Source: Willaertia magna
Taxonomy: Eukaryota > Heterolobosea > Eutetramitea > Acrasida > Naegleriidae
Length of the DNA stretch: 64,000 nucleotides
NCBI GenBank assembly: GCA_902984215.1
Contig: CADWAF010001251.1
Coordinates: forward strand, 1-64,000
Direction: 5' to 3'
Of this stretch, positions 1 to 64,000 are shown piece after piece (positions within the stretch are counted from its first letter, which is position 1; each line of letters starts with the position of its first letter). A program made the position numbers and the translations under genes. The notes under the pieces were generated by a model. It worked only from the letters and a program-made list of their open reading frames with translations. It had not been told where the DNA came from and searched no databases.

Positions 1-310
1 CCATCCATGTTAAAACGCCAGCTAATGCTGCAATTATAGCCATATAAATAGAAAGGTCATGAATCTCTTGTTTGTAATCTTCCTTATTATTTGTTGGCGA
101 TGTAATAACATTAATTAATTGTCCCATTAAAACATTAAATATATGAGGCATTGCTCCAAAACAAGCAAAACCAATTAATCCAATTAAAATCCATATAGTT
201 TCCCATCCAATTATATATAACATTTTAAAGAATGCAAACCATATAACTGGTTCATGAGGATCCACAAATTCAACTTCTTGTGCTTTCTTCTCCTTTCTTT
301 TTCTTGCCAT
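1..310 (-). CDS. ABCB-type (MDR-like) ABC transporter, N-terminal fragment
   Basis: Only the first 103 residues are in the window; the gene continues past the left edge. The start is the ATG complementary to 308-310. A short lysine/arginine-rich N-terminus (MARKRKEKKAQ) is followed by a hydrophobic helix (GWETIWILIGLIGFACFGA) and then MPHIFNVLMGQLINVIT. That is the usual first-TM layout of ABCB/P-glycoprotein-type exporters, where the sequence G-x-P-x-x-x-x-x-x-G-x-L-I follows TM1. A second hydrophobic helix starts at the edge. The nucleotide-binding domain is not visible, so half or full transporter, substrate and membrane cannot be decided. The gene is divergent from the copper ATPase, with about 760 bp between the starts. 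Confidence 0.7.
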   Translation of the reverse strand, partial: MARKRKEKKAQEVEFVDPHEPVIWFAFFKMLYIIGWETIWILIGLIGFACFGAMPHIFNVLMGQLINVITSPTNNKEDYKQEIHDLSIYMAIIAALAGVLTWM

Positions 311-1068
311 CGTTATGTTAATTTAAAAATAAAAAGTTATGAATGTTTTATGATTATTATCAACTTTCAATTGTCAAACAAATTGTTGAATTATTGTTGT
401 TTCTTTTTTTTGGTATCTTTGAGGATTTGTCTTTAGTTACAACCTTCGGTATTTATAGTGTGAAAAGCGTTCTGCCTCACATTTATTTACAAAAATGTAA
501 ATTAGGGAGCAAACAGTACTACGCTAGTGATAAATTAATACGCCCTTCGTTAGGTGAGCAATAATACTTTCCTCTAATTATTCCTCCTTTATAAAGCCTT
601 CAAAGTGTTGGACTTTCCAAATTATGGACAATTACATTGGAAGCAAGCAGATTTTATTTTCATTCAAATTCAGCTTGATTTTCTCTTCCGAGTGTCGACT
701 ATAGTATTAGTTAAATTAAACATTTTCATGATATAGTCTTCTTTAAAACAAAACTGAAAGAAAGTACTAATTCTTTGGAGAGAATATTTTTCTTTAATTT
801 TCAAAATTAAGAAATCTACTTGAAACACCTTCAAAAACCTAATGTGAATCCTTCCGCACAGAAACATTACCCAAAATCAATCTTCCACATTTCTATTGGC
901 AATCACCAATCCTTCAAGCTGCTCCTCAAATCGATATTCTTCTGTTAGCCTTTTCTTTTTAAAAAAAATCCAATAACACATCATCTCTTTGTTGGCTTTG
1001 TTATTTTTTCTTATCTTACTTTACATTCATACATTTTAATTGTACTATTAGTAACATTGTTGAATATA
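311..1068. other. Divergent intergenic region
   Basis: This 758-bp stretch separates the divergent ABC transporter and copper ATPase starts. It is less A+T-rich than the two large islands at 43 and 58 kb. A TTTATAAAG stretch lies near 588-596 but is not close to either start codon. Short open frames here have no composition or domain evidence and look like chance. I see no RNA gene. Confidence 0.5.
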
Positions 1069-4000
1069 ATGTCCAAGCCTTTCGGAGAGGATTCTATTGA
1101 AGTAAATGAAATTATTCCTATTGCATTTGTGAAAGAAGACCCTTTGTTAAGTAATACTAATAATAATGCCAATAACTTTAATTCAAATAGAGTATTAGAA
1201 TTATCGGATGAAATTTTAGAAAATAATAAAATCTTTCAAATAGTACATATTTTAAGTAATAACAACAAAGCTAATGAAACGAATAGTCAATCTACTAATA
1301 ATAATACTTTTCACGTTTCTTTCTTTCATATAGAAGGAATGAAATGTCATAATTGTTCTAATAAAGTAACACAAATATTGACTAATTTCTTTCAAAGTGA
1401 TGAATTAAAAGAATATCAAATTGATTTTATTGTAAATTTAAAGGAAAAGAAATTGACTTGTTTTTTACCTAAACAACATTTATTGGATTTAAATAATATT
1501 AATAATATAAATCAACAGATAATGGATAAAATTCATAACAATACTAATTTTAAAATTTATCAAATAAAAGGATTTATTGTTTCTTCTTTTGATAATTTTA
1601 AATTATTGGAAGAATATAATAAGAAATATTTATTAAAAGAAGTAAAATGTAAAGAAAAAAATAATATTAATTATTTGTTAATATATTTAAGTGATTTAAA
1701 TGAAATTATTATTAATGATAATAATTTAGAAATGAAACAAATAATTAAACAATCATTATTATTAAATAATAATAAGACCAACAACCAAAATAAAGAGGAT
1801 GATGAAGAGTTAGTTGAAATTTCATTTACTTATCCAATTAAAACATCAACTTCAACAATGACAAATAACAAAGAAGATGAAGAAAAGATGAAACATTTCT
1901 TTGTTGAAGATGAAGAACTACCTACCATACCTAATAGTAATAAGATACGTGATACTACAGCTAGTTTGTTAAAAAAAATTATTAATCCAACAAATTGGTT
2001 AAATGTAACAAATAATAACAAGAATAATTTATTAATAAATGTAGATAATGAAGAAAAAGAATCATTAATGTCAATGAGAGATGATAATAATGAAAATGAA
2101 TATGAAATTGAGTTAAATGTACTTGGAATGCATTGTGCTTCATGTGTATCAAAAGTTGAAGAATCATTAAAAAAGATTGACGGAGTAAAATCCGTAAAAG
2201 TTTCTTTATTGACAAACTCCTCAGTTGTTACAACAACAAATCAAAGTGAACAGCTAATTGAAAATTTAATTGATAAAATTGAATCATTAGGTTTTAATGG
2301 TTCATTAAAATCTACAAAGAAAGAAAAAGAAGAAGATAACATGTTTAGTAATATATTTAAGGAAGTGGAAAGTCAAAAAGAAAATATTGAAAAGAATATT
2401 ATTTTAAATTGGAAATATAAATTCGTCATGTCATTAATATTTACAATTCCAGTTATTATTTTAACATTAATTATTTATAATTATTATTGTGATACTCCAT
2501 TAGTTACAGTTAAATATTATCCAGCAAAGGATAAATTAATATATATCCTTTTAAATTGTGCTAATTTAATTTTTGCAAGTTTTGTACATTTTATCGTAGG
2601 TTGGCATTATCATGTTAATGCTTTTAGAGCTTTAAGAAATCAATATGCGGATATGAATGTATTATTATCTCTAAGTACTAATGCAGCTTATTTCTATTCG
2701 GTTACTGTATTATTAAGTACTATTTTCAAGATACTAGGAGTAACTAATTGGGCATTGGTAGATAAGGTCGACATGTTACATTTTGAAACAGCTGTAATGG
2801 TGATTTTATTCCAAAGTTTAGGAAAGTATTTAGAATCAATTGCAAAGGCAAAGACAACAGAATCGTTAGCTGCCTTAGCTCAATTACAACCACCTAAAGC
2901 TCATTTATTAGAAAAGAGTAATGATATTACGTTTAGTACTCCAACTGTTGAAGTTTTTGTAGAACAAATTAAGGTTGGTGATCATGTAATGGTAAAATGT
3001 GGTCATACAATTCCATGTGATGGAGAAATTGTTTTAGGACAATGTTTTGTTAATGAATCAATGATTACTGGTGAATCAAAAAGAATATTTAAGAAAAAGG
3101 GTTCTAAAGTAATTGGAGGAACTATTAATGAGCAATTTATGAAGTCAGATGACCAAATGTCAAGTAGTGGAACTGGTGGTGTGATTATAGTTAAAATTAC
3201 AAAAACTGGAAATGATACTATTCTAGGTCAAATTATTCGTTTAGTTCAACAAGCTCAATTGAATAAGGCACCTATACAAGAGTTCGCAGACAAAATATCA
3301 AAGGTATTCGTTCCAATAGTTGTTTTACTTTCCCTTTTTGTTTTTATTTTTTGGTATTTAGCTTCTCTATTTAGTTTAGTTAATAAGGGAGTAGATTCCT
3401 TTGCATTTGCTTTAAGTTTTACAATGAGTGTACTTTCAGTGGCTTGCCCTTGTGCAATTGGTTTAGGTTAGTAGTTACAATTTATTTTGATTAATATTAA
3501 CATTTTTACTTTTTAATTTTTATTAGCAACGCCTGCTGCTGTGACTGTTGGAACTGGATTAGCTGCAAAATTAGGTATTTTAATTAAGGGAGGTTTACCT
3601 TTAGAAATAGCTCATAAGATGAATTGTATTTGTTTTGATAAAACTGGTACTATATCTACCGGAAATATTTCTGTGGCGGATTATGGATTCTTTGAGGAAG
3701 ATGCAAAAGAGGTTAATATTACTAAAAATCAATTCTTTGAAATGTTAATTGGAGCAGAACGTGTATCAGAACATCCATTAGCCCAATCTATTGTAAATTA
3801 TTTTTCTGATTTATTAAGAAAAGAGCCAAATGTACAATTAACAATTCATCAAGACTCTAATTTAACTGTATTTGGTGGAAAAGGTCTTCAATATAATTTT
3901 ACTGTAAATGACCAAAAGATTGAATTTTTAATTGGTAAGGCATCTTTCCTTAGTGACTTTGGAGTAATTGTTCCAGACACAAAAGATAAAAAGTTTACAA

Positions 4001-4703
4001 TGGTGAAAAAGTACATTAAAAAAGGTCACACTGTTGTTTTTTGTTCCGTAAACAAAAAGTTAGTTGGTTATGTTGCCTTAGTTGATGAATTAAAATCTGA
4101 AGCTAAACAAGTTATTCAAACACTAACAGAAGATTATGGTATCAGATGTTTTATATTAAGTGGAGATCATAAACAAGCAGTGGCTCATTGTGCTAAACAA
4201 TTAAGTGACTCAAACAAATTAGAATATTTATTTGATAAAACACCAGACGAGAAGTCAAAGTTTATTAAATCTCTACAACAACAAGGATATATTGTTGGAA
4301 TGGTTGGAGGTAAGTAAAATATTCACCCCCATTATTTTGACGTAAATTATTAGATGGTATTAACGATAGTCCTGCTTTAACAGCTGCAGATTGTGGAATT
4401 TCTATTGGTAGTGGAACAGATGTTGCTATCAAAAGTGCAGATATTATTTTAATGAAATCCGATTTAAGAGATGTAGTAACCACTATAGGGCTTTCTAGAA
4501 AGACATTTGAAAGAATTAAAATTAATCATTTCCTCTCCCTAGGTTACAATTTAATAATGATTCCATTGGCATGTGGTATTGCCTGGCCATTTACTGGAAT
4601 AATTATTCCACCTCATTTATCAGCACTTCTTATGATGTTTTCAAGTCTAAGTGTCATGTTTTCTAGTCTTTCCTTACGTTATGAATATAGAAACCAGAAA
4701 TAA
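1069..4703 (+). CDS. Copper-transporting P1B-type ATPase (ATP7/CopA-like)
   Basis: Cu+-exporting ATPase of 1176 aa in three exons: 1069-3466, 3527-4309, 4354-4703; introns of 60 and 44 nt. The splices restore conserved motifs: CPCAIGL|ATPAA across intron 1 and GMVG|DGINDSPAL across intron 2. Two heavy-metal-associated domains are present, with GMKCHNC near residue 98 and GMHCASC near 355. Then come the P1B helices, MITGES (actuator loop), CPC in the metal-transporting helix, CFDKTGT (phosphorylated Asp), SEHPLA (HP motif) and GDGINDSPAL. The last two helices carry YN and M-x-x-SS, the ligands expected of P1B-1 Cu+ pumps. The insert between the two metal-binding domains is unusually long and Asn-rich. 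The start is the ATG at 1069. Location is probably Golgi/vesicles or plasma membrane (inference). Confidence 0.95.
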
Positions 4704-4788
4704 ATAATATTTAAAATATGGTTATAGAGGTGGAATACTGGGAAATGTAGAAGATACATTTGGCGTGTACGAAGAAATAAAACAACAA

Positions 4789-5189
4789 ATGATTGAAAGA
4801 GAACATAAATTGAGTGAGAAGGCTCAAAAAAGAAGAGAATGTAAGTTGACAACTTAGTGTTTAAATTTTTAATTCACCTGTTCAAAGTCCTTAACAAAAT
4901 AACAGAGTCAACAACTGGTAAAATAACTCTAGACCCACTTAAAATTAATGAGATAAACCAAGAAGATATAAATCCTTATGATGGAGGTTGTAAGATATTT
5001 CAAACTAAAACGAAAACAGAATTAAGCGAGAGCATGAGGGGATACCCAAAACTGTTGGAGATAAAAAACGGTAAACCGGGACAGAATGCACAACGATTAG
5101 AAAAGATATTTCATCATCAAACGCAAGATAGAGGATACAACATTATTAATGGAAGTATTTATGAAGTAGATAATGTTAAAATCCATTAA
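4789..5189 (+). CDS. Small orphan protein, two or more exons
   Basis: Coding sequence not recognised. The best minimal model is ATG 4789-4840 joined to 4888-5189 (47-nt intron GTAAGT...AAAG), giving 117 aa. The splice is supported by frame continuity (KRRE|FLNKITESTTG). The open frame extends upstream to about 4717 without an ATG (YGYRGGILGNVEDTFG...), so an upstream exon may be missing. The C-terminus (HHQTQDRGYNIINGSIY) is the most structured-looking part and could suit a small axonemal protein, but I cannot assign a family. It sits 85 bp after the copper ATPase stop and converges on the UMP-CMP kinase. Confidence 0.55.
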
Positions 5190-5229
5190 TTATTGTAAAA
5201 TACAAAATTTTATTTCAACATGTTAGGAT

Positions 5230-5964
5230 TTAGTCAAATAATTTGCAAACTTCCTCAAAAACTAAATCAACAGATTTAGCACTATTAATAGTTCTAACCT
5301 TCTCAAAAGCAGAGAAGTATTGAATAACAGGCATAGTTTGATTAATATAAGTATTGAATCTCTTCTTAATACTTTCAATATTATCATCAGTACGACCACT
5401 AGTCTTTCCTCTCTCTAATAAACGTCCTTCTAATATTTCTTCAGGACAATCAAAGAATAAAACAAATTGGCATGGACAAATTTGTCTTTCAAAATCTACA
5501 GCTTGTCTCATTTCACGAGGGAAACCATCAATTAGAAAAACAGTTTCAGGGTTAGGATGTTCATAAATTGCATTCTTTAATAAATCAATAGTAATATGTC
5601 CCGGAACAATCTTTCCTTCTTTAATTAAACCAGAGATTAATCTACCTTGTTCGGTATCCTTTTGACATTCGGCTCTTAATAAATCTCCAGCACTGTAATG
5701 AGCAAAGTTATATTTTTCAACTAATCTTGCACATTGAGTACCTTTTCCTGAACCTGGACCTCCAAGAACGAAAACTACTTTACGGGATTGGTTTTTTGGA
5801 TCTCTTCTTTGTAATTCATCAATAAGAAATTGAACAGGATCTACTGGCTTATTTTCAACTAATGTTTTAGTTAAATCATCAAATAGATGATCTAATTTAT
5901 GTTGTTTCATGTAATTATTAAATTGTTCTAATTGTTGAGGTGTAAGAGGACTTGTTGCTGACAT
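5230..5964 (-). CDS. UMP-CMP kinase with N-terminal RIIa/Dpy-30-like docking domain
   Basis: Nucleoside monophosphate kinase of 244 aa, transferring phosphate from ATP to UMP or CMP. The kinase core (about residues 62-244) shows the P-loop GGPGSGKGTQCA, the NMP-binding region HYSAGDLLR, FLIDGFPRE and the short LID ERGKTSGRTDDN. These match UMP-CMP kinase better than long-LID adenylate kinases. About 58 extra residues precede the core: YMKQHKLDHLFDDL then PVDPVQFLIDELQRR. This resembles the dimerization/docking helices of PKA-RIIa and Dpy-30 proteins, also known in flagellar adenylate kinases. The domain suggests tethering to an AKAP-like partner, perhaps in the cilium (inference). Single exon. 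Confidence 0.9.
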   Translation of the reverse strand: MSATSPLTPQQLEQFNNYMKQHKLDHLFDDLTKTLVENKPVDPVQFLIDELQRRDPKNQSRKVVFVLGGPGSGKGTQCARLVEKYNFAHYSAGDLLRAECQKDTEQGRLISGLIKEGKIVPGHITIDLLKNAIYEHPNPETVFLIDGFPREMRQAVDFERQICPCQFVLFFDCPEEILEGRLLERGKTSGRTDDNIESIKKRFNTYINQTMPVIQYFSAFEKVRTINSAKSVDLVFEEVCKLFD

Positions 5965-6175
5965 TTTTATTTGTGAATTTTTGGATTTAAAAGAAAAAAA
6001 TTAAATAATTTTTTTTGTTTTCCTTCCTTGATGATAGAGGACAACATAGGGAACTGTTATCCAACAACACCCAACCACCTTCAATAAGAAGGTGAGTAAT
6101 GTTCTTGTTTCAAAATCTTTACTCCTTTCGCCCAGTTTTCTGACCTTAATGCTAATCGGAAACAATGAATTCAAT

Positions 6176-6259
6176 CCGATGATAGCTCAGCTGGTAGAGC
6201 ATGGGACTGTAGAAAGTTCTGTTATCCTGTGGTCGGCGGTTCGATTCCGTCTCATCGGA
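6176..6259 (+). tRNA. tRNA-Tyr (GTA) with an 11-nt intron
   Basis: Acceptor CCGATGA (6176-6182) pairs with TCATCGG (6252-6258), and A6259 is the discriminator. The D arm reads GCTCAGCTGGTAGAGC; the anticodon GTA is at 6209-6211 and the T arm contains GGTTCGATTCC. The anticodon stem closes only after removing 6213-6223 (aaagttctgtt). The intron lies one base 3' of the anticodon, the canonical place in eukaryotic tRNA genes. The mature length is 73 nt plus CCA. A run of six T at 6262-6267 is the likely Pol III terminator. Confidence 0.97.
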
Positions 6260-6362
6260 GTGTTTTTTATTCTTTTGGGTTAATTCAATCAAAGCAATGA
6301 AACGCACATGCGTTAAATTTGCCATTTGTACGCAATCCATAAAAACATTCAAACAACAAAAA

Positions 6363-7115
6363 ATGAATCAACAAACACTTTTAATTTTAGGTCAAAATGA
6401 CGAACAAACTGCAAGAAATGTTCTTAAAGGACTTGGAGTAGACGAAGGAAATTCTATAATCACTAAATATAATGTATCACAATCAAAAACTATTCCATAC
6501 CAAGATGAAGGTTATGATAATGTTATTTGTCTTGAAAAGAGTGTACAAAATGATTCATTTATTAATGAATGTTCACGTGTTTTAAAAAAAGGTGGAAAAT
6601 TAATTTTAGTTCAAAATGATAATACTTCTAACTTATTATTATTTGGTGGATTTTTAAATAGTAACACTCAAGCTCTTGAACAACTTTCAATAATATCTGC
6701 TGTAAAACCAAACTTAGATTTAGGATCAAGTTTCTCACTTTCAACTAAACAACAAACCATTTCTAAACCTTCTACTACTTCTACCTCAACAACTAAACAA
6801 ACTTGGACAATTTCCGATGTCAACGATGATGATTTATTATTAGATGATGATGATTTACTTGAAGATGAAGACTTATTAGCACCTTCTTTAGATAATGATG
6901 ATTGCGGAACAGGTAAATCTGGAAGCAAAAAGGCTTGTAAGAATTGTACTTGTGGAAGATCAGAAGGAACAATTGACACAACCCAAACTCATGTTAGTTC
7001 TTGTGGAAATTGTTATAAAGGAGATGCATTCCGTTGTTCCACTTGCCCATATTTAGGTCTTCCTGCTTTCAATCCAGGTGAAACAATTCAACTCAATAAC
7101 ACTTCTGATATTTAA
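6363..7115 (+). CDS. CIAPIN1: Anamorsin/CIAPIN1/Dre2, cytosolic Fe-S assembly factor
   Basis: Electron carrier of the cytosolic iron-sulfur assembly pathway (partner of diflavin reductase Tah18/NDOR1). The C-terminus has both cluster motifs: motif A C-x10-C-x2-C-x-C ([18 protein letters not shown]) and motif B C-x2-C-x7-C-x2-C ([15 protein letters not shown]), followed by [12 protein letters not shown]. The N-terminal part is a short methyltransferase-like domain, and a Ser/Thr-Asp-rich linker separates it from the clusters. I chose ATG 6363 (250 aa) because [13 protein letters not shown] begins like the family. An in-frame ATG at 6297 would add 22 residues with no family match and would start only 38 nt after the tRNA gene. 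Confidence 0.95.
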
Positions 7116-7137
7116 ATAAATCCTTTTACTTTGTAAT

Positions 7138-8115
7138 TTACAAATTTACCTTCAATAACTTTTTTACACTGGCCTTGATAAGATTGTCAACTGTTGCACG
7201 GGCTTGCCTTTTCTTTTCCAGCTCTTCTTCCGTTAGCTTAAGAAGGAATGGCATGAAATCTTCTTTAACTTGTCTCTCCGCAACATCATAGAAGAACCCT
7301 TCCTCTTGTAATTGTGTGAAAACATTCAACTCCAAGTTTTGTAAGTATTGATTTGCGAACTGTCTACTTGCTAGTTTTAGCTTACATTCGTGCTCTCTTT
7401 GTAAACGTTGGCGTTCTTGTTCTTTACGTCTCTCTTTTTCTTCGAATTTCCTTCTTTCAGCTGCCTCAAGTCTCTGCGTTTCAACTAACTCGGCATTTCG
7501 TTTTTGGGCGAATTCTTTCTTTTGTTGTTTCAATGCTTCCATTTCTTCTTCTTCTAATACCTCTAACATTGATTGTTCTAGTGTTTTTCCTACAATTACT
7601 TCCAGAATTGGGGCTACCTCAAAATCAAAGTCAAACAGATCATCTTCCACTTGTATTCCACAGTCTATTCCAGTTTTTGAGGGTATGAAAACCGGTGATT
7701 CCGGTCTATCTTGGAATGGATCTGTTTGAGTCCACACTTCTGATTCATCTATAACTTCAAGATATGTTTCAGTTTGAATATCTATATGTTTTCGTCCCTC
7801 AACAGGCTCTAAATTTTTATCTGCCAATAATTGGTTTTCCCTTTCTTTTTCTTCCTGTTTTCTTTTCAGCTCCATTATTCTTTTTTGTTTTAAATGTTGT
7901 TCTCTTTTCTTTTGAAGGTCCGCTTCTACTTGCTGACTTTGGGGAAGTATTTGTTGGGCATAGGTATTGCCTCTGTACACTCTCTTGTCCCACATTATAT
8001 TACCCAAAAAACTTTTCCCTTTCTCACTCTCATTGAATGGATCTCTGTATTTACTCTTCTTCGAAGTACTTGTAACAGGTTTTGGTTCCTGAGTAAAAGA
8101 ATGAAACATTTGCAT
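7138..8115 (-). CDS. RSP3: Radial spoke protein 3 (RSP3/AKAP97-like)
   Basis: Axonemal radial spoke stalk protein that anchors the spoke to the doublet microtubule and, in Chlamydomonas, acts as an A-kinase anchoring protein. Family signatures are the N-terminal NIMWDKRVYRGNTYAQQ motif (seen as NIM-D-RV-RGNTYA in RSP3), the repeated TQT/TQTDPF and GIDCGIQVEDDLFDFD segments, and a long charged coiled coil rich in E/R/K/Q. The C-terminal part ends in an Ala/Lys/Leu helix. From ATG 8115 it is 325 aa, shorter than many RSP3s. The frame stays open to 8196, but the extra 27 residues (Cys/Trp/Arg-rich) do not look like the family. Another ATG lies at 8109. Confidence 0.9.
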   Translation of the reverse strand: MQMFHSFTQEPKPVTSTSKKSKYRDPFNESEKGKSFLGNIMWDKRVYRGNTYAQQILPQSQQVEADLQKKREQHLKQKRIMELKRKQEEKERENQLLADKNLEPVEGRKHIDIQTETYLEVIDESEVWTQTDPFQDRPESPVFIPSKTGIDCGIQVEDDLFDFDFEVAPILEVIVGKTLEQSMLEVLEEEEMEALKQQKKEFAQKRNAELVETQRLEAAERRKFEEKERRKEQERQRLQREHECKLKLASRQFANQYLQNLELNVFTQLQEEGFFYDVAERQVKEDFMPFLLKLTEEELEKKRQARATVDNLIKASVKKLLKVNL

Positions 8116-8306
8116 TTTTTTTATTATGATTACCGTAGATTGCAAAAGACGTAAATGTTGGCGCCATCTACAACAAGGATATCCAAGAGAAAGCATATCC
8201 GGTTAAACAATCAAAATTTTATGTAAAATTACATGAAAAACTCAATTTATTGTACTGGAAGAGAACAAGGGAATTTAGAAATTTTAATTTTTTTTTATAT
8301 AAATAT

Positions 8307-8976
8307 TTAATAAACTAATTCAACATCTTCTTCAATGAATCCCTTTTCACTGACATAGATACCGTCTAAGAATTTACGAATATCCTTATCTCTGACTAAA
8401 GTTGCTAAGTGGATTGCAGCAGAACATTTTGAAACAGTTTCTAAGTCATTACCTTGGATTTGAATTTCATCTTTTTGACCAGTTGCTTCAACAGTAACTC
8501 CTTCACCCATTTCAACTCTACGGACTCTCTTTTCACCTAAAAAGTTTCTGATTTCAATTGATTTCTTGTTATCAGCAATCTTACAATTTACAGGGAAATG
8601 CGCATAGACGAAACGCATCTTATATCTGTATCCCTTTGTAACACCAACAATTAAATTATGGATATGTGAAGCAATAGTTCTAACTAAAGAGTTATCTTTT
8701 CTATTACCGTGGAATCTTTGGACAACAACAGTTGGTACAGTATGTTCTTCATTTGGTTGTTCAACGAAGATATCTAATTGAGCATGTTGGAAGTTTCTTT
8801 CTAAAGTTCCTCTTGGACCAGTGACAACAATTCTACGTCCCTTTGCAGTAACGGTAACTATTAGTTATTAATCAATGATTAGAAATGAAAGAAAATTTTT
8901 CATTAACACAAGATGTTTATTTATACTTACCTCCACTTGGTACTCTCACCACTTCTCTTGTATTGAGGGTTTTCAT
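8307..8976 (-). CDS. RPL9: 60S ribosomal protein uL6 (RPL9)
   Basis: Large-subunit ribosomal protein. Two exons: 8931-8976 (46 nt) and 8307-8857; intron of 73 nt (GTAAGTATAA...TAATAG). The joined protein is 198 aa and begins MKTLNTREVVRVPSG|VTVTAKGRRI. GRRIVVTGPRGTLERNF is the uL6 N-terminal signature. The C-terminal domain contains GYRYKMRFVYAHFPVNC and ends EDVELVY. The in-frame Met at 8618 is internal, not the start. Confidence 0.97.
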
Positions 8977-9127
8977 TTTGGCTGTGGGATAATCGATGTA
9001 TTTTTTTACGAACAAAAATTCTATTCACCCAAAGAGAATGACCAATACTTTACAACGAAAAATTTTAATAAAAATAAAAAATTTTCATTTTCCAAACAAC
9101 AATGCATCTCGCAAAACAACCAACTTT

Positions 9128-10063
9128 CTAAGGCTTGTCCTTCTCACTTTGCTCCTTCACTATTTGTTTGAAGATGTTTAAGTTTAATTTCATAACACTT
9201 TGATTTCTATTACTTTCGTTCGTATTTTCTACAACTGTTGATTTTAACTCTTCCGATTTAGGATCTAATGATAAGCTAGCCTTTCCTTCTTTTACTAAGA
9301 AAGAATAATAGAAAATATTTTCAATAGTTTTTGTGAAGGATTTAGGATCTACTACAACTTCAGAGAAATTAAGAATGGTATCTTGCTTTTCCTTTTTTCT
9401 TTTCTTTACTTGTTTTTTAAGAGATTTATACATTTCTTCTACTTTCTTTGTAGTGGCATCTTGTTTCGTTCCATCATTAACATATTCTTCTGGTTCTTTT
9501 TCTTCCGTCACATCGTCCTTACTTCTCTTTTTTCTTTCAGCTTTCTTCCTTTCCTTTCTTTCTGCTTTTATAGGACCATGCATGAAGGTAATTGTTGGAG
9601 TTCTTTTGAAGAATTTAGTTACATCTCCTCCTAATTTTATCCAATCTATTTCTGTAATAGTATCATCATCTCTTATTTCTCTAGGTTGTTCAACTGCTTT
9701 GTATTTTGTACAGATTTTATTTGTAAATTCTTCGGGATCCCAATCTCTACCAAGATTTATTCTTTGAAGTTGTTCATAACCATATTTCGAGGCTTGTGCA
9801 AACCAAGTGGCATCTAAAGATCCTTCTCTAGCGTGAACAATTTTAGCTAGATATTCTTTACCTTTGTCAAAAAGACCTAAAATCTCTCCAGACCCAGGTT
9901 TACATAGTTCCTCTGCGTTTTCCGTAGTTTGTGATATTAAATCTAAATAATTACTTCTTAAATTCCTTCTAAATTCATCGGAAATTCTAGCATCAACTTG
10001 CTCTTCTTCCTCTTCCTCACTTAACTCTTCTCCTGAAGATTCCCTTTCTTCTGATTGCATCAT
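9128..10063 (-). CDS. NSE4: NSE4, kleisin-like subunit of the SMC5/6 complex
   Basis: Non-SMC element 4 bridges the SMC5 and SMC6 heads and acts in DNA repair and chromosome maintenance in the nucleus. The protein is 311 aa with an acidic N-terminus. The N-terminal domain contains FRRNLRSNYLDLISQTTEN and WFAQASKYGYEQLQRIN. The C-terminal winged-helix part contains DPKSFTKTIENIFYYSFLV, the most diagnostic Nse4 segment, and ends soon after. A basic coiled region (KAERKERKKAERKKRSK) lies between. Single exon; two adjacent Met codons at the start. Confidence 0.9.
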   Translation of the reverse strand: MMQSEERESSGEELSEEEEEEQVDARISDEFRRNLRSNYLDLISQTTENAEELCKPGSGEILGLFDKGKEYLAKIVHAREGSLDATWFAQASKYGYEQLQRINLGRDWDPEEFTNKICTKYKAVEQPREIRDDDTITEIDWIKLGGDVTKFFKRTPTITFMHGPIKAERKERKKAERKKRSKDDVTEEKEPEEYVNDGTKQDATTKKVEEMYKSLKKQVKKRKKEKQDTILNFSEVVVDPKSFTKTIENIFYYSFLVKEGKASLSLDPKSEELKSTVVENTNESNRNQSVMKLNLNIFKQIVKEQSEKDKP

Positions 10064-10252
10064 TTTTTATAACTGAAAATTGCCTATTTTCAAAAAATTT
10101 GAATTTTAAAATTTGACCTAAATGCAAAAAGCTTTGCTTTATTCATGGTGGATTAGTTCAATTTTAAAAGATTTTGCTAAAGGAAGGAGAGGGTTAATTG
10201 GCTTAAAATGTTTTATTTCATTTGTTAATAAATAAAAGTCATCTTGTTTATT

Positions 10253-11728
10253 TTACAACTTTACAGAAGGGAAAGAAATAGATACTGCATTGAGTAATTC
10301 ATTTTGTTGGTCATGAATAGGATTTCCTTCTAGTTCCACCACTTCTATGGTGTCATTTAACAATTTCTTTGGTAATTTTTCAATCTTATTATTCTTTAAG
10401 GATACCTTCTTAAGTTTTTTCAATTGGCTTAATCCTTCCACGAATTGTATTTGATTATTATCAAGAATTAATGTTTCAAGGTTTTCTAATTTTAAATTTG
10501 GTATTAATGAGATATTATTATTTGACAAATCAATTTCTTTTAATTGATTTTTTAATGATAAATCATTTAGAATATTAATTCTTGTAATTCCCATATTTTG
10601 AATACAAACTTGTTCTTCTCTATTTTGTTTTACGTGCTTAATCAAAAAGTCACTCCTAACATCATTGTAATATCCCTTGTGAGTAGGGTCAATTTGAAGT
10701 AATTTCTTTAAATGCCCTACAACAGATTCTTTTTCATTTTCAGATAATTTATCTTCACTTATCATGTTTAATACAATAGTTACAATACACCCTAACAATA
10801 AATAATAGTTATAAATTAAAGAAAAATACAAACTTACACTTTTCATCCTTTGGATCTTTAAGGTCACCCATCATCCCTAAAAGATCGGTACATGTCTCTA
10901 AATCTCTTTTCTTTAATTCTTTTCCTTCAGCTTTTCAAAATATTAGAAATATATTTCTTTAGTAAAATCTTACTTACAGGTAGATAGTAACCAACGATGA
11001 TAAATCCAAGCGCTTTGATTTGAAGGATCTGTATAAAAAGCATTTGTACACAAGTCATATTCCTGTTCAATAACTTCGCTTAATGGAATGTTTTCCGATT
11101 TTGAATATTCCACTAATAAAGGAGATCTATTGTGCCATGCTGAATAGTTTTGTACATTATCTAACATATCATAAAGAAATTTTAATTCAACAGAAGGCTT
11201 CGTTTGTAACAAATTTAAAATAAATCTTCTATAATTCCAACAATGAACTATTAATAATTCAAATAATTCAAATTCCATTCAAATTAACTTACAATTTCTA
11301 TTATCATAGCTTAAAAGTTGAGAAGTTAATTTTAAATCATTTTCCCAATGGGTTGCGTCTAATTTTTTCATTATCCATCTACGGTGATGCCAAGTACAAT
11401 AAGATTTAATATGATGTTTACTTAAAATTGTTGTTGTTAATTTTAATTCATTTTCAAATAATTCTTTTTGTTTTTCTTTTGAATTTTTATAATTTTCATC
11501 ATGATCAAGTAAGTATTCAATAATTTCTTTTCTATAATTCCATAAAGTATAAGATTCTGCAGCTATACATAAAGCTGGTTCCATAACACTTAAATTTTCA
11601 AAACTATAATCTTTTTCTTGTTTTGATTTAAATAGTTTTCTAGTTAAACCCGAAAAGATTTCAACCTTCTCTTTCATAATCTGTTGTTTCTTCTCATCTA
11701 TTGTCTTGTTTCTTGGTACTCCGTGCAT
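10253..11728 (-). CDS. RABGGTA: Rab geranylgeranyltransferase subunit alpha with C-terminal LRRs
   Basis: Alpha subunit of protein geranylgeranyltransferase II, which prenylates Rab GTPases with the Rab escort protein. Four exons: 11293-11728, 10978-11247, 10838-10930, 10253-10791; introns of 45, 47 and 46 nt. Joined, they encode 445 aa. PFTA repeats are seen as LWNYRKEI, WHHRRWIM, CWNYRRFIL, AWHNRSPLL and AWIYHRWLL; the splice YDNRN|FHCWNYRRF restores the third. Exons 3-4 give DLKDPKDEK|WCIVTIVL, then leucine-rich repeats (LKEIDLSNNNISLIPNL, LETLILDNNQIQFVEGL, KKVSLKNNKIEKLP). Mammalian RabGGTA also carries C-terminal LRRs. The mammalian Ig-like domain appears absent. Confidence 0.93.
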
Positions 11729-12337
11729 TTTTTAAGGTTGATTTTGAAACTATTGGCATGTCATTGCGTAAAGGATTTTTGCTTACGTAAGGTTCTGTGG
11801 TTTGTTGTGGGGGAAATATCGAATGTCTTTTAACTTTACAAGTGCATGATAAATTAGTGGAGAATTGACAATTTTTAATATGGATAATGAAGTTTCCTAT
11901 CTTAAATCTCAATGGATTATGAAGTTGTTAATATTAGAGTGTTTCCTATTTTTTCCTTTAGATTTCTCAGGTAATAGGTCAATAAACAATTGTCTTAATT
12001 ATAAACAAAAGATAACAAAATAGTCAATTAAAGTATAAATCCAAAAAAGATGATCTAATTTTTACCGTTTGTCATCTTTAACAATGTATTTATATTTATT
12101 CTTGCCAACAATAAATCTTATAAAAAATTAATAGCACAACTGCAGTGTTACAATTTATTCTAAAAAAACAGAGAATTAATTGTTTTGATTTTACATAAAA
12201 CTAAAAAGCTTTTCTCTATAAATATTCGAAAAGTCAATTACAAAAAAAATTACTTTAAAAAAACAAAGATACCTTGGAAATACCTTTCTAGCAATCGTTA
12301 ACATTATATCAGTACAATTATTATTGATAATTATAAG
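11729..12337. other. Divergent intergenic region
   Basis: About 610 bp between the divergent starts of RabGGTase alpha and the kelch protein. It is A+T-rich with several short A and T tracts. I see no ORF with coding character, RNA gene or repeat. Confidence 0.5.
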
Positions 12338-13788
12338 ATGGTTCATAGAACAGTTATAACAGAACAAAGTAAGTATAGTTTTTTTTTGGCTAGGTTGACT
12401 AACATTTTTGTATGATGTTTACTCAACCTTCTTACTTGGTTGACCGTTCTTGCATGTATAATACAACTTTCTACAGGATGGAGTAAAAGTAGTCCCGATG
12501 GATCCCCTTGTGGTAGATATGGACATAGATGTGTTGTTTATGAGAATTTTATGTATTTAAACGGTGGATACAATGGAAAAGAAAGAATGAGAGATACTTA
12601 TGCATTTGATTTAGAGAAAAGAACATGGAGAGAAATACAAAACAAAGGAGAAGTTCCTTCAGAAAGAGATTGTCATTCTGCAGTTCTATATAAAAACTTT
12701 ATGGTAATATTTGGTGGAGGAGATGGTAAGTAAATTGATTTTCTACAATTTTGTATTGTTAACAACCAACTATGCTACTTTTTGTTTGTAACCATATTAT
12801 AGGTTTTAATTGGTTAAATGATATGTATATGTTTGATATTAAGAAAGAAGCATGGAAGAAGGTTGAGGCCAAAGGTCAAGTACCTACTGGTCGCGCAGGT
12901 CATTCAGCTAATGTTTATAAAGACAAAATGTATATATTCGCCGGTTGGAATGGAAGAAGAACCCTTAATGATATGTATTGCTTTGATTTTCTTACTTGTA
13001 CTTGGGCAAGAGTAGAACCTAATGGAACAATTCCTCAAAGTAGAGATTCACATACAGCCAACTTGGTAGATGATAAAATTATAATTATTGGTGGAGGGGA
13101 TGGAAAACAACGCTTGAATGATATCCATGAATATGATATCCCTTCTAATACATGGAGACGTTTATCTTATATCGGTGAAGTAAATGCAGGCAGAGCTGGA
13201 CATGTAAGCGTTTGCTTTGACGGAAAGATTTATATATTTGCCGGTGGGGATGGAAGCAATTGGTTAACTGATGTATTTGAATGCGATACAACCTGTATGA
13301 AGTGGACCTTAATAGAATGTGCTGGCACTTTGAATGAACCAAATATCGCTCCAGGTTGTTATGGTTTAAGTGCAGTTCTCTATAAAACTAGAATGATAAT
13401 ATTTGGTGGGGGTGATGGAAAGTTTTGGCATAATAAGATCTATGAATTTAAGCTTGGAGATGAAAAGAGGCAAAGAGAAACAAAATCTAAGATGTTTAAG
13501 CTTGGAATGTCAAACAAACTGACAGATATCTCGGTATTATGTGAAGAAGAGATACCAGTGATAGAATTCCCAAAGCAAAAGAAATCTCTCAGAGAACCAT
13601 CTATTGCTACAAGTACAAGTACCATTCCTAGACATGATAATAATAAGGCTTACATGTTTAAGGATAGTGAACTTAGTTATAAAGAATTTCTGGAATTTGA
13701 AATGGCATTCGAACAAAATATTACTAGGACAATGGTAGATTCGAAACGATTGTCTCCAGATCGAACTCAAACCGGCAAACGTTGTTAG
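12338..13788 (+). CDS. Kelch-repeat beta-propeller protein
   Basis: Predicted beta-propeller of 421 aa. Three exons: 12338-12368 (31 nt), 12477-12725, 12803-13788; introns of 108 and 77 nt. Joins: ITEQ|RWSKSSPDG and FGGGDG|FNWLND. At least five kelch units of about 50 residues are visible, each with a GR-x-GH or SRDSH start, Y-x-F-G/AGG-D/N-G, a LNDMY-x-FD strand and a Trp (for example GRAGHSANVYKDKMYIFAGWNGRRTL). The last ~110 residues are charged, Ser/Thr-rich and probably disordered. No BTB, F-box or other catalytic partner domain is seen, so the role is unknown; such propellers bind protein partners. Confidence 0.88.
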
Positions 13789-13965
13789 TTAATCGATATT
13801 TTCATTTGAATTGTGAATACCTTAGTATTACTTCTGCAAACAAACGATTTGTAAATATTGATTATTGACTGACAGTTTTGTGTGTAAATACTTTCTCTTT
13901 GTGAAGAATAAAGTGAAAGGACAACAACAACAATATCAAAATTAATAATAATCTAGCTATCCTTT

Positions 13966-14942
13966 TTATTCTTTCTTTTCTTCTTCATTTAATTCCTTGA
14001 TAGGGAAAAAATATGGAGCTACTGTATTGTACATGTCAACTTCTCTTGGAAGGAAAGTAACTACAAAGAAATAATTAAAAGTAAATTATAATAAGAAAAC
14101 AATAAAAGAAAAAACCTACCAAAAATAATACGGTCAACCTTGTCATGATTCTTTTCAAGCCATTGTCTAACAGTATGCATTGCAATCATTGTTGCTTTAT
14201 CTAAAGGATATCCAAAAATACCAGTACTAACACCACAGAGGGCAACAGTCTTAATTTTATACTTTTCAACTAAAGCTAAAGTAGTTTCATAAGATGATTT
14301 TAAAAGTGTTGGAACTTCTCCAACTGGCCCTACTGTATGTAAAATATATTTTGCAGGTAACTTAAATCCTGGAGAGATCTTAGTATCTCCTGTATCACAA
14401 CCTTGAAGGTTTGCATTATATTTTCTTAAAGCACTACCTGCAGCTCTATGGATTGCACCATCAATACCACCGCCACCAAGTAATGATTCGTTCGCTGCAT
14501 TAACGATTGCATCAATCTCTAAAGTACAACTATCTCCTCTCCAAATTGAAATTTTCTTATTAATTTCTTCATTATATGGGAAATATCCATGATTACAAAC
14601 AAAATGATCTTTATCTAATAAATTATGTTCGGTAATGAAATATTTCTTAAACACTTTCTTAATAATTTCAACTTTTGGTTGTTCTAATTTATTTTTAATT
14701 GCATATTCAGGATAAGGTATAATTGAATCAATAGTTACATATTTATCACCACAAGCATATAATTTTCTTTTTTCTTCTAAAGAAGTTGGTTCTACCCATC
14801 CACTTACAATAGTTGATGGAAATGGGAGTGGTGGAACATTATTATCAGTACTTTCGGTATTAGTTTCAACATTGGTTTCTTCAACTTTTTCTTGTTGTTG
14901 TTGTTCTTGATCAACGTTTTGATTTTCAGTCTCACTAATCAT
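13966..14942 (-). CDS. Macrodomain ADP-ribosyl/O-acetyl-ADP-ribose hydrolase (MACROD-like)
   Basis: Two exons, 14120-14942 and 13966-14060 (59-nt intron, GTAGG...TTGTAG), encode 305 aa. The splice RIIF|VTFLPREVDMY completes the last strand. The macrodomain spans about residues 145-290: IDAIVNAANESLLGGGGIDG (ADP-ribose loop with the conserved Asn and Asp), IHRAAG, YILHTVGP, and the phosphate loop CGVSTGIFGYP. A MACROD-type leader (LEEKRKLYACGDKYVTID) precedes it. The N-terminal ~50 residues are Gln/Glu/Asn-rich. Expected to remove mono-ADP-ribose from proteins or hydrolyse O-acetyl-ADP-ribose. It converges with the kelch gene. Confidence 0.93.
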
Positions 14943-15168
14943 TTTTTTTAATAATTAAAAAATTAAATTTTCAATTCCAAGAATCGGAAAGAAACAAGAA
15001 CAAAACTTCAAATGAAAATTATTGGGTACTGTAATTGACCAAAGAGAAATTACTGTACATTAGCTGATCAGTACAACTTAAGACTTTTATTGCATCTTGT
15101 TTTGTGTAATAATTAATACTTTGTTGTTTTTATAAAATTATATTAAAATTACAAATTCAAAGAGAGTG

Positions 15169-18100
15169 ATGAATTCTGAAAAAATTAGTTCAAAAAAAAT
15201 GCAAACAACAAATAAAAAGAGAAAGGAAGCTCCTTCCACTCCGTCACTTGTGAAAACCGTGAAAACAAATAATGAAGTGAAAAAGTCAAGTCAACAACAG
15301 CCAACTAATAGTAATAACAAAAATCAACAATTAGAAACTTCTTCTTCTGAACCTCCTAAAAAAAAGGAAAAAATAAACAATAACACAACAGCACAAACAA
15401 ATAACAATCCTATTATTGAAGAAAATTTAAATATATTATCAAAAGATTTATTAAAATCTTTACCTAATGACCCACATTTCCAAGAAGGAAATAAAAATAA
15501 AAAAGAAAATAAAAAAGATAAGAAAATAAATAATAATGCTTTAAATAAATCAATTTTACCACAAAAAAGTAAGAAAAAACTAAAAAGTGAATTACGTAAA
15601 GAAAAGAAATTAAAAGAAAAAAAAGAAAAAGATGAATTAAGAAGTAAATTAATAGAATCTCATCAAAAACATTCTTTCAATGAAGAACAATTACAAGCCT
15701 TAAAAAGTTTGAAATATATTGGTATAGGAAATGAAAGTACAAAACAACAATTACAAAGGCTTGCTATATATCAAAAGATGGGAATTGATAAAGAAGAAAT
15801 ACCTTCTGTTGAGAAGGCTGAAAAGTATTGGAAGAAACGTGAAAATAAAGTTAATCAATTAATGGAAGATGATGAAGTAAAAGAAGTTTTATATGGAAAG
15901 GAAGATAAAGAGAAACATGAGAAGATTAAAGAGGAATTAGCGAATATGAGAAAAGAAAGAGAAGAACAAGAAAAGAAAGTAGAAAAGACAGAGGAAACTG
16001 AAGAAAAGAAGCCTTTGTTAGTTTTGGACTTTTTCGGGAATGGACCTATTGTTAATAATGCTCCAAGTAAGACTAATGCTAAAGAAGAAGCAATTAAAGA
16101 AAAGAAGAAAGAAACTATGGAATCAATGTTTTATAGAGATGATGAAGATCCATTGGCTGGTTTAATTCAAGATACATTTAATAAAAGTCATCTTCAATTA
16201 ATTGATGAATTAATTGAGGAATTAGATAGTAAAAAGACAGATGAAGAGAAAGCTATTAGATATACTAAGTTTTACGTTAAAGTTGACCGTAAACCTGAAA
16301 TTCAAGAACAACGTATGGCCTTACCAATTTGTGGAGAAGAACAACGAATTATGGAAACAATTAATGAAAATGAAATTGTTGTTGTAAGAGGAGAAACAGG
16401 TTCAGGTAAAACAACACAAATTCCACAATTTCTGTATGAATATGGATATGGTTGTAAAGAGACTGGATATCCTGGGATAATAGGTATAACACAACCAAGA
16501 AGGGTTGCAGCTGTAAGTACAGCAAGACGTGTGGCAGAAGAGTTAAATGTTGTGTTTGGTGAAGAAGTAGCATTTCAAGTTCGTTTTGATAAGAATGTAA
16601 ATAATGAAAAGACTAAAATTAAATTTATGACAGATGGTATTTTAATGAGAGAAATTCAGAATGATCCATTACTTTTAAATTATTCTGTGATTGCGTTGGA
16701 CGAAATTCATGAGCGTAATGTGAATACAGATATTTTAATTGGTTGGTTATCTAGATTTATTCCACAAAGAAATCGTATGGCTAGAGCAGGAATGTCAACT
16801 CCACAAGGTACACCAATAACACCATTGAAATTAATTATTATGAGTGCTACGTTACAATTAGAAAACTTTACTGAAAATCAAAAACTATTTCCAATTTCTC
16901 CACCAGTTGTAGATGTACAATCAAGACAATATCCAGTTTCTATCCATTTTAATAGAAGAACGGTATTTGGTGATTATGTTGATGCTGCTTACAAAAAAGT
17001 TGTTAAAATTCATGAGAAATTACCTAATGGTGGTATTTTAATATTCTTGACAGGTAGAAAAGAAATTGAATTCTTGTGTGACAAACTAAAGAAATATTCT
17101 AATAAGAGATTTATAGAAAAGAAGAGAAGAATAGAAAAAGAAAAGGAATTAAGAAAGAAGAGAGAAGGTAGAGAAGGAGAAAATAAAGAAGAAGAAGAAA
17201 AACCAAAAACAGCCGAAGAAGAGGAAGAGGCTATTAAGGAACTAGGTGATTTAAGTGACAGTGATGTTGAAGACGATGAAGAAATGAAAGATATGAAAGA
17301 AAAAGTTGGTTTAGATAAAGATGAAAATCTCTTTGATGACGAGGATGAAGAAGATGAAGAGGATGAAGAAAACGCAATGAAAGACGAAGGAGAAGATGAA
17401 GAAAAGAAAAACCCAGAAAAAAAGAAAGAAAAAGGAAAGAATGTTACTTTATTTGAAGATTGTATTACCTCTGAATCACTTAAATTAAAGGGTAAAGAAA
17501 ATAATGAAACTTTAAACCAATCTTTAAAACAAGAACGTCTTTATGTATTACCACTTTATGCAATGCTACAACCTAAAGAACAAATGAAAGTGTTCCAACC
17601 TCCACCACCTGGTTATCGTTTAGTTGTTATTGCAACTAATGTGGCTGAAACAAGTTTAACTATTCCAAATATTAGATATGTTGTTGATTGTGGTAGAGTG
17701 AAAGAGAAATACTATGAAAAGAGCACTGGTATCTTTAAATTCCAAATTGGATGGGTGTCACAAGCGAGCTCTAATCAACGTGCTGGTCGTGCAGGACGTA
17801 CTGGACCTGGGCATTGTTACAGACTATTTAGTAGTGCTGTGTTTGATCAACAATTTAAGGACTATACAGAACCAGATATATTAAGAGCACCAGTTGAGAA
17901 TATTATTTTACAAATGAAGAGTATGGGTATTAAACAAATTGATCGTTTCCCTTTCCCAACTCCTCCTGAGGGTGATGCTGTTAGAAAAGGTTCAGAAGTA
18001 TTGGTCAACTTGGGAGCCTTAGATAAATATTTAACAAAAGAAGGTTTAGTTGAAACAATGATTACAAATCTTGGTATGGCTATGAATCGTTTCCCTTTAC

Positions 18101-19527
18101 ATCCTAGATTTGCTAAGATGTTAATTCTTTCTAATTCAAATCCTGAATTTATACGTTATGCAGCTGCCGTTGTCAGTGCAATGACTGTTAATCAAATTTT
18201 CATGCATGATAACCATCTATCAATACTGAAAGAAAAGGTTGAAAGAATGAAACAAGAGAATATGAAACAACAATTACAAGAATTAGGTATGAGGTCCGAT
18301 GGTCTCAAAAAGAATAAGAAAATGATAATTGACGTCGATGAGTTAAATGAAATTGACGCAATGAAAAAGAAGATAGAAACCGAAAACAATGAAACAAATG
18401 AAGAGGAGGAAGAATTTCTTACTCAAGAAGAGAAAAATTTAAGAAAGAGATGTCAAGTAGTAAAAGAATTATGGAGTCATTCAACTTGTGATTATTTAGC
18501 AATGGTAAAAGCAATTGGTGCTTATTTCTATGCAGAAGATCCTAGAGAGTTTTGTTTGGAATACTTTTTACATCAAAAGAATATGAGAGAAATATCTAAG
18601 CTTTATAGACAATTATTAAGGATTGTAAGATCAGAGTTAAAGGCTTCCTTTATTGAAGTTGATCAGGATGAGGCAGAAGTTGATGAAGATGAAGAAGAAA
18701 ATGAAACTGAGGTTTCTGAAATGAAGAAATCTTTAGTTACAGATTTTCCAACACCAAAAGATACTGAAGAAGAACAACAAGAAGTAGAAAGTGCTGTTCG
18801 ACAAATATTATGTGCTGGTTTAATTGATCAAGTTGCAAGATTAGCTAATGAAGATGATTTAACTCATATGGAAGATATTTCCTTTAGAGATTCTAACAGA
18901 CCTTACGTAACCATCCAATTAGGAAGAACTGTTCCTGTTTTTATACATCCATCTTCTTATTTATTTGGCAGACACCCTGAATATGTTGTTTATACAGAGT
19001 TGACTAAGAGTAGAAAGAACAAGACCTACATGAAGGGAATAACAGCAATTGAACCAAATTGGATTTCAAGATTTGGCAATCATAAATGTGGATTTGTAAA
19101 GTTCTCTGCACCTTTAGAAACACCAACTCCTTTCTATGACGCAGAAGATGATTGTGTGAAATGTTATGTAAGACCAAGTATTCATCAAAGTAATAGTAAT
19201 GTTGTTTGGACTTTACCTATTGAGATAACACAATACAAAGATTCCAACAAACAATTACATGTATTTGCTAAGGCTTTATTAGAAGGAAAAGTATTTGACA
19301 GTATTAAATTAAATACTAAGCAACTTTCAGATATTAACAATATAATACAATCCAAACGATTTGATAATATGATATTCGCTTTGAAAAAGCTATTTAACAA
19401 GGATACATTGTGCTCACGAAAGAAATTATTGGAATATTGGAAGAATAATCCAAAATATTTGTATAAAGAATTGTGTGAAACTTTACAAACCACAATACCT
19501 GAAAGTCAATGGCCACCAAAGAAATAA
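15169..19527 (+). CDS. DHX37: DEAH-box RNA helicase DHX37/Dhr1 (Ecm16)
   Basis: Nucleolar ATP-dependent helicase of 1452 aa, single exon, expected to release U3 snoRNA during small-subunit assembly. Motifs in order: GETGSGKTTQIPQ (I), TQPRRVAA (Ia), DEIHERN (II, DEIH), SATL (III), IFLTGRKEIE (IV), ATNVAETSLTIP (V), QRAGRAGRTGPGHCYRL (VI). HA2/ratchet and OB-fold regions follow. A long Lys-rich N-terminus fits a nucleolar protein. A highly acidic Lys/Glu/Asp insert of about 130 residues (around 17110-17450) splits the second RecA domain; DHX37/Dhr1 proteins carry such an insert. Start is ATG 15169. Confidence 0.93.
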   Translation: MNSEKISSKKMQTTNKKRKEAPSTPSLVKTVKTNNEVKKSSQQQPTNSNNKNQQLETSSSEPPKKKEKINNNTTAQTNNNPIIEENLNILSKDLLKSLPNDPHFQEGNKNKKENKKDKKINNNALNKSILPQKSKKKLKSELRKEKKLKEKKEKDELRSKLIESHQKHSFNEEQLQALKSLKYIGIGNESTKQQLQRLAIYQKMGIDKEEIPSVEKAEKYWKKRENKVNQLMEDDEVKEVLYGKEDKEKHEKIKEELANMRKEREEQEKKVEKTEETEEKKPLLVLDFFGNGPIVNNAPSKTNAKEEAIKEKKKETMESMFYRDDEDPLAGLIQDTFNKSHLQLIDELIEELDSKKTDEEKAIRYTKFYVKVDRKPEIQEQRMALPICGEEQRIMETINENEIVVVRGETGSGKTTQIPQFLYEYGYGCKETGYPGIIGITQPRRVAAVSTARRVAEELNVVFGEEVAFQVRFDKNVNNEKTKIKFMTDGILMREIQNDPLLLNYSVIALDEIHERNVNTDILIGWLSRFIPQRNRMARAGMSTPQGTPITPLKLIIMSATLQLENFTENQKLFPISPPVVDVQSRQYPVSIHFNRRTVFGDYVDAAYKKVVKIHEKLPNGGILIFLTGRKEIEFLCDKLKKYSNKRFIEKKRRIEKEKELRKKREGREGENKEEEEKPKTAEEEEEAIKELGDLSDSDVEDDEEMKDMKEKVGLDKDENLFDDEDEEDEEDEENAMKDEGEDEEKKNPEKKKEKGKNVTLFEDCITSESLKLKGKENNETLNQSLKQERLYVLPLYAMLQPKEQMKVFQPPPPGYRLVVIATNVAETSLTIPNIRYVVDCGRVKEKYYEKSTGIFKFQIGWVSQASSNQRAGRAGRTGPGHCYRLFSSAVFDQQFKDYTEPDILRAPVENIILQMKSMGIKQIDRFPFPTPPEGDAVRKGSEVLVNLGALDKYLTKEGLVETMITNLGMAMNRFPLHPRFAKMLILSNSNPEFIRYAAAVVSAMTVNQIFMHDNHLSILKEKVERMKQENMKQQLQELGMRSDGLKKNKKMIIDVDELNEIDAMKKKIETENNETNEEEEEFLTQEEKNLRKRCQVVKELWSHSTCDYLAMVKAIGAYFYAEDPREFCLEYFLHQKNMREISKLYRQLLRIVRSELKASFIEVDQDEAEVDEDEEENETEVSEMKKSLVTDFPTPKDTEEEQQEVESAVRQILCAGLIDQVARLANEDDLTHMEDISFRDSNRPYVTIQLGRTVPVFIHPSSYLFGRHPEYVVYTELTKSRKNKTYMKGITAIEPNWISRFGNHKCGFVKFSAPLETPTPFYDAEDDCVKCYVRPSIHQSNSNVVWTLPIEITQYKDSNKQLHVFAKALLEGKVFDSIKLNTKQLSDINNIIQSKRFDNMIFALKKLFNKDTLCSRKKLLEYWKNNPKYLYKELCETLQTTIPESQWPPKK

Positions 19528-19533
19528 AATTAT

Positions 19534-20511
19534 TTAAATAATTTCTTCTGAAAGTAAAATATCGTCTTCATCTAAAATTTTCTTTTTTTCATGTTTTTCC
19601 TTTACTTTTTGTGTGCCACTAGAAATGGATTTATCCACTTGAACAAGTACTTCACCCAGTTGTAATGTTGTAGACCAATCAAAATATTCTTTATATCCAG
19701 CTTTAGGGCCATCTCTGGCAATAAAATATTTCATTTGAGTATTTTTTTTTGCTTCTTTTAAATTATTAAATTCCCTTTCACTTTGTCTTTTTTCATCTTC
19801 TTGTCTCTTTTTTCTATTAGTTTTTACTTTTTGTAATTCCAATAAAATACTACTGTCATTGCAGTCATAATCTTCATGTTTGTAAAGAAGGTTTTGTAAT
19901 CTATGTTTTAGATCCCTTAATTTTTTCCAATCTTCATCATCTCTATCAACACCATTATATTGTTTACCGTGTTTGTCTAACTGTTTTATTGATTGAACTA
20001 CAATCACTGTTTTCTTTTCTTCTAATTTTCTTATCCACTCTTCAATCCTTTCAAACTCTTTTTGTGGAATATAAAGATTATGAATGTCACCGAATCTCTT
20101 TTCTACACATTTTACAAAATCTTCATATTGAGAAATATTATCAAAATAATTAAAATTATAATCTTTTATGTGTTTTCCTTCAAATCCTTTTTCCTTTGCT
20201 TCTTTGGCTAGTTCTAATCCTCCCACAGGTGTTGTTTTTATTATTGTTTCTTTTTCCAATTCAATCTTTTCTTTCTTTTTTAAAGGTGTTTTTTTAGAAG
20301 GAGACATTTTCGGAGTTGAAGAAGCTTTAGAAGAAGATGATTTTGAAGGAGTTGAAGGCTTATTATTTTGTTTCTTTGGAGTACTGTTATTATTACTCTT
20401 TATATTATCATTACTCTTCACTTTCTTCAAAGCTGTAGTTTTCTTTTCAGCCTTCTCTTCTACTTCATCATTATCAGAATCAGAAAGCTCTAGTATCTTA
20501 CTTCTCTTCAT
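19534..20511 (-). CDS. Lysine-rich orphan protein
   Basis: Not recognised. The 325-aa protein starts at MKRSKILELSDSDND, an acidic Ser-Asp patch. A low-complexity basic Ser/Thr/Pro/Lys region (about 30-130) with repeated T/S-P-x-K elements suggests DNA or chromatin association (inference). Residues ~150-325 are better ordered and helical, with KGFEGKHIKDYNFNYFDN and MKYFIARDGPKAGYKEYFDW. The frame remains open upstream of 20511 into the B9D1 5' region, but this is a shadow. Divergent from B9D1 with 103 bp between the ATGs; convergent with DHX37, 6 bp between the stop codons. Confidence 0.75.
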   Translation of the reverse strand: MKRSKILELSDSDNDEVEEKAEKKTTALKKVKSNDNIKSNNNSTPKKQNNKPSTPSKSSSSKASSTPKMSPSKKTPLKKKEKIELEKETIIKTTPVGGLELAKEAKEKGFEGKHIKDYNFNYFDNISQYEDFVKCVEKRFGDIHNLYIPQKEFERIEEWIRKLEEKKTVIVVQSIKQLDKHGKQYNGVDRDDEDWKKLRDLKHRLQNLLYKHEDYDCNDSSILLELQKVKTNRKKRQEDEKRQSEREFNNLKEAKKNTQMKYFIARDGPKAGYKEYFDWSTTLQLGEVLVQVDKSISSGTQKVKEKHEKKKILDEDDILLSEEII

Positions 20512-20614
20512 TTTTTTCTTTCGTTTTAAAGAAATTTTTTCCCTCCGAAATTTTACAAAAAATATTAAGGCTCTACGTAACAAAGCTCTAGAATTTCTAA
20601 AGAAGAAAAAAATA
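20512..20614. promoter_or_regulatory. Compact bidirectional promoter interval
   Basis: Only 103 bp separates the ATG of the lysine-rich orphan (-) from the ATG of B9D1 (+). Both 5' leaders and both promoters must fit here or overlap the opposing gene. No obvious TATA box is seen. This is inferred purely from gene layout. Confidence 0.45.
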
Positions 20615-21349
20615 ATGATTTCAACCTCAAGACCATCTAGTAGACCTTCAAGCAGTGTTGTAGGTTCTGTCAATAATGCAGTTCTTTCCCCTACATCGGG
20701 ATCCGGATTGGTTGGGAATAACGTTTTTGTTAATAACAATCAACAACCTTCTTCTTCTAATTTATCTTCCACTAGTTCTTTTTATGTAATTGTTAATGGT
20801 ATGATAAGCCATGCAGAATACCCGAATGCTCCTAATATCGCATGTAGTTTTCAGTTTGTTTATGGACAAGATTGGGAAATTGTGAGATCTACTGGCGAAG
20901 GTGTAAGTTTAGAATCGGGAATGACACAAGTTTCAGCTAGAAGTAAAGGTTGCAGAGCATTGTATGTCTGGAACTTTCCTATTGAATTAACATTTAGAAG
21001 TACAAATCCTTTTGGTTGGCCAAAACTTTGTGTGACTTTACAAGAGGGTAGTGGAAAGCAGAAGATTTTAGGATATGGATGGTGTCACGTTCCCATAAAT
21101 GTTGGCAGTCACAAAATAGCCATAAAACTTTTCAAACCTCAAAGCACTTCTATTATACAACAACTGATTGGTTCACTTAAAGGCATGTCACCTGAGTATT
21201 ATGATTCTACAATGGTTTGCAAGGGAGAAGGGAGGGAAGTAACCAGAACAGAGTGTGTTGGAGCAGAGGTTGTTGTAGAATTTAACATTATACACAAAAA
21301 CATGTCGCAATTTGGTTTTGAGAGTGCAAGGAAAGACTCAAACCTTTAA
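20615..21349 (+). CDS. B9D1: B9 domain-containing protein 1, ciliary transition zone
   Basis: Component of the MKS/B9 complex at the ciliary transition zone, which gates membrane proteins into the cilium. The protein is 244 aa in a single exon. The B9 (C2-like) domain spans about residues 60-240 and carries the family hallmarks FVYGQDWEIVRSTGEG, VWNFPIELTFRSTNPFGWP, GYGWCHVPI, PEYYDSTMVCKGEGREVTR and a C-terminal VVVEFNIIHKNM strand. These identify B9D1 rather than B9D2 or MKS1. The first ~55 residues are Ser/Asn/Gly-rich and disordered. The start is the ATG at 20615; an open frame extends further upstream but overlaps the divergent gene. Confidence 0.95.
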   Translation: MISTSRPSSRPSSSVVGSVNNAVLSPTSGSGLVGNNVFVNNNQQPSSSNLSSTSSFYVIVNGMISHAEYPNAPNIACSFQFVYGQDWEIVRSTGEGVSLESGMTQVSARSKGCRALYVWNFPIELTFRSTNPFGWPKLCVTLQEGSGKQKILGYGWCHVPINVGSHKIAIKLFKPQSTSIIQQLIGSLKGMSPEYYDSTMVCKGEGREVTRTECVGAEVVVEFNIIHKNMSQFGFESARKDSNL

Positions 21350-21680
21350 GAAATAGTCTAGGTCAAAAACTATTTATACAGTAGTAATTCTAGAAGAGAA
21401 AAGAGATAACATCCAAAAGTTCTTGCAACGATTTATGGCAAGAGTTTTCGGTGTGGGTTTTTACTTTGGTTATTCCTTGGGCCTAAAAAATCCTAAGTTA
21501 CAACAGAAAAAAATATATGCTTACCCATTAACAGCATCTACTAGTACATATCACCTTTTCTTATAACAACGATACGATAGATACTCCTCTACCTTTAAAC
21601 AATACTATCTATTATTTGTACAAAAGACCTTCCAATAATAATATTACTAATACCAAAAGCAATTTCAATTAATTTAAAAA
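21350..21680. other. Intergenic region
   Basis: About 330 bp between B9D1 and the zinc-cluster transcription factor. Nothing beyond a weak short hairpin near 21422-21442 (CTTGC/GCAAG) is apparent. Confidence 0.4.
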
Positions 21681-24373
21681 ATGCCAAAAGAAACTAAAAC
21701 GCATCATCACAATGTTAACAGTGGTAGCGGGTCTCCTAGAAATTTACAATTTGTTTGGGAACCGTATCATACCAATTCACGAAGTCATAATGTGAATTTA
21801 GGTTCACCAACAAATCTACCTACTCCACCTTTATTATTCAATTCCTTTTCTTCTCCAAATAACACTTCCAACAGTCATTCGCCGACCAGTTCGGTTGAGG
21901 CTTGTAATAATAATTTAATAACAACAAATGATAATACAAACGTAATAATGAATAATGGAATGAATATAAATAGAGATCAACAAACGGTTGAACAAAAACC
22001 GATTATGATGAATAATTTATCTACAAGTTTAGCTTCTCCATCAGGTTCTTTCAATTCCTCTTTTCATATAGCTTGCACGGCATGTAGAGAAAAACATATC
22101 AAGTGTGGTAAGTAATCAAAATCCTAATAATTTCTAAAAAAGATTCTAACTTTTTCTTAAATATTTACTAGACAAGAAATTACCCTCCTGTACATATTGC
22201 ATAAAACATGGCTTAAGATGTGTATATAGAAAGCCCAAGAAAAGAGGAAGACCTAGCACAAAGAATAAGAATGGAACGCCAACGGAAGGAGAAACATATG
22301 AAAATGATCCAAATGAAATGGTTTTAGTGATGGGTAATAATACTGGTGCTCAGAACTCTATATTAGTCAATCCAACCAATTCATCTACTTCTACTAGTGC
22401 ACTAATGCCACTTTTACAAACGTCAGATAATCAAAGCATAAATGCCTCCACTCCACTTTGGTTCCCTATGATGGGTCAAGACACAACAACTCAGGCATTA
22501 AGTTCTTCTTCTATACCCCCTACCAAAATATTAAAAGAAGGAGATGATATGGATGAGGACGAAAAGGTAAGTTATCATTATTTTGAATAACGCTAATTAA
22601 TTTTCGCTTTTTTTTTGTTTAAATTACTAAACACCATACCTGTACCCAAATTGGGGATTTTGTGCTGTGGTGAAAATTGGAATTTATCTTCGTACACAAT
22701 TAAAATGTTGTGATTTAATTTTCCAAAAGATGAAACATGATACAAAAACAAACGGCACTATTAATAGTGAGGTTCAAGGTTCTACTTCAACAATGCTTAG
22801 ACCTACTTCTGAAGAGTTGGCCAACTATACCAATTTACCTCATATTGATTTTAATAATGAAAGTCTTGTGGCGTTGATAAAGATGAGTAGAGATTTAAAT
22901 AGACAACTTATGAAAAGATTAACTGTTGATGACTATTATAAATCCACATCTATGCCTCTAGTAGACCAGCGCTCAGTAGAACAATTATTCTTTTCTGATA
23001 GAAGAAATACTGAGGCCAACTGTCTGTTGTATAGTATTCATATGCTTATGTGTCAAAGAAAAGGATACAAAGAAGAAGCGGAACGAGCATTTGAAAAAAC
23101 TAGAGCTTTACTTTCAACTGTATTTGACCAATGGAGGTCATTCCTAATCGCTTGTACGTATTGTAATTTGTCTATTTATTGTTCTGGAGAAGGAAATGAT
23201 GCTGATGCAGTGTTTTATTTAAGCTTTGTAGATTACTATTTTACACAACTTAAAGAGAAATATAATATGAACCAACAAAATTTGAAATACCTAAAGTCTA
23301 TTGCTGAAATGGCTGCGGGTGTAGGTGTTGGTAATGAGAAGCCAATAGGAGATGAATTGGTTTCAGCATTGACAACTTCAGGTATAAACAAACAATGCCA
23401 ACATGATGTTGCTAATTTATTAGTTGGATTTTATAAGTATACTACAGGTCAAAAGAAAGTACCACCTGAGTTATTGCAGATTACTTCTCAAAATATAAAT
23501 CAAGATACTGTCTACTTGTATTTAACACTTTTTGATATGATATCGAAGCTTGTAACAACACATGAATCCAATAGACAACGTAATATGACGCCTGAACAAG
23601 AGTCTATATCTCAAGCTATTTGTGATGCTTTTATTAATGGAACAAGAGTTTTAATTTTACAACAATGTGGTTACAAAGGAAAAGTTTTAGAAGACGCAGC
23701 AAATAGAATTGCAGAGATATTTTCAAATGAGATATCAATAGGGTTTGCTTCTCCGTTGTACATTTCTGCTGTTGCTGCTTCCTGTATGGTGCATTTAGGA
23801 ATAATAACTGAGATAGAAAATGGGGAAAGATTAAATTATGAAAATAATGTAGACTATTATTCAATGATTGACAAAGATTTAAAGGCTATGAATAGTTTAG
23901 AGAAACAATTTGGTAGAGTAAGAAAAAGATATTCTCAAATAATTCAACAACTAGAGAACATTAAACAAAGAAGAGAGTTAGAAGTTTCTAGATTAGTTTT
24001 CAATGAAATAGAGCGACTAAAGAATGCTAGGAAACAAGGCAATGAAGGAGGCGTAGAAGATAGTTTATTATCTCAAGAACATATTTCCTCAATTTTCAAT
24101 TTTTATCAACAAAATGGAACCGAAGATTTATTGCCAGACTATACCCAAGATACAAATGGCCAAACAATTAATGGAAATAATCTTTCTTTTCTTTTAAATA
24201 ATCCAACAGTGGAACAAAATACTCAACCCTCACAGGAATTTAGAAATCTTCTCAGCATGACAATGAATGAACAATCATCTAATCAACAACCTCAACAACA
24301 ACAACCAAGAAATGGTGACGAAGAATTTCAACTGACCGATGACGGATTTGATGATATTTTAAAAAACCTGTAA
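21681..24373 (+). CDS. Zn2Cys6 (fungal-type) zinc-cluster transcription factor with AT-hook
   Basis: Three exons: 21681-22107, 22172-22566, 22730-24373; introns of 64 and 163 nt; 821 aa. The first intron interrupts the zinc cluster. The joined sequence is C-x2-C-x6-C-x6-C-x2-C-x6-C (CTACREKHIKC|DKKLPSCTYC...C), a Gal4-type binuclear cluster. Immediately after it comes KPKKRGRPS, an AT-hook core. N- and C-terminal regions are Asn/Gln/Ser-rich. The long middle part (~280-660) is helical and Leu-rich and probably regulatory. The intron-2 acceptor (CCAAAAG, 22729) is the first AG after the donor region and preserves frame. DNA target unknown. Confidence 0.9.
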
Positions 24374-24457
24374 TTTATATGGATTTAATTTAGTAATAAA
24401 AACAAATTGTAAATGATATTACTTTATTACCCAACCCATCAATACGCACAATCAGGC

Positions 24458-24477
24458 AAGATGAGGCTTGTCATCTT
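24458..24477. other. Short hairpin 3' of the zinc-cluster gene
   Basis: AAGATGA (24458-24464) and TCATCTT (24471-24477) form a perfect 7-bp inverted repeat around GGCTTG, 85 nt after the stop codon. It could be a 3'-UTR hairpin or chance. Confidence 0.3.
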
Positions 24478-24648
24478 ATTTCCATAGAAATATAAATTTT
24501 GCTGTGACAGATACTCTTTACTCAAATGGATTCAAAAGATAACGATGTTAATTATCTCTTATCCATTTACAAGGTAATCATAAAATTATAAAAGAATTTA
24601 AGTAAGAAATCACTTGCCAACAAACGAAAAAAACAACAACAAAACAAC

Positions 24649-25992
24649 ATGGCCTCAAGTCAACAATTGAAAATATTTACTTTATTGGCTGTACTTCTGC
24701 TTGCAATTCTACAAAAGTTAGTTTTATCTAAGGAAGAAGCAATTCTAGCAAAAGAAAATGAATACCCTTATGTTACTAGTTTGCAACTTAGATTTCACAC
24801 TTTGAGTTCCACACATCTTTGTACAGGTACATTTGTACATCCTAATTATATTTTAACTGCAGCTCATTGTCTTCGTGGTGTTTATGGTAACATCAATCCA
24901 TCAGTCTTAAAGATTGGTAACGATGCTGTAAAGGCAACCAAAATAATTGTACACCCAAACTATGATTCCTTCACAATGGCTAATGATATTGGTTTAATTC
25001 AAGTACAACATAATGCTGTTGAATTACCTTATACTTCAATTGAAACGTCGAGTAAAATACCTTATGATAGTAATTTGTTATTAACTAAACATCAAATGAA
25101 TTATGATTTATTAAAAGGTAGTTTAAGAGTTAGAAATCCACTACAATGTCAACAAGAACAATTAGAATTAACAAACCCAAATAGTCAACTATGTGTAGAT
25201 CAATGGGAACAAACATTAGATCAATGTGGTATTAATTCAATTGATGGTGGTAGTCCTTTAATGTATTTCAAAAAGGAAAGTAAGGAACCAGTTATTGTTG
25301 CTCTTGCTTCTTACGCTCCAAACGTTTGCTCATCTAAGGCAGTTTACACAAATGTTGGTGCTTTCTCTTCATGGATAGATTCTGTTATTAAAAATAAGGG
25401 AAATAATGTTGAATTAATTAAGAGAAGTATTTTCAATAGTGAAGAAGATGGTGGATTATTAAATAATGTAGTACAAGAAGAACAATTATTGTCACCTCCA
25501 CAAGAAGTAGTTCAAAATCTTCATCAACATATTTTAGATTTAATCCGTAGAGTTCATCCAACAACTTTGACTGCAACTGAATCTGAAGAAGAAGATAGTG
25601 ATCAAAATGCTTCTAGACTTAAAGAAATTTCTGAAAATCTTCATAGAAGAATTCAGAACATTATTGACAATGCAGTTAAGATTCAAGAAGAAGAAGAGCA
25701 AGCAACAAGAAGTAGTGCAGTTCAACAACAAACAGACCAAGTAGAAGAAACAGTAACTGAAATGGATGCTGAAACTAGAGAAAATTTGAAGAATATTTCA
25801 GAAAGTATCAGAAGAGGAATGCAAGAATTAATTGATAACGCACAAAAGATTGAAGAGGGAGCCACTCCAAAACAATATACAGTTGTTGAAGAACCTGAAG
25901 AACCAGTTCAACAATATTCTATGGAAGAAATTGCAAAGAATATTCAAGAAGGAATTCAAAAGATTATTGACAACGCTCAAAAAATTGAATAA
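24649..25992 (+). CDS. Secreted trypsin-like (S1) protease homologue, degenerate active site, helical C-terminal repeats
   Basis: A 447-aa, single-exon protein. Residues 1-27 form a signal peptide (LLAVLLLAILQKLVLS). The S1 domain (about 35-245) has LTAAHC (His57) and ANDIGLI (Asp102). The serine region reads DQCGINSIDGGSPL instead of C-x-GDSGGPL: either Ser195 is kept at C+4 with a changed oxyanion hole and a 3-residue insertion, or it is replaced by Gly. Activity is therefore doubtful. After an acidic linker, three ~24-residue helical repeats end in I-x-DNA-x-KI-(Q/E)E (DNA 25618-25689, 25780-25857, 25918-25989), and a weaker fourth precedes them. The repeats may form an oligomerization or binding module (inference). 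Confidence 0.87.
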   Translation: MASSQQLKIFTLLAVLLLAILQKLVLSKEEAILAKENEYPYVTSLQLRFHTLSSTHLCTGTFVHPNYILTAAHCLRGVYGNINPSVLKIGNDAVKATKIIVHPNYDSFTMANDIGLIQVQHNAVELPYTSIETSSKIPYDSNLLLTKHQMNYDLLKGSLRVRNPLQCQQEQLELTNPNSQLCVDQWEQTLDQCGINSIDGGSPLMYFKKESKEPVIVALASYAPNVCSSKAVYTNVGAFSSWIDSVIKNKGNNVELIKRSIFNSEEDGGLLNNVVQEEQLLSPPQEVVQNLHQHILDLIRRVHPTTLTATESEEEDSDQNASRLKEISENLHRRIQNIIDNAVKIQEEEEQATRSSAVQQQTDQVEETVTEMDAETRENLKNISESIRRGMQELIDNAQKIEEGATPKQYTVVEEPEEPVQQYSMEEIAKNIQEGIQKIIDNAQKIE

Positions 25993-26315
25993 TTGTTATT
26001 TAAATGTAAAAAACATAAAGTCCTTGTAAATTTTAATCATTTATTATTAAAAACAGCGGATTTTTAGTTGGCAAATAGAAACGCGGTTTAACAAAAATTT
26101 TTGCTTTTGCGACTCATGCGCATTATTTTTTTGCGCTTCCTTTTGGGCGCTACGTTCTTCTTTTTTACTCCTCACGAATTACAAAACCATTTTCACAGAT
26201 TTTGGTTTGAAAATCACAAAAAAAAAGAAACAAAACAACAAGCTATTGTTTACGAAAGAACTATTACTTTAATACACTTAACCCCATATCAACCCTCAAA
26301 TAATAAACAACAACA
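25993..26315. other. Intergenic region
   Basis: About 320 bp between the protease homologue and a 72-aa ORF. It contains a competing open frame near 26115-26352 in another phase that overlaps the next gene; its Phe-rich composition is not convincing. No other signal seen. Confidence 0.4.
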
Positions 26316-26534
26316 ATGGAAAGAAAATCACCAAGAAAAACAATCGTTTTAACAGTGGACCCAAAAGCAACTACAAATACCATTGCAGCTCTAAGAAGAG
26401 AAAATCAAATTCCTTCCAATTATGTTTTTCACATGTCTCAACATTATTCCAGCGATTTAGTTGTTGACACTTTTTTTGATTGGATTTCAGACACTGTTTA
26501 TGGCAAGAGTATTAAACAACAAGAAACTGCTTAA
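26316..26534 (+). CDS. Small orphan protein (72 aa)
   Basis: Not recognised. ATG 26316 follows an A-rich leader (AACAACAACAATGG) like those of neighbouring genes. The basic N-terminus (MERKSPRKTIVLTVDPKA) is followed by IPSNYVFHMSQHYSSDLVVDTFFDWISDTVYG, which has a mixed alpha/beta, aromatic composition that looks coding. No signal peptide or TM segment. It could be a small subunit of a larger complex, but nothing in the sequence says which. Confidence 0.55.
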   Translation: MERKSPRKTIVLTVDPKATTNTIAALRRENQIPSNYVFHMSQHYSSDLVVDTFFDWISDTVYGKSIKQQETA

Positions 26535-26828
26535 ACATACAGTATTCAAATTGACACAAAAAACACAAACCCTAAGCTTTTGAGACAATAATTGTAAATT
26601 TATGTACATATTTTCCCCTAAATCTTATTTATTTTTTAATGACAATGTATTAATAGCCGACAATAACAATAAAAAAAACCTAGATCTGTAAAATAGTTTT
26701 TTGTAAATTGAAATGGTAATAAAAAAACCCATTTAAATGCAAAGTCCTCTCTGGACTGTTCTTTATCGCCTCTAAAATCGTTCCATTTCAACAACATCTT
26801 TGAAACACTTAAAGCAAGAAAAAAATAA

Positions 26829-28141
26829 ATGCAATTAAATTCTTTTATTCATTTCTTCTCTAAACATCAATCATTCGGCAACCATGATGGATTTCAAAAT
26901 AACTTTAATAATGATAGAAATAATAATAATTATTATTCACAAAGTAATAATTCTACAAATATAACAACAACAAATATAATAATAAATAATTGGCTTAATC
27001 ATTTCATTAAATATTTAAATAAATATTTTAACAATTATTTAAATAATAAACATCATTCATCACCTGATCCTAAACCACCTCATCATGATGATTTTAAAGA
27101 AATTGTTGATGAATATATGAAAATTGTTTTATTTATTTTAATTGGTTTTAGTTGTATTTATTTTATTTTTTTATTAATTATGATTTTTATTACAAAAAGA
27201 AAAAATAAAAAGAATTCAATAATTAATTTTATAAAATTTATTGGAATTTTATTTTCAATTAATTTTTCTTGTAAGTTATCATTTTTTGTAAAGTTTTTGT
27301 AATTTTCTTTATTGTAATAGTTATGGTTATATTTAATTCTTTTTATATAGGTAAAAATTTTATAAAATTAGAAAGTAATTCAATTAATTATTTTATTTTA
27401 GAATTTATTTATTTATCTTGTTTTTATTTTTCAGAATTTTTTACAATTTTATGTTTTATTTTTATTACCTTTTTATTGTAAGTATAAATTTATATAAAAA
27501 AATATTTAAATATTTTAAGAATACATGAATGTTTAATTAATTCTAAAACGATACTTTTTGTAAAAATATTTATTTTATTTATTTTTGGAATTTATTGTAT
27601 TGGTTCATTTATTTCAATAATTACTTTAAATGGAATAATGATATTTAATGCAAAAACGGATGATAATTTTAATTATTATCAAAATTTAATATTTTATATA
27701 AACTCAATTATAAATATTTGTAATCCAATTTATTTTATTTTAATTTATTGTTCTTGTATAATATTTTATTTATTTTTTAAAAAAAGAAAATATTTTATTT
27801 TATCTACAGAAAAATTATTTCAATTATTTTTAAATTATTTATTTTATTTATGGTTGAAATATTTAATAAGAGAAATTATTTATTTATTTATTTTTATTTA
27901 TTTTATAATTATGGAAACTAAAGATGATATCCCTTTTTGGTATCATTTCTTACATAGAACGTTTTTTTTTATTGAAAGATTGATTGAATTAATTTGGATT
28001 GCTGTCACTTTGATTGTGACAGGTCCATTAAATTCTTTAGATGCTTTAGATGATGAAGAAGAACATTTTGCTGTTGTTTCAATTAATGATATAAGTACTA
28101 CAAAAGATGATTCAATTATCTCTTCTTTTGAAAGTAGATAA
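26829..28141 (+). CDS. Seven-transmembrane protein, unassigned
   Basis: Three exons: 26829-27270, 27321-27477, 27520-28141; introns of 50 and 42 nt; 406 aa. An extracellular-looking N-terminus of about 95 residues, rich in Asn/His with several N-x-S/T sites, precedes about seven hydrophobic helices. Helix 1 is ~98-123 (IVLFILIGFSCIYFIFLL) and the last is IELIWIAVTLIV. The C-terminus is acidic and cytosolic-looking. The topology resembles a G-protein-coupled-receptor-like protein, but no family motif is recognisable. An alternative acceptor at 27350 is also in frame and would remove 10 residues from helix 2. Composition is extremely Phe/Ile/Tyr/Asn-rich because of A+T bias. Confidence 0.7.
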
Positions 28142-28480
28142 TAAATAACTGTCAATTTAATTATAGATAATAATTAAAAACCCATCAGTCAGCGAAGAGT
28201 TGTACAATTAAAAGGAAGAAGAACTAAAATGTAAAGAAATAAATAGTGCACCCACTCTTATTGAATAAATGTAAAAAGTTCCAAACCTAACTGTAGTGGT
28301 CACCGCTATATTTTTCCATTTTACAACGATAATAAAATGTGAGTTTCAGCGTTTTGTAAAGTTAGATCGACTTGTGTAAAAATTACCATAATTGAATAAT
28401 CCTCCCTTTTCAAAAATCAATAAATGGCCAATGAATTATTGCTCTCCAATCAACCAAAACAAATAAAACAAACAATAATA

Positions 28481-28837
28481 ATGTCTGCAGTTCCATCACC
28501 TTTTGTCTGGGATCAATCCTTTGACGTTGCAAACGACGAAATCAATGGTCAACATCAAAAACTCTTTGAATTAATTGATAACTTAGATAAGAACAGAACA
28601 TGTAGTAAAGCATTAAAAGATTTATTAGATTTAGTTACTGTACACTTTAAAACAGAAGAAGATAAATTTGCACAAGTTGGATGGGAAAATGCAAAAGAAC
28701 ATAAAGAAGTTCATGATAAATTTGTTCAAGATGCATTAGCAGTTAAGGTTGTTGATGATGCAGTTGTTACTTTCTTAAAGGAATGGTTAGTGCATCACAT
28801 TAAAGGAGAAGATTTTAAATATAAAGGAAAATTATAA
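28481..28837 (+). CDS. Hemerythrin (single-domain, complete ligand set)
   Basis: Non-haem di-iron oxygen-binding protein of 118 aa from ATG 28481. The four-helix motif is complete: VWDQSFDVANDEINGQH (His25), HFKTEEDKF (His54, Glu58), HKEVH (His73, His77), WLVHHIKGED (His101, Asp106). The frame is open from an upstream ATG at 28424, which would add 19 residues (MANELLLSNQPKQIKQTII). I prefer 28481 because MSAVPSPFVWD begins close to the conserved Trp as in other hemerythrins. Probably a cytosolic O2, NO or iron sensor or store (inference). Confidence 0.93.
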   Translation: MSAVPSPFVWDQSFDVANDEINGQHQKLFELIDNLDKNRTCSKALKDLLDLVTVHFKTEEDKFAQVGWENAKEHKEVHDKFVQDALAVKVVDDAVVTFLKEWLVHHIKGEDFKYKGKL

Positions 28838-28916
28838 ATGTAATTTTAAAAAATAAATCAGTTCTGTTCTGGCTCAAAAGAGCAGCTTAATAATTTAATC
28901 TGTCAGAATTCAAAAA

Positions 28917-30050
28917 ATGTCAAAACATATTCTTGAATATCCATTTGATAAAACCGTGAAATTACAAGAACCAAGAGATATTGAAATTAAATTCATTAAA
29001 AGTGGAATGTTGCATATAATTATTGTAACAAAAGATAATTCGATATATGTTTGTGGAAGTAATCGGAAAGGTCAGTTAGCTCTTAAAAACGTCATTAAAT
29101 CAACAAAGTTCGAAAAGTTACATTTTCGAATAGGACAAGTTAAATTATTAGAATGTGCAGATTTTTCTTCCATTTTCGTAAATAAATGGAATGAAATTTG
29201 GATTGCTGGGCATGATTGGTTTGCAACACAATTAATTGGAAAGTTATGTATTGAAGTTAATCCAAATTTAGAAATTACAGAAATTAAAGCTAATAACAAT
29301 GGTATATATTTAATTACAAAAAGACATGAAATTTATTATGTTACTGTAAAGGGCCAAACAGTTAAAAAATTGTCAACTGACATTATAGTAAAAGATATAA
29401 AATGTAGCCCTTGTCACTGTATTATTTTAGATAAACAAGGCAAACTTTATGGTCACGGCTCAAACTTATATGGTGCATTAGGATTAGATAAAATTCGTGA
29501 ATATTCTTACTTTAAAGAAATTAAGTTAAATTTTAAGGTAAAGAAAATTGCTTGTTTAAAACAATCTACCTTAATTCTTAATGAAAATAATGAATTATAT
29601 GGATGTGGAAGTAACTGTTATGGAGAGTTGGGATTAGGCGAGATTAGTGGTTGTTGTTACTTTACTAAAATTGAAATAGAAGATAAAGTGATGATTACAG
29701 ATATTTATTCTTCATATATGGAATTTTCTATTTTAAGAACAGATAATGATGTTTTATATTTTTCTGGAGATAATTATAGAAATAAATTAAATTTAGATTT
29801 AAATTTATTAAAATCATTTTTGGGTGATGAAGTTTATTTTGTGGACAAATATATAAAGTTGATGGATTTAAATAGTTTAAATAGTAATTATAAATTTATT
29901 CATCCAATATTCGTTAATGGGAAATTATTATTTTTGAAAAGTAATTATTTTATAAATAATGAGTCAAATTATTTGGAAGAAAAACGTTTAAACTGTTACA
30001 AAATATTACAAAATCAACAATTAATAGACATTTCCCTTTTATTTCAATAA
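28917..30050 (+). CDS. RCC1-like repeat protein (377 aa)
   Basis: Single-exon beta-propeller-type protein. RCC1 units are visible as IYVCGSNRKGQLAL, KLYGHGSNLYGALGL and ELYGCGSNCYGELGLG, each with a following ISCG/CLKQST-like strand; other blades are degenerate. It ends ILQNQQLIDISLLFQ, similar to the first residues of a BTB domain (N-x-x-x-x-DI-x-L). The two other RCC1-like proteins in the window end the same way. Not the Ran GEF RCC1 itself: too short and divergent. The partner is unknown. Confidence 0.8.
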   Translation: MSKHILEYPFDKTVKLQEPRDIEIKFIKSGMLHIIIVTKDNSIYVCGSNRKGQLALKNVIKSTKFEKLHFRIGQVKLLECADFSSIFVNKWNEIWIAGHDWFATQLIGKLCIEVNPNLEITEIKANNNGIYLITKRHEIYYVTVKGQTVKKLSTDIIVKDIKCSPCHCIILDKQGKLYGHGSNLYGALGLDKIREYSYFKEIKLNFKVKKIACLKQSTLILNENNELYGCGSNCYGELGLGEISGCCYFTKIEIEDKVMITDIYSSYMEFSILRTDNDVLYFSGDNYRNKLNLDLNLLKSFLGDEVYFVDKYIKLMDLNSLNSNYKFIHPIFVNGKLLFLKSNYFINNESNYLEEKRLNCYKILQNQQLIDISLLFQ

Positions 30051-30863
30051 AATATAATAAAATTGTATATAAATGATATTATAATTTATAAATAAATCCT
30101 TTCTTCGTCATCTTCATTGCTATATCGCCACTACTCCAAATCTTTTTGGTTGCTTTCAAATTTAAAACAATTAGTTTGTTAGTAGCGGGGTCTAAATCAT
30201 TTAAACAAAATGATGTTTATTAATTTAACAAAAACACTGAATGGTTGTCAGACCAAAAGTGCTCCATTTTGAGTGGCTAGACCAAAAGAAATCAAAGCAA
30301 AAGTATCCTTGAATAGTTTTTCTCCAAAATGGTGCACTTTGGCATGACAACCATTCTGTTAAAGTTGTACTGATGTGGGAAGGTGTGAAACTTTTTTTTA
30401 ACAACAGCAGTACACATGCATGTATTCAAGTAGAAGTATTTTACAACCTTTGCACATACTTTTCTAATACTTTCCTTCAACATGTTTTATTGCATGTGAA
30501 TTCTTTAAATCAACTAAATACAGTGTTTTAAAACACAAGTGAAAAAACATAATTTAACTCTTCATTATTACCTACCATTAATTTAAACAACATACATTCG
30601 GAAGAGTACACTCCCTAACGTTTTCACTCATTTATTTCTGCTCGTACAAATTACACGAAATTTGTGAAGAGGCAACGACAGAGGCTCGATTCTTCAACGT
30701 TTTTTTTAAAAAAACGAAATCAAAGTTGACTGGTGTTTATTGGCAAAAACGTATGTATTAACAAGAATATTATTGAATATTCCGATTGGATTTGCTATTT
30801 AATTTACAATTTTGGCGCGAATCATTATCTTTGTATTTAAATTCTCTTCATCACCTCAACACA
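30051..30863. other. Intergenic region between convergent RCC1-like genes
   Basis: About 810 bp between the converging 3' ends of two RCC1-like genes. The main structure is a 34-bp imperfect inverted repeat at 30240-30355, listed separately. A B-box-like GGCTCGATTC (about 30682-30691) followed by a T8 run (about 30700) was checked but no tRNA fold was found. Confidence 0.45.
30240..30355. repeat. Imperfect inverted repeat (34-bp arms)
   Basis: Left arm 30240-30273 begins AATGGTTGTCAGACCAAAAG. The reverse complement of the right arm 30322-30355 begins AATGGTTGTCATGCCAAAGT. The arms pair along their whole length with a few mismatches and one single-base shift, around a 48-bp spacer. Inside, AGACCAAAAG occurs twice as a direct repeat (30250-30259, 30279-30288). 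It could be a small MITE-like insertion, a structured transcript or a shared 3' element of the two converging genes. Confidence 0.6.
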
Positions 30864-32048
30864 CTAAAGAACAACAAATTGAATGTCATTTAATTGTCTT
30901 TTAAATACTTTTCCTAAGCACTTAATACCTAAGGCGTTATCTTCAATTTCTTCTTCCATTTTATAATCACTTTCTATTATAAAAAATTTATAATCTAAAC
31001 ATAAAGTATAAATATAATTTCTTGTTGGTTTAAAATAATTTAATTCTTTAAATTCTTGCAAGAAATAATATTCATCTTCAAAATCATCTAAAAAGGAACG
31101 AAATAAATTTTTATTCATTCCAAAATGTTCATCTTCACTTCCAGTTACAAAAATATGTTTATTATTTATTACAATTGCTGTACTTAAACCAAAATAATTA
31201 AAAATAGAAATATTTTTAATATAATTATCATAATTTAAATTAATTTTTGTAAAGATTGATCTATGTACAGTATCTTTTAAACCTAATTCTCCATAACCAT
31301 TATATCCAGTTCCATACAATTCATTATTTTCATTTAAAATTATTGTATAAAACTTTCCACAAGAGATTTTCTTAATTTTAAAAGGTAAATTAATTTTTGT
31401 AAATTCTTTTAAAGTTTCTGTATTTCCAGTTCCTAATTGACCATTATAGTTAAATCCAGTTACATGGATATCATTGTATTTATCTAAAATAATTGAGTGG
31501 AATTCACCACATTGTAGATCTTTAATTTGGATATCTTTAATTTTTGTAAAACTATTTAAAACTAAATTATCTTTACATCCTAATTGTCTGTGTGTATTAC
31601 TACCTATTCCATAAATAGATTTATTGGTCACTATAAAAATAAAATTATGACCACATCTACAAAATTTAATATCTTCAAAATTATTTAAATTATCAATTTC
31701 AGTAAATTTATTAAAAATATTTCCCATAAATTTTCCAGATAAATAAAAATTATAATTTTCATTTATAATAATTGTAAAATAAATACTACATTCTAAAAAT
31801 AAAATATTATTACATAAAAAATAAATTTTTATAAATTCATTTCTATCTTCTTTATCACCGGTACCGAGTTGTCCATAATAATTGTGTCCATAAACATAAA
31901 TTTCATTATTTACTGTAACTAAAATTATTTGACCATTTGCATATTTTAAAAGTTTCATTTTCTTCTTCTTTAATGAAAAATTGGCTATTGATCTTAGCTG
32001 TATTTCGCTATTTTCGGGATCAGGCTTGACAGTTTTAAAAATTTCCAT
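30864..32048 (-). CDS. RCC1-like repeat protein (394 aa)
   Basis: Single exon. RCC1 blades are clearer than in the upstream paralogue: IYVYGHNYYGQLGTGD, IYGIGSNTHRQLGC, IHVTGFNYNGQLGTGN and ELYGTGYNGYGELGL, with ISCGKFYTIILNENNEL strands between them. A basic KKKK stretch lies near residue 28. The C-terminus is CLGKVFKRQLNDIQFVVL, again like the opening strand of a BTB domain and then a stop. Probably a cytosolic or nuclear scaffold. It converges on the RCC1-like gene at 28.9 kb, so the two may have arisen by local inverted duplication, although identity is low. Confidence 0.82.
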   Translation of the reverse strand: MEIFKTVKPDPENSEIQLRSIANFSLKKKKMKLLKYANGQIILVTVNNEIYVYGHNYYGQLGTGDKEDRNEFIKIYFLCNNILFLECSIYFTIIINENYNFYLSGKFMGNIFNKFTEIDNLNNFEDIKFCRCGHNFIFIVTNKSIYGIGSNTHRQLGCKDNLVLNSFTKIKDIQIKDLQCGEFHSIILDKYNDIHVTGFNYNGQLGTGNTETLKEFTKINLPFKIKKISCGKFYTIILNENNELYGTGYNGYGELGLKDTVHRSIFTKINLNYDNYIKNISIFNYFGLSTAIVINNKHIFVTGSEDEHFGMNKNLFRSFLDDFEDEYYFLQEFKELNYFKPTRNYIYTLCLDYKFFIIESDYKMEEEIEDNALGIKCLGKVFKRQLNDIQFVVL

Positions 32049-32116
32049 TTTTTTTTAATTTTTTCTAATTTTTTTTTATGAAATTTATTAATGTAAATAG
32101 AAAGGTTTGATAAAAA

Positions 32117-35100
32117 TTATAATTCAATATCGATTATTTGTAGTCCTGAACCAACAATAATTGCTGTATAGCTACTGATATTTTCTTTCTCAACAATTTC
32201 CATGTGGGACATGTCAGAAATTTCATTCATACAACTTGCCACAATTTTCCAATTCTTTTTATCTAAATTATCATTACTTATTGGTTTATAAACATTTGTT
32301 CTTTGATCAATTCCAGTTGAAATAATTGTATATTTTCCATCTGTATAAACACCATTCACTGCTGAACTATGGACACATTCCAAATGAGTTTCATAAATAA
32401 CACTTGTGGATTGCATATCAAATACAGATAAATGTACTGATTGATCATCTCCACCGGTACAAACATGTACATGTTGTTGGTTTTCGTCTAATGTAATATG
32501 CATGGAATTAATACCAGATTGATGATGAACATGTTCAAATAGTGGTTCAATTGTTTTTAATACTGTACTATCAATACTTTCATTATTATAGTTATCTTCA
32601 TTATCCTTTGTGAATAAGGCATCCTTTAATTCGTAACAAAATACATTTCCGTCAGTTGTACCACAAAACATGTATCTAGTATTATTTACAACAATTGTAT
32701 CCATGCTTAATATAGGTCCTCTTAATAGGTTTGTTCTACCAATTGGTTTTAAAATTGTCTTCTTCTTCTCAGTTGTAAATATCTTAACTAAGGCATCACT
32801 ACTACCAACTAAAATAATTAACTCATCTTTATGGAATGGATGGTTAAATACATTTAATGATAAAATTCTAAAGTTAATTGCATCAAATCTACTTTCGTTT
32901 TTTAAAATATAATTACTTTGTGACTCATCTGATTGATTTTGATTATTGGCATTTTGATAAATATCAGGATGAAAGATTTGTAAAAATGTTCTAGTTAAAC
33001 TTTTATCTAAAATAATATCAGCTGTTAATTGATTATTTTCCTTCTCTTCAATCTTCCAAATAATTAATTGCTCTTTTGATCCACCTGATATTAAATAACT
33101 ACTTTCTTCATCCTCTCCATTCACTAAGAATAAACTTTTCACACTACTTTCATGTCCATTCAATACTAACCTACTCATCATCTCAATTGGTTTAACTTTA
33201 TCCTTTTCTGATTTATAATTATTATATTCTAATATTCTTATCTTTGTATCTTCACTACACGTTATCATTCTTAAAAGATTCTTTGTTTTATTCTTCCATT
33301 GAATTGCATGACAAACTTCTCGCCCATGATATGGAACGAAAAGTGTTTGGTTTTTAAATAGTGGAATGATATCTTCTTGCTTTTCGTGATAACATTGAAC
33401 TTGATTTTCCTTTGCAATTGCTGCAAATACACTCATTTGATTGGTATTGTAATAATTAAAATAGGTAAAATCGAAAATTCCTTTTGAACTTCCAAAATAG
33501 CAAGTTGCAAGCTTTACAATATTTTAAATATACAAATAAATAAATATTATACTTACTCTATATTTCTTTGTATAATTATAAGCAATGAAATGTGGTCCAT
33601 AAAAACCTAATAAAACAATTTCAATATTCATTCTTTTCATTTCGTCTATTGATATATTTTCTCTTATAGTGTTTGTTTCAATATTATCGACATGTTCTGA
33701 TTTATTTATTAAAACAATCTTTTCAATCATTGGAATGACATGTTTTAGCTTATCAGAACTTTGTTTTTCTAAAATAAATTTATCTTCATTTTCTTCTTTT
33801 GTTAAATGATAAAAACAAATCATACCATCTCTACCAACAGAGTAGATATTTTCTCTATTTAAATAAACGATATCACAAACTTGATTTTCTCCAGAGTGAG
33901 CTCCTTTTAAGATAAATTCTGGAATAAATTGTTCTTCTTCTTCCACAATTTTTGAATTATCTTCCTTATTTTCTTGTTGTTCTTCATTGTTTGTAATCTT
34001 TTTATTTTCTTCGTTGTTATTATTTACTTTTATGGATGAAGAAGGTAAAGGATTTATTCTTAATAAATGAATATATCCCTTAACATCACCTGTTAATATA
34101 ATTCCTTCTTCTTTAACTACACAAAGTGTAATAACCTTTCCCTTTACATTATAAGTAATCTCTTCATTCACTAATTGATTAGAAATGTCAAAAATAAATC
34201 GTTTCATTAATCCTAATGGTGATGTAACATAAATAGAATAATAATTATCATTATCCATTCTTATCCAAAATACTTCTAAAATTTTAGTATTATGAAATGC
34301 TCTAAATGTAAATACCTCTTCATTAGTTTTTATATTATAGATAGTACAATATCCTAAAGAATTAGCTAAAAGATAATATTTCTTACATGGTGAATATTTA
34401 ACCTTAGTTAATAGTGGTATTTCCTTATTATTACTATTTTCGCTGTTATTATCATTTTGTAACTCAACACCAACACTTGTTTGATAAAAATTATAATTTA
34501 AAAGAGTTTCAACTTTTTGTTGGCCATGATCAATCTTCATTACTTTACCATTCTTTGTACCAATTAAGATATCTTTATCTAACATAAACATACATCTAAC
34601 TTGATCTTTTTTCTTTTCAAAAACATTGAAATTTAAATTAATAATTGATGAATCTCTTATTCTTTTTAATGACCATAATTTTACTGAACTATCACCTCCA
34701 CCACTTGCTATTACTTCTTCTTTTGAATTTAAATCAATTCTCCAAACATTTCTTCCAAAATGTCCTTGTAAAGTACTAATACAATTACCTTCATAATCCC
34801 AAACTCTAATGGTTGAATCTTCACTTGAGGAAATTATAAAATCTTTACAAAGTTTACAATCCCATACTCTAGCACCGTGACCATAAAAAGGAATTGATTG
34901 TATCTTTACTTCTTGTTGTTGGAATGGAACGTTAGACAATTTCCAATATCTTAATGTTCTATCGTCTGAAGTGGAACAAAGACTTTTACCATCTTTACTC
35001 CATTCAATTCTAAAGAGAACACCATCGTGTCCTTCTAAAGCAATTACCTTCTCTTTTGTATTGTTTTCAATTGACCATAAAATTATCTAAAAAATATATA

Positions 35101-35870
35101 ATTTATTTCTTACAAAAGAAGAAGAGTAAATTACTTACTTGATTAAAAACAGTGCCAGCAGCAACAAGGACATGTCTCAATAAATCATTAATCGAACTTA
35201 GTTCACTATTTAAATTGCTTTCATTAAAGTAAATAGACATGGAATATAATAAACAATTTGGATAAGAACGAATTGTATTTAAATAATATAAATTAATATC
35301 TTTTTCTTCTTGTGTTATAATTTCTTCATTTCTTTCAATTAAATCTTTACATTCAAATAATTGAATAAAATTATGTGCATATCCAATAATAAAATAATTT
35401 GATTTTAAATGAGAAATATAAAAAACATCTAAAATCCAATCATGTAGTTCTCCAACATTTAATAATAAATAATTAAATTGATATTCGTTGTTATTAATTA
35501 TTTTAAGATTTATTTGTAAAATTTTTAGACGTTTTTGACCAAAAATTAAAAGATTTTCTTGTAAAATATTATTATCTTTATTTAAAGTTTTATTTAAACT
35601 TTTTATTCCTTTAATTATTCCTCCTTTGTCAAAAATTTGTAAATCAATTAATTCTAATCCATTAGTTATATTAAAAATATGTAAATTCGGACCTATTCCA
35701 GCAAAGAGAAAATTGTCATTAGTTTTTGAAAAAGATATTGCGTGAATTGGTCCAATAAAACATTTTTTATGAAAAATTGATTTTTGTTTTGTACTAGAAA
35801 ATTGATAATTTAAATAAACATTATTCTTATCGGAATTGAGGAGGGTTGGTGTAATTTCAATTGTTTGCAT
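32117..35870 (-). CDS. WDR6: WDR6/Trm734 (Rtt10)-like WD40 protein
   Basis: WD40 protein of 1218 aa, partner of the FTSJ1/Trm7 2'-O-methyltransferase acting on position 34 of tRNAs (family knowledge). Three exons: 35139-35870, 33557-35086, 32117-33511; introns of 52 and 45 nt, both phase 0. The joins give AAGTVFNQ|IILWSIENN and YTKKYR|LATCYFGSS, continuous WD40 text that separate readings would lose. Diagnostic blades are ALEGHDGVLFRIEWS-x-DGKSLCSTSDDRTLRYW, then GHGARVWDCKL-x-ISSSEDSTIRVWDYEG and GHFGRNVWRIDL. A late blade reads CVHSSAVNGVYTDGKYTIISTGIDQR. The length is close to animal WDR6. An Asn/Glu-rich insert lies near 33930-34040. Confidence 0.9.
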
Positions 35871-36131
35871 TTTTTATTTTCAAAAAAAATTAATTTCACA
35901 ATTTGCGGGAGCAAACGCTTTGTTTATTTATTGATATTATTAATCGCATGGTGAATTGAAAATGTATTGAATTCATGTATAAATGTTTCACTAAAAAGGT
36001 TTCGTGGCCAAGTTAGATGTGAATATTCAATAATACATTTTAAATAGGTTGATATTTTTTGATGTAAATTTTGTTTTTTGATAAAAATTACAGAACCGCA
36101 AATTTGTCTTCTACGACTTTATTCATAAAAA

Positions 36132-36892
36132 ATGTATTTACCCGATGGTTCAGGTAAGTAAGGTAAACAAGTAGTGTTAAGTAAAAGCGATCGCAAAATA
36201 TTAATTGTTATTCTTAATAAAAAGGTAGAGATGCCTTTATTTTTCTAGAGCCTAAAGCTAAGAAAGGAACAATTGGAAATAGACCTTCTCATTGGCAAGA
36301 AGAAAACATTAGACAAGTAGAATTTTGGGAAAAGGCTAATAAGAAAAATGAATTATTCTTAACAAAGAGGACAAAGACCGGAGAACTACAATTCATGAAA
36401 ACTTTAAATAAAACTCCAGGTACAACATCAGAATATCAAGACCAGAAATATATAACAACACAAGCAAATTTAACACAATATAGAACTAGCAAAATAACTA
36501 CGTTTGGAAGGTCAAAGAGTAATGCTAGTGGTAAAACTCACATTCCGGGCTTTTCAGGCCATATACCAAAAACATATGATGCAATAGGTCTTTCTGTTAG
36601 TGGTGATAAATGGGTTGACAAACAAAATGAATTGTCAATTTCCAATTCCCTTAATCTTTCTCCTTCACTTCCTTCTTTTAAAGAAAATAAACCAACAACA
36701 GAGAAAGGAACCTTTTCTGGAACATTTAAGGTGAATCCATCCAGTAATCCAGTTTATAGATTTGTTTCTCCTGTTAGGAATAGCAAAGCCTTAACAAGTC
36801 ATTCAATAACAGGGTATCAAGGCCATGCTCCCTCAAATAAAAAGACTCAAGAAATACTAGATAAATGCTCGCAACCAACTCTAAGAGTGTAA
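36132..36892 (+). CDS. Probable ciliary microtubule inner protein (MIP-like)
   Basis: Two exons, 36132-36153 (22 nt) and 36225-36892; intron of 71 nt; 229 aa. The splice creates MYLPDGSG|RDAFIF, matching the DGSGRD-(T/A)-(Y/F)-I signature seen near the N-terminus of several axonemal proteins. Later parts contain HIPGFSGHIP and GYQGHAP, like the P-G-Y/F-x-G-x-(V/I)-P motifs of FAM166/CIMIP2 doublet-lumen proteins. The protein is basic, with little predicted secondary structure, typical of MIPs. The exact family is uncertain. Divergent from WDR6. Confidence 0.7.
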
Positions 36893-37222
36893 ATAACCCA
36901 GGCACTAGAACAATAAAAAAGATAACATCACGTGATGTTTTTTGCAAGACAAGTGAAGTTTTAAACTCTGTTTTGGTTTTTAGGTTTTGTTTGCTAAGGA
37001 TTTAAAAATGGATTAGATGCCATATGCGAATTTAACTCAACTCGTCATCAAAAATTTACAACCGTAAAATGCTAGGTCTCAAACAATTTGACTCACCTTT
37101 TAAAACTAAAAAAAAATATCCACCACCTGCTAATTTTTTAACCCTCAGTGTGGTTTTTTACTCATCATCAAAAAATTAAAATCGTGTTTTTACACAAACT
37201 ACATTAATAAAACCTATTCAAG
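36893..37222. promoter_or_regulatory. Intergenic region upstream of AP-2 alpha with palindrome and direct repeat
   Basis: About 330 bp. A perfect 16-bp palindrome AACATCACGTGATGTT (36924-36939) contains an E-box CACGTG. Two near-identical copies of CTC(G/A)TCATCAAAAA start at 37041 and 37161, exactly 120 bp apart, the second 62 bp before the AP-2 alpha ATG. Either could be a factor-binding site; no function is shown by the sequence. Confidence 0.4.
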
Positions 37223-40200
37223 ATGGATATGCGTGGATTATCTACATTTATTTCCGACATTAGAAAAAGTTAGTATTTTAGATCTTATTTTTTTGTATTA
37301 ACAAAATATTTAAAGGTACAACAAAGGAAGAAGAACAACAAAAAGTAGAGAAAGAATTAGCTAAAATCAGAGGAAAATTTAAAACAGCTAATCAATTATC
37401 TGGATATGATCGTAAGAAATATATTTGTAAATTGCTCTATATCTACATGTTGGGCTATGAAATTGAATTTGGTCACATTGAAGCAGTAACACTATTAGCT
37501 TCACATAATTATTCTGAAAAACATATGGGTTATTTAGCTTGTTCATTACTTTTAAATGAAAACCACGAAATGGTTACTTTGATTACACAATCTATGAAAA
37601 ATGATTTAGCAAGTAAAAACCCAAATGATCAATGTCTTGCTTTAACTGCAATCGCTAACATTGGTGGTAAAGAACAAGCCGAAGCTTTGGCTCAAGATGT
37701 ACAAAAATTATTAATTTCTGGTGAAACAAAACTTACAGTAAGAAAAAAGGCTGCACTTACTTTATTAAATCTTTATAGAAAATATCCAGAAGTTTTACCA
37801 CCTGATGCTTGGTCCGAAAAAGTAATTGCTTTAATTAACGGAAGAGATCTTGGTGTTATTACTAGTGTTATGAGTTTAATTTTAGGCTTAGCAGAGAAAA
37901 GTCCTGAAGCTTATCAAGATAGTGTTAATAAGACTGCCCGATTATTAATGAAATTAATTTTAAATAGAGAATATTCTACATCTTACCTTTATTATAAGAT
38001 TGCTGCACCATGGTTACAAGTTAAAGCATTCCAATTATTACAATATTATCCAGCTCCAGAAGATAAGTCTGTTTATGATTCTATTATTCAAGCAATTGAA
38101 AAGGTAATTCAAATTGCAAAGAAATCAAAAGAAACTGCAACAAAGAGTGTAAGTCAAATTAACGCTGCCCATGCTGTTTTATTTGAAGCATTAAATGTTG
38201 CAATACATTATGATTCTGCAAAATCTGTATTAGTTACAGCATGTTCTTTATTATCTAAATATTTAAAGGAAAGAGAAACAAATTTACGTTATTTAGCACT
38301 TGATGCTTTATCTCGTATGGCTTTCTCCCAATTTGATGAAGTTTTAGCTACAATCAGAAAGGAACAAGATACAATTCTTTTAGCATTAAAGGATCCAGAT
38401 ATTTCTATCAGAAGAAGAGCATTAGATTTATTATATAGTATGTGTAATAGAGAAAATGCAGGAGAAATTGTTGGTGAATTATTAACTTATTTACCACTTT
38501 CCGATTACGCAATAAGAGAGGAATTAGTTTTAAAGATTGCTATCTTAGCTGAAAAATTCTCAGTTGATTTAACTTGGTATGTTGATGTAGTATTGAACTT
38601 GATCACCCAAGCTGGTGACTTTGTTGCTGATGATATTTGGCATAGAGTTATTCAAATAGTTACTAATAAGGGAGAAGAATTACAAAAGTATACAGCAAAG
38701 ACTGTTTTCCGTGCAGTTTCATCACCTGCTGCTCATGAAACTTGTGTTAAGGTTGCTGGTTATATCTTTGGTGAATTTGGTGATTTAGTTTCTGATGAAA
38801 TGGATTCTACACCAACCGCACAATATGAATTATTATTATCCAAATTCAATTTATGTTCAACAAGTACAAAATGTCAATTATTTAACTCTTTCATGAAGAT
38901 TTACAACTTATACACTGATGGTTCTTTACGTGCAATGATTAAAGATATCTTCGAAAAACATGCAAACTCTTTCGATTCTGAATTACAACAAAGAGCAACT
39001 GAATACTTAGCCTTAATTAATACTGGTGATGATGGTTTAATCCAAGCTATCATGGAAAACATGCCAATGTTCCCTGAAAGAGATTCTCAAGTATTAAAGA
39101 GATTATTGGAAAAGGAGGCAGCTAAGAAACGTGGTGTTACTGTTCAAAAGGAAACCAATGAAGAAGATGAAAATGAAAGAGATACTGAACTTGACAAGGG
39201 TGACTTTGGTGTAAATAATACTCAAACACAAGGAGGTGATTTATTGGACATGTTGGGTATGGGAGGACTAGGTACAACAACTGGCGGAATGAGTGGAATG
39301 GGAGGAATGGATGATTTATTCGGAGGAATGTCAACAACTACTCAACCACCAGTCAATAACAATATGGTAAATCCATTAGATATGTTTGGACCAACAACTA
39401 CAACAACTACAACTCAACCTCCAGTCAACAATAATAACCCATTAGACTTCTTTGGTGGTGGTGTAAATATTGCTTCTGAAGCAGCAAATCTTGGTAAACA
39501 AAAGAAAGAAAACAGAGATGCAATGGGTCTTTCCTTAGATGATGTTTTCCTTTCTAATAAATCAAATGAAGGAGGAGTAGAACAAAACCAAGAAGTACAC
39601 GAAGATGCTCAAAGAAAACTTGTTTTATTATTAAAATCATCTGAAGGTGTTGCCATTGAGGATGAACATTTACAAGTTAAAATTAAATCCGAATATCACG
39701 GTTGTAAGGGTAGACTTGTCTTATTATATGGTAACAAGACAACAACTCCACTTACTCAATTCAGAGTTCAAATTATTACTCCAAGACAATTAGAAACTAA
39801 TATTTCTAAGGCACCACCTTTGATTTCACCAAAGACACAAGTCCAACAATATGTAGATATAGTCGCTAAGGCACCATTTTCAGATCAAACAGATCTCGAT
39901 TTATTCTTTGAATTCAACCACAAATTCTACAGATTCAATATTAAATTACCAATTGTTGTACACAAATTCGTAGAACCTTTAATCATCCCTGATTCAGATG
40001 GTTTCTTCAAGCAATGGCATCAAATTCCTAAGGAAGGTCAAGAATATCAAAGAATTTTCCCTGCTACTTCTAAGTATCCAGATGTTGGTGCTTGTGGTCA
40101 AGTTTTAAGAGATGGTTTCAAACTTGCTGTTTTAGATAAAATAGATCCAACACCAACCAACCTTGTATGCGCTGGATCATTCTTTTATGACCCAACTGGT

Positions 40201-40332
40201 AAAGTGAACGTTTTCCTTCGTTTAGAATTCAACACTCAAAAGGGAGCATACAGATTAACAGTTAGAGCACAAGACCCAGTTGTAGCTCAACAAGTTTTCC
40301 AATATATTTTACAAGAATTATCATCACAATAA
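37223..40332 (+). CDS. AP2A: AP-2 adaptor complex subunit alpha
   Basis: Large subunit of the clathrin adaptor for endocytosis at the plasma membrane. Two exons: 37223-37268 (46 nt) and 37316-40332; intron of 47 nt; 1020 aa. The splice gives MDMRGLSTFISDIRK|STTKEEEQQ. MRGL-x-FISDIR is the conserved AP-2 alpha start, so the second ATG (37229) may be the true one. The trunk is a helical solenoid (KKYICKLLYIYMLGYEIEFGH and onwards to ~590). The hinge is Gly/Met/Thr/Gln-rich (DMLGMGGLG, DDLFGGM). The appendage has a beta sandwich and a C-terminal platform ending VFQYILQELSSQ. Confidence 0.95.
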
Positions 40333-40458
40333 ATGAATAAATAAATAAACAATAAATAATTAACAATGTCTTATTTCCTTATCGATTTTGCTTTGGTGAA
40401 TTAAAAATAATGAAGATCCTCCTCTTCCAACACACTTCTATTACCCAAGTTGAAAAAA

Positions 40459-41679
40459 ATGTCTTCCTTTGAAAAGTACGTTTTAGTTTTTTAAATTAAT
40501 CCCGATGATTATTAGACCAATAAAATTAGTTTATTCGTGAGTGTAGATAAAGAAGATCCAAATGATTATATAATTGAATTAGATAATATTCAAAAAACAT
40601 ATTTATTAGGTATAGAAGGAGTCCCAGCACTTCGTGGAGTAAATTTAAAAATCAAAAGAGGAGAATATGTAGTTATTTACGGTACATCAGGTGGAGGTAA
40701 AACATCAATGTTAAATATTATTGGAACAATTGATAAACCAACAAAAGGTCATTTGACAATATGTGGCGAAAGAATAACATCTAACACTAAAGATGAAACA
40801 TTAGCTACTCTTAGATTAAAACGTATGGGATTCGTATTTCAAACTTTCAATTTGTTATCTACAATGACAGCCTTAGAAAATGTCGAAATGCCAATGATTT
40901 TACAAGGAAATTCAAGTAAAGGTTTTAGAACTGAAAGGGCAAAGCAATTATTAGAGAAAGTTGGTATGGGACATCGTATTGACCATTTACCTTCACAATT
41001 GTCAGGTGGTGAACAACAAAGAGTTACAATTGCTAGAGCTATAAGTAATCATCCAGAAATTTTATTATTAGATGAACCAACGTAGGTAATATTATTTTTA
41101 ATTTATTTAATAATGTATTATGGTTTATTTTAAATAAGTGGTGATTTAGATACTAAAAATACAATTAATGTAATGGATTTATTACTTAAATTAAATGAAG
41201 AAGATGGTATTACAATGGTAATGGTTACACATGATGAATTCTTAAAGAATGCTGCAGATCGTGTAGTTTATATGAGAGATGGTAAAATTCATAGAATTGA
41301 AGAAGTTGACCCACAAGCAAAAATTAATTTTAGAAAAAGTATTGCTGAAAAGAATGTTGAATTGTTTCACCATCATAATAATTCAGGCAATAGTGGACAA
41401 AAGAAAAAGACTTTATTTACTGCTGCAACTGTGAAAAGAAGGGCACATGATTATGAAACTTATGATAAAGATGCTTTGATTGTAGCTCAAAATGTTTTAG
41501 ATCAATTTGGTAAAAGAAAGAATTTATATGAAGAAATTCCTTCTAATAGTAATTTAACAGTTACAATACAACCAGGTGTTGAGTTATCGAATAGTTTGGA
41601 AAATACAATCCAAACAGTTAATCCTGTAATGGGAAGTAGTGCAATAAGAGAGGAAAATATTATTGATATTGAACAATAA
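40459..41679 (+). CDS. Soluble ABC ATPase, LolD/MacB-like (ABCH-like)
   Basis: Single ABC nucleotide-binding domain without membrane helices, 369 aa. Three exons: 40459-40475 (17 nt), 40530-41081, 41139-41679; introns of 54 and 57 nt. Joins: MSSFE|NLFVSVDKEDP and LLLDEP|TGDLDTKN. Motifs: Walker A GTSGGGKTS, Q-loop FVFQTFNLL, signature LSGGEQQR, Walker B ILLLDEPT, D-loop GDLD, H-loop VTHDE. The sequence resembles bacterial LolD/MacB/FtsE ATPases and the small eukaryotic ABCH-like group. The C-terminal ~100 residues are an Asn/Lys-rich tail of unknown role. A permease partner would be encoded elsewhere. Confidence 0.9.
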
Positions 41680-41937
41680 TTGTATAATATAATTTATTTA
41701 CAACAATTAAAATAAAAAAAGTGTGTCAGACCGAAACTTAATTAGTTTTTCAACATATATTGTTATTATTTAGGAATTAGGAATTGTTCAGCTAAATAAA
41801 ATCATCATTTGCCCTGTTTAGCACTTTTCTTTCGCTTTTGTTGATTTTCAAAAATTGGAGTGTTAATTATGGTTTGGAAGTTGGCCAACTTTAAAAAATA
41901 AAAAATAATTGAACTTGTGAAAAAAAAGAAAAAAAAA

Positions 41938-42795
41938 ATGTCACTTGCCGAGTTGTTGCAGAAACGTTTACAAAGCATTAAAAAGAGTCCCGAAACAGAA
42001 ACATTTCCGAGTAATAGTCAACAGCAACAACAATTAAATAAATATTTTACAATTGGATATTTTATAGGTACAGAACTTAATGCAGAAGAATATAGATGGA
42101 AAAAATTTAAAGAAAATTTTAGAGAACATTTTATGATAAAACAAGTGACAGGCAAAATGATTTGTGAAGAAAATATTTTAAATAATGAAATTGATATCTT
42201 ATACATGCCTGGAGGATATCCAAATAATTTTTATGAACAAATTGGTGGAGATACTGCAAGAGAGAAAATCCAAACTTTTTTATTAAATCCAAATAAAGTT
42301 TACTTGGGAATATGTGCAGGTTGTTATTTGGCAACATGTCAACATAAAGAAGAGAATGAAAAAATGGAATTTTGTATAAATACTTTTAATTTAATAGAGA
42401 ATATTAAGATAAAAGATAGAGGAATAAATCATATTTGGAAAAGAGGGTTGGGACAATGTAAATTAAAATTTACGGAAAGTGGAAAGAAAATATTTAAATC
42501 TGTTGAAGAGAATTGTGAGATGTTTTATAGAAATGGTCCAGTATTAGAGATTATTGAGAAAGAAGGGGATATTGATGGTAGTGATTGTTGTGAAGTGTTG
42601 GCAACTTACGAAAATGAATTTGTGACCAATGAAACGCAAAAGGGGATAATGATTGGAAGTCCAGCTGCAATTTATTCTAGATATAAAGGAAATGGCGGTA
42701 AGATATTGCTATTTAGTCCACATCCAGAGGCTTCTGTTGATATAGTTGTAAAATATTTAATCGATGGATTATTGTTTTGTTGTAGCAACGAATAG
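41938..42795 (+). CDS. BPL_N-type class I glutamine-amidotransferase-like protein
   Basis: Single exon, 285 aa from ATG 41938. The domain resembles the N-terminal domain of eukaryotic biotin-protein ligase. It has LYMPGGYPNNFY near residue 88, the nucleophile elbow GICAGCYLA (Cys), NGPVLE, and the SPHPEAS motif carrying a His-Glu pair near the end. The triad appears intact, but no biotin ligase catalytic domain follows. The substrate is unknown for stand-alone members. The N-terminus is short, charged and Gln-rich. The gene lies just upstream of the A/T island. Confidence 0.8.
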   Translation: MSLAELLQKRLQSIKKSPETETFPSNSQQQQQLNKYFTIGYFIGTELNAEEYRWKKFKENFREHFMIKQVTGKMICEENILNNEIDILYMPGGYPNNFYEQIGGDTAREKIQTFLLNPNKVYLGICAGCYLATCQHKEENEKMEFCINTFNLIENIKIKDRGINHIWKRGLGQCKLKFTESGKKIFKSVEENCEMFYRNGPVLEIIEKEGDIDGSDCCEVLATYENEFVTNETQKGIMIGSPAAIYSRYKGNGGKILLFSPHPEASVDIVVKYLIDGLLFCCSNE

Positions 42796-44296
42796 TTACG
42801 TACCAATTTTCCCCTTACGGATATGTTAGTTCTTATTATAAGGGAACATGGCATAGTGGTATGATTCTCGAGAGGCAAGGAAAAGAAGAAAAGTCATTCA
42901 GCGTGATTTTCTCTTAAATAGTTTCTTAAAGTTAGCCATTCATATTTTAAAGTGAAACTTCCTAAAAATTTATTAATGGACAAACAATTTTTGAAAATTA
43001 AAATAATAAATTTATATTAAAAACAAATAGAAATAATTTTAACAAAACTGAATCATTTATTACAACTATAAATAGTAATAATAAAATATGTCATTTACAA
43101 AATAATAATAAAACAGTTGCAATTGAGTTCACATCACCATTAATAAAAACAATATAATATTATATTATTTTTTAAATAAAAAATAATTTTTTTAAAAAAT
43201 TTAATATTAAATATTTTATAATTTATTATCTAATCATATAATATACTCTTTATTTTTTTAATTTTTTTCTTAAAATTTTTTTTTATTATTTATTTATTTA
43301 TTAAAAAAAAATATTTTTTTTATCTTTTTATTTATAAAATACATAAATTATTTTTATTTAAATAAAAACTTTTCTGAATAGAATCTAAAAATAAAAAAAA
43401 ATAATATAAATTTATTTTTTTAAATTCTTTTCATTTTTAATTTTTTTTAAATAATTATTTTAACATAAAAAATATTTTTTTTTAATAGTGTACTGTTAAT
43501 TGTATAAATTATATAATTTTTTAAAAATTCTATTAAAAAACTTTTATTTATTTTTTTAAAAAACTATAGAACTACTGAGTAATAATTTAAAAAATAATGT
43601 TTTAAAATTTAATAATAATTTAAAAAAATAATATTTTAAAATTAATAAATTATATTATTATTTAAAGTTTTTTTATTTATTTTAATTTTTAAATTAAATA
43701 TTATTTATTTTAATTTTTATTTTTTATATATTTTTAAATTATTTATAAAAAATTAATTATATATTTATATTTTTATTTGAATATTTTAATAAATTTTTAA
43801 AATAAAATATTTATAATTTTTTTAAATTATTTATTAAATAAAAATAAATTAAAAAATATTTTTATAAATAAAATAATAATTTAACTTTATTTGTTTAAAT
43901 ATTTTAAATAAATTTAATATTGTATTATTTAATTTAAATAAAAATTATTAATAAATATTATAAAAAATTATAAAATTAAAATATTGAATTATTTTATTTT
44001 AAAAAAATAAAAATTATTTAAGATATATTTTATAGTAAAAATATATATTTTTGTAAAAACAATATAATTATAAACATTCCAAAACAAATTTTTCTTATCC
44101 ATTTTCTAAAAATTTTTAATTAAACAATATCTTTAATCATTATTAACTTTTTTATCTTGCTCCCAAAAAAAAATTATTATTGTTATCAATTTAAAATTGT
44201 AAATACTTTGCCGCCTTGAGAATTGTGGTACGGTAAGTTAAATGGTAAGTTTATTTTTAAAAAACTAACTACAAAAAAAACAAAGCAAGAACAGCA
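42796..44296. other. 1.5-kb intergenic region containing an extreme A/T island
   Basis: Between the BPL_N-type gene and a coiled-coil gene. The first 160 bp have normal intergenic composition and include a tRNA D-arm-like string (42846-42877). From about 42960 to 44130 the sequence is nearly pure A and T; many 60-base lines have no G or C or only one to four. No tandem unit, ORF or inverted repeat of note was seen. Possible roles are replication origin, boundary or neutral drift (inference). Confidence 0.6.
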
Positions 44297-45122
44297 ATGT
44301 CGGAAACAGAACAAGCATTAGATACAAGATCGAATGTAGACGCGAAAGAGTTTGAGAGTTCAGTTAGTTTTTTGCAAAATCATGATATTTTTTTCAGTGC
44401 CCAAAAGCTTTCCAGCCTCGAAGGTGTGCTGGACATTGTCCTCCCAAGTTTGGAGCAATATGAGGAAAGCCACTTCTTACTGACAAAAATGCAAGAAGCA
44501 AAGACCATCCTTGCGGTTCATACTGGCTTGACCAAACAAAAGGTGGACGTTGATTTAGTTAGGAAATGTAATGGTGAGTACTTCCCCGTTATTGAAATTC
44601 TAAGTTTTTTTAGAAACCACAAAGAAGAACTTAACAAACAACTTAAACGAATTCAAAAAAAGAACTTTCGAGCACATCTCTAGAAGCGAAGAAAAGATTA
44701 GAAAATTAGAATCTGAAGTCACTTCCATAAGAAAAGACTTAAAGAAAGAAAAAGAAGAAAGAGCAAAATGGGAGTTGAACTTGAAGAAAGAAAAAGAAGA
44801 AAGAGCAAAATGGTGCAATGAAGTTGCATCATTATTGATTTTACAAGGTATAGATGCTTACGTCAAAGAGAAATGCTCCAACATTACCCAAAGTTTGTTT
44901 TGTAGCTTTTCCAAAGAATTAATTCAAAACGATCTTGACCTTATGGAAAAGGCTGAAAGTTTAAAGAAAAAAATTAAATCATTTCCTGAGAAACTAAAGA
45001 AAAGTTCCATTCAAGACTTAACCAAAACAGAAATGACTGAAGATGAATTACAATTCTGTAAATTAATTAATGTAAATTTTAACAATTTTGTTAATCATTC
45101 TTTAGATAATGAAGATAAATAA
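44297..45122 (+). CDS. Coiled-coil orphan protein
   Basis: Two exons, 44297-44573 and 44614-45122; intron of 40 nt (GTGAGT...TTTTAG), among the shortest in the window; 261 aa. The splice gives VRKCN|ETTKKNLTNNL. An N-terminal helical part (SVSFLQNHDIFFSAQKLSSLEGVLDIV) precedes a heptad-like coiled coil containing two copies of KKEKEERAKW. A second helical region (ITQSLFCSFSKELIQNDLDLMEKA) follows. No known family; the gene sits directly after the A/T island. Confidence 0.75.
44742..44813. repeat. 30-bp direct repeat inside the coiled-coil gene
   Basis: An identical 30-bp string occurs at 44742-44771 and 44784-44813, offset by 42 bp (14 codons). It encodes KKEKEERAKW twice, in frame, and looks like a recent in-frame duplication that extends the coiled coil. 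Confidence 0.8.
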
Positions 45123-45155
45123 AATATCCTTTGTAATAGTTAATTTTTATTAATC

Positions 45156-46994
45156 TTACAATGATAAATCATCAAATTGACTTAATAAATTAAGGTAAAC
45201 CTTTTCCATTTCAGATTGAAATACTTTACTATCAAATGGTGGCATTTCTTGTAAAATTTTTAATTTCTTTTCCATTTCTGGAGATATTATTGTATTATTA
45301 TCTAATTCATTTATTATTAACTGATTATCATTAAATATTTCTTCATTCTTTTCATTTTGTTCTTTTAATTCTTGTTGATATTCATCAAATAATTCATATT
45401 CTTGACGTAAATCATCTCTAAATTGATCTTCACATGTTAAAATATTATCTAAAGAATCAGAAAATAAACTTAGTGAATTATATATTGAGTAAACTTCAAA
45501 TAATTCAAGCCAATCATTTCTTTCTTGTTTATCTAATAAACAACCTATTAAAATTAATGGATCTGTTATATCATTATTTTCAATTCTTAATTCAAATAGA
45601 AAATAATCACCTCTAGTTAATTTCATTTTCTTTTTTTGATGTTTGACTTGAATGGTATCAAAATTTCTTTCTGTTGTTACTGGACTATATGTAACGGAAT
45701 GATTAAAATTAAATGAATATTTTATATTTGATTCTTTTGTTGCTTTTTCATATATTGTAAATAATTGATTCTTACAAGAAATATATCTAGCAACAAAATC
45801 GCATTCCAACTCTTCATTATTATGACTCGTGTCATTTTCATTATTTTCTTCATTAGATTCCTCAAAAAAATGTAAATTAGGTTTAAGGCTATCTTTTAAA
45901 AAGAAAACAACACCCTCCTTTTCAAAGAGATGGGAATGCGTTGCTAAGGTGGTTTGGAACCAAGAGTTGAATAAGGTGTTTTGTTTTGTTTCCATATCTA
46001 TTTCTTCTTCTTGTTCATCATTTACGTTTGTTTCGTTATTTCTATTATATGAAAAACTGGCTAGTATATCTTCTTCTTCAAAGGTTGTTGTTGTAGGTAT
46101 TTGATTATCGGAAGAAGATGAACTTTCCTTTCTTTTATGAGTAGAAGAAGAAGATCCTTTCCTCTTTGTAGAAGAATTTTCTTTTGTAGGAGAAGAAGGT
46201 GGACTTGTTGGAGAGTTAGATTTTGGTCCAAAAAGTTTTGTTAAAAAAGTTGTAAATTTTCTAGTTTTTGTTGAAGGTTCTTTCGTAAGAATATCTGCAT
46301 TACTATTACTATGAACAGAATGTACATTATTACTACTGTTATGATGATGATTTGAAGGAATATATGAATTTGTTATAGATCCATTAAATTGTTCTTCCCA
46401 TGCATCAAATAATGCAACCAAACTATTTTCATGAGTAGAAGAAGAAGGATTAATATTTGAAGGAACGGTAGGAAGTAATAATGGAAACTTATTTCTATTT
46501 GTAAATTTATTTCTTGAATTTGCAATTTCACTTGTTGAAACACACTTTCTCATATAAAATCTATTATCTTGTTCAGTGTTAGTATTTGTAGAATTATTAT
46601 CTTCTTCAAACTCGGTAGAACTATTAGAGGAATGATAAGTTTTATGATGTTTCAATACACTAACAGTAGGAGAGATGGCACTGGTTTGAGAACGTTGTTT
46701 TTTATTATTTGAAGCAATGTTATGCATATGAGTAGGAAGTGAAGGAGAAGAAGGTGAGTTCTTTAAATGTATTGTTGGGCTAGAGGAACGGCTATTATTA
46801 TTGTTAGTAATATTTGTTGTTATTACAATTGGTGTAGAAGTACTAGTTGTAGTGGATGTGGTAGAAGAGTTAACACTGATATTAGAATTATTAGAGAAAT
46901 CTTCATCTTCTCCAGAAGAACTGTTATCATCGAATCTCAGTGTTGTCAGAGATATTTGTGCGTTCTTGTTGTTTGAAGATTTCTCTTTTGACAT
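45156..46994 (-). CDS. Orphan protein with low-complexity N-terminus and possible PH-like domain
   Basis: A 612-aa single-exon protein. Residues 1-330 are dominated by Ser/Thr/Asn/His/Lys runs and are probably disordered and phosphorylated. The ordered C-terminal part (about 335-612) includes WFQTTLATHSHLFEKEGVV and FFLKDSLKPNLHFFEE. The segment MKLTRGDYFLFELRIENND-x9-GCLLDKQERNDWLELFEVY resembles the last strands and C-terminal helix of a PH domain (E-R-x-x-W-L-x). PH assignment is tentative. No catalytic motif seen. Confidence 0.75.
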   Translation of the reverse strand: MSKEKSSNNKNAQISLTTLRFDDNSSSGEDEDFSNNSNISVNSSTTSTTTSTSTPIVITTNITNNNNSRSSSPTIHLKNSPSSPSLPTHMHNIASNNKKQRSQTSAISPTVSVLKHHKTYHSSNSSTEFEEDNNSTNTNTEQDNRFYMRKCVSTSEIANSRNKFTNRNKFPLLLPTVPSNINPSSSTHENSLVALFDAWEEQFNGSITNSYIPSNHHHNSSNNVHSVHSNSNADILTKEPSTKTRKFTTFLTKLFGPKSNSPTSPPSSPTKENSSTKRKGSSSSTHKRKESSSSSDNQIPTTTTFEEEDILASFSYNRNNETNVNDEQEEEIDMETKQNTLFNSWFQTTLATHSHLFEKEGVVFFLKDSLKPNLHFFEESNEENNENDTSHNNEELECDFVARYISCKNQLFTIYEKATKESNIKYSFNFNHSVTYSPVTTERNFDTIQVKHQKKKMKLTRGDYFLFELRIENNDITDPLILIGCLLDKQERNDWLELFEVYSIYNSLSLFSDSLDNILTCEDQFRDDLRQEYELFDEYQQELKEQNEKNEEIFNDNQLIINELDNNTIISPEMEKKLKILQEMPPFDSKVFQSEMEKVYLNLLSQFDDLSL

Positions 46995-47102
46995 TATTTA
47001 ATTTTTTTGTTTATTTTTATGGTGGTGACAAGTGACTCAAAATGAATAGTCATTCCTCTATGGAGGTAAGACAGCGCTATTGTACAATGATTTACAAGGT
47101 AA

Positions 47103-47549
47103 TTATTTTTTAAATACAGTATAATCGTGTTGTAATTGTGCAGATGAAGATAGTGTTTTTGGTGTATTGTTGTTGCTGCCACTGAAAAATCCATCTTTCT
47201 TTCTTTTTGCAAATGCTTTCACTAATTTTTGTTGGCTCTTTAATTTTTCATTTTGTTCTACATCTTTTTCTTCTTTTCTTTTCTTTTTATTATTTAATGA
47301 AATTTCTAATAAATCTATTCTTCTATTCTTTGAATCAATTTCGGATTCTAATTGTTGAATATAAAGTAATAATTGTTGAAATCTTTGTTGGAGAATTACA
47401 TTTTGACTATTTTCATCCCACTTTTCATGTTTTAAAAAAGATAAAGGATGTGATTCTATGGCGGAAAGCTTTTGTTTCAATGTTTCACATTCAATTTCTT
47501 TTACCATTAACTTCATTTGAAGTTGTTGCATATTGTTGTTAGAAGACAT
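47103..47549 (-). CDS. Short coiled-coil orphan (148 aa)
   Basis: Not recognised. The protein is nearly all helix: a Gln/Met-rich N-terminal heptad region (MQQLQMKLMVKEIECETLKQ), a second coil (QQLESEIDSKNRRIDLLEISL) and a basic stretch (KKKRKEEKDVEQNEKLKSQ). The tail is Ser/Asn-rich. It lies between the previous orphan and Nup107, all on the minus strand, with only 50 bp to the Nup107 stop; a shared transcript is possible but unproven. Confidence 0.6.
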   Translation of the reverse strand: MSSNNNMQQLQMKLMVKEIECETLKQKLSAIESHPLSFLKHEKWDENSQNVILQQRFQQLLLYIQQLESEIDSKNRRIDLLEISLNNKKKRKEEKDVEQNEKLKSQQKLVKAFAKRKKDGFFSGSNNNTPKTLSSSAQLQHDYTVFKK

Positions 47550-47599
47550 TTTTTATCGCTACTAATCACATTGTCACTTGTCTTGTAAAAGGTTTTTAT

Positions 47600-50213
47600 T
47601 TATTGACTTTGTGACTCTATGAGACGAAGCTCACAATCACGCATTAACTTTAAGAAATGAATAATTTGTTCCTTATTAAAAAATTTAAATAGCTCTAAAT
47701 CACTGGATGAAACTCTATCTGCCAATTGTAAACATTTCAAATAATCTTCCTCCCTACCAGTTGAAATTAATAATTTATAAAGACAAAATACAATGTCAGG
47801 TATAGTATTCTGTTTTAAATCAGATAACTGTCTATCTTTATCTTCTTTTGGTCCAACTAACCAAGGAGAAATAGGGTCCAGTAATCTTTCCATTGCAATT
47901 CTAGATTTTTCAAGTAATTCAATATGTTGTTCCTCCCATGTATTTAACTTAGCCTTATCATCATCGATATCCTTTTCTAATTGAATTCTTTCCTTAGAAG
48001 ATGAAGGTAGAGGATTAGGCACTGCCCTTACCATTGGTCTATCATGAATACTTTCACACCATTGATCAAAAGTAACTATTGCTAAATGATAAGCTTTCCA
48101 ATCTAAATGTTCTTTAATAATAGTTCTTACTTTATCATTTGTTATTTCAATATCTTCATTAGTTATTCCTTTGTCATTTAATTTCTTTATTAATAAATCA
48201 AAGGCTTCTAACTTCTTTTGTCTAATAAATTCACGTATTAATAAATTTGATTGATAAATTACTTCTAACATATCAATATCTCCTATACAAAGCCAATCTA
48301 ATGAATTGATCTTCTTTTTATCTAATTCTGTAACATTACGATTTCTTAATAGTTTTAAAGCTTGTTGTTGTTGATTAAAACCAATGTTAATATTCTTTTC
48401 ATCTTCTCTAGATCTTTTAAATACAATAACCTTAGCAATTTCTGAAACATCTAAACCTCTTAATCTAGCTTGAGAAATTAATTTATTTCTCATTTCACTA
48501 TCTTCTCCTTCTGCGTTTTCTATGGCAATAATAGATTCAGCATAAATATTAGATCTAGAATCAAATTTTCTTAATTCTTCGTGGAATTGTTCCTGTCTAA
48601 AATCACTTTCCATTAAACTTACATAGAATGCAATACTATGATAGTTTTTAGTATGTATAAGATAGTGTACATATTTGTAAAGTACAATATCCTTTTCAAC
48701 TCTTGGTAAACTTTCAACAGTTGCATGTTTACTCCATAGGATAATGAAATGTGCTGAAAAACGCAGAAAATTAGAAAGGAATTGTAAATTAGGTGCTATA
48801 TCAGTTGTTGTTTGTGACAAATATTCAACTAATCCTGCAATATTATCATTAATAATATTTAATTGTACTAAATGATATGGTTGTTTTGATTCATTATTTA
48901 CCTTTATAACATTTGTATTGTTTAATTCCTTGACAATATCTGGTATCTCTCTATTAAATTGTTTTTGAAAATCTAACACAGAATCAACATATTGTTTATC
49001 TTCTGTATCATTAGGAACATATTTCGATAATGTCTCATTCAATCTATATTCTAAACTAGCTTTACAATATGCCCATAAATAATCTTCCCATGTTTCACAA
49101 CAAATTAACATTGAATCTAAATCTCCACAAATAGTTCCATAAATTGATTTCTCAAATAAAGCTACTTCATCCGTTAAAATATTAGATTTTGTCATCGAAA
49201 TTAAATTATTTAAATAAACAAATCTATTTAAATTACCACTACTTTCTTCTTCCATATTATCTATATCTTCTCTTGAAAGTAGTTTTGGGTTATGATAATA
49301 TTCAGACCCAGAAAGTGTTGCTGCTCTCCAAAATTGTTCATGATTTCTACAAAATGTTTGAGCTTCTTTCATCCTTCCTGATCTTACTAAATTCCAAGTC
49401 TTTTTTATAATTGCAATTTCACGTTGAATATCATCTGATTCTAATGGTTTTTTCTCTCTAAAAATTGAATCTGGATCTAGTTCACTTACAATTCCACTTC
49501 TATCTAACTTTTGTGAACGATTTGTGTATAACCAAGTACCATCATTTTCTGGATTAATTTTTTCATAAGCGCAATCTTCTAACCATTTTACAATAACCTA
49601 TATTAAGATAATAATTAAAATAATTGTAACATAAATATTAATTAAATAAAAAACCTACATATAATTTTCTAGCAATTTCATCTTTCATTAAAAAATCTTC
49701 AATTACAATTTTATGACTAATTCTCCAAATATCATTTTTAAATGATTTACTGTAATATTCCAATAAAGTATTTTTATCTTTCATTTCTTTCTCTAACTTT
49801 CTTGCATCATCAAATAATGAATATAATAAATTCCAAGTATTTTTTTCATATTTTAATAAATTATAATCTTCTCTAACTTTTAAATAAACTTCATCAGGTA
49901 AGAAATAAACTTGTTTATATTTATCTTCTAGTTCATATAATCTTTGTTTACATGCATTTTCAAATTGTTTTGTCATTTCTAAATCTGAAAATTCACTTGA
50001 ATTATTCAATTGGTTAATTGTTATATTTAAAAAGTTAGAATCTAATAAATTTTTATTAATTTCATCAATTATATAATTTTTATGTAAAATATCTCCGTTC
50101 TGTCCACTAATTTGTTTCATTGTTTTATTTTCTTCATCCATAGGTAGGAGTAAATCTTCATCATCTTCTTCATTTGTTGTAGTATGTCCATTCATATTAA
50201 AATTTCGTTGCAT
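47600..50213 (-). CDS. NUP107: Nucleoporin Nup107 (Nup84 homologue)
   Basis: Y-complex (Nup107-160) scaffold component of the nuclear pore, 850 aa. Two exons, 49659-50213 and 47600-49597; intron of 61 nt, phase 0. The splice gives IARKLY|VIVKWLEDCA. Family landmarks: ELDPDSIFREKKPLESDD (as MDPDAP-x-R-x-x-R/KPL in Nup107), LVRSGRMKEAQTFCRNHEQFWRAATLSG, WEDYLWAYCKASLEYRL, and a helical solenoid to the C-terminus. The N-terminal ~60 residues are acidic and variable. It is divergent from the DOCK gene. Confidence 0.93.
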
Positions 50214-50477
50214 TTTTTTTAACCCTAAAAAAATTCCACTTCTTCGTTGTTGCTGGTGTTTATAGACTCTCCCTGCTTAAAGAGCTCTCTAAGATAGAAG
50301 AAGAAAAAAAACTACTTGAAGAAATAAGTACCTACAAGGAAAACATTTTCAACATACTATAACTATTTTACTAGATAATTCTTCATTGAGTTCTAGGATT
50401 GCCGAATGGTCTATGGAGGTGAAAGAAATTTGATGGAAAAGACTCATCCATCAACATTCAACACAAAGTAAAAAAAA

Positions 50478-53400
50478 ATGTCATCAGCTTCTACCACTAG
50501 TGGTGCTTGGCAAAAAGTTGACACTAAAGGTACAATTATCGCAGCTAGAGCTAGTGAAGGAAGATATCAAATCACATTAAATAAAGGAGATAGAGTTTTA
50601 GTTCATGCCAATAAAGATGGTTGGAGTTTAGTTGAACAAATTGAAATCCCAACAACTGAAGGACAACATAATCCATTAGGATTATATCCAGATGTATTTA
50701 TAAAATTAGATGGTAAAGAAAACGCACATGTCAATCATTTTCAAAGAAAATTACCAACCTTCCAACAAGCAATGGAATATAGTGAATCACCATTAGCTAG
50801 AGAAATTTTACAAGTTATTAGAGAATGGTCAAGTGAATTAACAAAATTAAGAAATGAAAATTTAATGGAAGAATATGAAGCAATTAAAAGACAAATGGGT
50901 ATTTTAGTTGGATTAAGAAAACAAATTACAGATTTAAAATTTCAACAAACTGCAGATGAAAATCAAAAAGAAGAAATTAATCAAAAAGTTATTAAAGTAA
51001 TTGAAGAAGGAAGTAGAAAATTAAATTTAGATTTAATTGTAAGAGTTAATGAAGGTTCATTAAAAGGACAACGTGCAAATGAAGTAAATACCTCAGTTAT
51101 TGATTTATATAGACAATATGCAGATGTACAAGAGAAGGAAGATTATTCAAAAAGAAAACGTAAAATTCGTGAAGAATTACGTAATTTACAATCAAATGAA
51201 GAAGTTAAAGAAAAGGAAAAATTAGAAAATGATTTAATGCTAAAAATTGATCCAGATTTTAAAGTAAATGATACTATTCAAAGAATTAGAAGTAAATTTG
51301 AATTGCCTTATGGAAACATTCATTTACTATTAAATGTAGAAGCATGTATGTTTACTTTTGGTGAAGATGCTGAGATTTATTTCTCTATTTATAATTATCC
51401 TGAAAGAAGATATATTACTGAAGAGTATATGTTAACTGTCACACCACAAGGTATGCCAAAGGATATTAGATTAATTCAAAATTCAAAAACTTTATTTACT
51501 GATATTAAAGAAGAACAGTATTTACAAGAATTATATTTAGTTGTTAAAATTTATAGAAAGGGTAAAATGTTATTTGATATTAAATCAAATACTAAAAATA
51601 CTTCATCTAGAATTGTAATGAATAGTCAACAACAATTAAATCCTTTTGAAACTGAAGATGTTGAAGATGAAAGTAATGTTAGAAGACCATTTGGTTGTAC
51701 TTTACTTCCAATCTCACCACAAGTAATTAATGAACATTTATTAAATGAAATGGAATTCCAACCAGGTACATTGGTTCTATATACAACCGCAAAAGAAGAA
51801 CTATTCCACCGTTTACCTGATTTTATTATTGAAGGTCAAGGTCCTATTGAAAGATTACCACAAGATAAAGCAATTGGTATTGGTATTTCAGTTAAATTAT
51901 TTAATAAACCAGTTACAAAGGTTTTAGAAGAAAATAATTTAACATTGACAGATCACGTTTGTATTACTAAATGTTTAGAATTACCAACTGTCACTCATCC
52001 AACTATCCAAAGAAATGATTTATACCTTACAATTATAAAGGGTAAATTCTTAGAAGTTAGAAATGTAAAAATCAACGGTAAGGTTTACAACACAAAAACT
52101 AAAAACACACTCGCCTGCATTGACAGAAATACTTGTTTACACAAGAAACCATATGTAAATTATAACAGTGCTGTAGTTTACCACGCACCTACGCCTACAT
52201 GGAATGAAACAATTTGTGTTAGTGTTTCTCCAACTGAAATTTACGATTCCGTTTTAGTTTTAACATTCGCCAACGCAACTGCCAAAAAGAAAACATCAAC
52301 TGAAAAGTTTGGTATTTCCATTTGTGATTTTAAAGATGATTTAGGAATGATTACTAAAGGAGAAGATCCAGAAACTGGAATATTACATTTACCAATTTAT
52401 AAATATGTTAAAGATATGGAAAAGAATATTTTTGATTTTATTTCAACACCATCAAAATTACAAGCAACAAAAGATATTGCAGTTGTCAAAATTAAATTGG
52501 TATCTAATTTAGTTTCACAAGATGTTTCATTAGATAATTTTATTAGGTGGGAAACTAAACAATATCCAATACGTCTAGTTTTAGAGAATTTTGATAAGTT
52601 ACCTTTATCTTCTATTTCAAATCATATTAAGGTTGTTTTAGATACATTATTTGATATTTTACTTAAAAAGAATGATGAAGAAACTGCTAAATCAGTATTT
52701 CATTCAATTTTGACTATTGGTGGTAAGATTACATCACCTGATTTAGAAGAACATTGCAAAATGTTTTATAGTTATTGTGAAGAATGTTTTTCAAATACTG
52801 ATCCATCTATTCATAAATGGTTTTTAGATAATTTATTAGTTAATTTAAATATTAATTTAGAACAAGATTTGGCAAGTGACACAGAAAATAACCAATTAAA
52901 TACAATTAAGAATACTTTACTTGGTTTTCCATTTATATTCCGTATTATTTTAAAGAATAGATTAAATTATGAATTAGAAAATAAATCAGATGGTATGAGT
53001 TCAACTGAATATCTAAAATTAATTAAAATGGTTATCGAAAAATTAAGTAAGATTATGTCAATTACCACCCATCAATCAATTCATGAAGCACAAGATTCTA
53101 TAATTAAATTAATGATTAATTTATTCTTTAATTTTAATGATTTCTTCCCAACAAGTATCTCAAGAAAAGAATTGGCAATGATTGTTAAAGATTTTGTTGA
53201 ATCAATACCAAATACAGGTAGATTATCAACTGTAGAAGGTAAATTAGGTATCATTAGAGTATTATGCTCATCTACTTTATTAAAACATGCTGATGCTAGA
53301 AATATAATTATTGATTTAATTTTAAATCAAATTGAAAATCAAAAAGCAATTTCAAATTCATTCAGTAGAAGAGTTTGTTCTGAAATTCTTGCAGATTTAT

Positions 53401-55946
53401 TAGCAACCATTCAAAGAGGGTTAATTCAAAGAGTTGAAAGTTATAGTTCTGTTAAAAAAGATTTAACACAAGTTTTATACAAATTACCTTTCATTGGACA
53501 ATTATTTAATGAATTAAGCAAAGAAAAGAGTGAAACTGAACAAAAGATTAATAGATTTGGTAAAAGAGACGATTTAGAATCATTCCAAGAACAACGTGAA
53601 TTAGAAAGAATTCAACAAACTAGATGTGTTTTGTTCTCTGTTATTTTATGTATTTTCTATTTAACAGATTTTGATATGATTACTCAATATTTCCAAAGAA
53701 CATTGACAACAGAAGAAGCAATGTATAAAGATCAATTAAAGGATAAACTAGTTCAAGAAATGATGGAAGAATTACAACAAAATACAATTAAAAAGAAAGT
53801 AATGTTGCCAAGTGAAGCAGAATTAGTAGGATTAACACAATCTAAAAGAATTAGTGACATATTTGAATTAATTGAATCAATGATTGAAGATCCACCTATT
53901 CCAGAATATTGGATTGCTTTCAACGTATTTACTTATCACACCATTATGAAAACAATTCAAACCTTCTCAGAATATTTACAAAAACATCATGTTAAGAAGT
54001 TTGATCCAAAATTATGGAATAGATTATTTAATGTATATTACAGATTTAGTTTAGCTCCAAGACTACAAACCGAAAAGTTTTCATTATCAAAACAAGCTAA
54101 GTTTAATATTCATGGTGATTTACGTGTCGATTGTGTTGCATTATTTAGAAAAGTATTTGAAGGATTATCTGTTGACAATCAATATTTCTTTGTACCTGAC
54201 ATGGTTGACCGTGTTTTAAGATTGGCAGCTTCAATTCCTAAACAAGAAATTTATGTTCACACTTTAAATATTTATTTTAATATTTTGAAATTAGAATTTG
54301 AATCAGAAAAATCATTACAACATACACAAGGTTTAACTGCAGCAGTTTTTGATGAATTTATCGTTAATGATAGATTGACAGATGATAAATTTAAAGACTT
54401 TTTCGTTGAAGTTTTATCTGAAAGATTCGAAAAGGATGTTGCTTTAAAGACAGAAGGACAGCACTTTATGAATCAAACAAAATTATTTATGGAACTTGTT
54501 GCTTCCGTAAAGAAATTTACAGATGACCAAGAAGATCAAAAGACCAACGCATTATTAAGGGTCATGGACTATGTTGGTAAAACTCATCAAGAAGAGATTT
54601 ATTTCAAATATATCCACAAATTGGCTAAGGTACATGAAAACATAAAGAACTATGTTGAGGCTGGAATGTCTTTAATGAAACATGCTGAGAAGTTGAGTTT
54701 CATGTATGATACAATGTTACCTCAATTATCGGAAGAATATATTGCAGAGCCTGAATATAGAAGAAAAGAAAGATTATATCATCAAGCAATTAAATACTTT
54801 GATTTAGGTAAAGATTGGGAAAGAGCAATTAAATTATCTAGAGATTTAGTTCCTATCTATGAAAATAAGACTTATGAATACAAAAAGTTAGCAGATCTAT
54901 TAAGATTACAAGGAGAACTATTCCAAAAGATTGCGGATCAAAAACGTTTCTATTCTTCTTATTACTTTGTTGGATATTATGGTAAAGGTTTTGAACCGTA
55001 TGGATTGAAGAACAAGGAATACATTTATAGAGGAGCTGAAGCTGAACGTTTAGTTGATTTTACGGATAGAGTTACTAAACGTTTCCCTAATGCTGAAATG
55101 TTAAAACCATTAGAAGAAGCACCAGAAGAAAAGAAAGAAGCAGAAGGACAATATATTAGAGTAATTACTGTTTATCCATCTTCTTATAAAGAAATTGAGA
55201 ATAAGTGTGTCAATATTCAAAGAAATATGACAGTTTCTAAGAATATTTCTGGATATGATGCTTGTAATGATATAACAGTATTTAAATTAGGTAAAACATT
55301 TAGAGGACATCCAGAAGATAAAAAGATGAATGAATTTAGAGATTTATTTACAGAATTTACTTTCTATATTATTGAACCTAGAACTAATGATAAATTATCA
55401 CAAGAAATTACTTCTGAAATAGAATTGACAGGTGTCACTTTCCCTACAATGATTAGACGTAAACCAATTTTACAAAAGAAGAAAGCAGTTCTTGAACCAA
55501 TTGACAATGCAGTTAAAAATATTGAAGATAAGAACATTGATCTTAATGAATTAGTTTTAAATCATTTATTAGATACTAAACCTGACACAAAACAATTAAG
55601 TATGTCTTTAAATGGTACTATTGATGCTGCAGTTCATGGTGGTATTACTAAATACATTGAAGCCTTTTTCGTAGCTGATTGGATACAACAACATCCTCAA
55701 CAATTATCTAGTGTTAAAAAGTTACAAAAAGCATTAGAAGCTCAGTTAGATGTTTTAGGAAAAGGATTAGAGATGTACAGAAAGTTTGGTTCTGCTCAAA
55801 CAAAAGCTCATGTAGATCACTTAACTGTTATGCACAACAACATGTCTGAACAATTGTCTAGTATTATCAATTTTGATTATGGTTTTTATTTAACTGAGGA
55901 ATATAAGAAACAACAAAAAGAATTGGAAAAGGGAGAAAAAAATTAA
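50478..55946 (+). CDS. DOCK-family Rho/Rac GEF (DOCK-A/B-like, SH3-DHR1-DHR2)
   Basis: Single-exon protein of 1822 aa. It activates Rac-type GTPases, usually with ELMO, and drives actin-based motility and phagocytosis. Domains: an N-terminal SH3 (about 10-80; ITLNKGDRVLVHANKDGWSLVE); a helical ELMO-binding-type region; DHR1/C2 (about 515-650; NDLYLTIIKGKFLEVRNVKI, PTWNETICVSVSPTEIYDSVLVLTF); an armadillo-like middle; and DHR2 (about 1380-1800) with YFDLGKDWERAIKLSRDLVP, YYGKGFEPYGLKNKEYIYRG and a final helix. The SH3 suggests the DOCK180 side of the family rather than zizimins. The start follows an A-rich leader. Confidence 0.92.
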   Translation: MSSASTTSGAWQKVDTKGTIIAARASEGRYQITLNKGDRVLVHANKDGWSLVEQIEIPTTEGQHNPLGLYPDVFIKLDGKENAHVNHFQRKLPTFQQAMEYSESPLAREILQVIREWSSELTKLRNENLMEEYEAIKRQMGILVGLRKQITDLKFQQTADENQKEEINQKVIKVIEEGSRKLNLDLIVRVNEGSLKGQRANEVNTSVIDLYRQYADVQEKEDYSKRKRKIREELRNLQSNEEVKEKEKLENDLMLKIDPDFKVNDTIQRIRSKFELPYGNIHLLLNVEACMFTFGEDAEIYFSIYNYPERRYITEEYMLTVTPQGMPKDIRLIQNSKTLFTDIKEEQYLQELYLVVKIYRKGKMLFDIKSNTKNTSSRIVMNSQQQLNPFETEDVEDESNVRRPFGCTLLPISPQVINEHLLNEMEFQPGTLVLYTTAKEELFHRLPDFIIEGQGPIERLPQDKAIGIGISVKLFNKPVTKVLEENNLTLTDHVCITKCLELPTVTHPTIQRNDLYLTIIKGKFLEVRNVKINGKVYNTKTKNTLACIDRNTCLHKKPYVNYNSAVVYHAPTPTWNETICVSVSPTEIYDSVLVLTFANATAKKKTSTEKFGISICDFKDDLGMITKGEDPETGILHLPIYKYVKDMEKNIFDFISTPSKLQATKDIAVVKIKLVSNLVSQDVSLDNFIRWETKQYPIRLVLENFDKLPLSSISNHIKVVLDTLFDILLKKNDEETAKSVFHSILTIGGKITSPDLEEHCKMFYSYCEECFSNTDPSIHKWFLDNLLVNLNINLEQDLASDTENNQLNTIKNTLLGFPFIFRIILKNRLNYELENKSDGMSSTEYLKLIKMVIEKLSKIMSITTHQSIHEAQDSIIKLMINLFFNFNDFFPTSISRKELAMIVKDFVESIPNTGRLSTVEGKLGIIRVLCSSTLLKHADARNIIIDLILNQIENQKAISNSFSRRVCSEILADLLATIQRGLIQRVESYSSVKKDLTQVLYKLPFIGQLFNELSKEKSETEQKINRFGKRDDLESFQEQRELERIQQTRCVLFSVILCIFYLTDFDMITQYFQRTLTTEEAMYKDQLKDKLVQEMMEELQQNTIKKKVMLPSEAELVGLTQSKRISDIFELIESMIEDPPIPEYWIAFNVFTYHTIMKTIQTFSEYLQKHHVKKFDPKLWNRLFNVYYRFSLAPRLQTEKFSLSKQAKFNIHGDLRVDCVALFRKVFEGLSVDNQYFFVPDMVDRVLRLAASIPKQEIYVHTLNIYFNILKLEFESEKSLQHTQGLTAAVFDEFIVNDRLTDDKFKDFFVEVLSERFEKDVALKTEGQHFMNQTKLFMELVASVKKFTDDQEDQKTNALLRVMDYVGKTHQEEIYFKYIHKLAKVHENIKNYVEAGMSLMKHAEKLSFMYDTMLPQLSEEYIAEPEYRRKERLYHQAIKYFDLGKDWERAIKLSRDLVPIYENKTYEYKKLADLLRLQGELFQKIADQKRFYSSYYFVGYYGKGFEPYGLKNKEYIYRGAEAERLVDFTDRVTKRFPNAEMLKPLEEAPEEKKEAEGQYIRVITVYPSSYKEIENKCVNIQRNMTVSKNISGYDACNDITVFKLGKTFRGHPEDKKMNEFRDLFTEFTFYIIEPRTNDKLSQEITSEIELTGVTFPTMIRRKPILQKKKAVLEPIDNAVKNIEDKNIDLNELVLNHLLDTKPDTKQLSMSLNGTIDAAVHGGITKYIEAFFVADWIQQHPQQLSSVKKLQKALEAQLDVLGKGLEMYRKFGSAQTKAHVDHLTVMHNNMSEQLSSIINFDYGFYLTEEYKKQQKELEKGEKN

Positions 55947-56121
55947 AGGTGAGCAATAATTTTTGATATAAATTAGATTAAATAATTAGAAAATAATTTT
56001 AATTAATAAATATTAAATAATTTAATAGTTAGAAAATAAATTATTAAAATTTTCTTTTTTTCCAATTTCTTGGATTACAAGAAATTTTCATCCATTTTAC
56101 AAAAACTCCGAAACAAAAAAT

Positions 56122-57484
56122 ATGAAAAAAGATCTTGACTTTTTATTATTGATAGCTCGGGCAAAAACCAAAACGTATACACTGAAAGAAGAAGAAAATA
56201 ACGTTAAAATTGTAAAAACTGTTGTAGGAAGTAGTCACATTGTTTGTTTATTAAATAATGGTGAAATTTATGTTAGAGGAAGTAATAGTTGGAGTCAATG
56301 TGGTTTAAATCCAACAACAAAAGATTGTAAAGTGGAAGGATTTTTAAAAGTTAATGAAATAGAAAATAATATTTTACAATCTTTTTTTATTGTTGATGTT
56401 TTTACAAAGTGTAACTATACAATCTATTTAGCAATTAGTAAAGATAGTGGAAAACAAATGTTATTGTCAAGCGGATGGAATAATGGTGGATGTTGTTCTT
56501 GTAATAATGATGATAATCATGTCAAGGCTATTTCACAATGTTTTTTTAAACAATTCCCTATAGATAATATTATTTCAAAAGAATTAATAGATGAAAGGAT
56601 TGTAACAATTGAATGTGGAGGTTATCATACTCACATGATAACTGAGAATATCTTTACAAAAGAGCAATTTTTATATCAATGTGGATTAAATGTTCATAAT
56701 ATTTTAACTTTAGATGGAAATAAAATTCCAGTATTAACAAAGAGTTACAAAATTATGGAATCAATTAAAGTGAATAATAAGAAAGATAGAATTAAACAAA
56801 TTTGTGCTGGTATCGATTCTTTTTATATTGTTACTGGTATGTAAATTTTAAACTATTAGACAAATTATAAATTAAAATTTTAGAAAATGGTAATTTATTT
56901 TCCAGTGGAAAACATACTTTGACTAACAGTAATTCATTTCAACTAGTCCCACAAAGTTTATTCAATAATGAACCAATTGAGAGTGTCAGCGATCATATAT
57001 TGGGGGTTATTGTTTTAAGTAAACTAAGTTTTATTTACATAGCAGATGATAGTAGCGTTAAACAAATTGATTTAAATAGACAAAAAGTACTACAAATGTG
57101 TTCTGTAGTAACCAAATTATCAAACTTTCATTTCCTTACTGAAGGTATGTAGTTTATAGAGTTAATTAAATTTTCAAAATTAACACTTTTACAGGTAATC
57201 GTATTTATTCAGTGGATAGAAGCAATTATACTGTTTGTGAAAATAAATTAAGGGACATTATTGATACTGAGAAATCTAATGAAAGAGAATTGATTAAATA
57301 TATTGAAGAAAACAAACATAATTATGAAATACAGTTATTTGAAGAGTATATAGGATTGATTATTGTTGCAAACAGAAAAAAAGCTTTTAATTTAATTGAC
57401 AAGAAAAAATTTACAGATATAATTGAAAATCAAGAAAACAAAAATATGTTTTGTGACATTGCATTAAAATTTGAAGATTGGTAA
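56122..57484 (+). CDS. RCC1-like repeat protein (421 aa, three exons)
   Basis: Exons 56122-56836, 56884-57144 and 57195-57484; introns of 47 and 50 nt. Joins: FYIVT|ENGNLFSSG and FLTE|GNRIYSV. Blades are degenerate: EIYVRGSNSWSQCGLN, VTIECGGYHTHMIT, IKQICAGIDSFYIVT and NLFSSGKHTL. The C-terminal 80 residues are helical and end KKFTDIIENQENKNMFCDIALKFEDW, again stopping at a BTB-like opening strand. Divergent from the other two RCC1-like proteins and with introns, so not a recent copy. The gene is flanked on its 3' side by the large A/T island. Confidence 0.78.
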
Positions 57485-60127
57485 TAAATTTATTATTTAT
57501 TTAAATTTTAATATATAATTTACTAATTGTTATTATTGTTAATAAAAATTATTATATTATATTAATATATAAAAAATTATGAAAAAAATTAATAATATTT
57601 AAAATAATTAATTTTAAATAATAATATAAAATAATTAAAAAACATTTAAAAAAATATAAAATATTTATTTTTATTTATAAAACTATTAATAATATTTTTT
57701 TATTTAAATATTCTATCTATAAAATTATATTTTTATTTAATTATAAAAATTATTATTATGTTTAATTATGTTTTTAAAAATATTTAAATAAAATTATCAA
57801 TTTAAATACTTAAAAATAAATTTTTTTTTATATTTTTTAGAAATAATATTTATTATTAATAATAATATTATTTATTATTTGTAAACTAATAAAGTTAATA
57901 AAATATTATTAAATAAAAATAAATAGATAGTTATTTTTAATATAAAATATTAAATGATTGTTCATTGTAAAATATTTTAATGATTTGAATAAATATAAAA
58001 TAATAAATAAAATTTTATTTTAAATATACATTATATTTATTTATTCTTTATTAAAAAATAAAATATATAATTTAATAACTAAAATATATTTAATTAAATA
58101 AATATTACTTATTTATCTACAATAAAAAAAGAATTTTATTTTGTATTTAATTAATTTAATTAAAAAAATAAACATTATTTTATTTTTTTAAAAAATCTAT
58201 TTTTTACATATCAATATTTTACTAAATATACCATATTTAATTTTTTTATTCTTTTTTCAACAAATATAATTTTAATAAAAAAATTCTAAAAAAATAAGTT
58301 TATTATTTTTAAATAAATATAAATTTTTTTTTAATAAATATTTTAAAATCATTTCTTTTTTAAATTAATATTAAAACCAATTTTTTACAAGTAAAATTGT
58401 TAATTTTTAAGTATATTTTAAATTTAAATTTTAAAAAACTTTAAAATGTAAAAAAAATATCTTTAATTTATTAAAAATATCAGTTTTTTATAATAAATAA
58501 CTTGTATTTATTAATGTTAATGTTAAAATTATTTTAATTTTTTTTAAAATAAGTAAAAATATTATGTTTTTAAATTAAATTAATAAAATTTTTATTTTTA
58601 CTTTATAAAAATAACATTAAATAATAATTGTATATAAAAATACATTTTTAATACTAAATAAAAATACAAATAATATAATAACAAATATACATCAATAAAA
58701 ACATTTAAAATAATTATTAATCTAAAAAAAACAAATCATATTAATAAAAAGAAACTAAAAAAAAAATAATAAATTACTTTAATGAAAATAGACAATTATG
58801 AAGTTTATGCTATTATTTTGATAAATAAAAAAGTTTTAAACAATATAAAAAAAACAAATAAAACTTTAAAAAATTAATTTTTAAAATAAAAAAATCTAAA
58901 TTAATTTTTAAAATAAAAAAACAAAAATAATTTTTGTATTTCATAAGAGATAATAGAAAATATGAATTTTTTTTTATGAATAAAACAATAATTTTAAGAA
59001 AAAAAATTAAAAAAATAAATAAATAGTATATTATGAGATTATATAATAAATAAATTATAATGTATCTATTTGACATTAAATTTCTTAAAAAAAAATATTT
59101 TTTATTTAAAAATATTTAATATGGGACTGTTAAAAATAAATTATATTAAATAAATATATTATAATATTATTAAAAATTATAAAAATTTTATTAAAATTAA
59201 GTTATAAAAAAATATATATAGTTATAAAATATTTAATATTTAATTATTTTAAAACAATAAAAAAAAAATTTAATTTTTAATTTTAAAAAAAATTAATTTG
59301 ATATTTTTAATTCAATTATTTTATAATATTTATTTTTAATATTTAAATAAAAAATATATTTTAAATATTGAATATATAAAATTTTAATTAAATAATAAAT
59401 AAATTTATTAATTTTGTTTTTTTATTGTTATTAATAAATTAATAACATTAAAAATAATTAAAAAAATTTATATATTTATATAAAAAAAGATATTTTAATT
59501 TATTATTAATATTATTTATATCAATAATAATTTAAATCATTTATTAAATTTATAATTACAAAAAAAATTATAAAATAAAATTATAGAATAAAATAATTAT
59601 TTATTTAAAAATAATTTATTATCAATAATTAAAAATAATTTAAAAATTTTTTTGTAGCAAAATAATTTAAAAGTAAAATTATTTTAATAATTTATATTTA
59701 ATTTAATTTATAAACTTTATTTTGGTTTTACTTTAATTTGATTATTAATTTTATTTTAAAAAATAAATATATATATTTACAAGTTTAATTATATTAAAAA
59801 ACAATATTTAAAAATAAATTATAATTATTACTTATAAAAGTAAATAAAAAATATATAAATTAAGATAAAAAATAAAAATATTAAAAGATTTAAAAAATTA
59901 TAAAAGAAAATTAATTGAAATAAATAATAAATTTAATAATATTATAAATACTATAAGAAATAAATTTTAAATTAAATATAAAGACATTTTAGTTTATAAA
60001 GAAAAAATAAAAAAATTATGGATTAATTAAGAAATTTTTTAAGTAAATTAAAATGTATTAAATAAGTTGTTAGATTATATTTTTTTTGATTTTTTAAAAC
60101 AAAAAATATGAATTTTCATTTAAAAAA
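57485..60127. other. 2.6-kb extreme A/T island
   Basis: Sequence of almost only A and T from the RCC1-like stop to the SS18-like start, with long stretches lacking G and C. Short A and T runs alternate. I found no tandem unit, no long inverted repeat and no credible ORF; the 87-aa open frame at 58813-59076 (-) is low-complexity Phe/Leu/Ile/Tyr. It is far longer than the usual 100-350-bp gaps. Point-centromere-like or origin function is possible, as in some A+T-rich protists, but not shown. Confidence 0.65.
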
Positions 60128-60451
60128 ATGAACCCGCCAAGACAAGACTCTCAATTAACCACCCAAACTATTCAAGGGGTAAGTCTTCAAAAACACACAA
60201 ACACTAAATCACTATTCGGAATTGAATTTTTAGTACTTAGATGAAAATCAACAATTAATATTCGCTATACTAGAAAGACAAAAAGCCGGACAATTCGATC
60301 AATGTGAAGCGTAAGTAAAAAAACAATAATAACTCCTAACGCCACATCAAGTCTTCAACAAAAATTACAACAAAATTTAATTAAATTAGCAACAATAGCC
60401 GATTATCAACCAAATGTTTCCGCTGCCAAACAACAACAAACTAATAGATAA
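60128..60451 (+). CDS. SS18/SSXT (GIF/AN3-like) coactivator, minimal 75-aa form
   Basis: Three small exons: 60128-60178, 60234-60310, 60352-60451; introns of 55 and 41 nt; 75 aa. The splices give TIQG|YLDENQQLIFAI and QCEA|LQQKLQQN. Almost the whole protein is the SNH/SSXT domain: IQ-x-YLDENQQLI-x-AI, then QKAGQFDQC and LIKLATIADYQPN. These match animal SS18 and plant GIF proteins, which are subunits of SWI/SNF (BAF) chromatin-remodelling complexes. The Gln/Gly-rich QPGY activation domain of SS18 is missing. The ATG is preceded by seven A's, right at the edge of the A/T island. Confidence 0.88.
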
Positions 60452-60565
60452 ATAATATTTTAATTTATATTTAATTTATTTTGTAAATTTTGTACAAAAT
60501 ATATTACAAAATTGTTTTCTTTTTAAAACAAAACTATTTAATATTAACCTCCTTTTGTAAATAGT

Positions 60566-61015
60566 TTATGGATTTGATATTTTACTATTTACTTTACAAA
60601 ATTCTTGCTCATCTTCTAATATTTTAGGCTTTGATAATAAATAATCTTTTTTATTAGAATCAAGAAGGTAATGTTTTCTTACTAGAATTTCATCTTCTTC
60701 AAACTCAAATAATGTCATTCCTTCTTTTTGTTTAAAAGTTGGTTGACTTTTTATTCTTTCAATTAAGGTTTTTGTTGTTTTGGATTTTTCTTCTTCTAAT
60801 TGTTGTTGAGGTTTTCTATTCTTACGAACAGTATTGTACATACAAACTTTAAATAATGGAGGAAATTCAAGTTGACTAGTATTTTTCTTTATTTTTCCTC
60901 TTCTTGCATTAGAGTTGTTGTTGGTATTACTTTCAATGTTTGTTTCAATGCCATTTGAATGACAGTTTCTTGATGCAATACTATCATCAAAACATGTTCC
61001 CTCATAAGACTTCAT
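60566..61015 (-). CDS. Orphan protein (149 aa)
   Basis: Not recognised. The N-terminus is Asn/Ser-rich with a short basic patch (ARRGKIKKN). The middle contains LEFPPLFKVCMYNTVRKNRK and a Lys/Glu helix. The C-terminal half has GMTLFEFEEDEILVRKHYLL and KKDYLLSKPKILEDEQEF. Amino-acid composition is coding-like. It converges with the SS18-like gene and is divergent from the ankyrin gene. Confidence 0.6.
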   Translation of the reverse strand: MKSYEGTCFDDSIASRNCHSNGIETNIESNTNNNSNARRGKIKKNTSQLEFPPLFKVCMYNTVRKNRKPQQQLEEEKSKTTKTLIERIKSQPTFKQKEGMTLFEFEEDEILVRKHYLLDSNKKDYLLSKPKILEDEQEFCKVNSKISNP

Positions 61016-61592
61016 TGTTTCTTCTTCTTCAGTACTACTTTTAATTTTCTTTTTTTTTTAATTGAATTGAAGTATTTTGATAGTTTTTTTTATTTATAAA
61101 CACAACTGAGGGTGTAACTCTTACTATTTATTTGACTCTTTGGTATTTTGGAATTTTTCCTCAAATGTAAGGATAAGATTTAAATAATTTAATCTTTCTC
61201 ATGGAGGGTAAAGTTCCAAACATTAATTACCTTCTATTAATTACAAAATAGAAGTCATTCTGCAAATTGAAAGAAGATTAATAAGAGTTTTATTTTGAAA
61301 AGAAAGATGAAGTTACTTTTTGCATGAAACCTCATTTTAGTAAAAGTGTCATGACTTTTTCCAGAACAAAGGGGCTGCCTCAAGTTTTCTATAGGTCAAA
61401 TGATTTTGTTGGTTTCAAACACTCTGCAATTAGGAACTGTCACCTCTCTAATTAATTTTTGAATAAATTACAAAGTAAAAATCTTATTTAAATTTATTTT
61501 GATACCAAATTGCCTGTTCGGTAGCCTTTTGCGCTTTTTTTTAAATGGACACTGTCAAGGTAGGTGCTTAAGTTGTCACATTTCAAAGAAAA
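61016..61592. other. Divergent intergenic region
   Basis: About 580 bp between the 149-aa orphan (-) and the ankyrin-hemerythrin gene (+). It has T and A tracts and an isolated GTCATGAC palindrome near 61350. No snRNA, tRNA or coding signal found. Confidence 0.45.
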
Positions 61593-64000
61593 ATGAGCAA
61601 CAACAAAATCTCTATAAAGGATACATTAAACGAAGAGAACGCCAGAACACTATCATTAAACAACGTAAAAAGCACTAATGACATTGTGATAGACTCATTA
61701 GTTTCTAACTCATCTATACTAAAGAACATTAAAACATCCGATATAAATAAAAGAAGAAAAGAAGGTTCTTTTGATGACACTGCTTTCAAAAACAGGAACG
61801 CTACTAATGGAGTAAAAAAGACATTAAAAACAACAGATGATATAGATGATATATTACTCCATAGAAAGAATGATAATTTAAAATTAGCAGCTTTAAGTAC
61901 TTCAACCTTTAAATCTAGATTGCGAAGTCTAAGTACAGCTCCTGAGGAGAACCTTTCTAAACCAACTACAACTATTGAGACAGTTTTAAAAACACTTCAT
62001 GAAGATGATGATGAAACAAATACTAGTAATGAGTTAAATGAACCACTTCCTGCTTTTAAAGATATAACTGAAGAACTACACTATTATGTAAAACATAATA
62101 TGATTGATTTACTTAAAGTTACTTTAGAAAAGGAAAAGGAAACAAAAGATAAGGAAAATAAACCTTTTAATATTAGTAACCAATATTTAGAAAAAGATAC
62201 TAATAATTGTACATTACTTCATAAAGCAGCTGCTAACAATCGATTTAAAATTATGGGAATTTTAATTGAAGATTACAGAGCTTTAATTGAAAAGAAAGAT
62301 ACAAATGGTTCAGTAAGTAATAATTGTTGCCTTATATTTATTTTTTTTACAAATGCGTAAAAAAATACCATTTATAGACACCCTTATTTTATGCTGTAGC
62401 TAATAATTGTGTTCGTTCCTGTGCTTATCTGTTAACAAAAGGAGCTAAACCTAATGCTAAGGATAACTTTGAAACAACTCCATTATATTTAGCCTTAAAG
62501 AAAGGTTATATTGACATTGCTAAAACATTAATATTATTTGGAGCTGATGTAAATTATAAAACTCAAAAGGGAGCAACTGTTTTACATCTTTGTTGTGAAG
62601 AGGGTTCTATAGAAAAAGTTGATTTCTTGTTAGAGCATGGTAAGTATTTTCTTTCAATATTTTAGTTTCTAAAAAGCCTTAAATCATCTTCTATATAGGT
62701 GCCTCTATAACAAGAACGAATAGAGATGATCAACATTGTTTGTTCTCCGCTGCCCCTCATCCTGCTTTAATGGAATATCTTTGTAGATATTTATCCAGTT
62801 CTAGTGAAGAAGAAGCAACCTTAAGATTAACACAATTAAAAGAAGAGAATAATATATTAATTACTTCAACTACACAAAATAATGAAATTGCAAATCAAAA
62901 TAAAAAAGATCTAGAAGTAGTTGGTCAGATTTCATTTGCAAGTACTGTTCCAGCAAGTAAAGAAAAACCAACATTAATTAAATTAGTGAATAGAATGTCT
63001 TCACAAGGAATGTCAATTGTACATTATTGTGCATTCTTCGGATATTTAGCTTCATTAAAAGTAATTGTAAATTATTTACCTGCTGAATCAATGACACAAA
63101 TTTTAAATGAAAAAGAGAAAAAGTATGGAGATACACCTTTACATGTTGCTGTACGTAAGAACCAAAGGGATGTAGCTCAATTATTAGCTAGATCTAGAGA
63201 AGTAGATGTTGACGCTGTTAATGACCATTCAGGTGATACCCCATTACACCTTGCAATAAATAACCAAAATCAAGAAATGGTTACAATTTTAGTTGCTGCT
63301 AATTGTAGTACAGTAATTAAGAATCATGCAAAATTAACAGCAAAGCAAACAGCAAAGAAATTTAATTTAAATTTAAAAGTAGAAGAAGAAAAACAACTAA
63401 GAAGTTTAAAATCTCGTCAATCAATGACATTTTTCCAAAAATTCAAAAGTAAATTTAAAAAAGAAGACCAAGTAGATGAAAAGAAGAGACATACATTACA
63501 AAGTAAAAGACTTTCAAAAACTTTAGGTAATAATAGTCAAAGATTTAGTCGTAATTCTTCCTCAATTGTAACTGTAATGCAAGATGATATTGAGGAAATG
63601 ATAAGGACTCAACCTTACTTAAAATGGAGTGTTAAATTTGAATTTAATGAAGAATTAAATATTCATCACAAAGAAATATTTTATATTATAAACAAATTAT
63701 ATTTCTATTGGGTAGCAGATCAACATTCCATTCAAATACAAATTAGCATTTCAGATTTAATTGAAAAATCAAGAAAGTTTTTTGAAAAACAAGAACATTT
63801 AATGAAGGAAAGAAATTTCACCCACACTGCTTTTGAAAGTCATAAACACGATCATGACTTATTCTTAAAAAGAACAGAAAATTTATTACACAAAATTAAT
63901 ACTGAGGATTATATTATTGATGAAGATGAATTTACTTTAATGTCAACTTGGTGGGTGTCTCACATTATTAGACACGATAAAAAACTTGTACAAGATACTG
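61593..64000 (+). CDS. Ankyrin-repeat protein fused to a degenerate hemerythrin domain (3' end cut off)
   Basis: Exons 61593-62312, 62378-62639 and 62699 to beyond the window; introns of 65 and 59 nt; 761 complete codons visible. Joins: KDTNGS|TPLFYAVANN and FLLEH|GASITRTN. The N-terminal ~160 residues are Ser/Thr/Asn-rich. About seven ankyrin repeats follow, for example CTLLHKAAANNRFKIMGIL, TPLYLALKKGYIDIAKTLI, TPLHVAVRKNQRDVAQLL and TPLHLAINNQNQEMVTIL. A basic linker (FFQKFKSKFKKE) leads to a hemerythrin-like domain from residue ~630: LKWSVKFEFNEELNIHHKEIF, FFEKQEHLM, HKHDHDLF, WWVSHIIRHDKKL. His25, His73, His77, His101 and Asp106 equivalents are kept. His54 is Phe (63778-63780) and Glu58 is Gln (63790-63792). 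Confidence 0.9.

Follow-up and report, generated by a model that had tools for sequence, protein, structure and literature searches.

A gene at the end of a 64,000-nucleotide stretch of Willaertia magna DNA (contig CADWAF010001251.1; we call the whole stretch the window) encodes ankyrin repeats joined to a hemerythrin-type domain in which Phe and Gln stand in place of two iron ligands, and the same replacements are present in Naegleria-type relatives. Given this shared loss, the domain has probably been retained for another job, for example holding a single metal ion.

Gene structure, domains and surrounding DNA

The ankyrin-hemerythrin gene occupies positions 61593-64026 (+) in three exons, and its stop lies 26 nt past the window end. 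After splicing it encodes 769 aa that match the database prediction P0001 residue for residue. The parts of the gene are as follows.

61593..62312, +, exon 1: N terminus of low complexity, followed by the first ankyrin units; residues 1-240 (open reading frame, GT-AG intron, Ank matches)
62313..62377, +, intron 1: 65 nt, GT-AG, phase 0, just before a TPLFYA ankyrin motif
62378..62639, +, exon 2: ankyrin repeats
62640..62698, +, intron 2: 59 nt, GT-AG
62699..64000 in the window, +, exon 3, stop ending at 64026: end of the ankyrin stack, followed by the linker and the hemerythrin domain
63370..63603, +, basic linker, residues 552-629: 43/75 identical to N. lovaniensis
63610..63996, +, hemerythrin-type four-helix domain, residues ~632-760 (TIGR02481, AlphaFold2 and PDB matches)

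A preliminary description of the window had claimed that the ankyrin and hemerythrin parts are fused in one gene. This was borne out by the spliced product and by exon 3, in which a single uninterrupted 447-codon frame spans the last ankyrin units through the hemerythrin domain.

Residues 1 to ~155 are of low complexity, with pLDDT mostly <40. Several ankyrin repeats scored over the Pfam cut-offs (Ank_2, 139.7 bits), and residues ~167 to 563 gave structural matches to ankyrin proteins. For the C-terminal domain, AlphaFold2 prediction and PDB structure matches indicated an antiparallel four-helix bundle with hemerythrin topology. The bacteriohemerythrin model TIGR02481 (cut-off 51.75) gave 57.2 bits for the isolated domain, 51.5 bits, just under the cut-off, for the same domain inside the whole 769-aa protein, and 58.5 bits for the N. 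lovaniensis relative P0003. The full-length model (pLDDT 63.7, pTM 0.46) is no sound guide to the placement of the ankyrin part relative to the hemerythrin domain.

The preliminary description had proposed a Pfam search for both parts. The Ank families were found over their cut-offs; the altered hemerythrin domain, which TIGR02481 reports, was not returned by Pfam. Specifically, Pfam Hemerythrin (PF01814, gathering cut-off 25.3 bits) gave no hit to P0001 or P0003 at E <=10 and none to the isolated window domain at E <=1, with the reservation that HMMER's filters may drop weak matches. Because that model does not report it, the altered domain would be missed in surveys that use Pfam Hemerythrin.

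Within the linker, a hydrophobic-basic stretch, FFQKFKSKFKK (63430-63470, residues ~572-585), has FWGSLFKSKK as its counterpart in the canonical paralogue described below. This stretch may make a membrane or calmodulin contact.

Upstream of the gene, ~2.5 kb of the window (57501-60000) has a G+C content of 3 to 10% vs 27% window-wide, and positions 43001-44000 form a similar but shorter low-G+C stretch. Directly downstream and outside the window, from contig position 64066 on (L008:5067-9999), there is a protein kinase domain with a Pfam score of 169.5 bits; the frames after it carry a P-loop-like stretch, GQASFGKT, that has no Pfam match, and HEAT repeats come next. If these frames form one gene, they would encode a kinase-NTPase-HEAT protein.

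The iron-ligand sites

Ligand positions are numbered 25, 54, 58, 73, 77, 101 and 106, as in sipunculid hemerythrin. The corresponding residues of the window protein are listed here.

63667..63669, +, H651: His25 equivalent, kept (Fe2)
63778..63780, +, F688: Phe for His54; an Fe2 ligand is missing
63790..63792, +, Q692: Gln for Glu58; a bridging carboxylate is missing
63841..63855, +, H709 and H713: His73 and His77 equivalents, kept (Fe1)
63961..63963, +, H749: His101 equivalent, kept (Fe1)
63973..63975, +, H753: position 105, a new His adjoining Asp106
63976..63978, +, D754: Asp106 equivalent, kept (bridging)

The earlier claim that five of the seven ligands are kept thus held, for His25, His73, His77, His101 and Asp106, and the Phe and Gln that it placed at His54 and Glu58 proved to be F688 and Q692. 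Misalignment of the ligand places was ruled out, as two independent alignments agree.

In the N. fowleri hemerythrin, three His are bound to Fe1 and two to Fe2, Glu and Asp bridge the irons, and Fe2 has the open site where O2 or NO can bind, as described in part of PMC11964265. Given these ligand roles, the change in the window domain takes away a bridge and one of the two ligands of Fe2, while the Fe1 set (three His and Asp) is whole. The full set of seven ligands of a di-iron O2-binding hemerythrin was absent from all three altered proteins (the window protein and its two relatives below), each of which has the equivalents of F688 and Q692. The ligand set does not predict a di-iron site that binds O2 reversibly.

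Position 105 is His in 3/3 altered proteins and Thr in 5/5 canonical ankyrin-hemerythrins. Summed angles on an ideal helix put H753 on the core-facing side, 20 degrees away from the pocket residue 98 and 40 degrees away from His101, and it could be a substitute ligand. However, the altered and canonical groups are often fixed for different residues at the same column of this domain, so the His at 105 may be just another such difference.

A separate difference is W746 (63952-63954), present in the W. magna window protein only, at the place of an O2-pocket Leu (98 of sipunculid hemerythrin, 114 of McHr) that is Leu in the other seven proteins.

Relatives, conservation and family history

When the window domain region was used as query, 834 candidates yielded two proteins besides itself, P0002 (488 aa) and P0003 (1088 aa; N. 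lovaniensis C9374_000577). In each of them Phe, Gln, the five ligands and the new His beside Asp106 are as in the window protein. Conservation of Phe and Gln, which the preliminary description had left to be checked, was therefore seen in 2/2 recovered orthologs, and the architecture that it proposed to look for elsewhere was found in N. lovaniensis and in a second W. magna gene. Because the orthologs keep Phe and Gln, the five ligands and the new His, we regard the gene as a conserved paralogue, not as one decaying copy. P0002 and P0003 are ~95% alike in the altered domain (122/129) and so amount to hardly more than a single comparison; the conservation of the altered pattern is read from W. 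magna and these two near-alike Naegleria-type proteins.

Further searches for the altered type gave little. A search from P0002 returned P0002 only, which reflects length limits or want of relatives, and the recovered relatives of the window protein included no N. gruberi or N. fowleri ortholog. In a six-frame search of the W. magna genome at E <=10, the altered domain gave, apart from its own locus, a single match, at E 0.2. The assembly used for the W. magna searches is 19.2 Mb, the draft genome is given as 36.5 Mb in the portion of PMC7696429 consulted, and our assembly may be partial or from another strain. Among bacteria and archaea, a scan with a single pattern yielded 56 pattern matches, from which one relative remained, a Geobacteraceae hemerythrin with, by eye, His and Glu at the two altered places.

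Between the window protein and N. lovaniensis, identity is 24% in the N-terminal region (33/137), 62% in the ankyrin part, 57% in the linker and 53% in the altered domain (69/129); the canonical domains of P0004 and P0007 are 72% identical. Judged by these identities, the altered domain is changing faster than its canonical sister, yet is clearly kept. Over eight proteins, 12 of the 113 gap-free columns are invariant, and 5/7 ligand columns are among the 12 (P about 1e-4). The altered pair W. magna and N. lovaniensis, taken alone, keeps 5/5 of these ligands, which is weaker evidence (P 0.04).

The second W. magna ankyrin-hemerythrin gene, on contig C221, has the same order of parts and all seven ligands in a product of 653 aa, one residue different from W. 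magna ABK040_002300 (P0004). The preliminary description had pointed to a complete hemerythrin at 28.4 kb of the window for comparison; this seven-ligand paralogue on another contig is the more telling one. It is by far the best match to the ankyrin region (E 3.4e-21; next, 7.6e-5). Intron 1 has the same place and phase in both genes (before TPIFYA in the paralogue); intron 2 is missing from the paralogue, whose second exon continues. P0005-P0008, two of them from N. lovaniensis, match the canonical type and keep the seven ligands, P0006 and P0007 being identical in the hemerythrin domain. Thus P0004 and these relatives are like the window protein in domain order, and P0004 also in intron 1 and in its ankyrin region (36% identity). 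Unlike the window protein, the canonical paralogue has all seven ligands and Thr at 105, and Pfam Hemerythrin is reported for it.

Ankyrin-region identity is 62% for the window protein vs P0003 and 69% for P0004 vs P0007, and only 36 to 38% between the altered and canonical types. Because of these identities and the shared intron 1, one fused ancestor was most likely doubled, as a whole gene, before Willaertia and Naegleria parted. The hemerythrin domains of the window protein and the canonical W. magna paralogue share 21/118 residues. In a tree of hemerythrin domains (11 rows, 10 different, one partial), the altered and canonical groups each fall on one side of a branch, a split that is weak (66/76) and at which long branches meet, so that this tree gives little guidance on whether the altered domain arose from the canonical one.

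In this genome, Pfam Hemerythrin has seven matches (contigs C659, C599, C112, C671, C269, C221 and C342). Four look HHE-type, one of them by score only, and three, including the ankyrin paralogue, resemble the O2-binding type.

Possible roles of the altered domain

The best reading, which we hold tentatively and at about even confidence, is that the domain is a single-metal or metal-responsive module, derived from hemerythrin and carried on an ankyrin scaffold. The window protein would then be a cytosolic-type ankyrin scaffold with this module at its C terminus, one of two old Willaertia/Naegleria paralogues whose sister would retain the full di-iron site. The altered module would have given up the O2-binding iron (Fe2 without His54) and the bridging Glu58, and its pocket would hold one metal ion via His73, His77, His101 and Asp106, or bind metal only reversibly. 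Metal occupancy might then change the stability of the bundle or a binding face, and a partner held by the ankyrin stack could read out the occupancy. The gene structure, the ligand pattern and its conservation are observed and the fold is predicted, whereas we infer the metal binding, regulation, partner binding and cytosolic location of the window protein. One metal is favoured because the full Fe1 set is kept. The altered pattern shared by both orthologs, the invariant ligand columns, the far stronger conservation of the domain than of the N-terminal region, the full-ligand paralogue and the core-facing H753 also speak for this reading. Counting against a single metal, the available part of PMC12022348 reports that changing the bridging Glu to Ala abolishes iron binding at hemerythrin sites; the faster divergence than in the canonical sister weighs against it too.

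We consider a more specific form of the single-metal reading unlikely: a mononuclear 3-His/1-Asp site, with H753 gained as helix B lost two ligands, would make the protein an ankyrin-coupled heterolobosean metal/redox sensor beside its di-iron sister. A mononuclear site of three His and one Asp is the type found in Fe/Mn superoxide dismutase.

The main rival, to which we give a lower but still appreciable probability, is a metal-free pseudo-hemerythrin whose fold is retained only for packing or for binding other proteins. The remaining His and Asp would then be structural and could have a packing role. The loss of the bridging Glu and the faster divergence than in the sister fit this rival, and the long block YWVADQHSIQIQI, conserved between genera and away from the site, suggests a kept surface. 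There is also a precedent in a eukaryotic regulator, since BTSL2, as described in PMC12022348, retains its H2 fold although this fold lacks a di-iron centre. However, plain metal loss should release the former ligands, and they are instead over-represented among the invariant columns.

Less probable still is a rebuilt dinuclear or re-sited centre, in which helix-B ligands were lost and new ones gained (H753 in helix D, perhaps also D680 or H670), so that the changed site would still take two metals or would differ in selectivity. The core-facing His at 105, confined to the altered group, would suit such a centre, as would D680 and H670, which are also conserved in the three altered proteins only. 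However, H670 lies well ahead of the site in sequence, D680 is two turns from F688, and H753 belongs to a domain rich in group-specific fixed columns. It is highly improbable that the gene is a decaying redundant copy (pseudogene, drift) or two genes wrongly joined, and both explanations were rejected: faster change than in the sister and the Trp at pocket position 98 of the window protein would be in keeping with decay, but the exon is intact across the ankyrin-hemerythrin border, and the same architecture is annotated in N. lovaniensis with the same substitutions.

Published work already describes altered hemerythrins as well as eukaryotic hemerythrins that act as sensors. In the literature searched, no paper with hemerythrin or haemerythrin and ankyrin in one protein was found, as judged from titles and the starts of abstracts, nor was any pairing hemerythrin with pseudoenzyme, and the sections consulted of PMC4919030 and PMC2556348 make no mention of ankyrin. 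Long hemerythrin proteins of N. gruberi are reported, with the fusion partner unnamed, in the same sections of PMC4919030, and a table in the seen part of PMC7696429 has two hemerythrin-like proteins for Willaertia. With one full di-iron site and one altered site, the paralogue pair, of the same architecture and from the same genome, offers a ready experiment on the conversion of a metal-binding fold.

The window domain is like bacteriohemerythrin (TIGR02481; Methylococcus McHr, PDB 4xpx) in domain score, four-helix fold and 5/7 ligands in register, and unlike it in having Phe and Gln for His54 and Glu58 and in the ankyrin fusion. The iron sensors BRUTUS/BTSL2 and FBXL5 are, like the window protein, eukaryotic multidomain proteins with a hemerythrin-type fold; unlike it, they are E3 ubiquitin ligase or F-box proteins, and no F-box or RING-type ligase domain was among the 10 Pfam families returned for P0001 at E <=10. 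Iron-ligand residues are also lost in 58/327 bacterial hemerythrin sequences and one annelid protein, according to excerpts of PMC2556348, so that ligand loss in a recognisable hemerythrin is a shared feature. The alterations in those excerpts are mostly in helix C (45/71), with only 5 at acidic residues, whereas both changes in the window domain are in helix B and the bridging Glu is lost.
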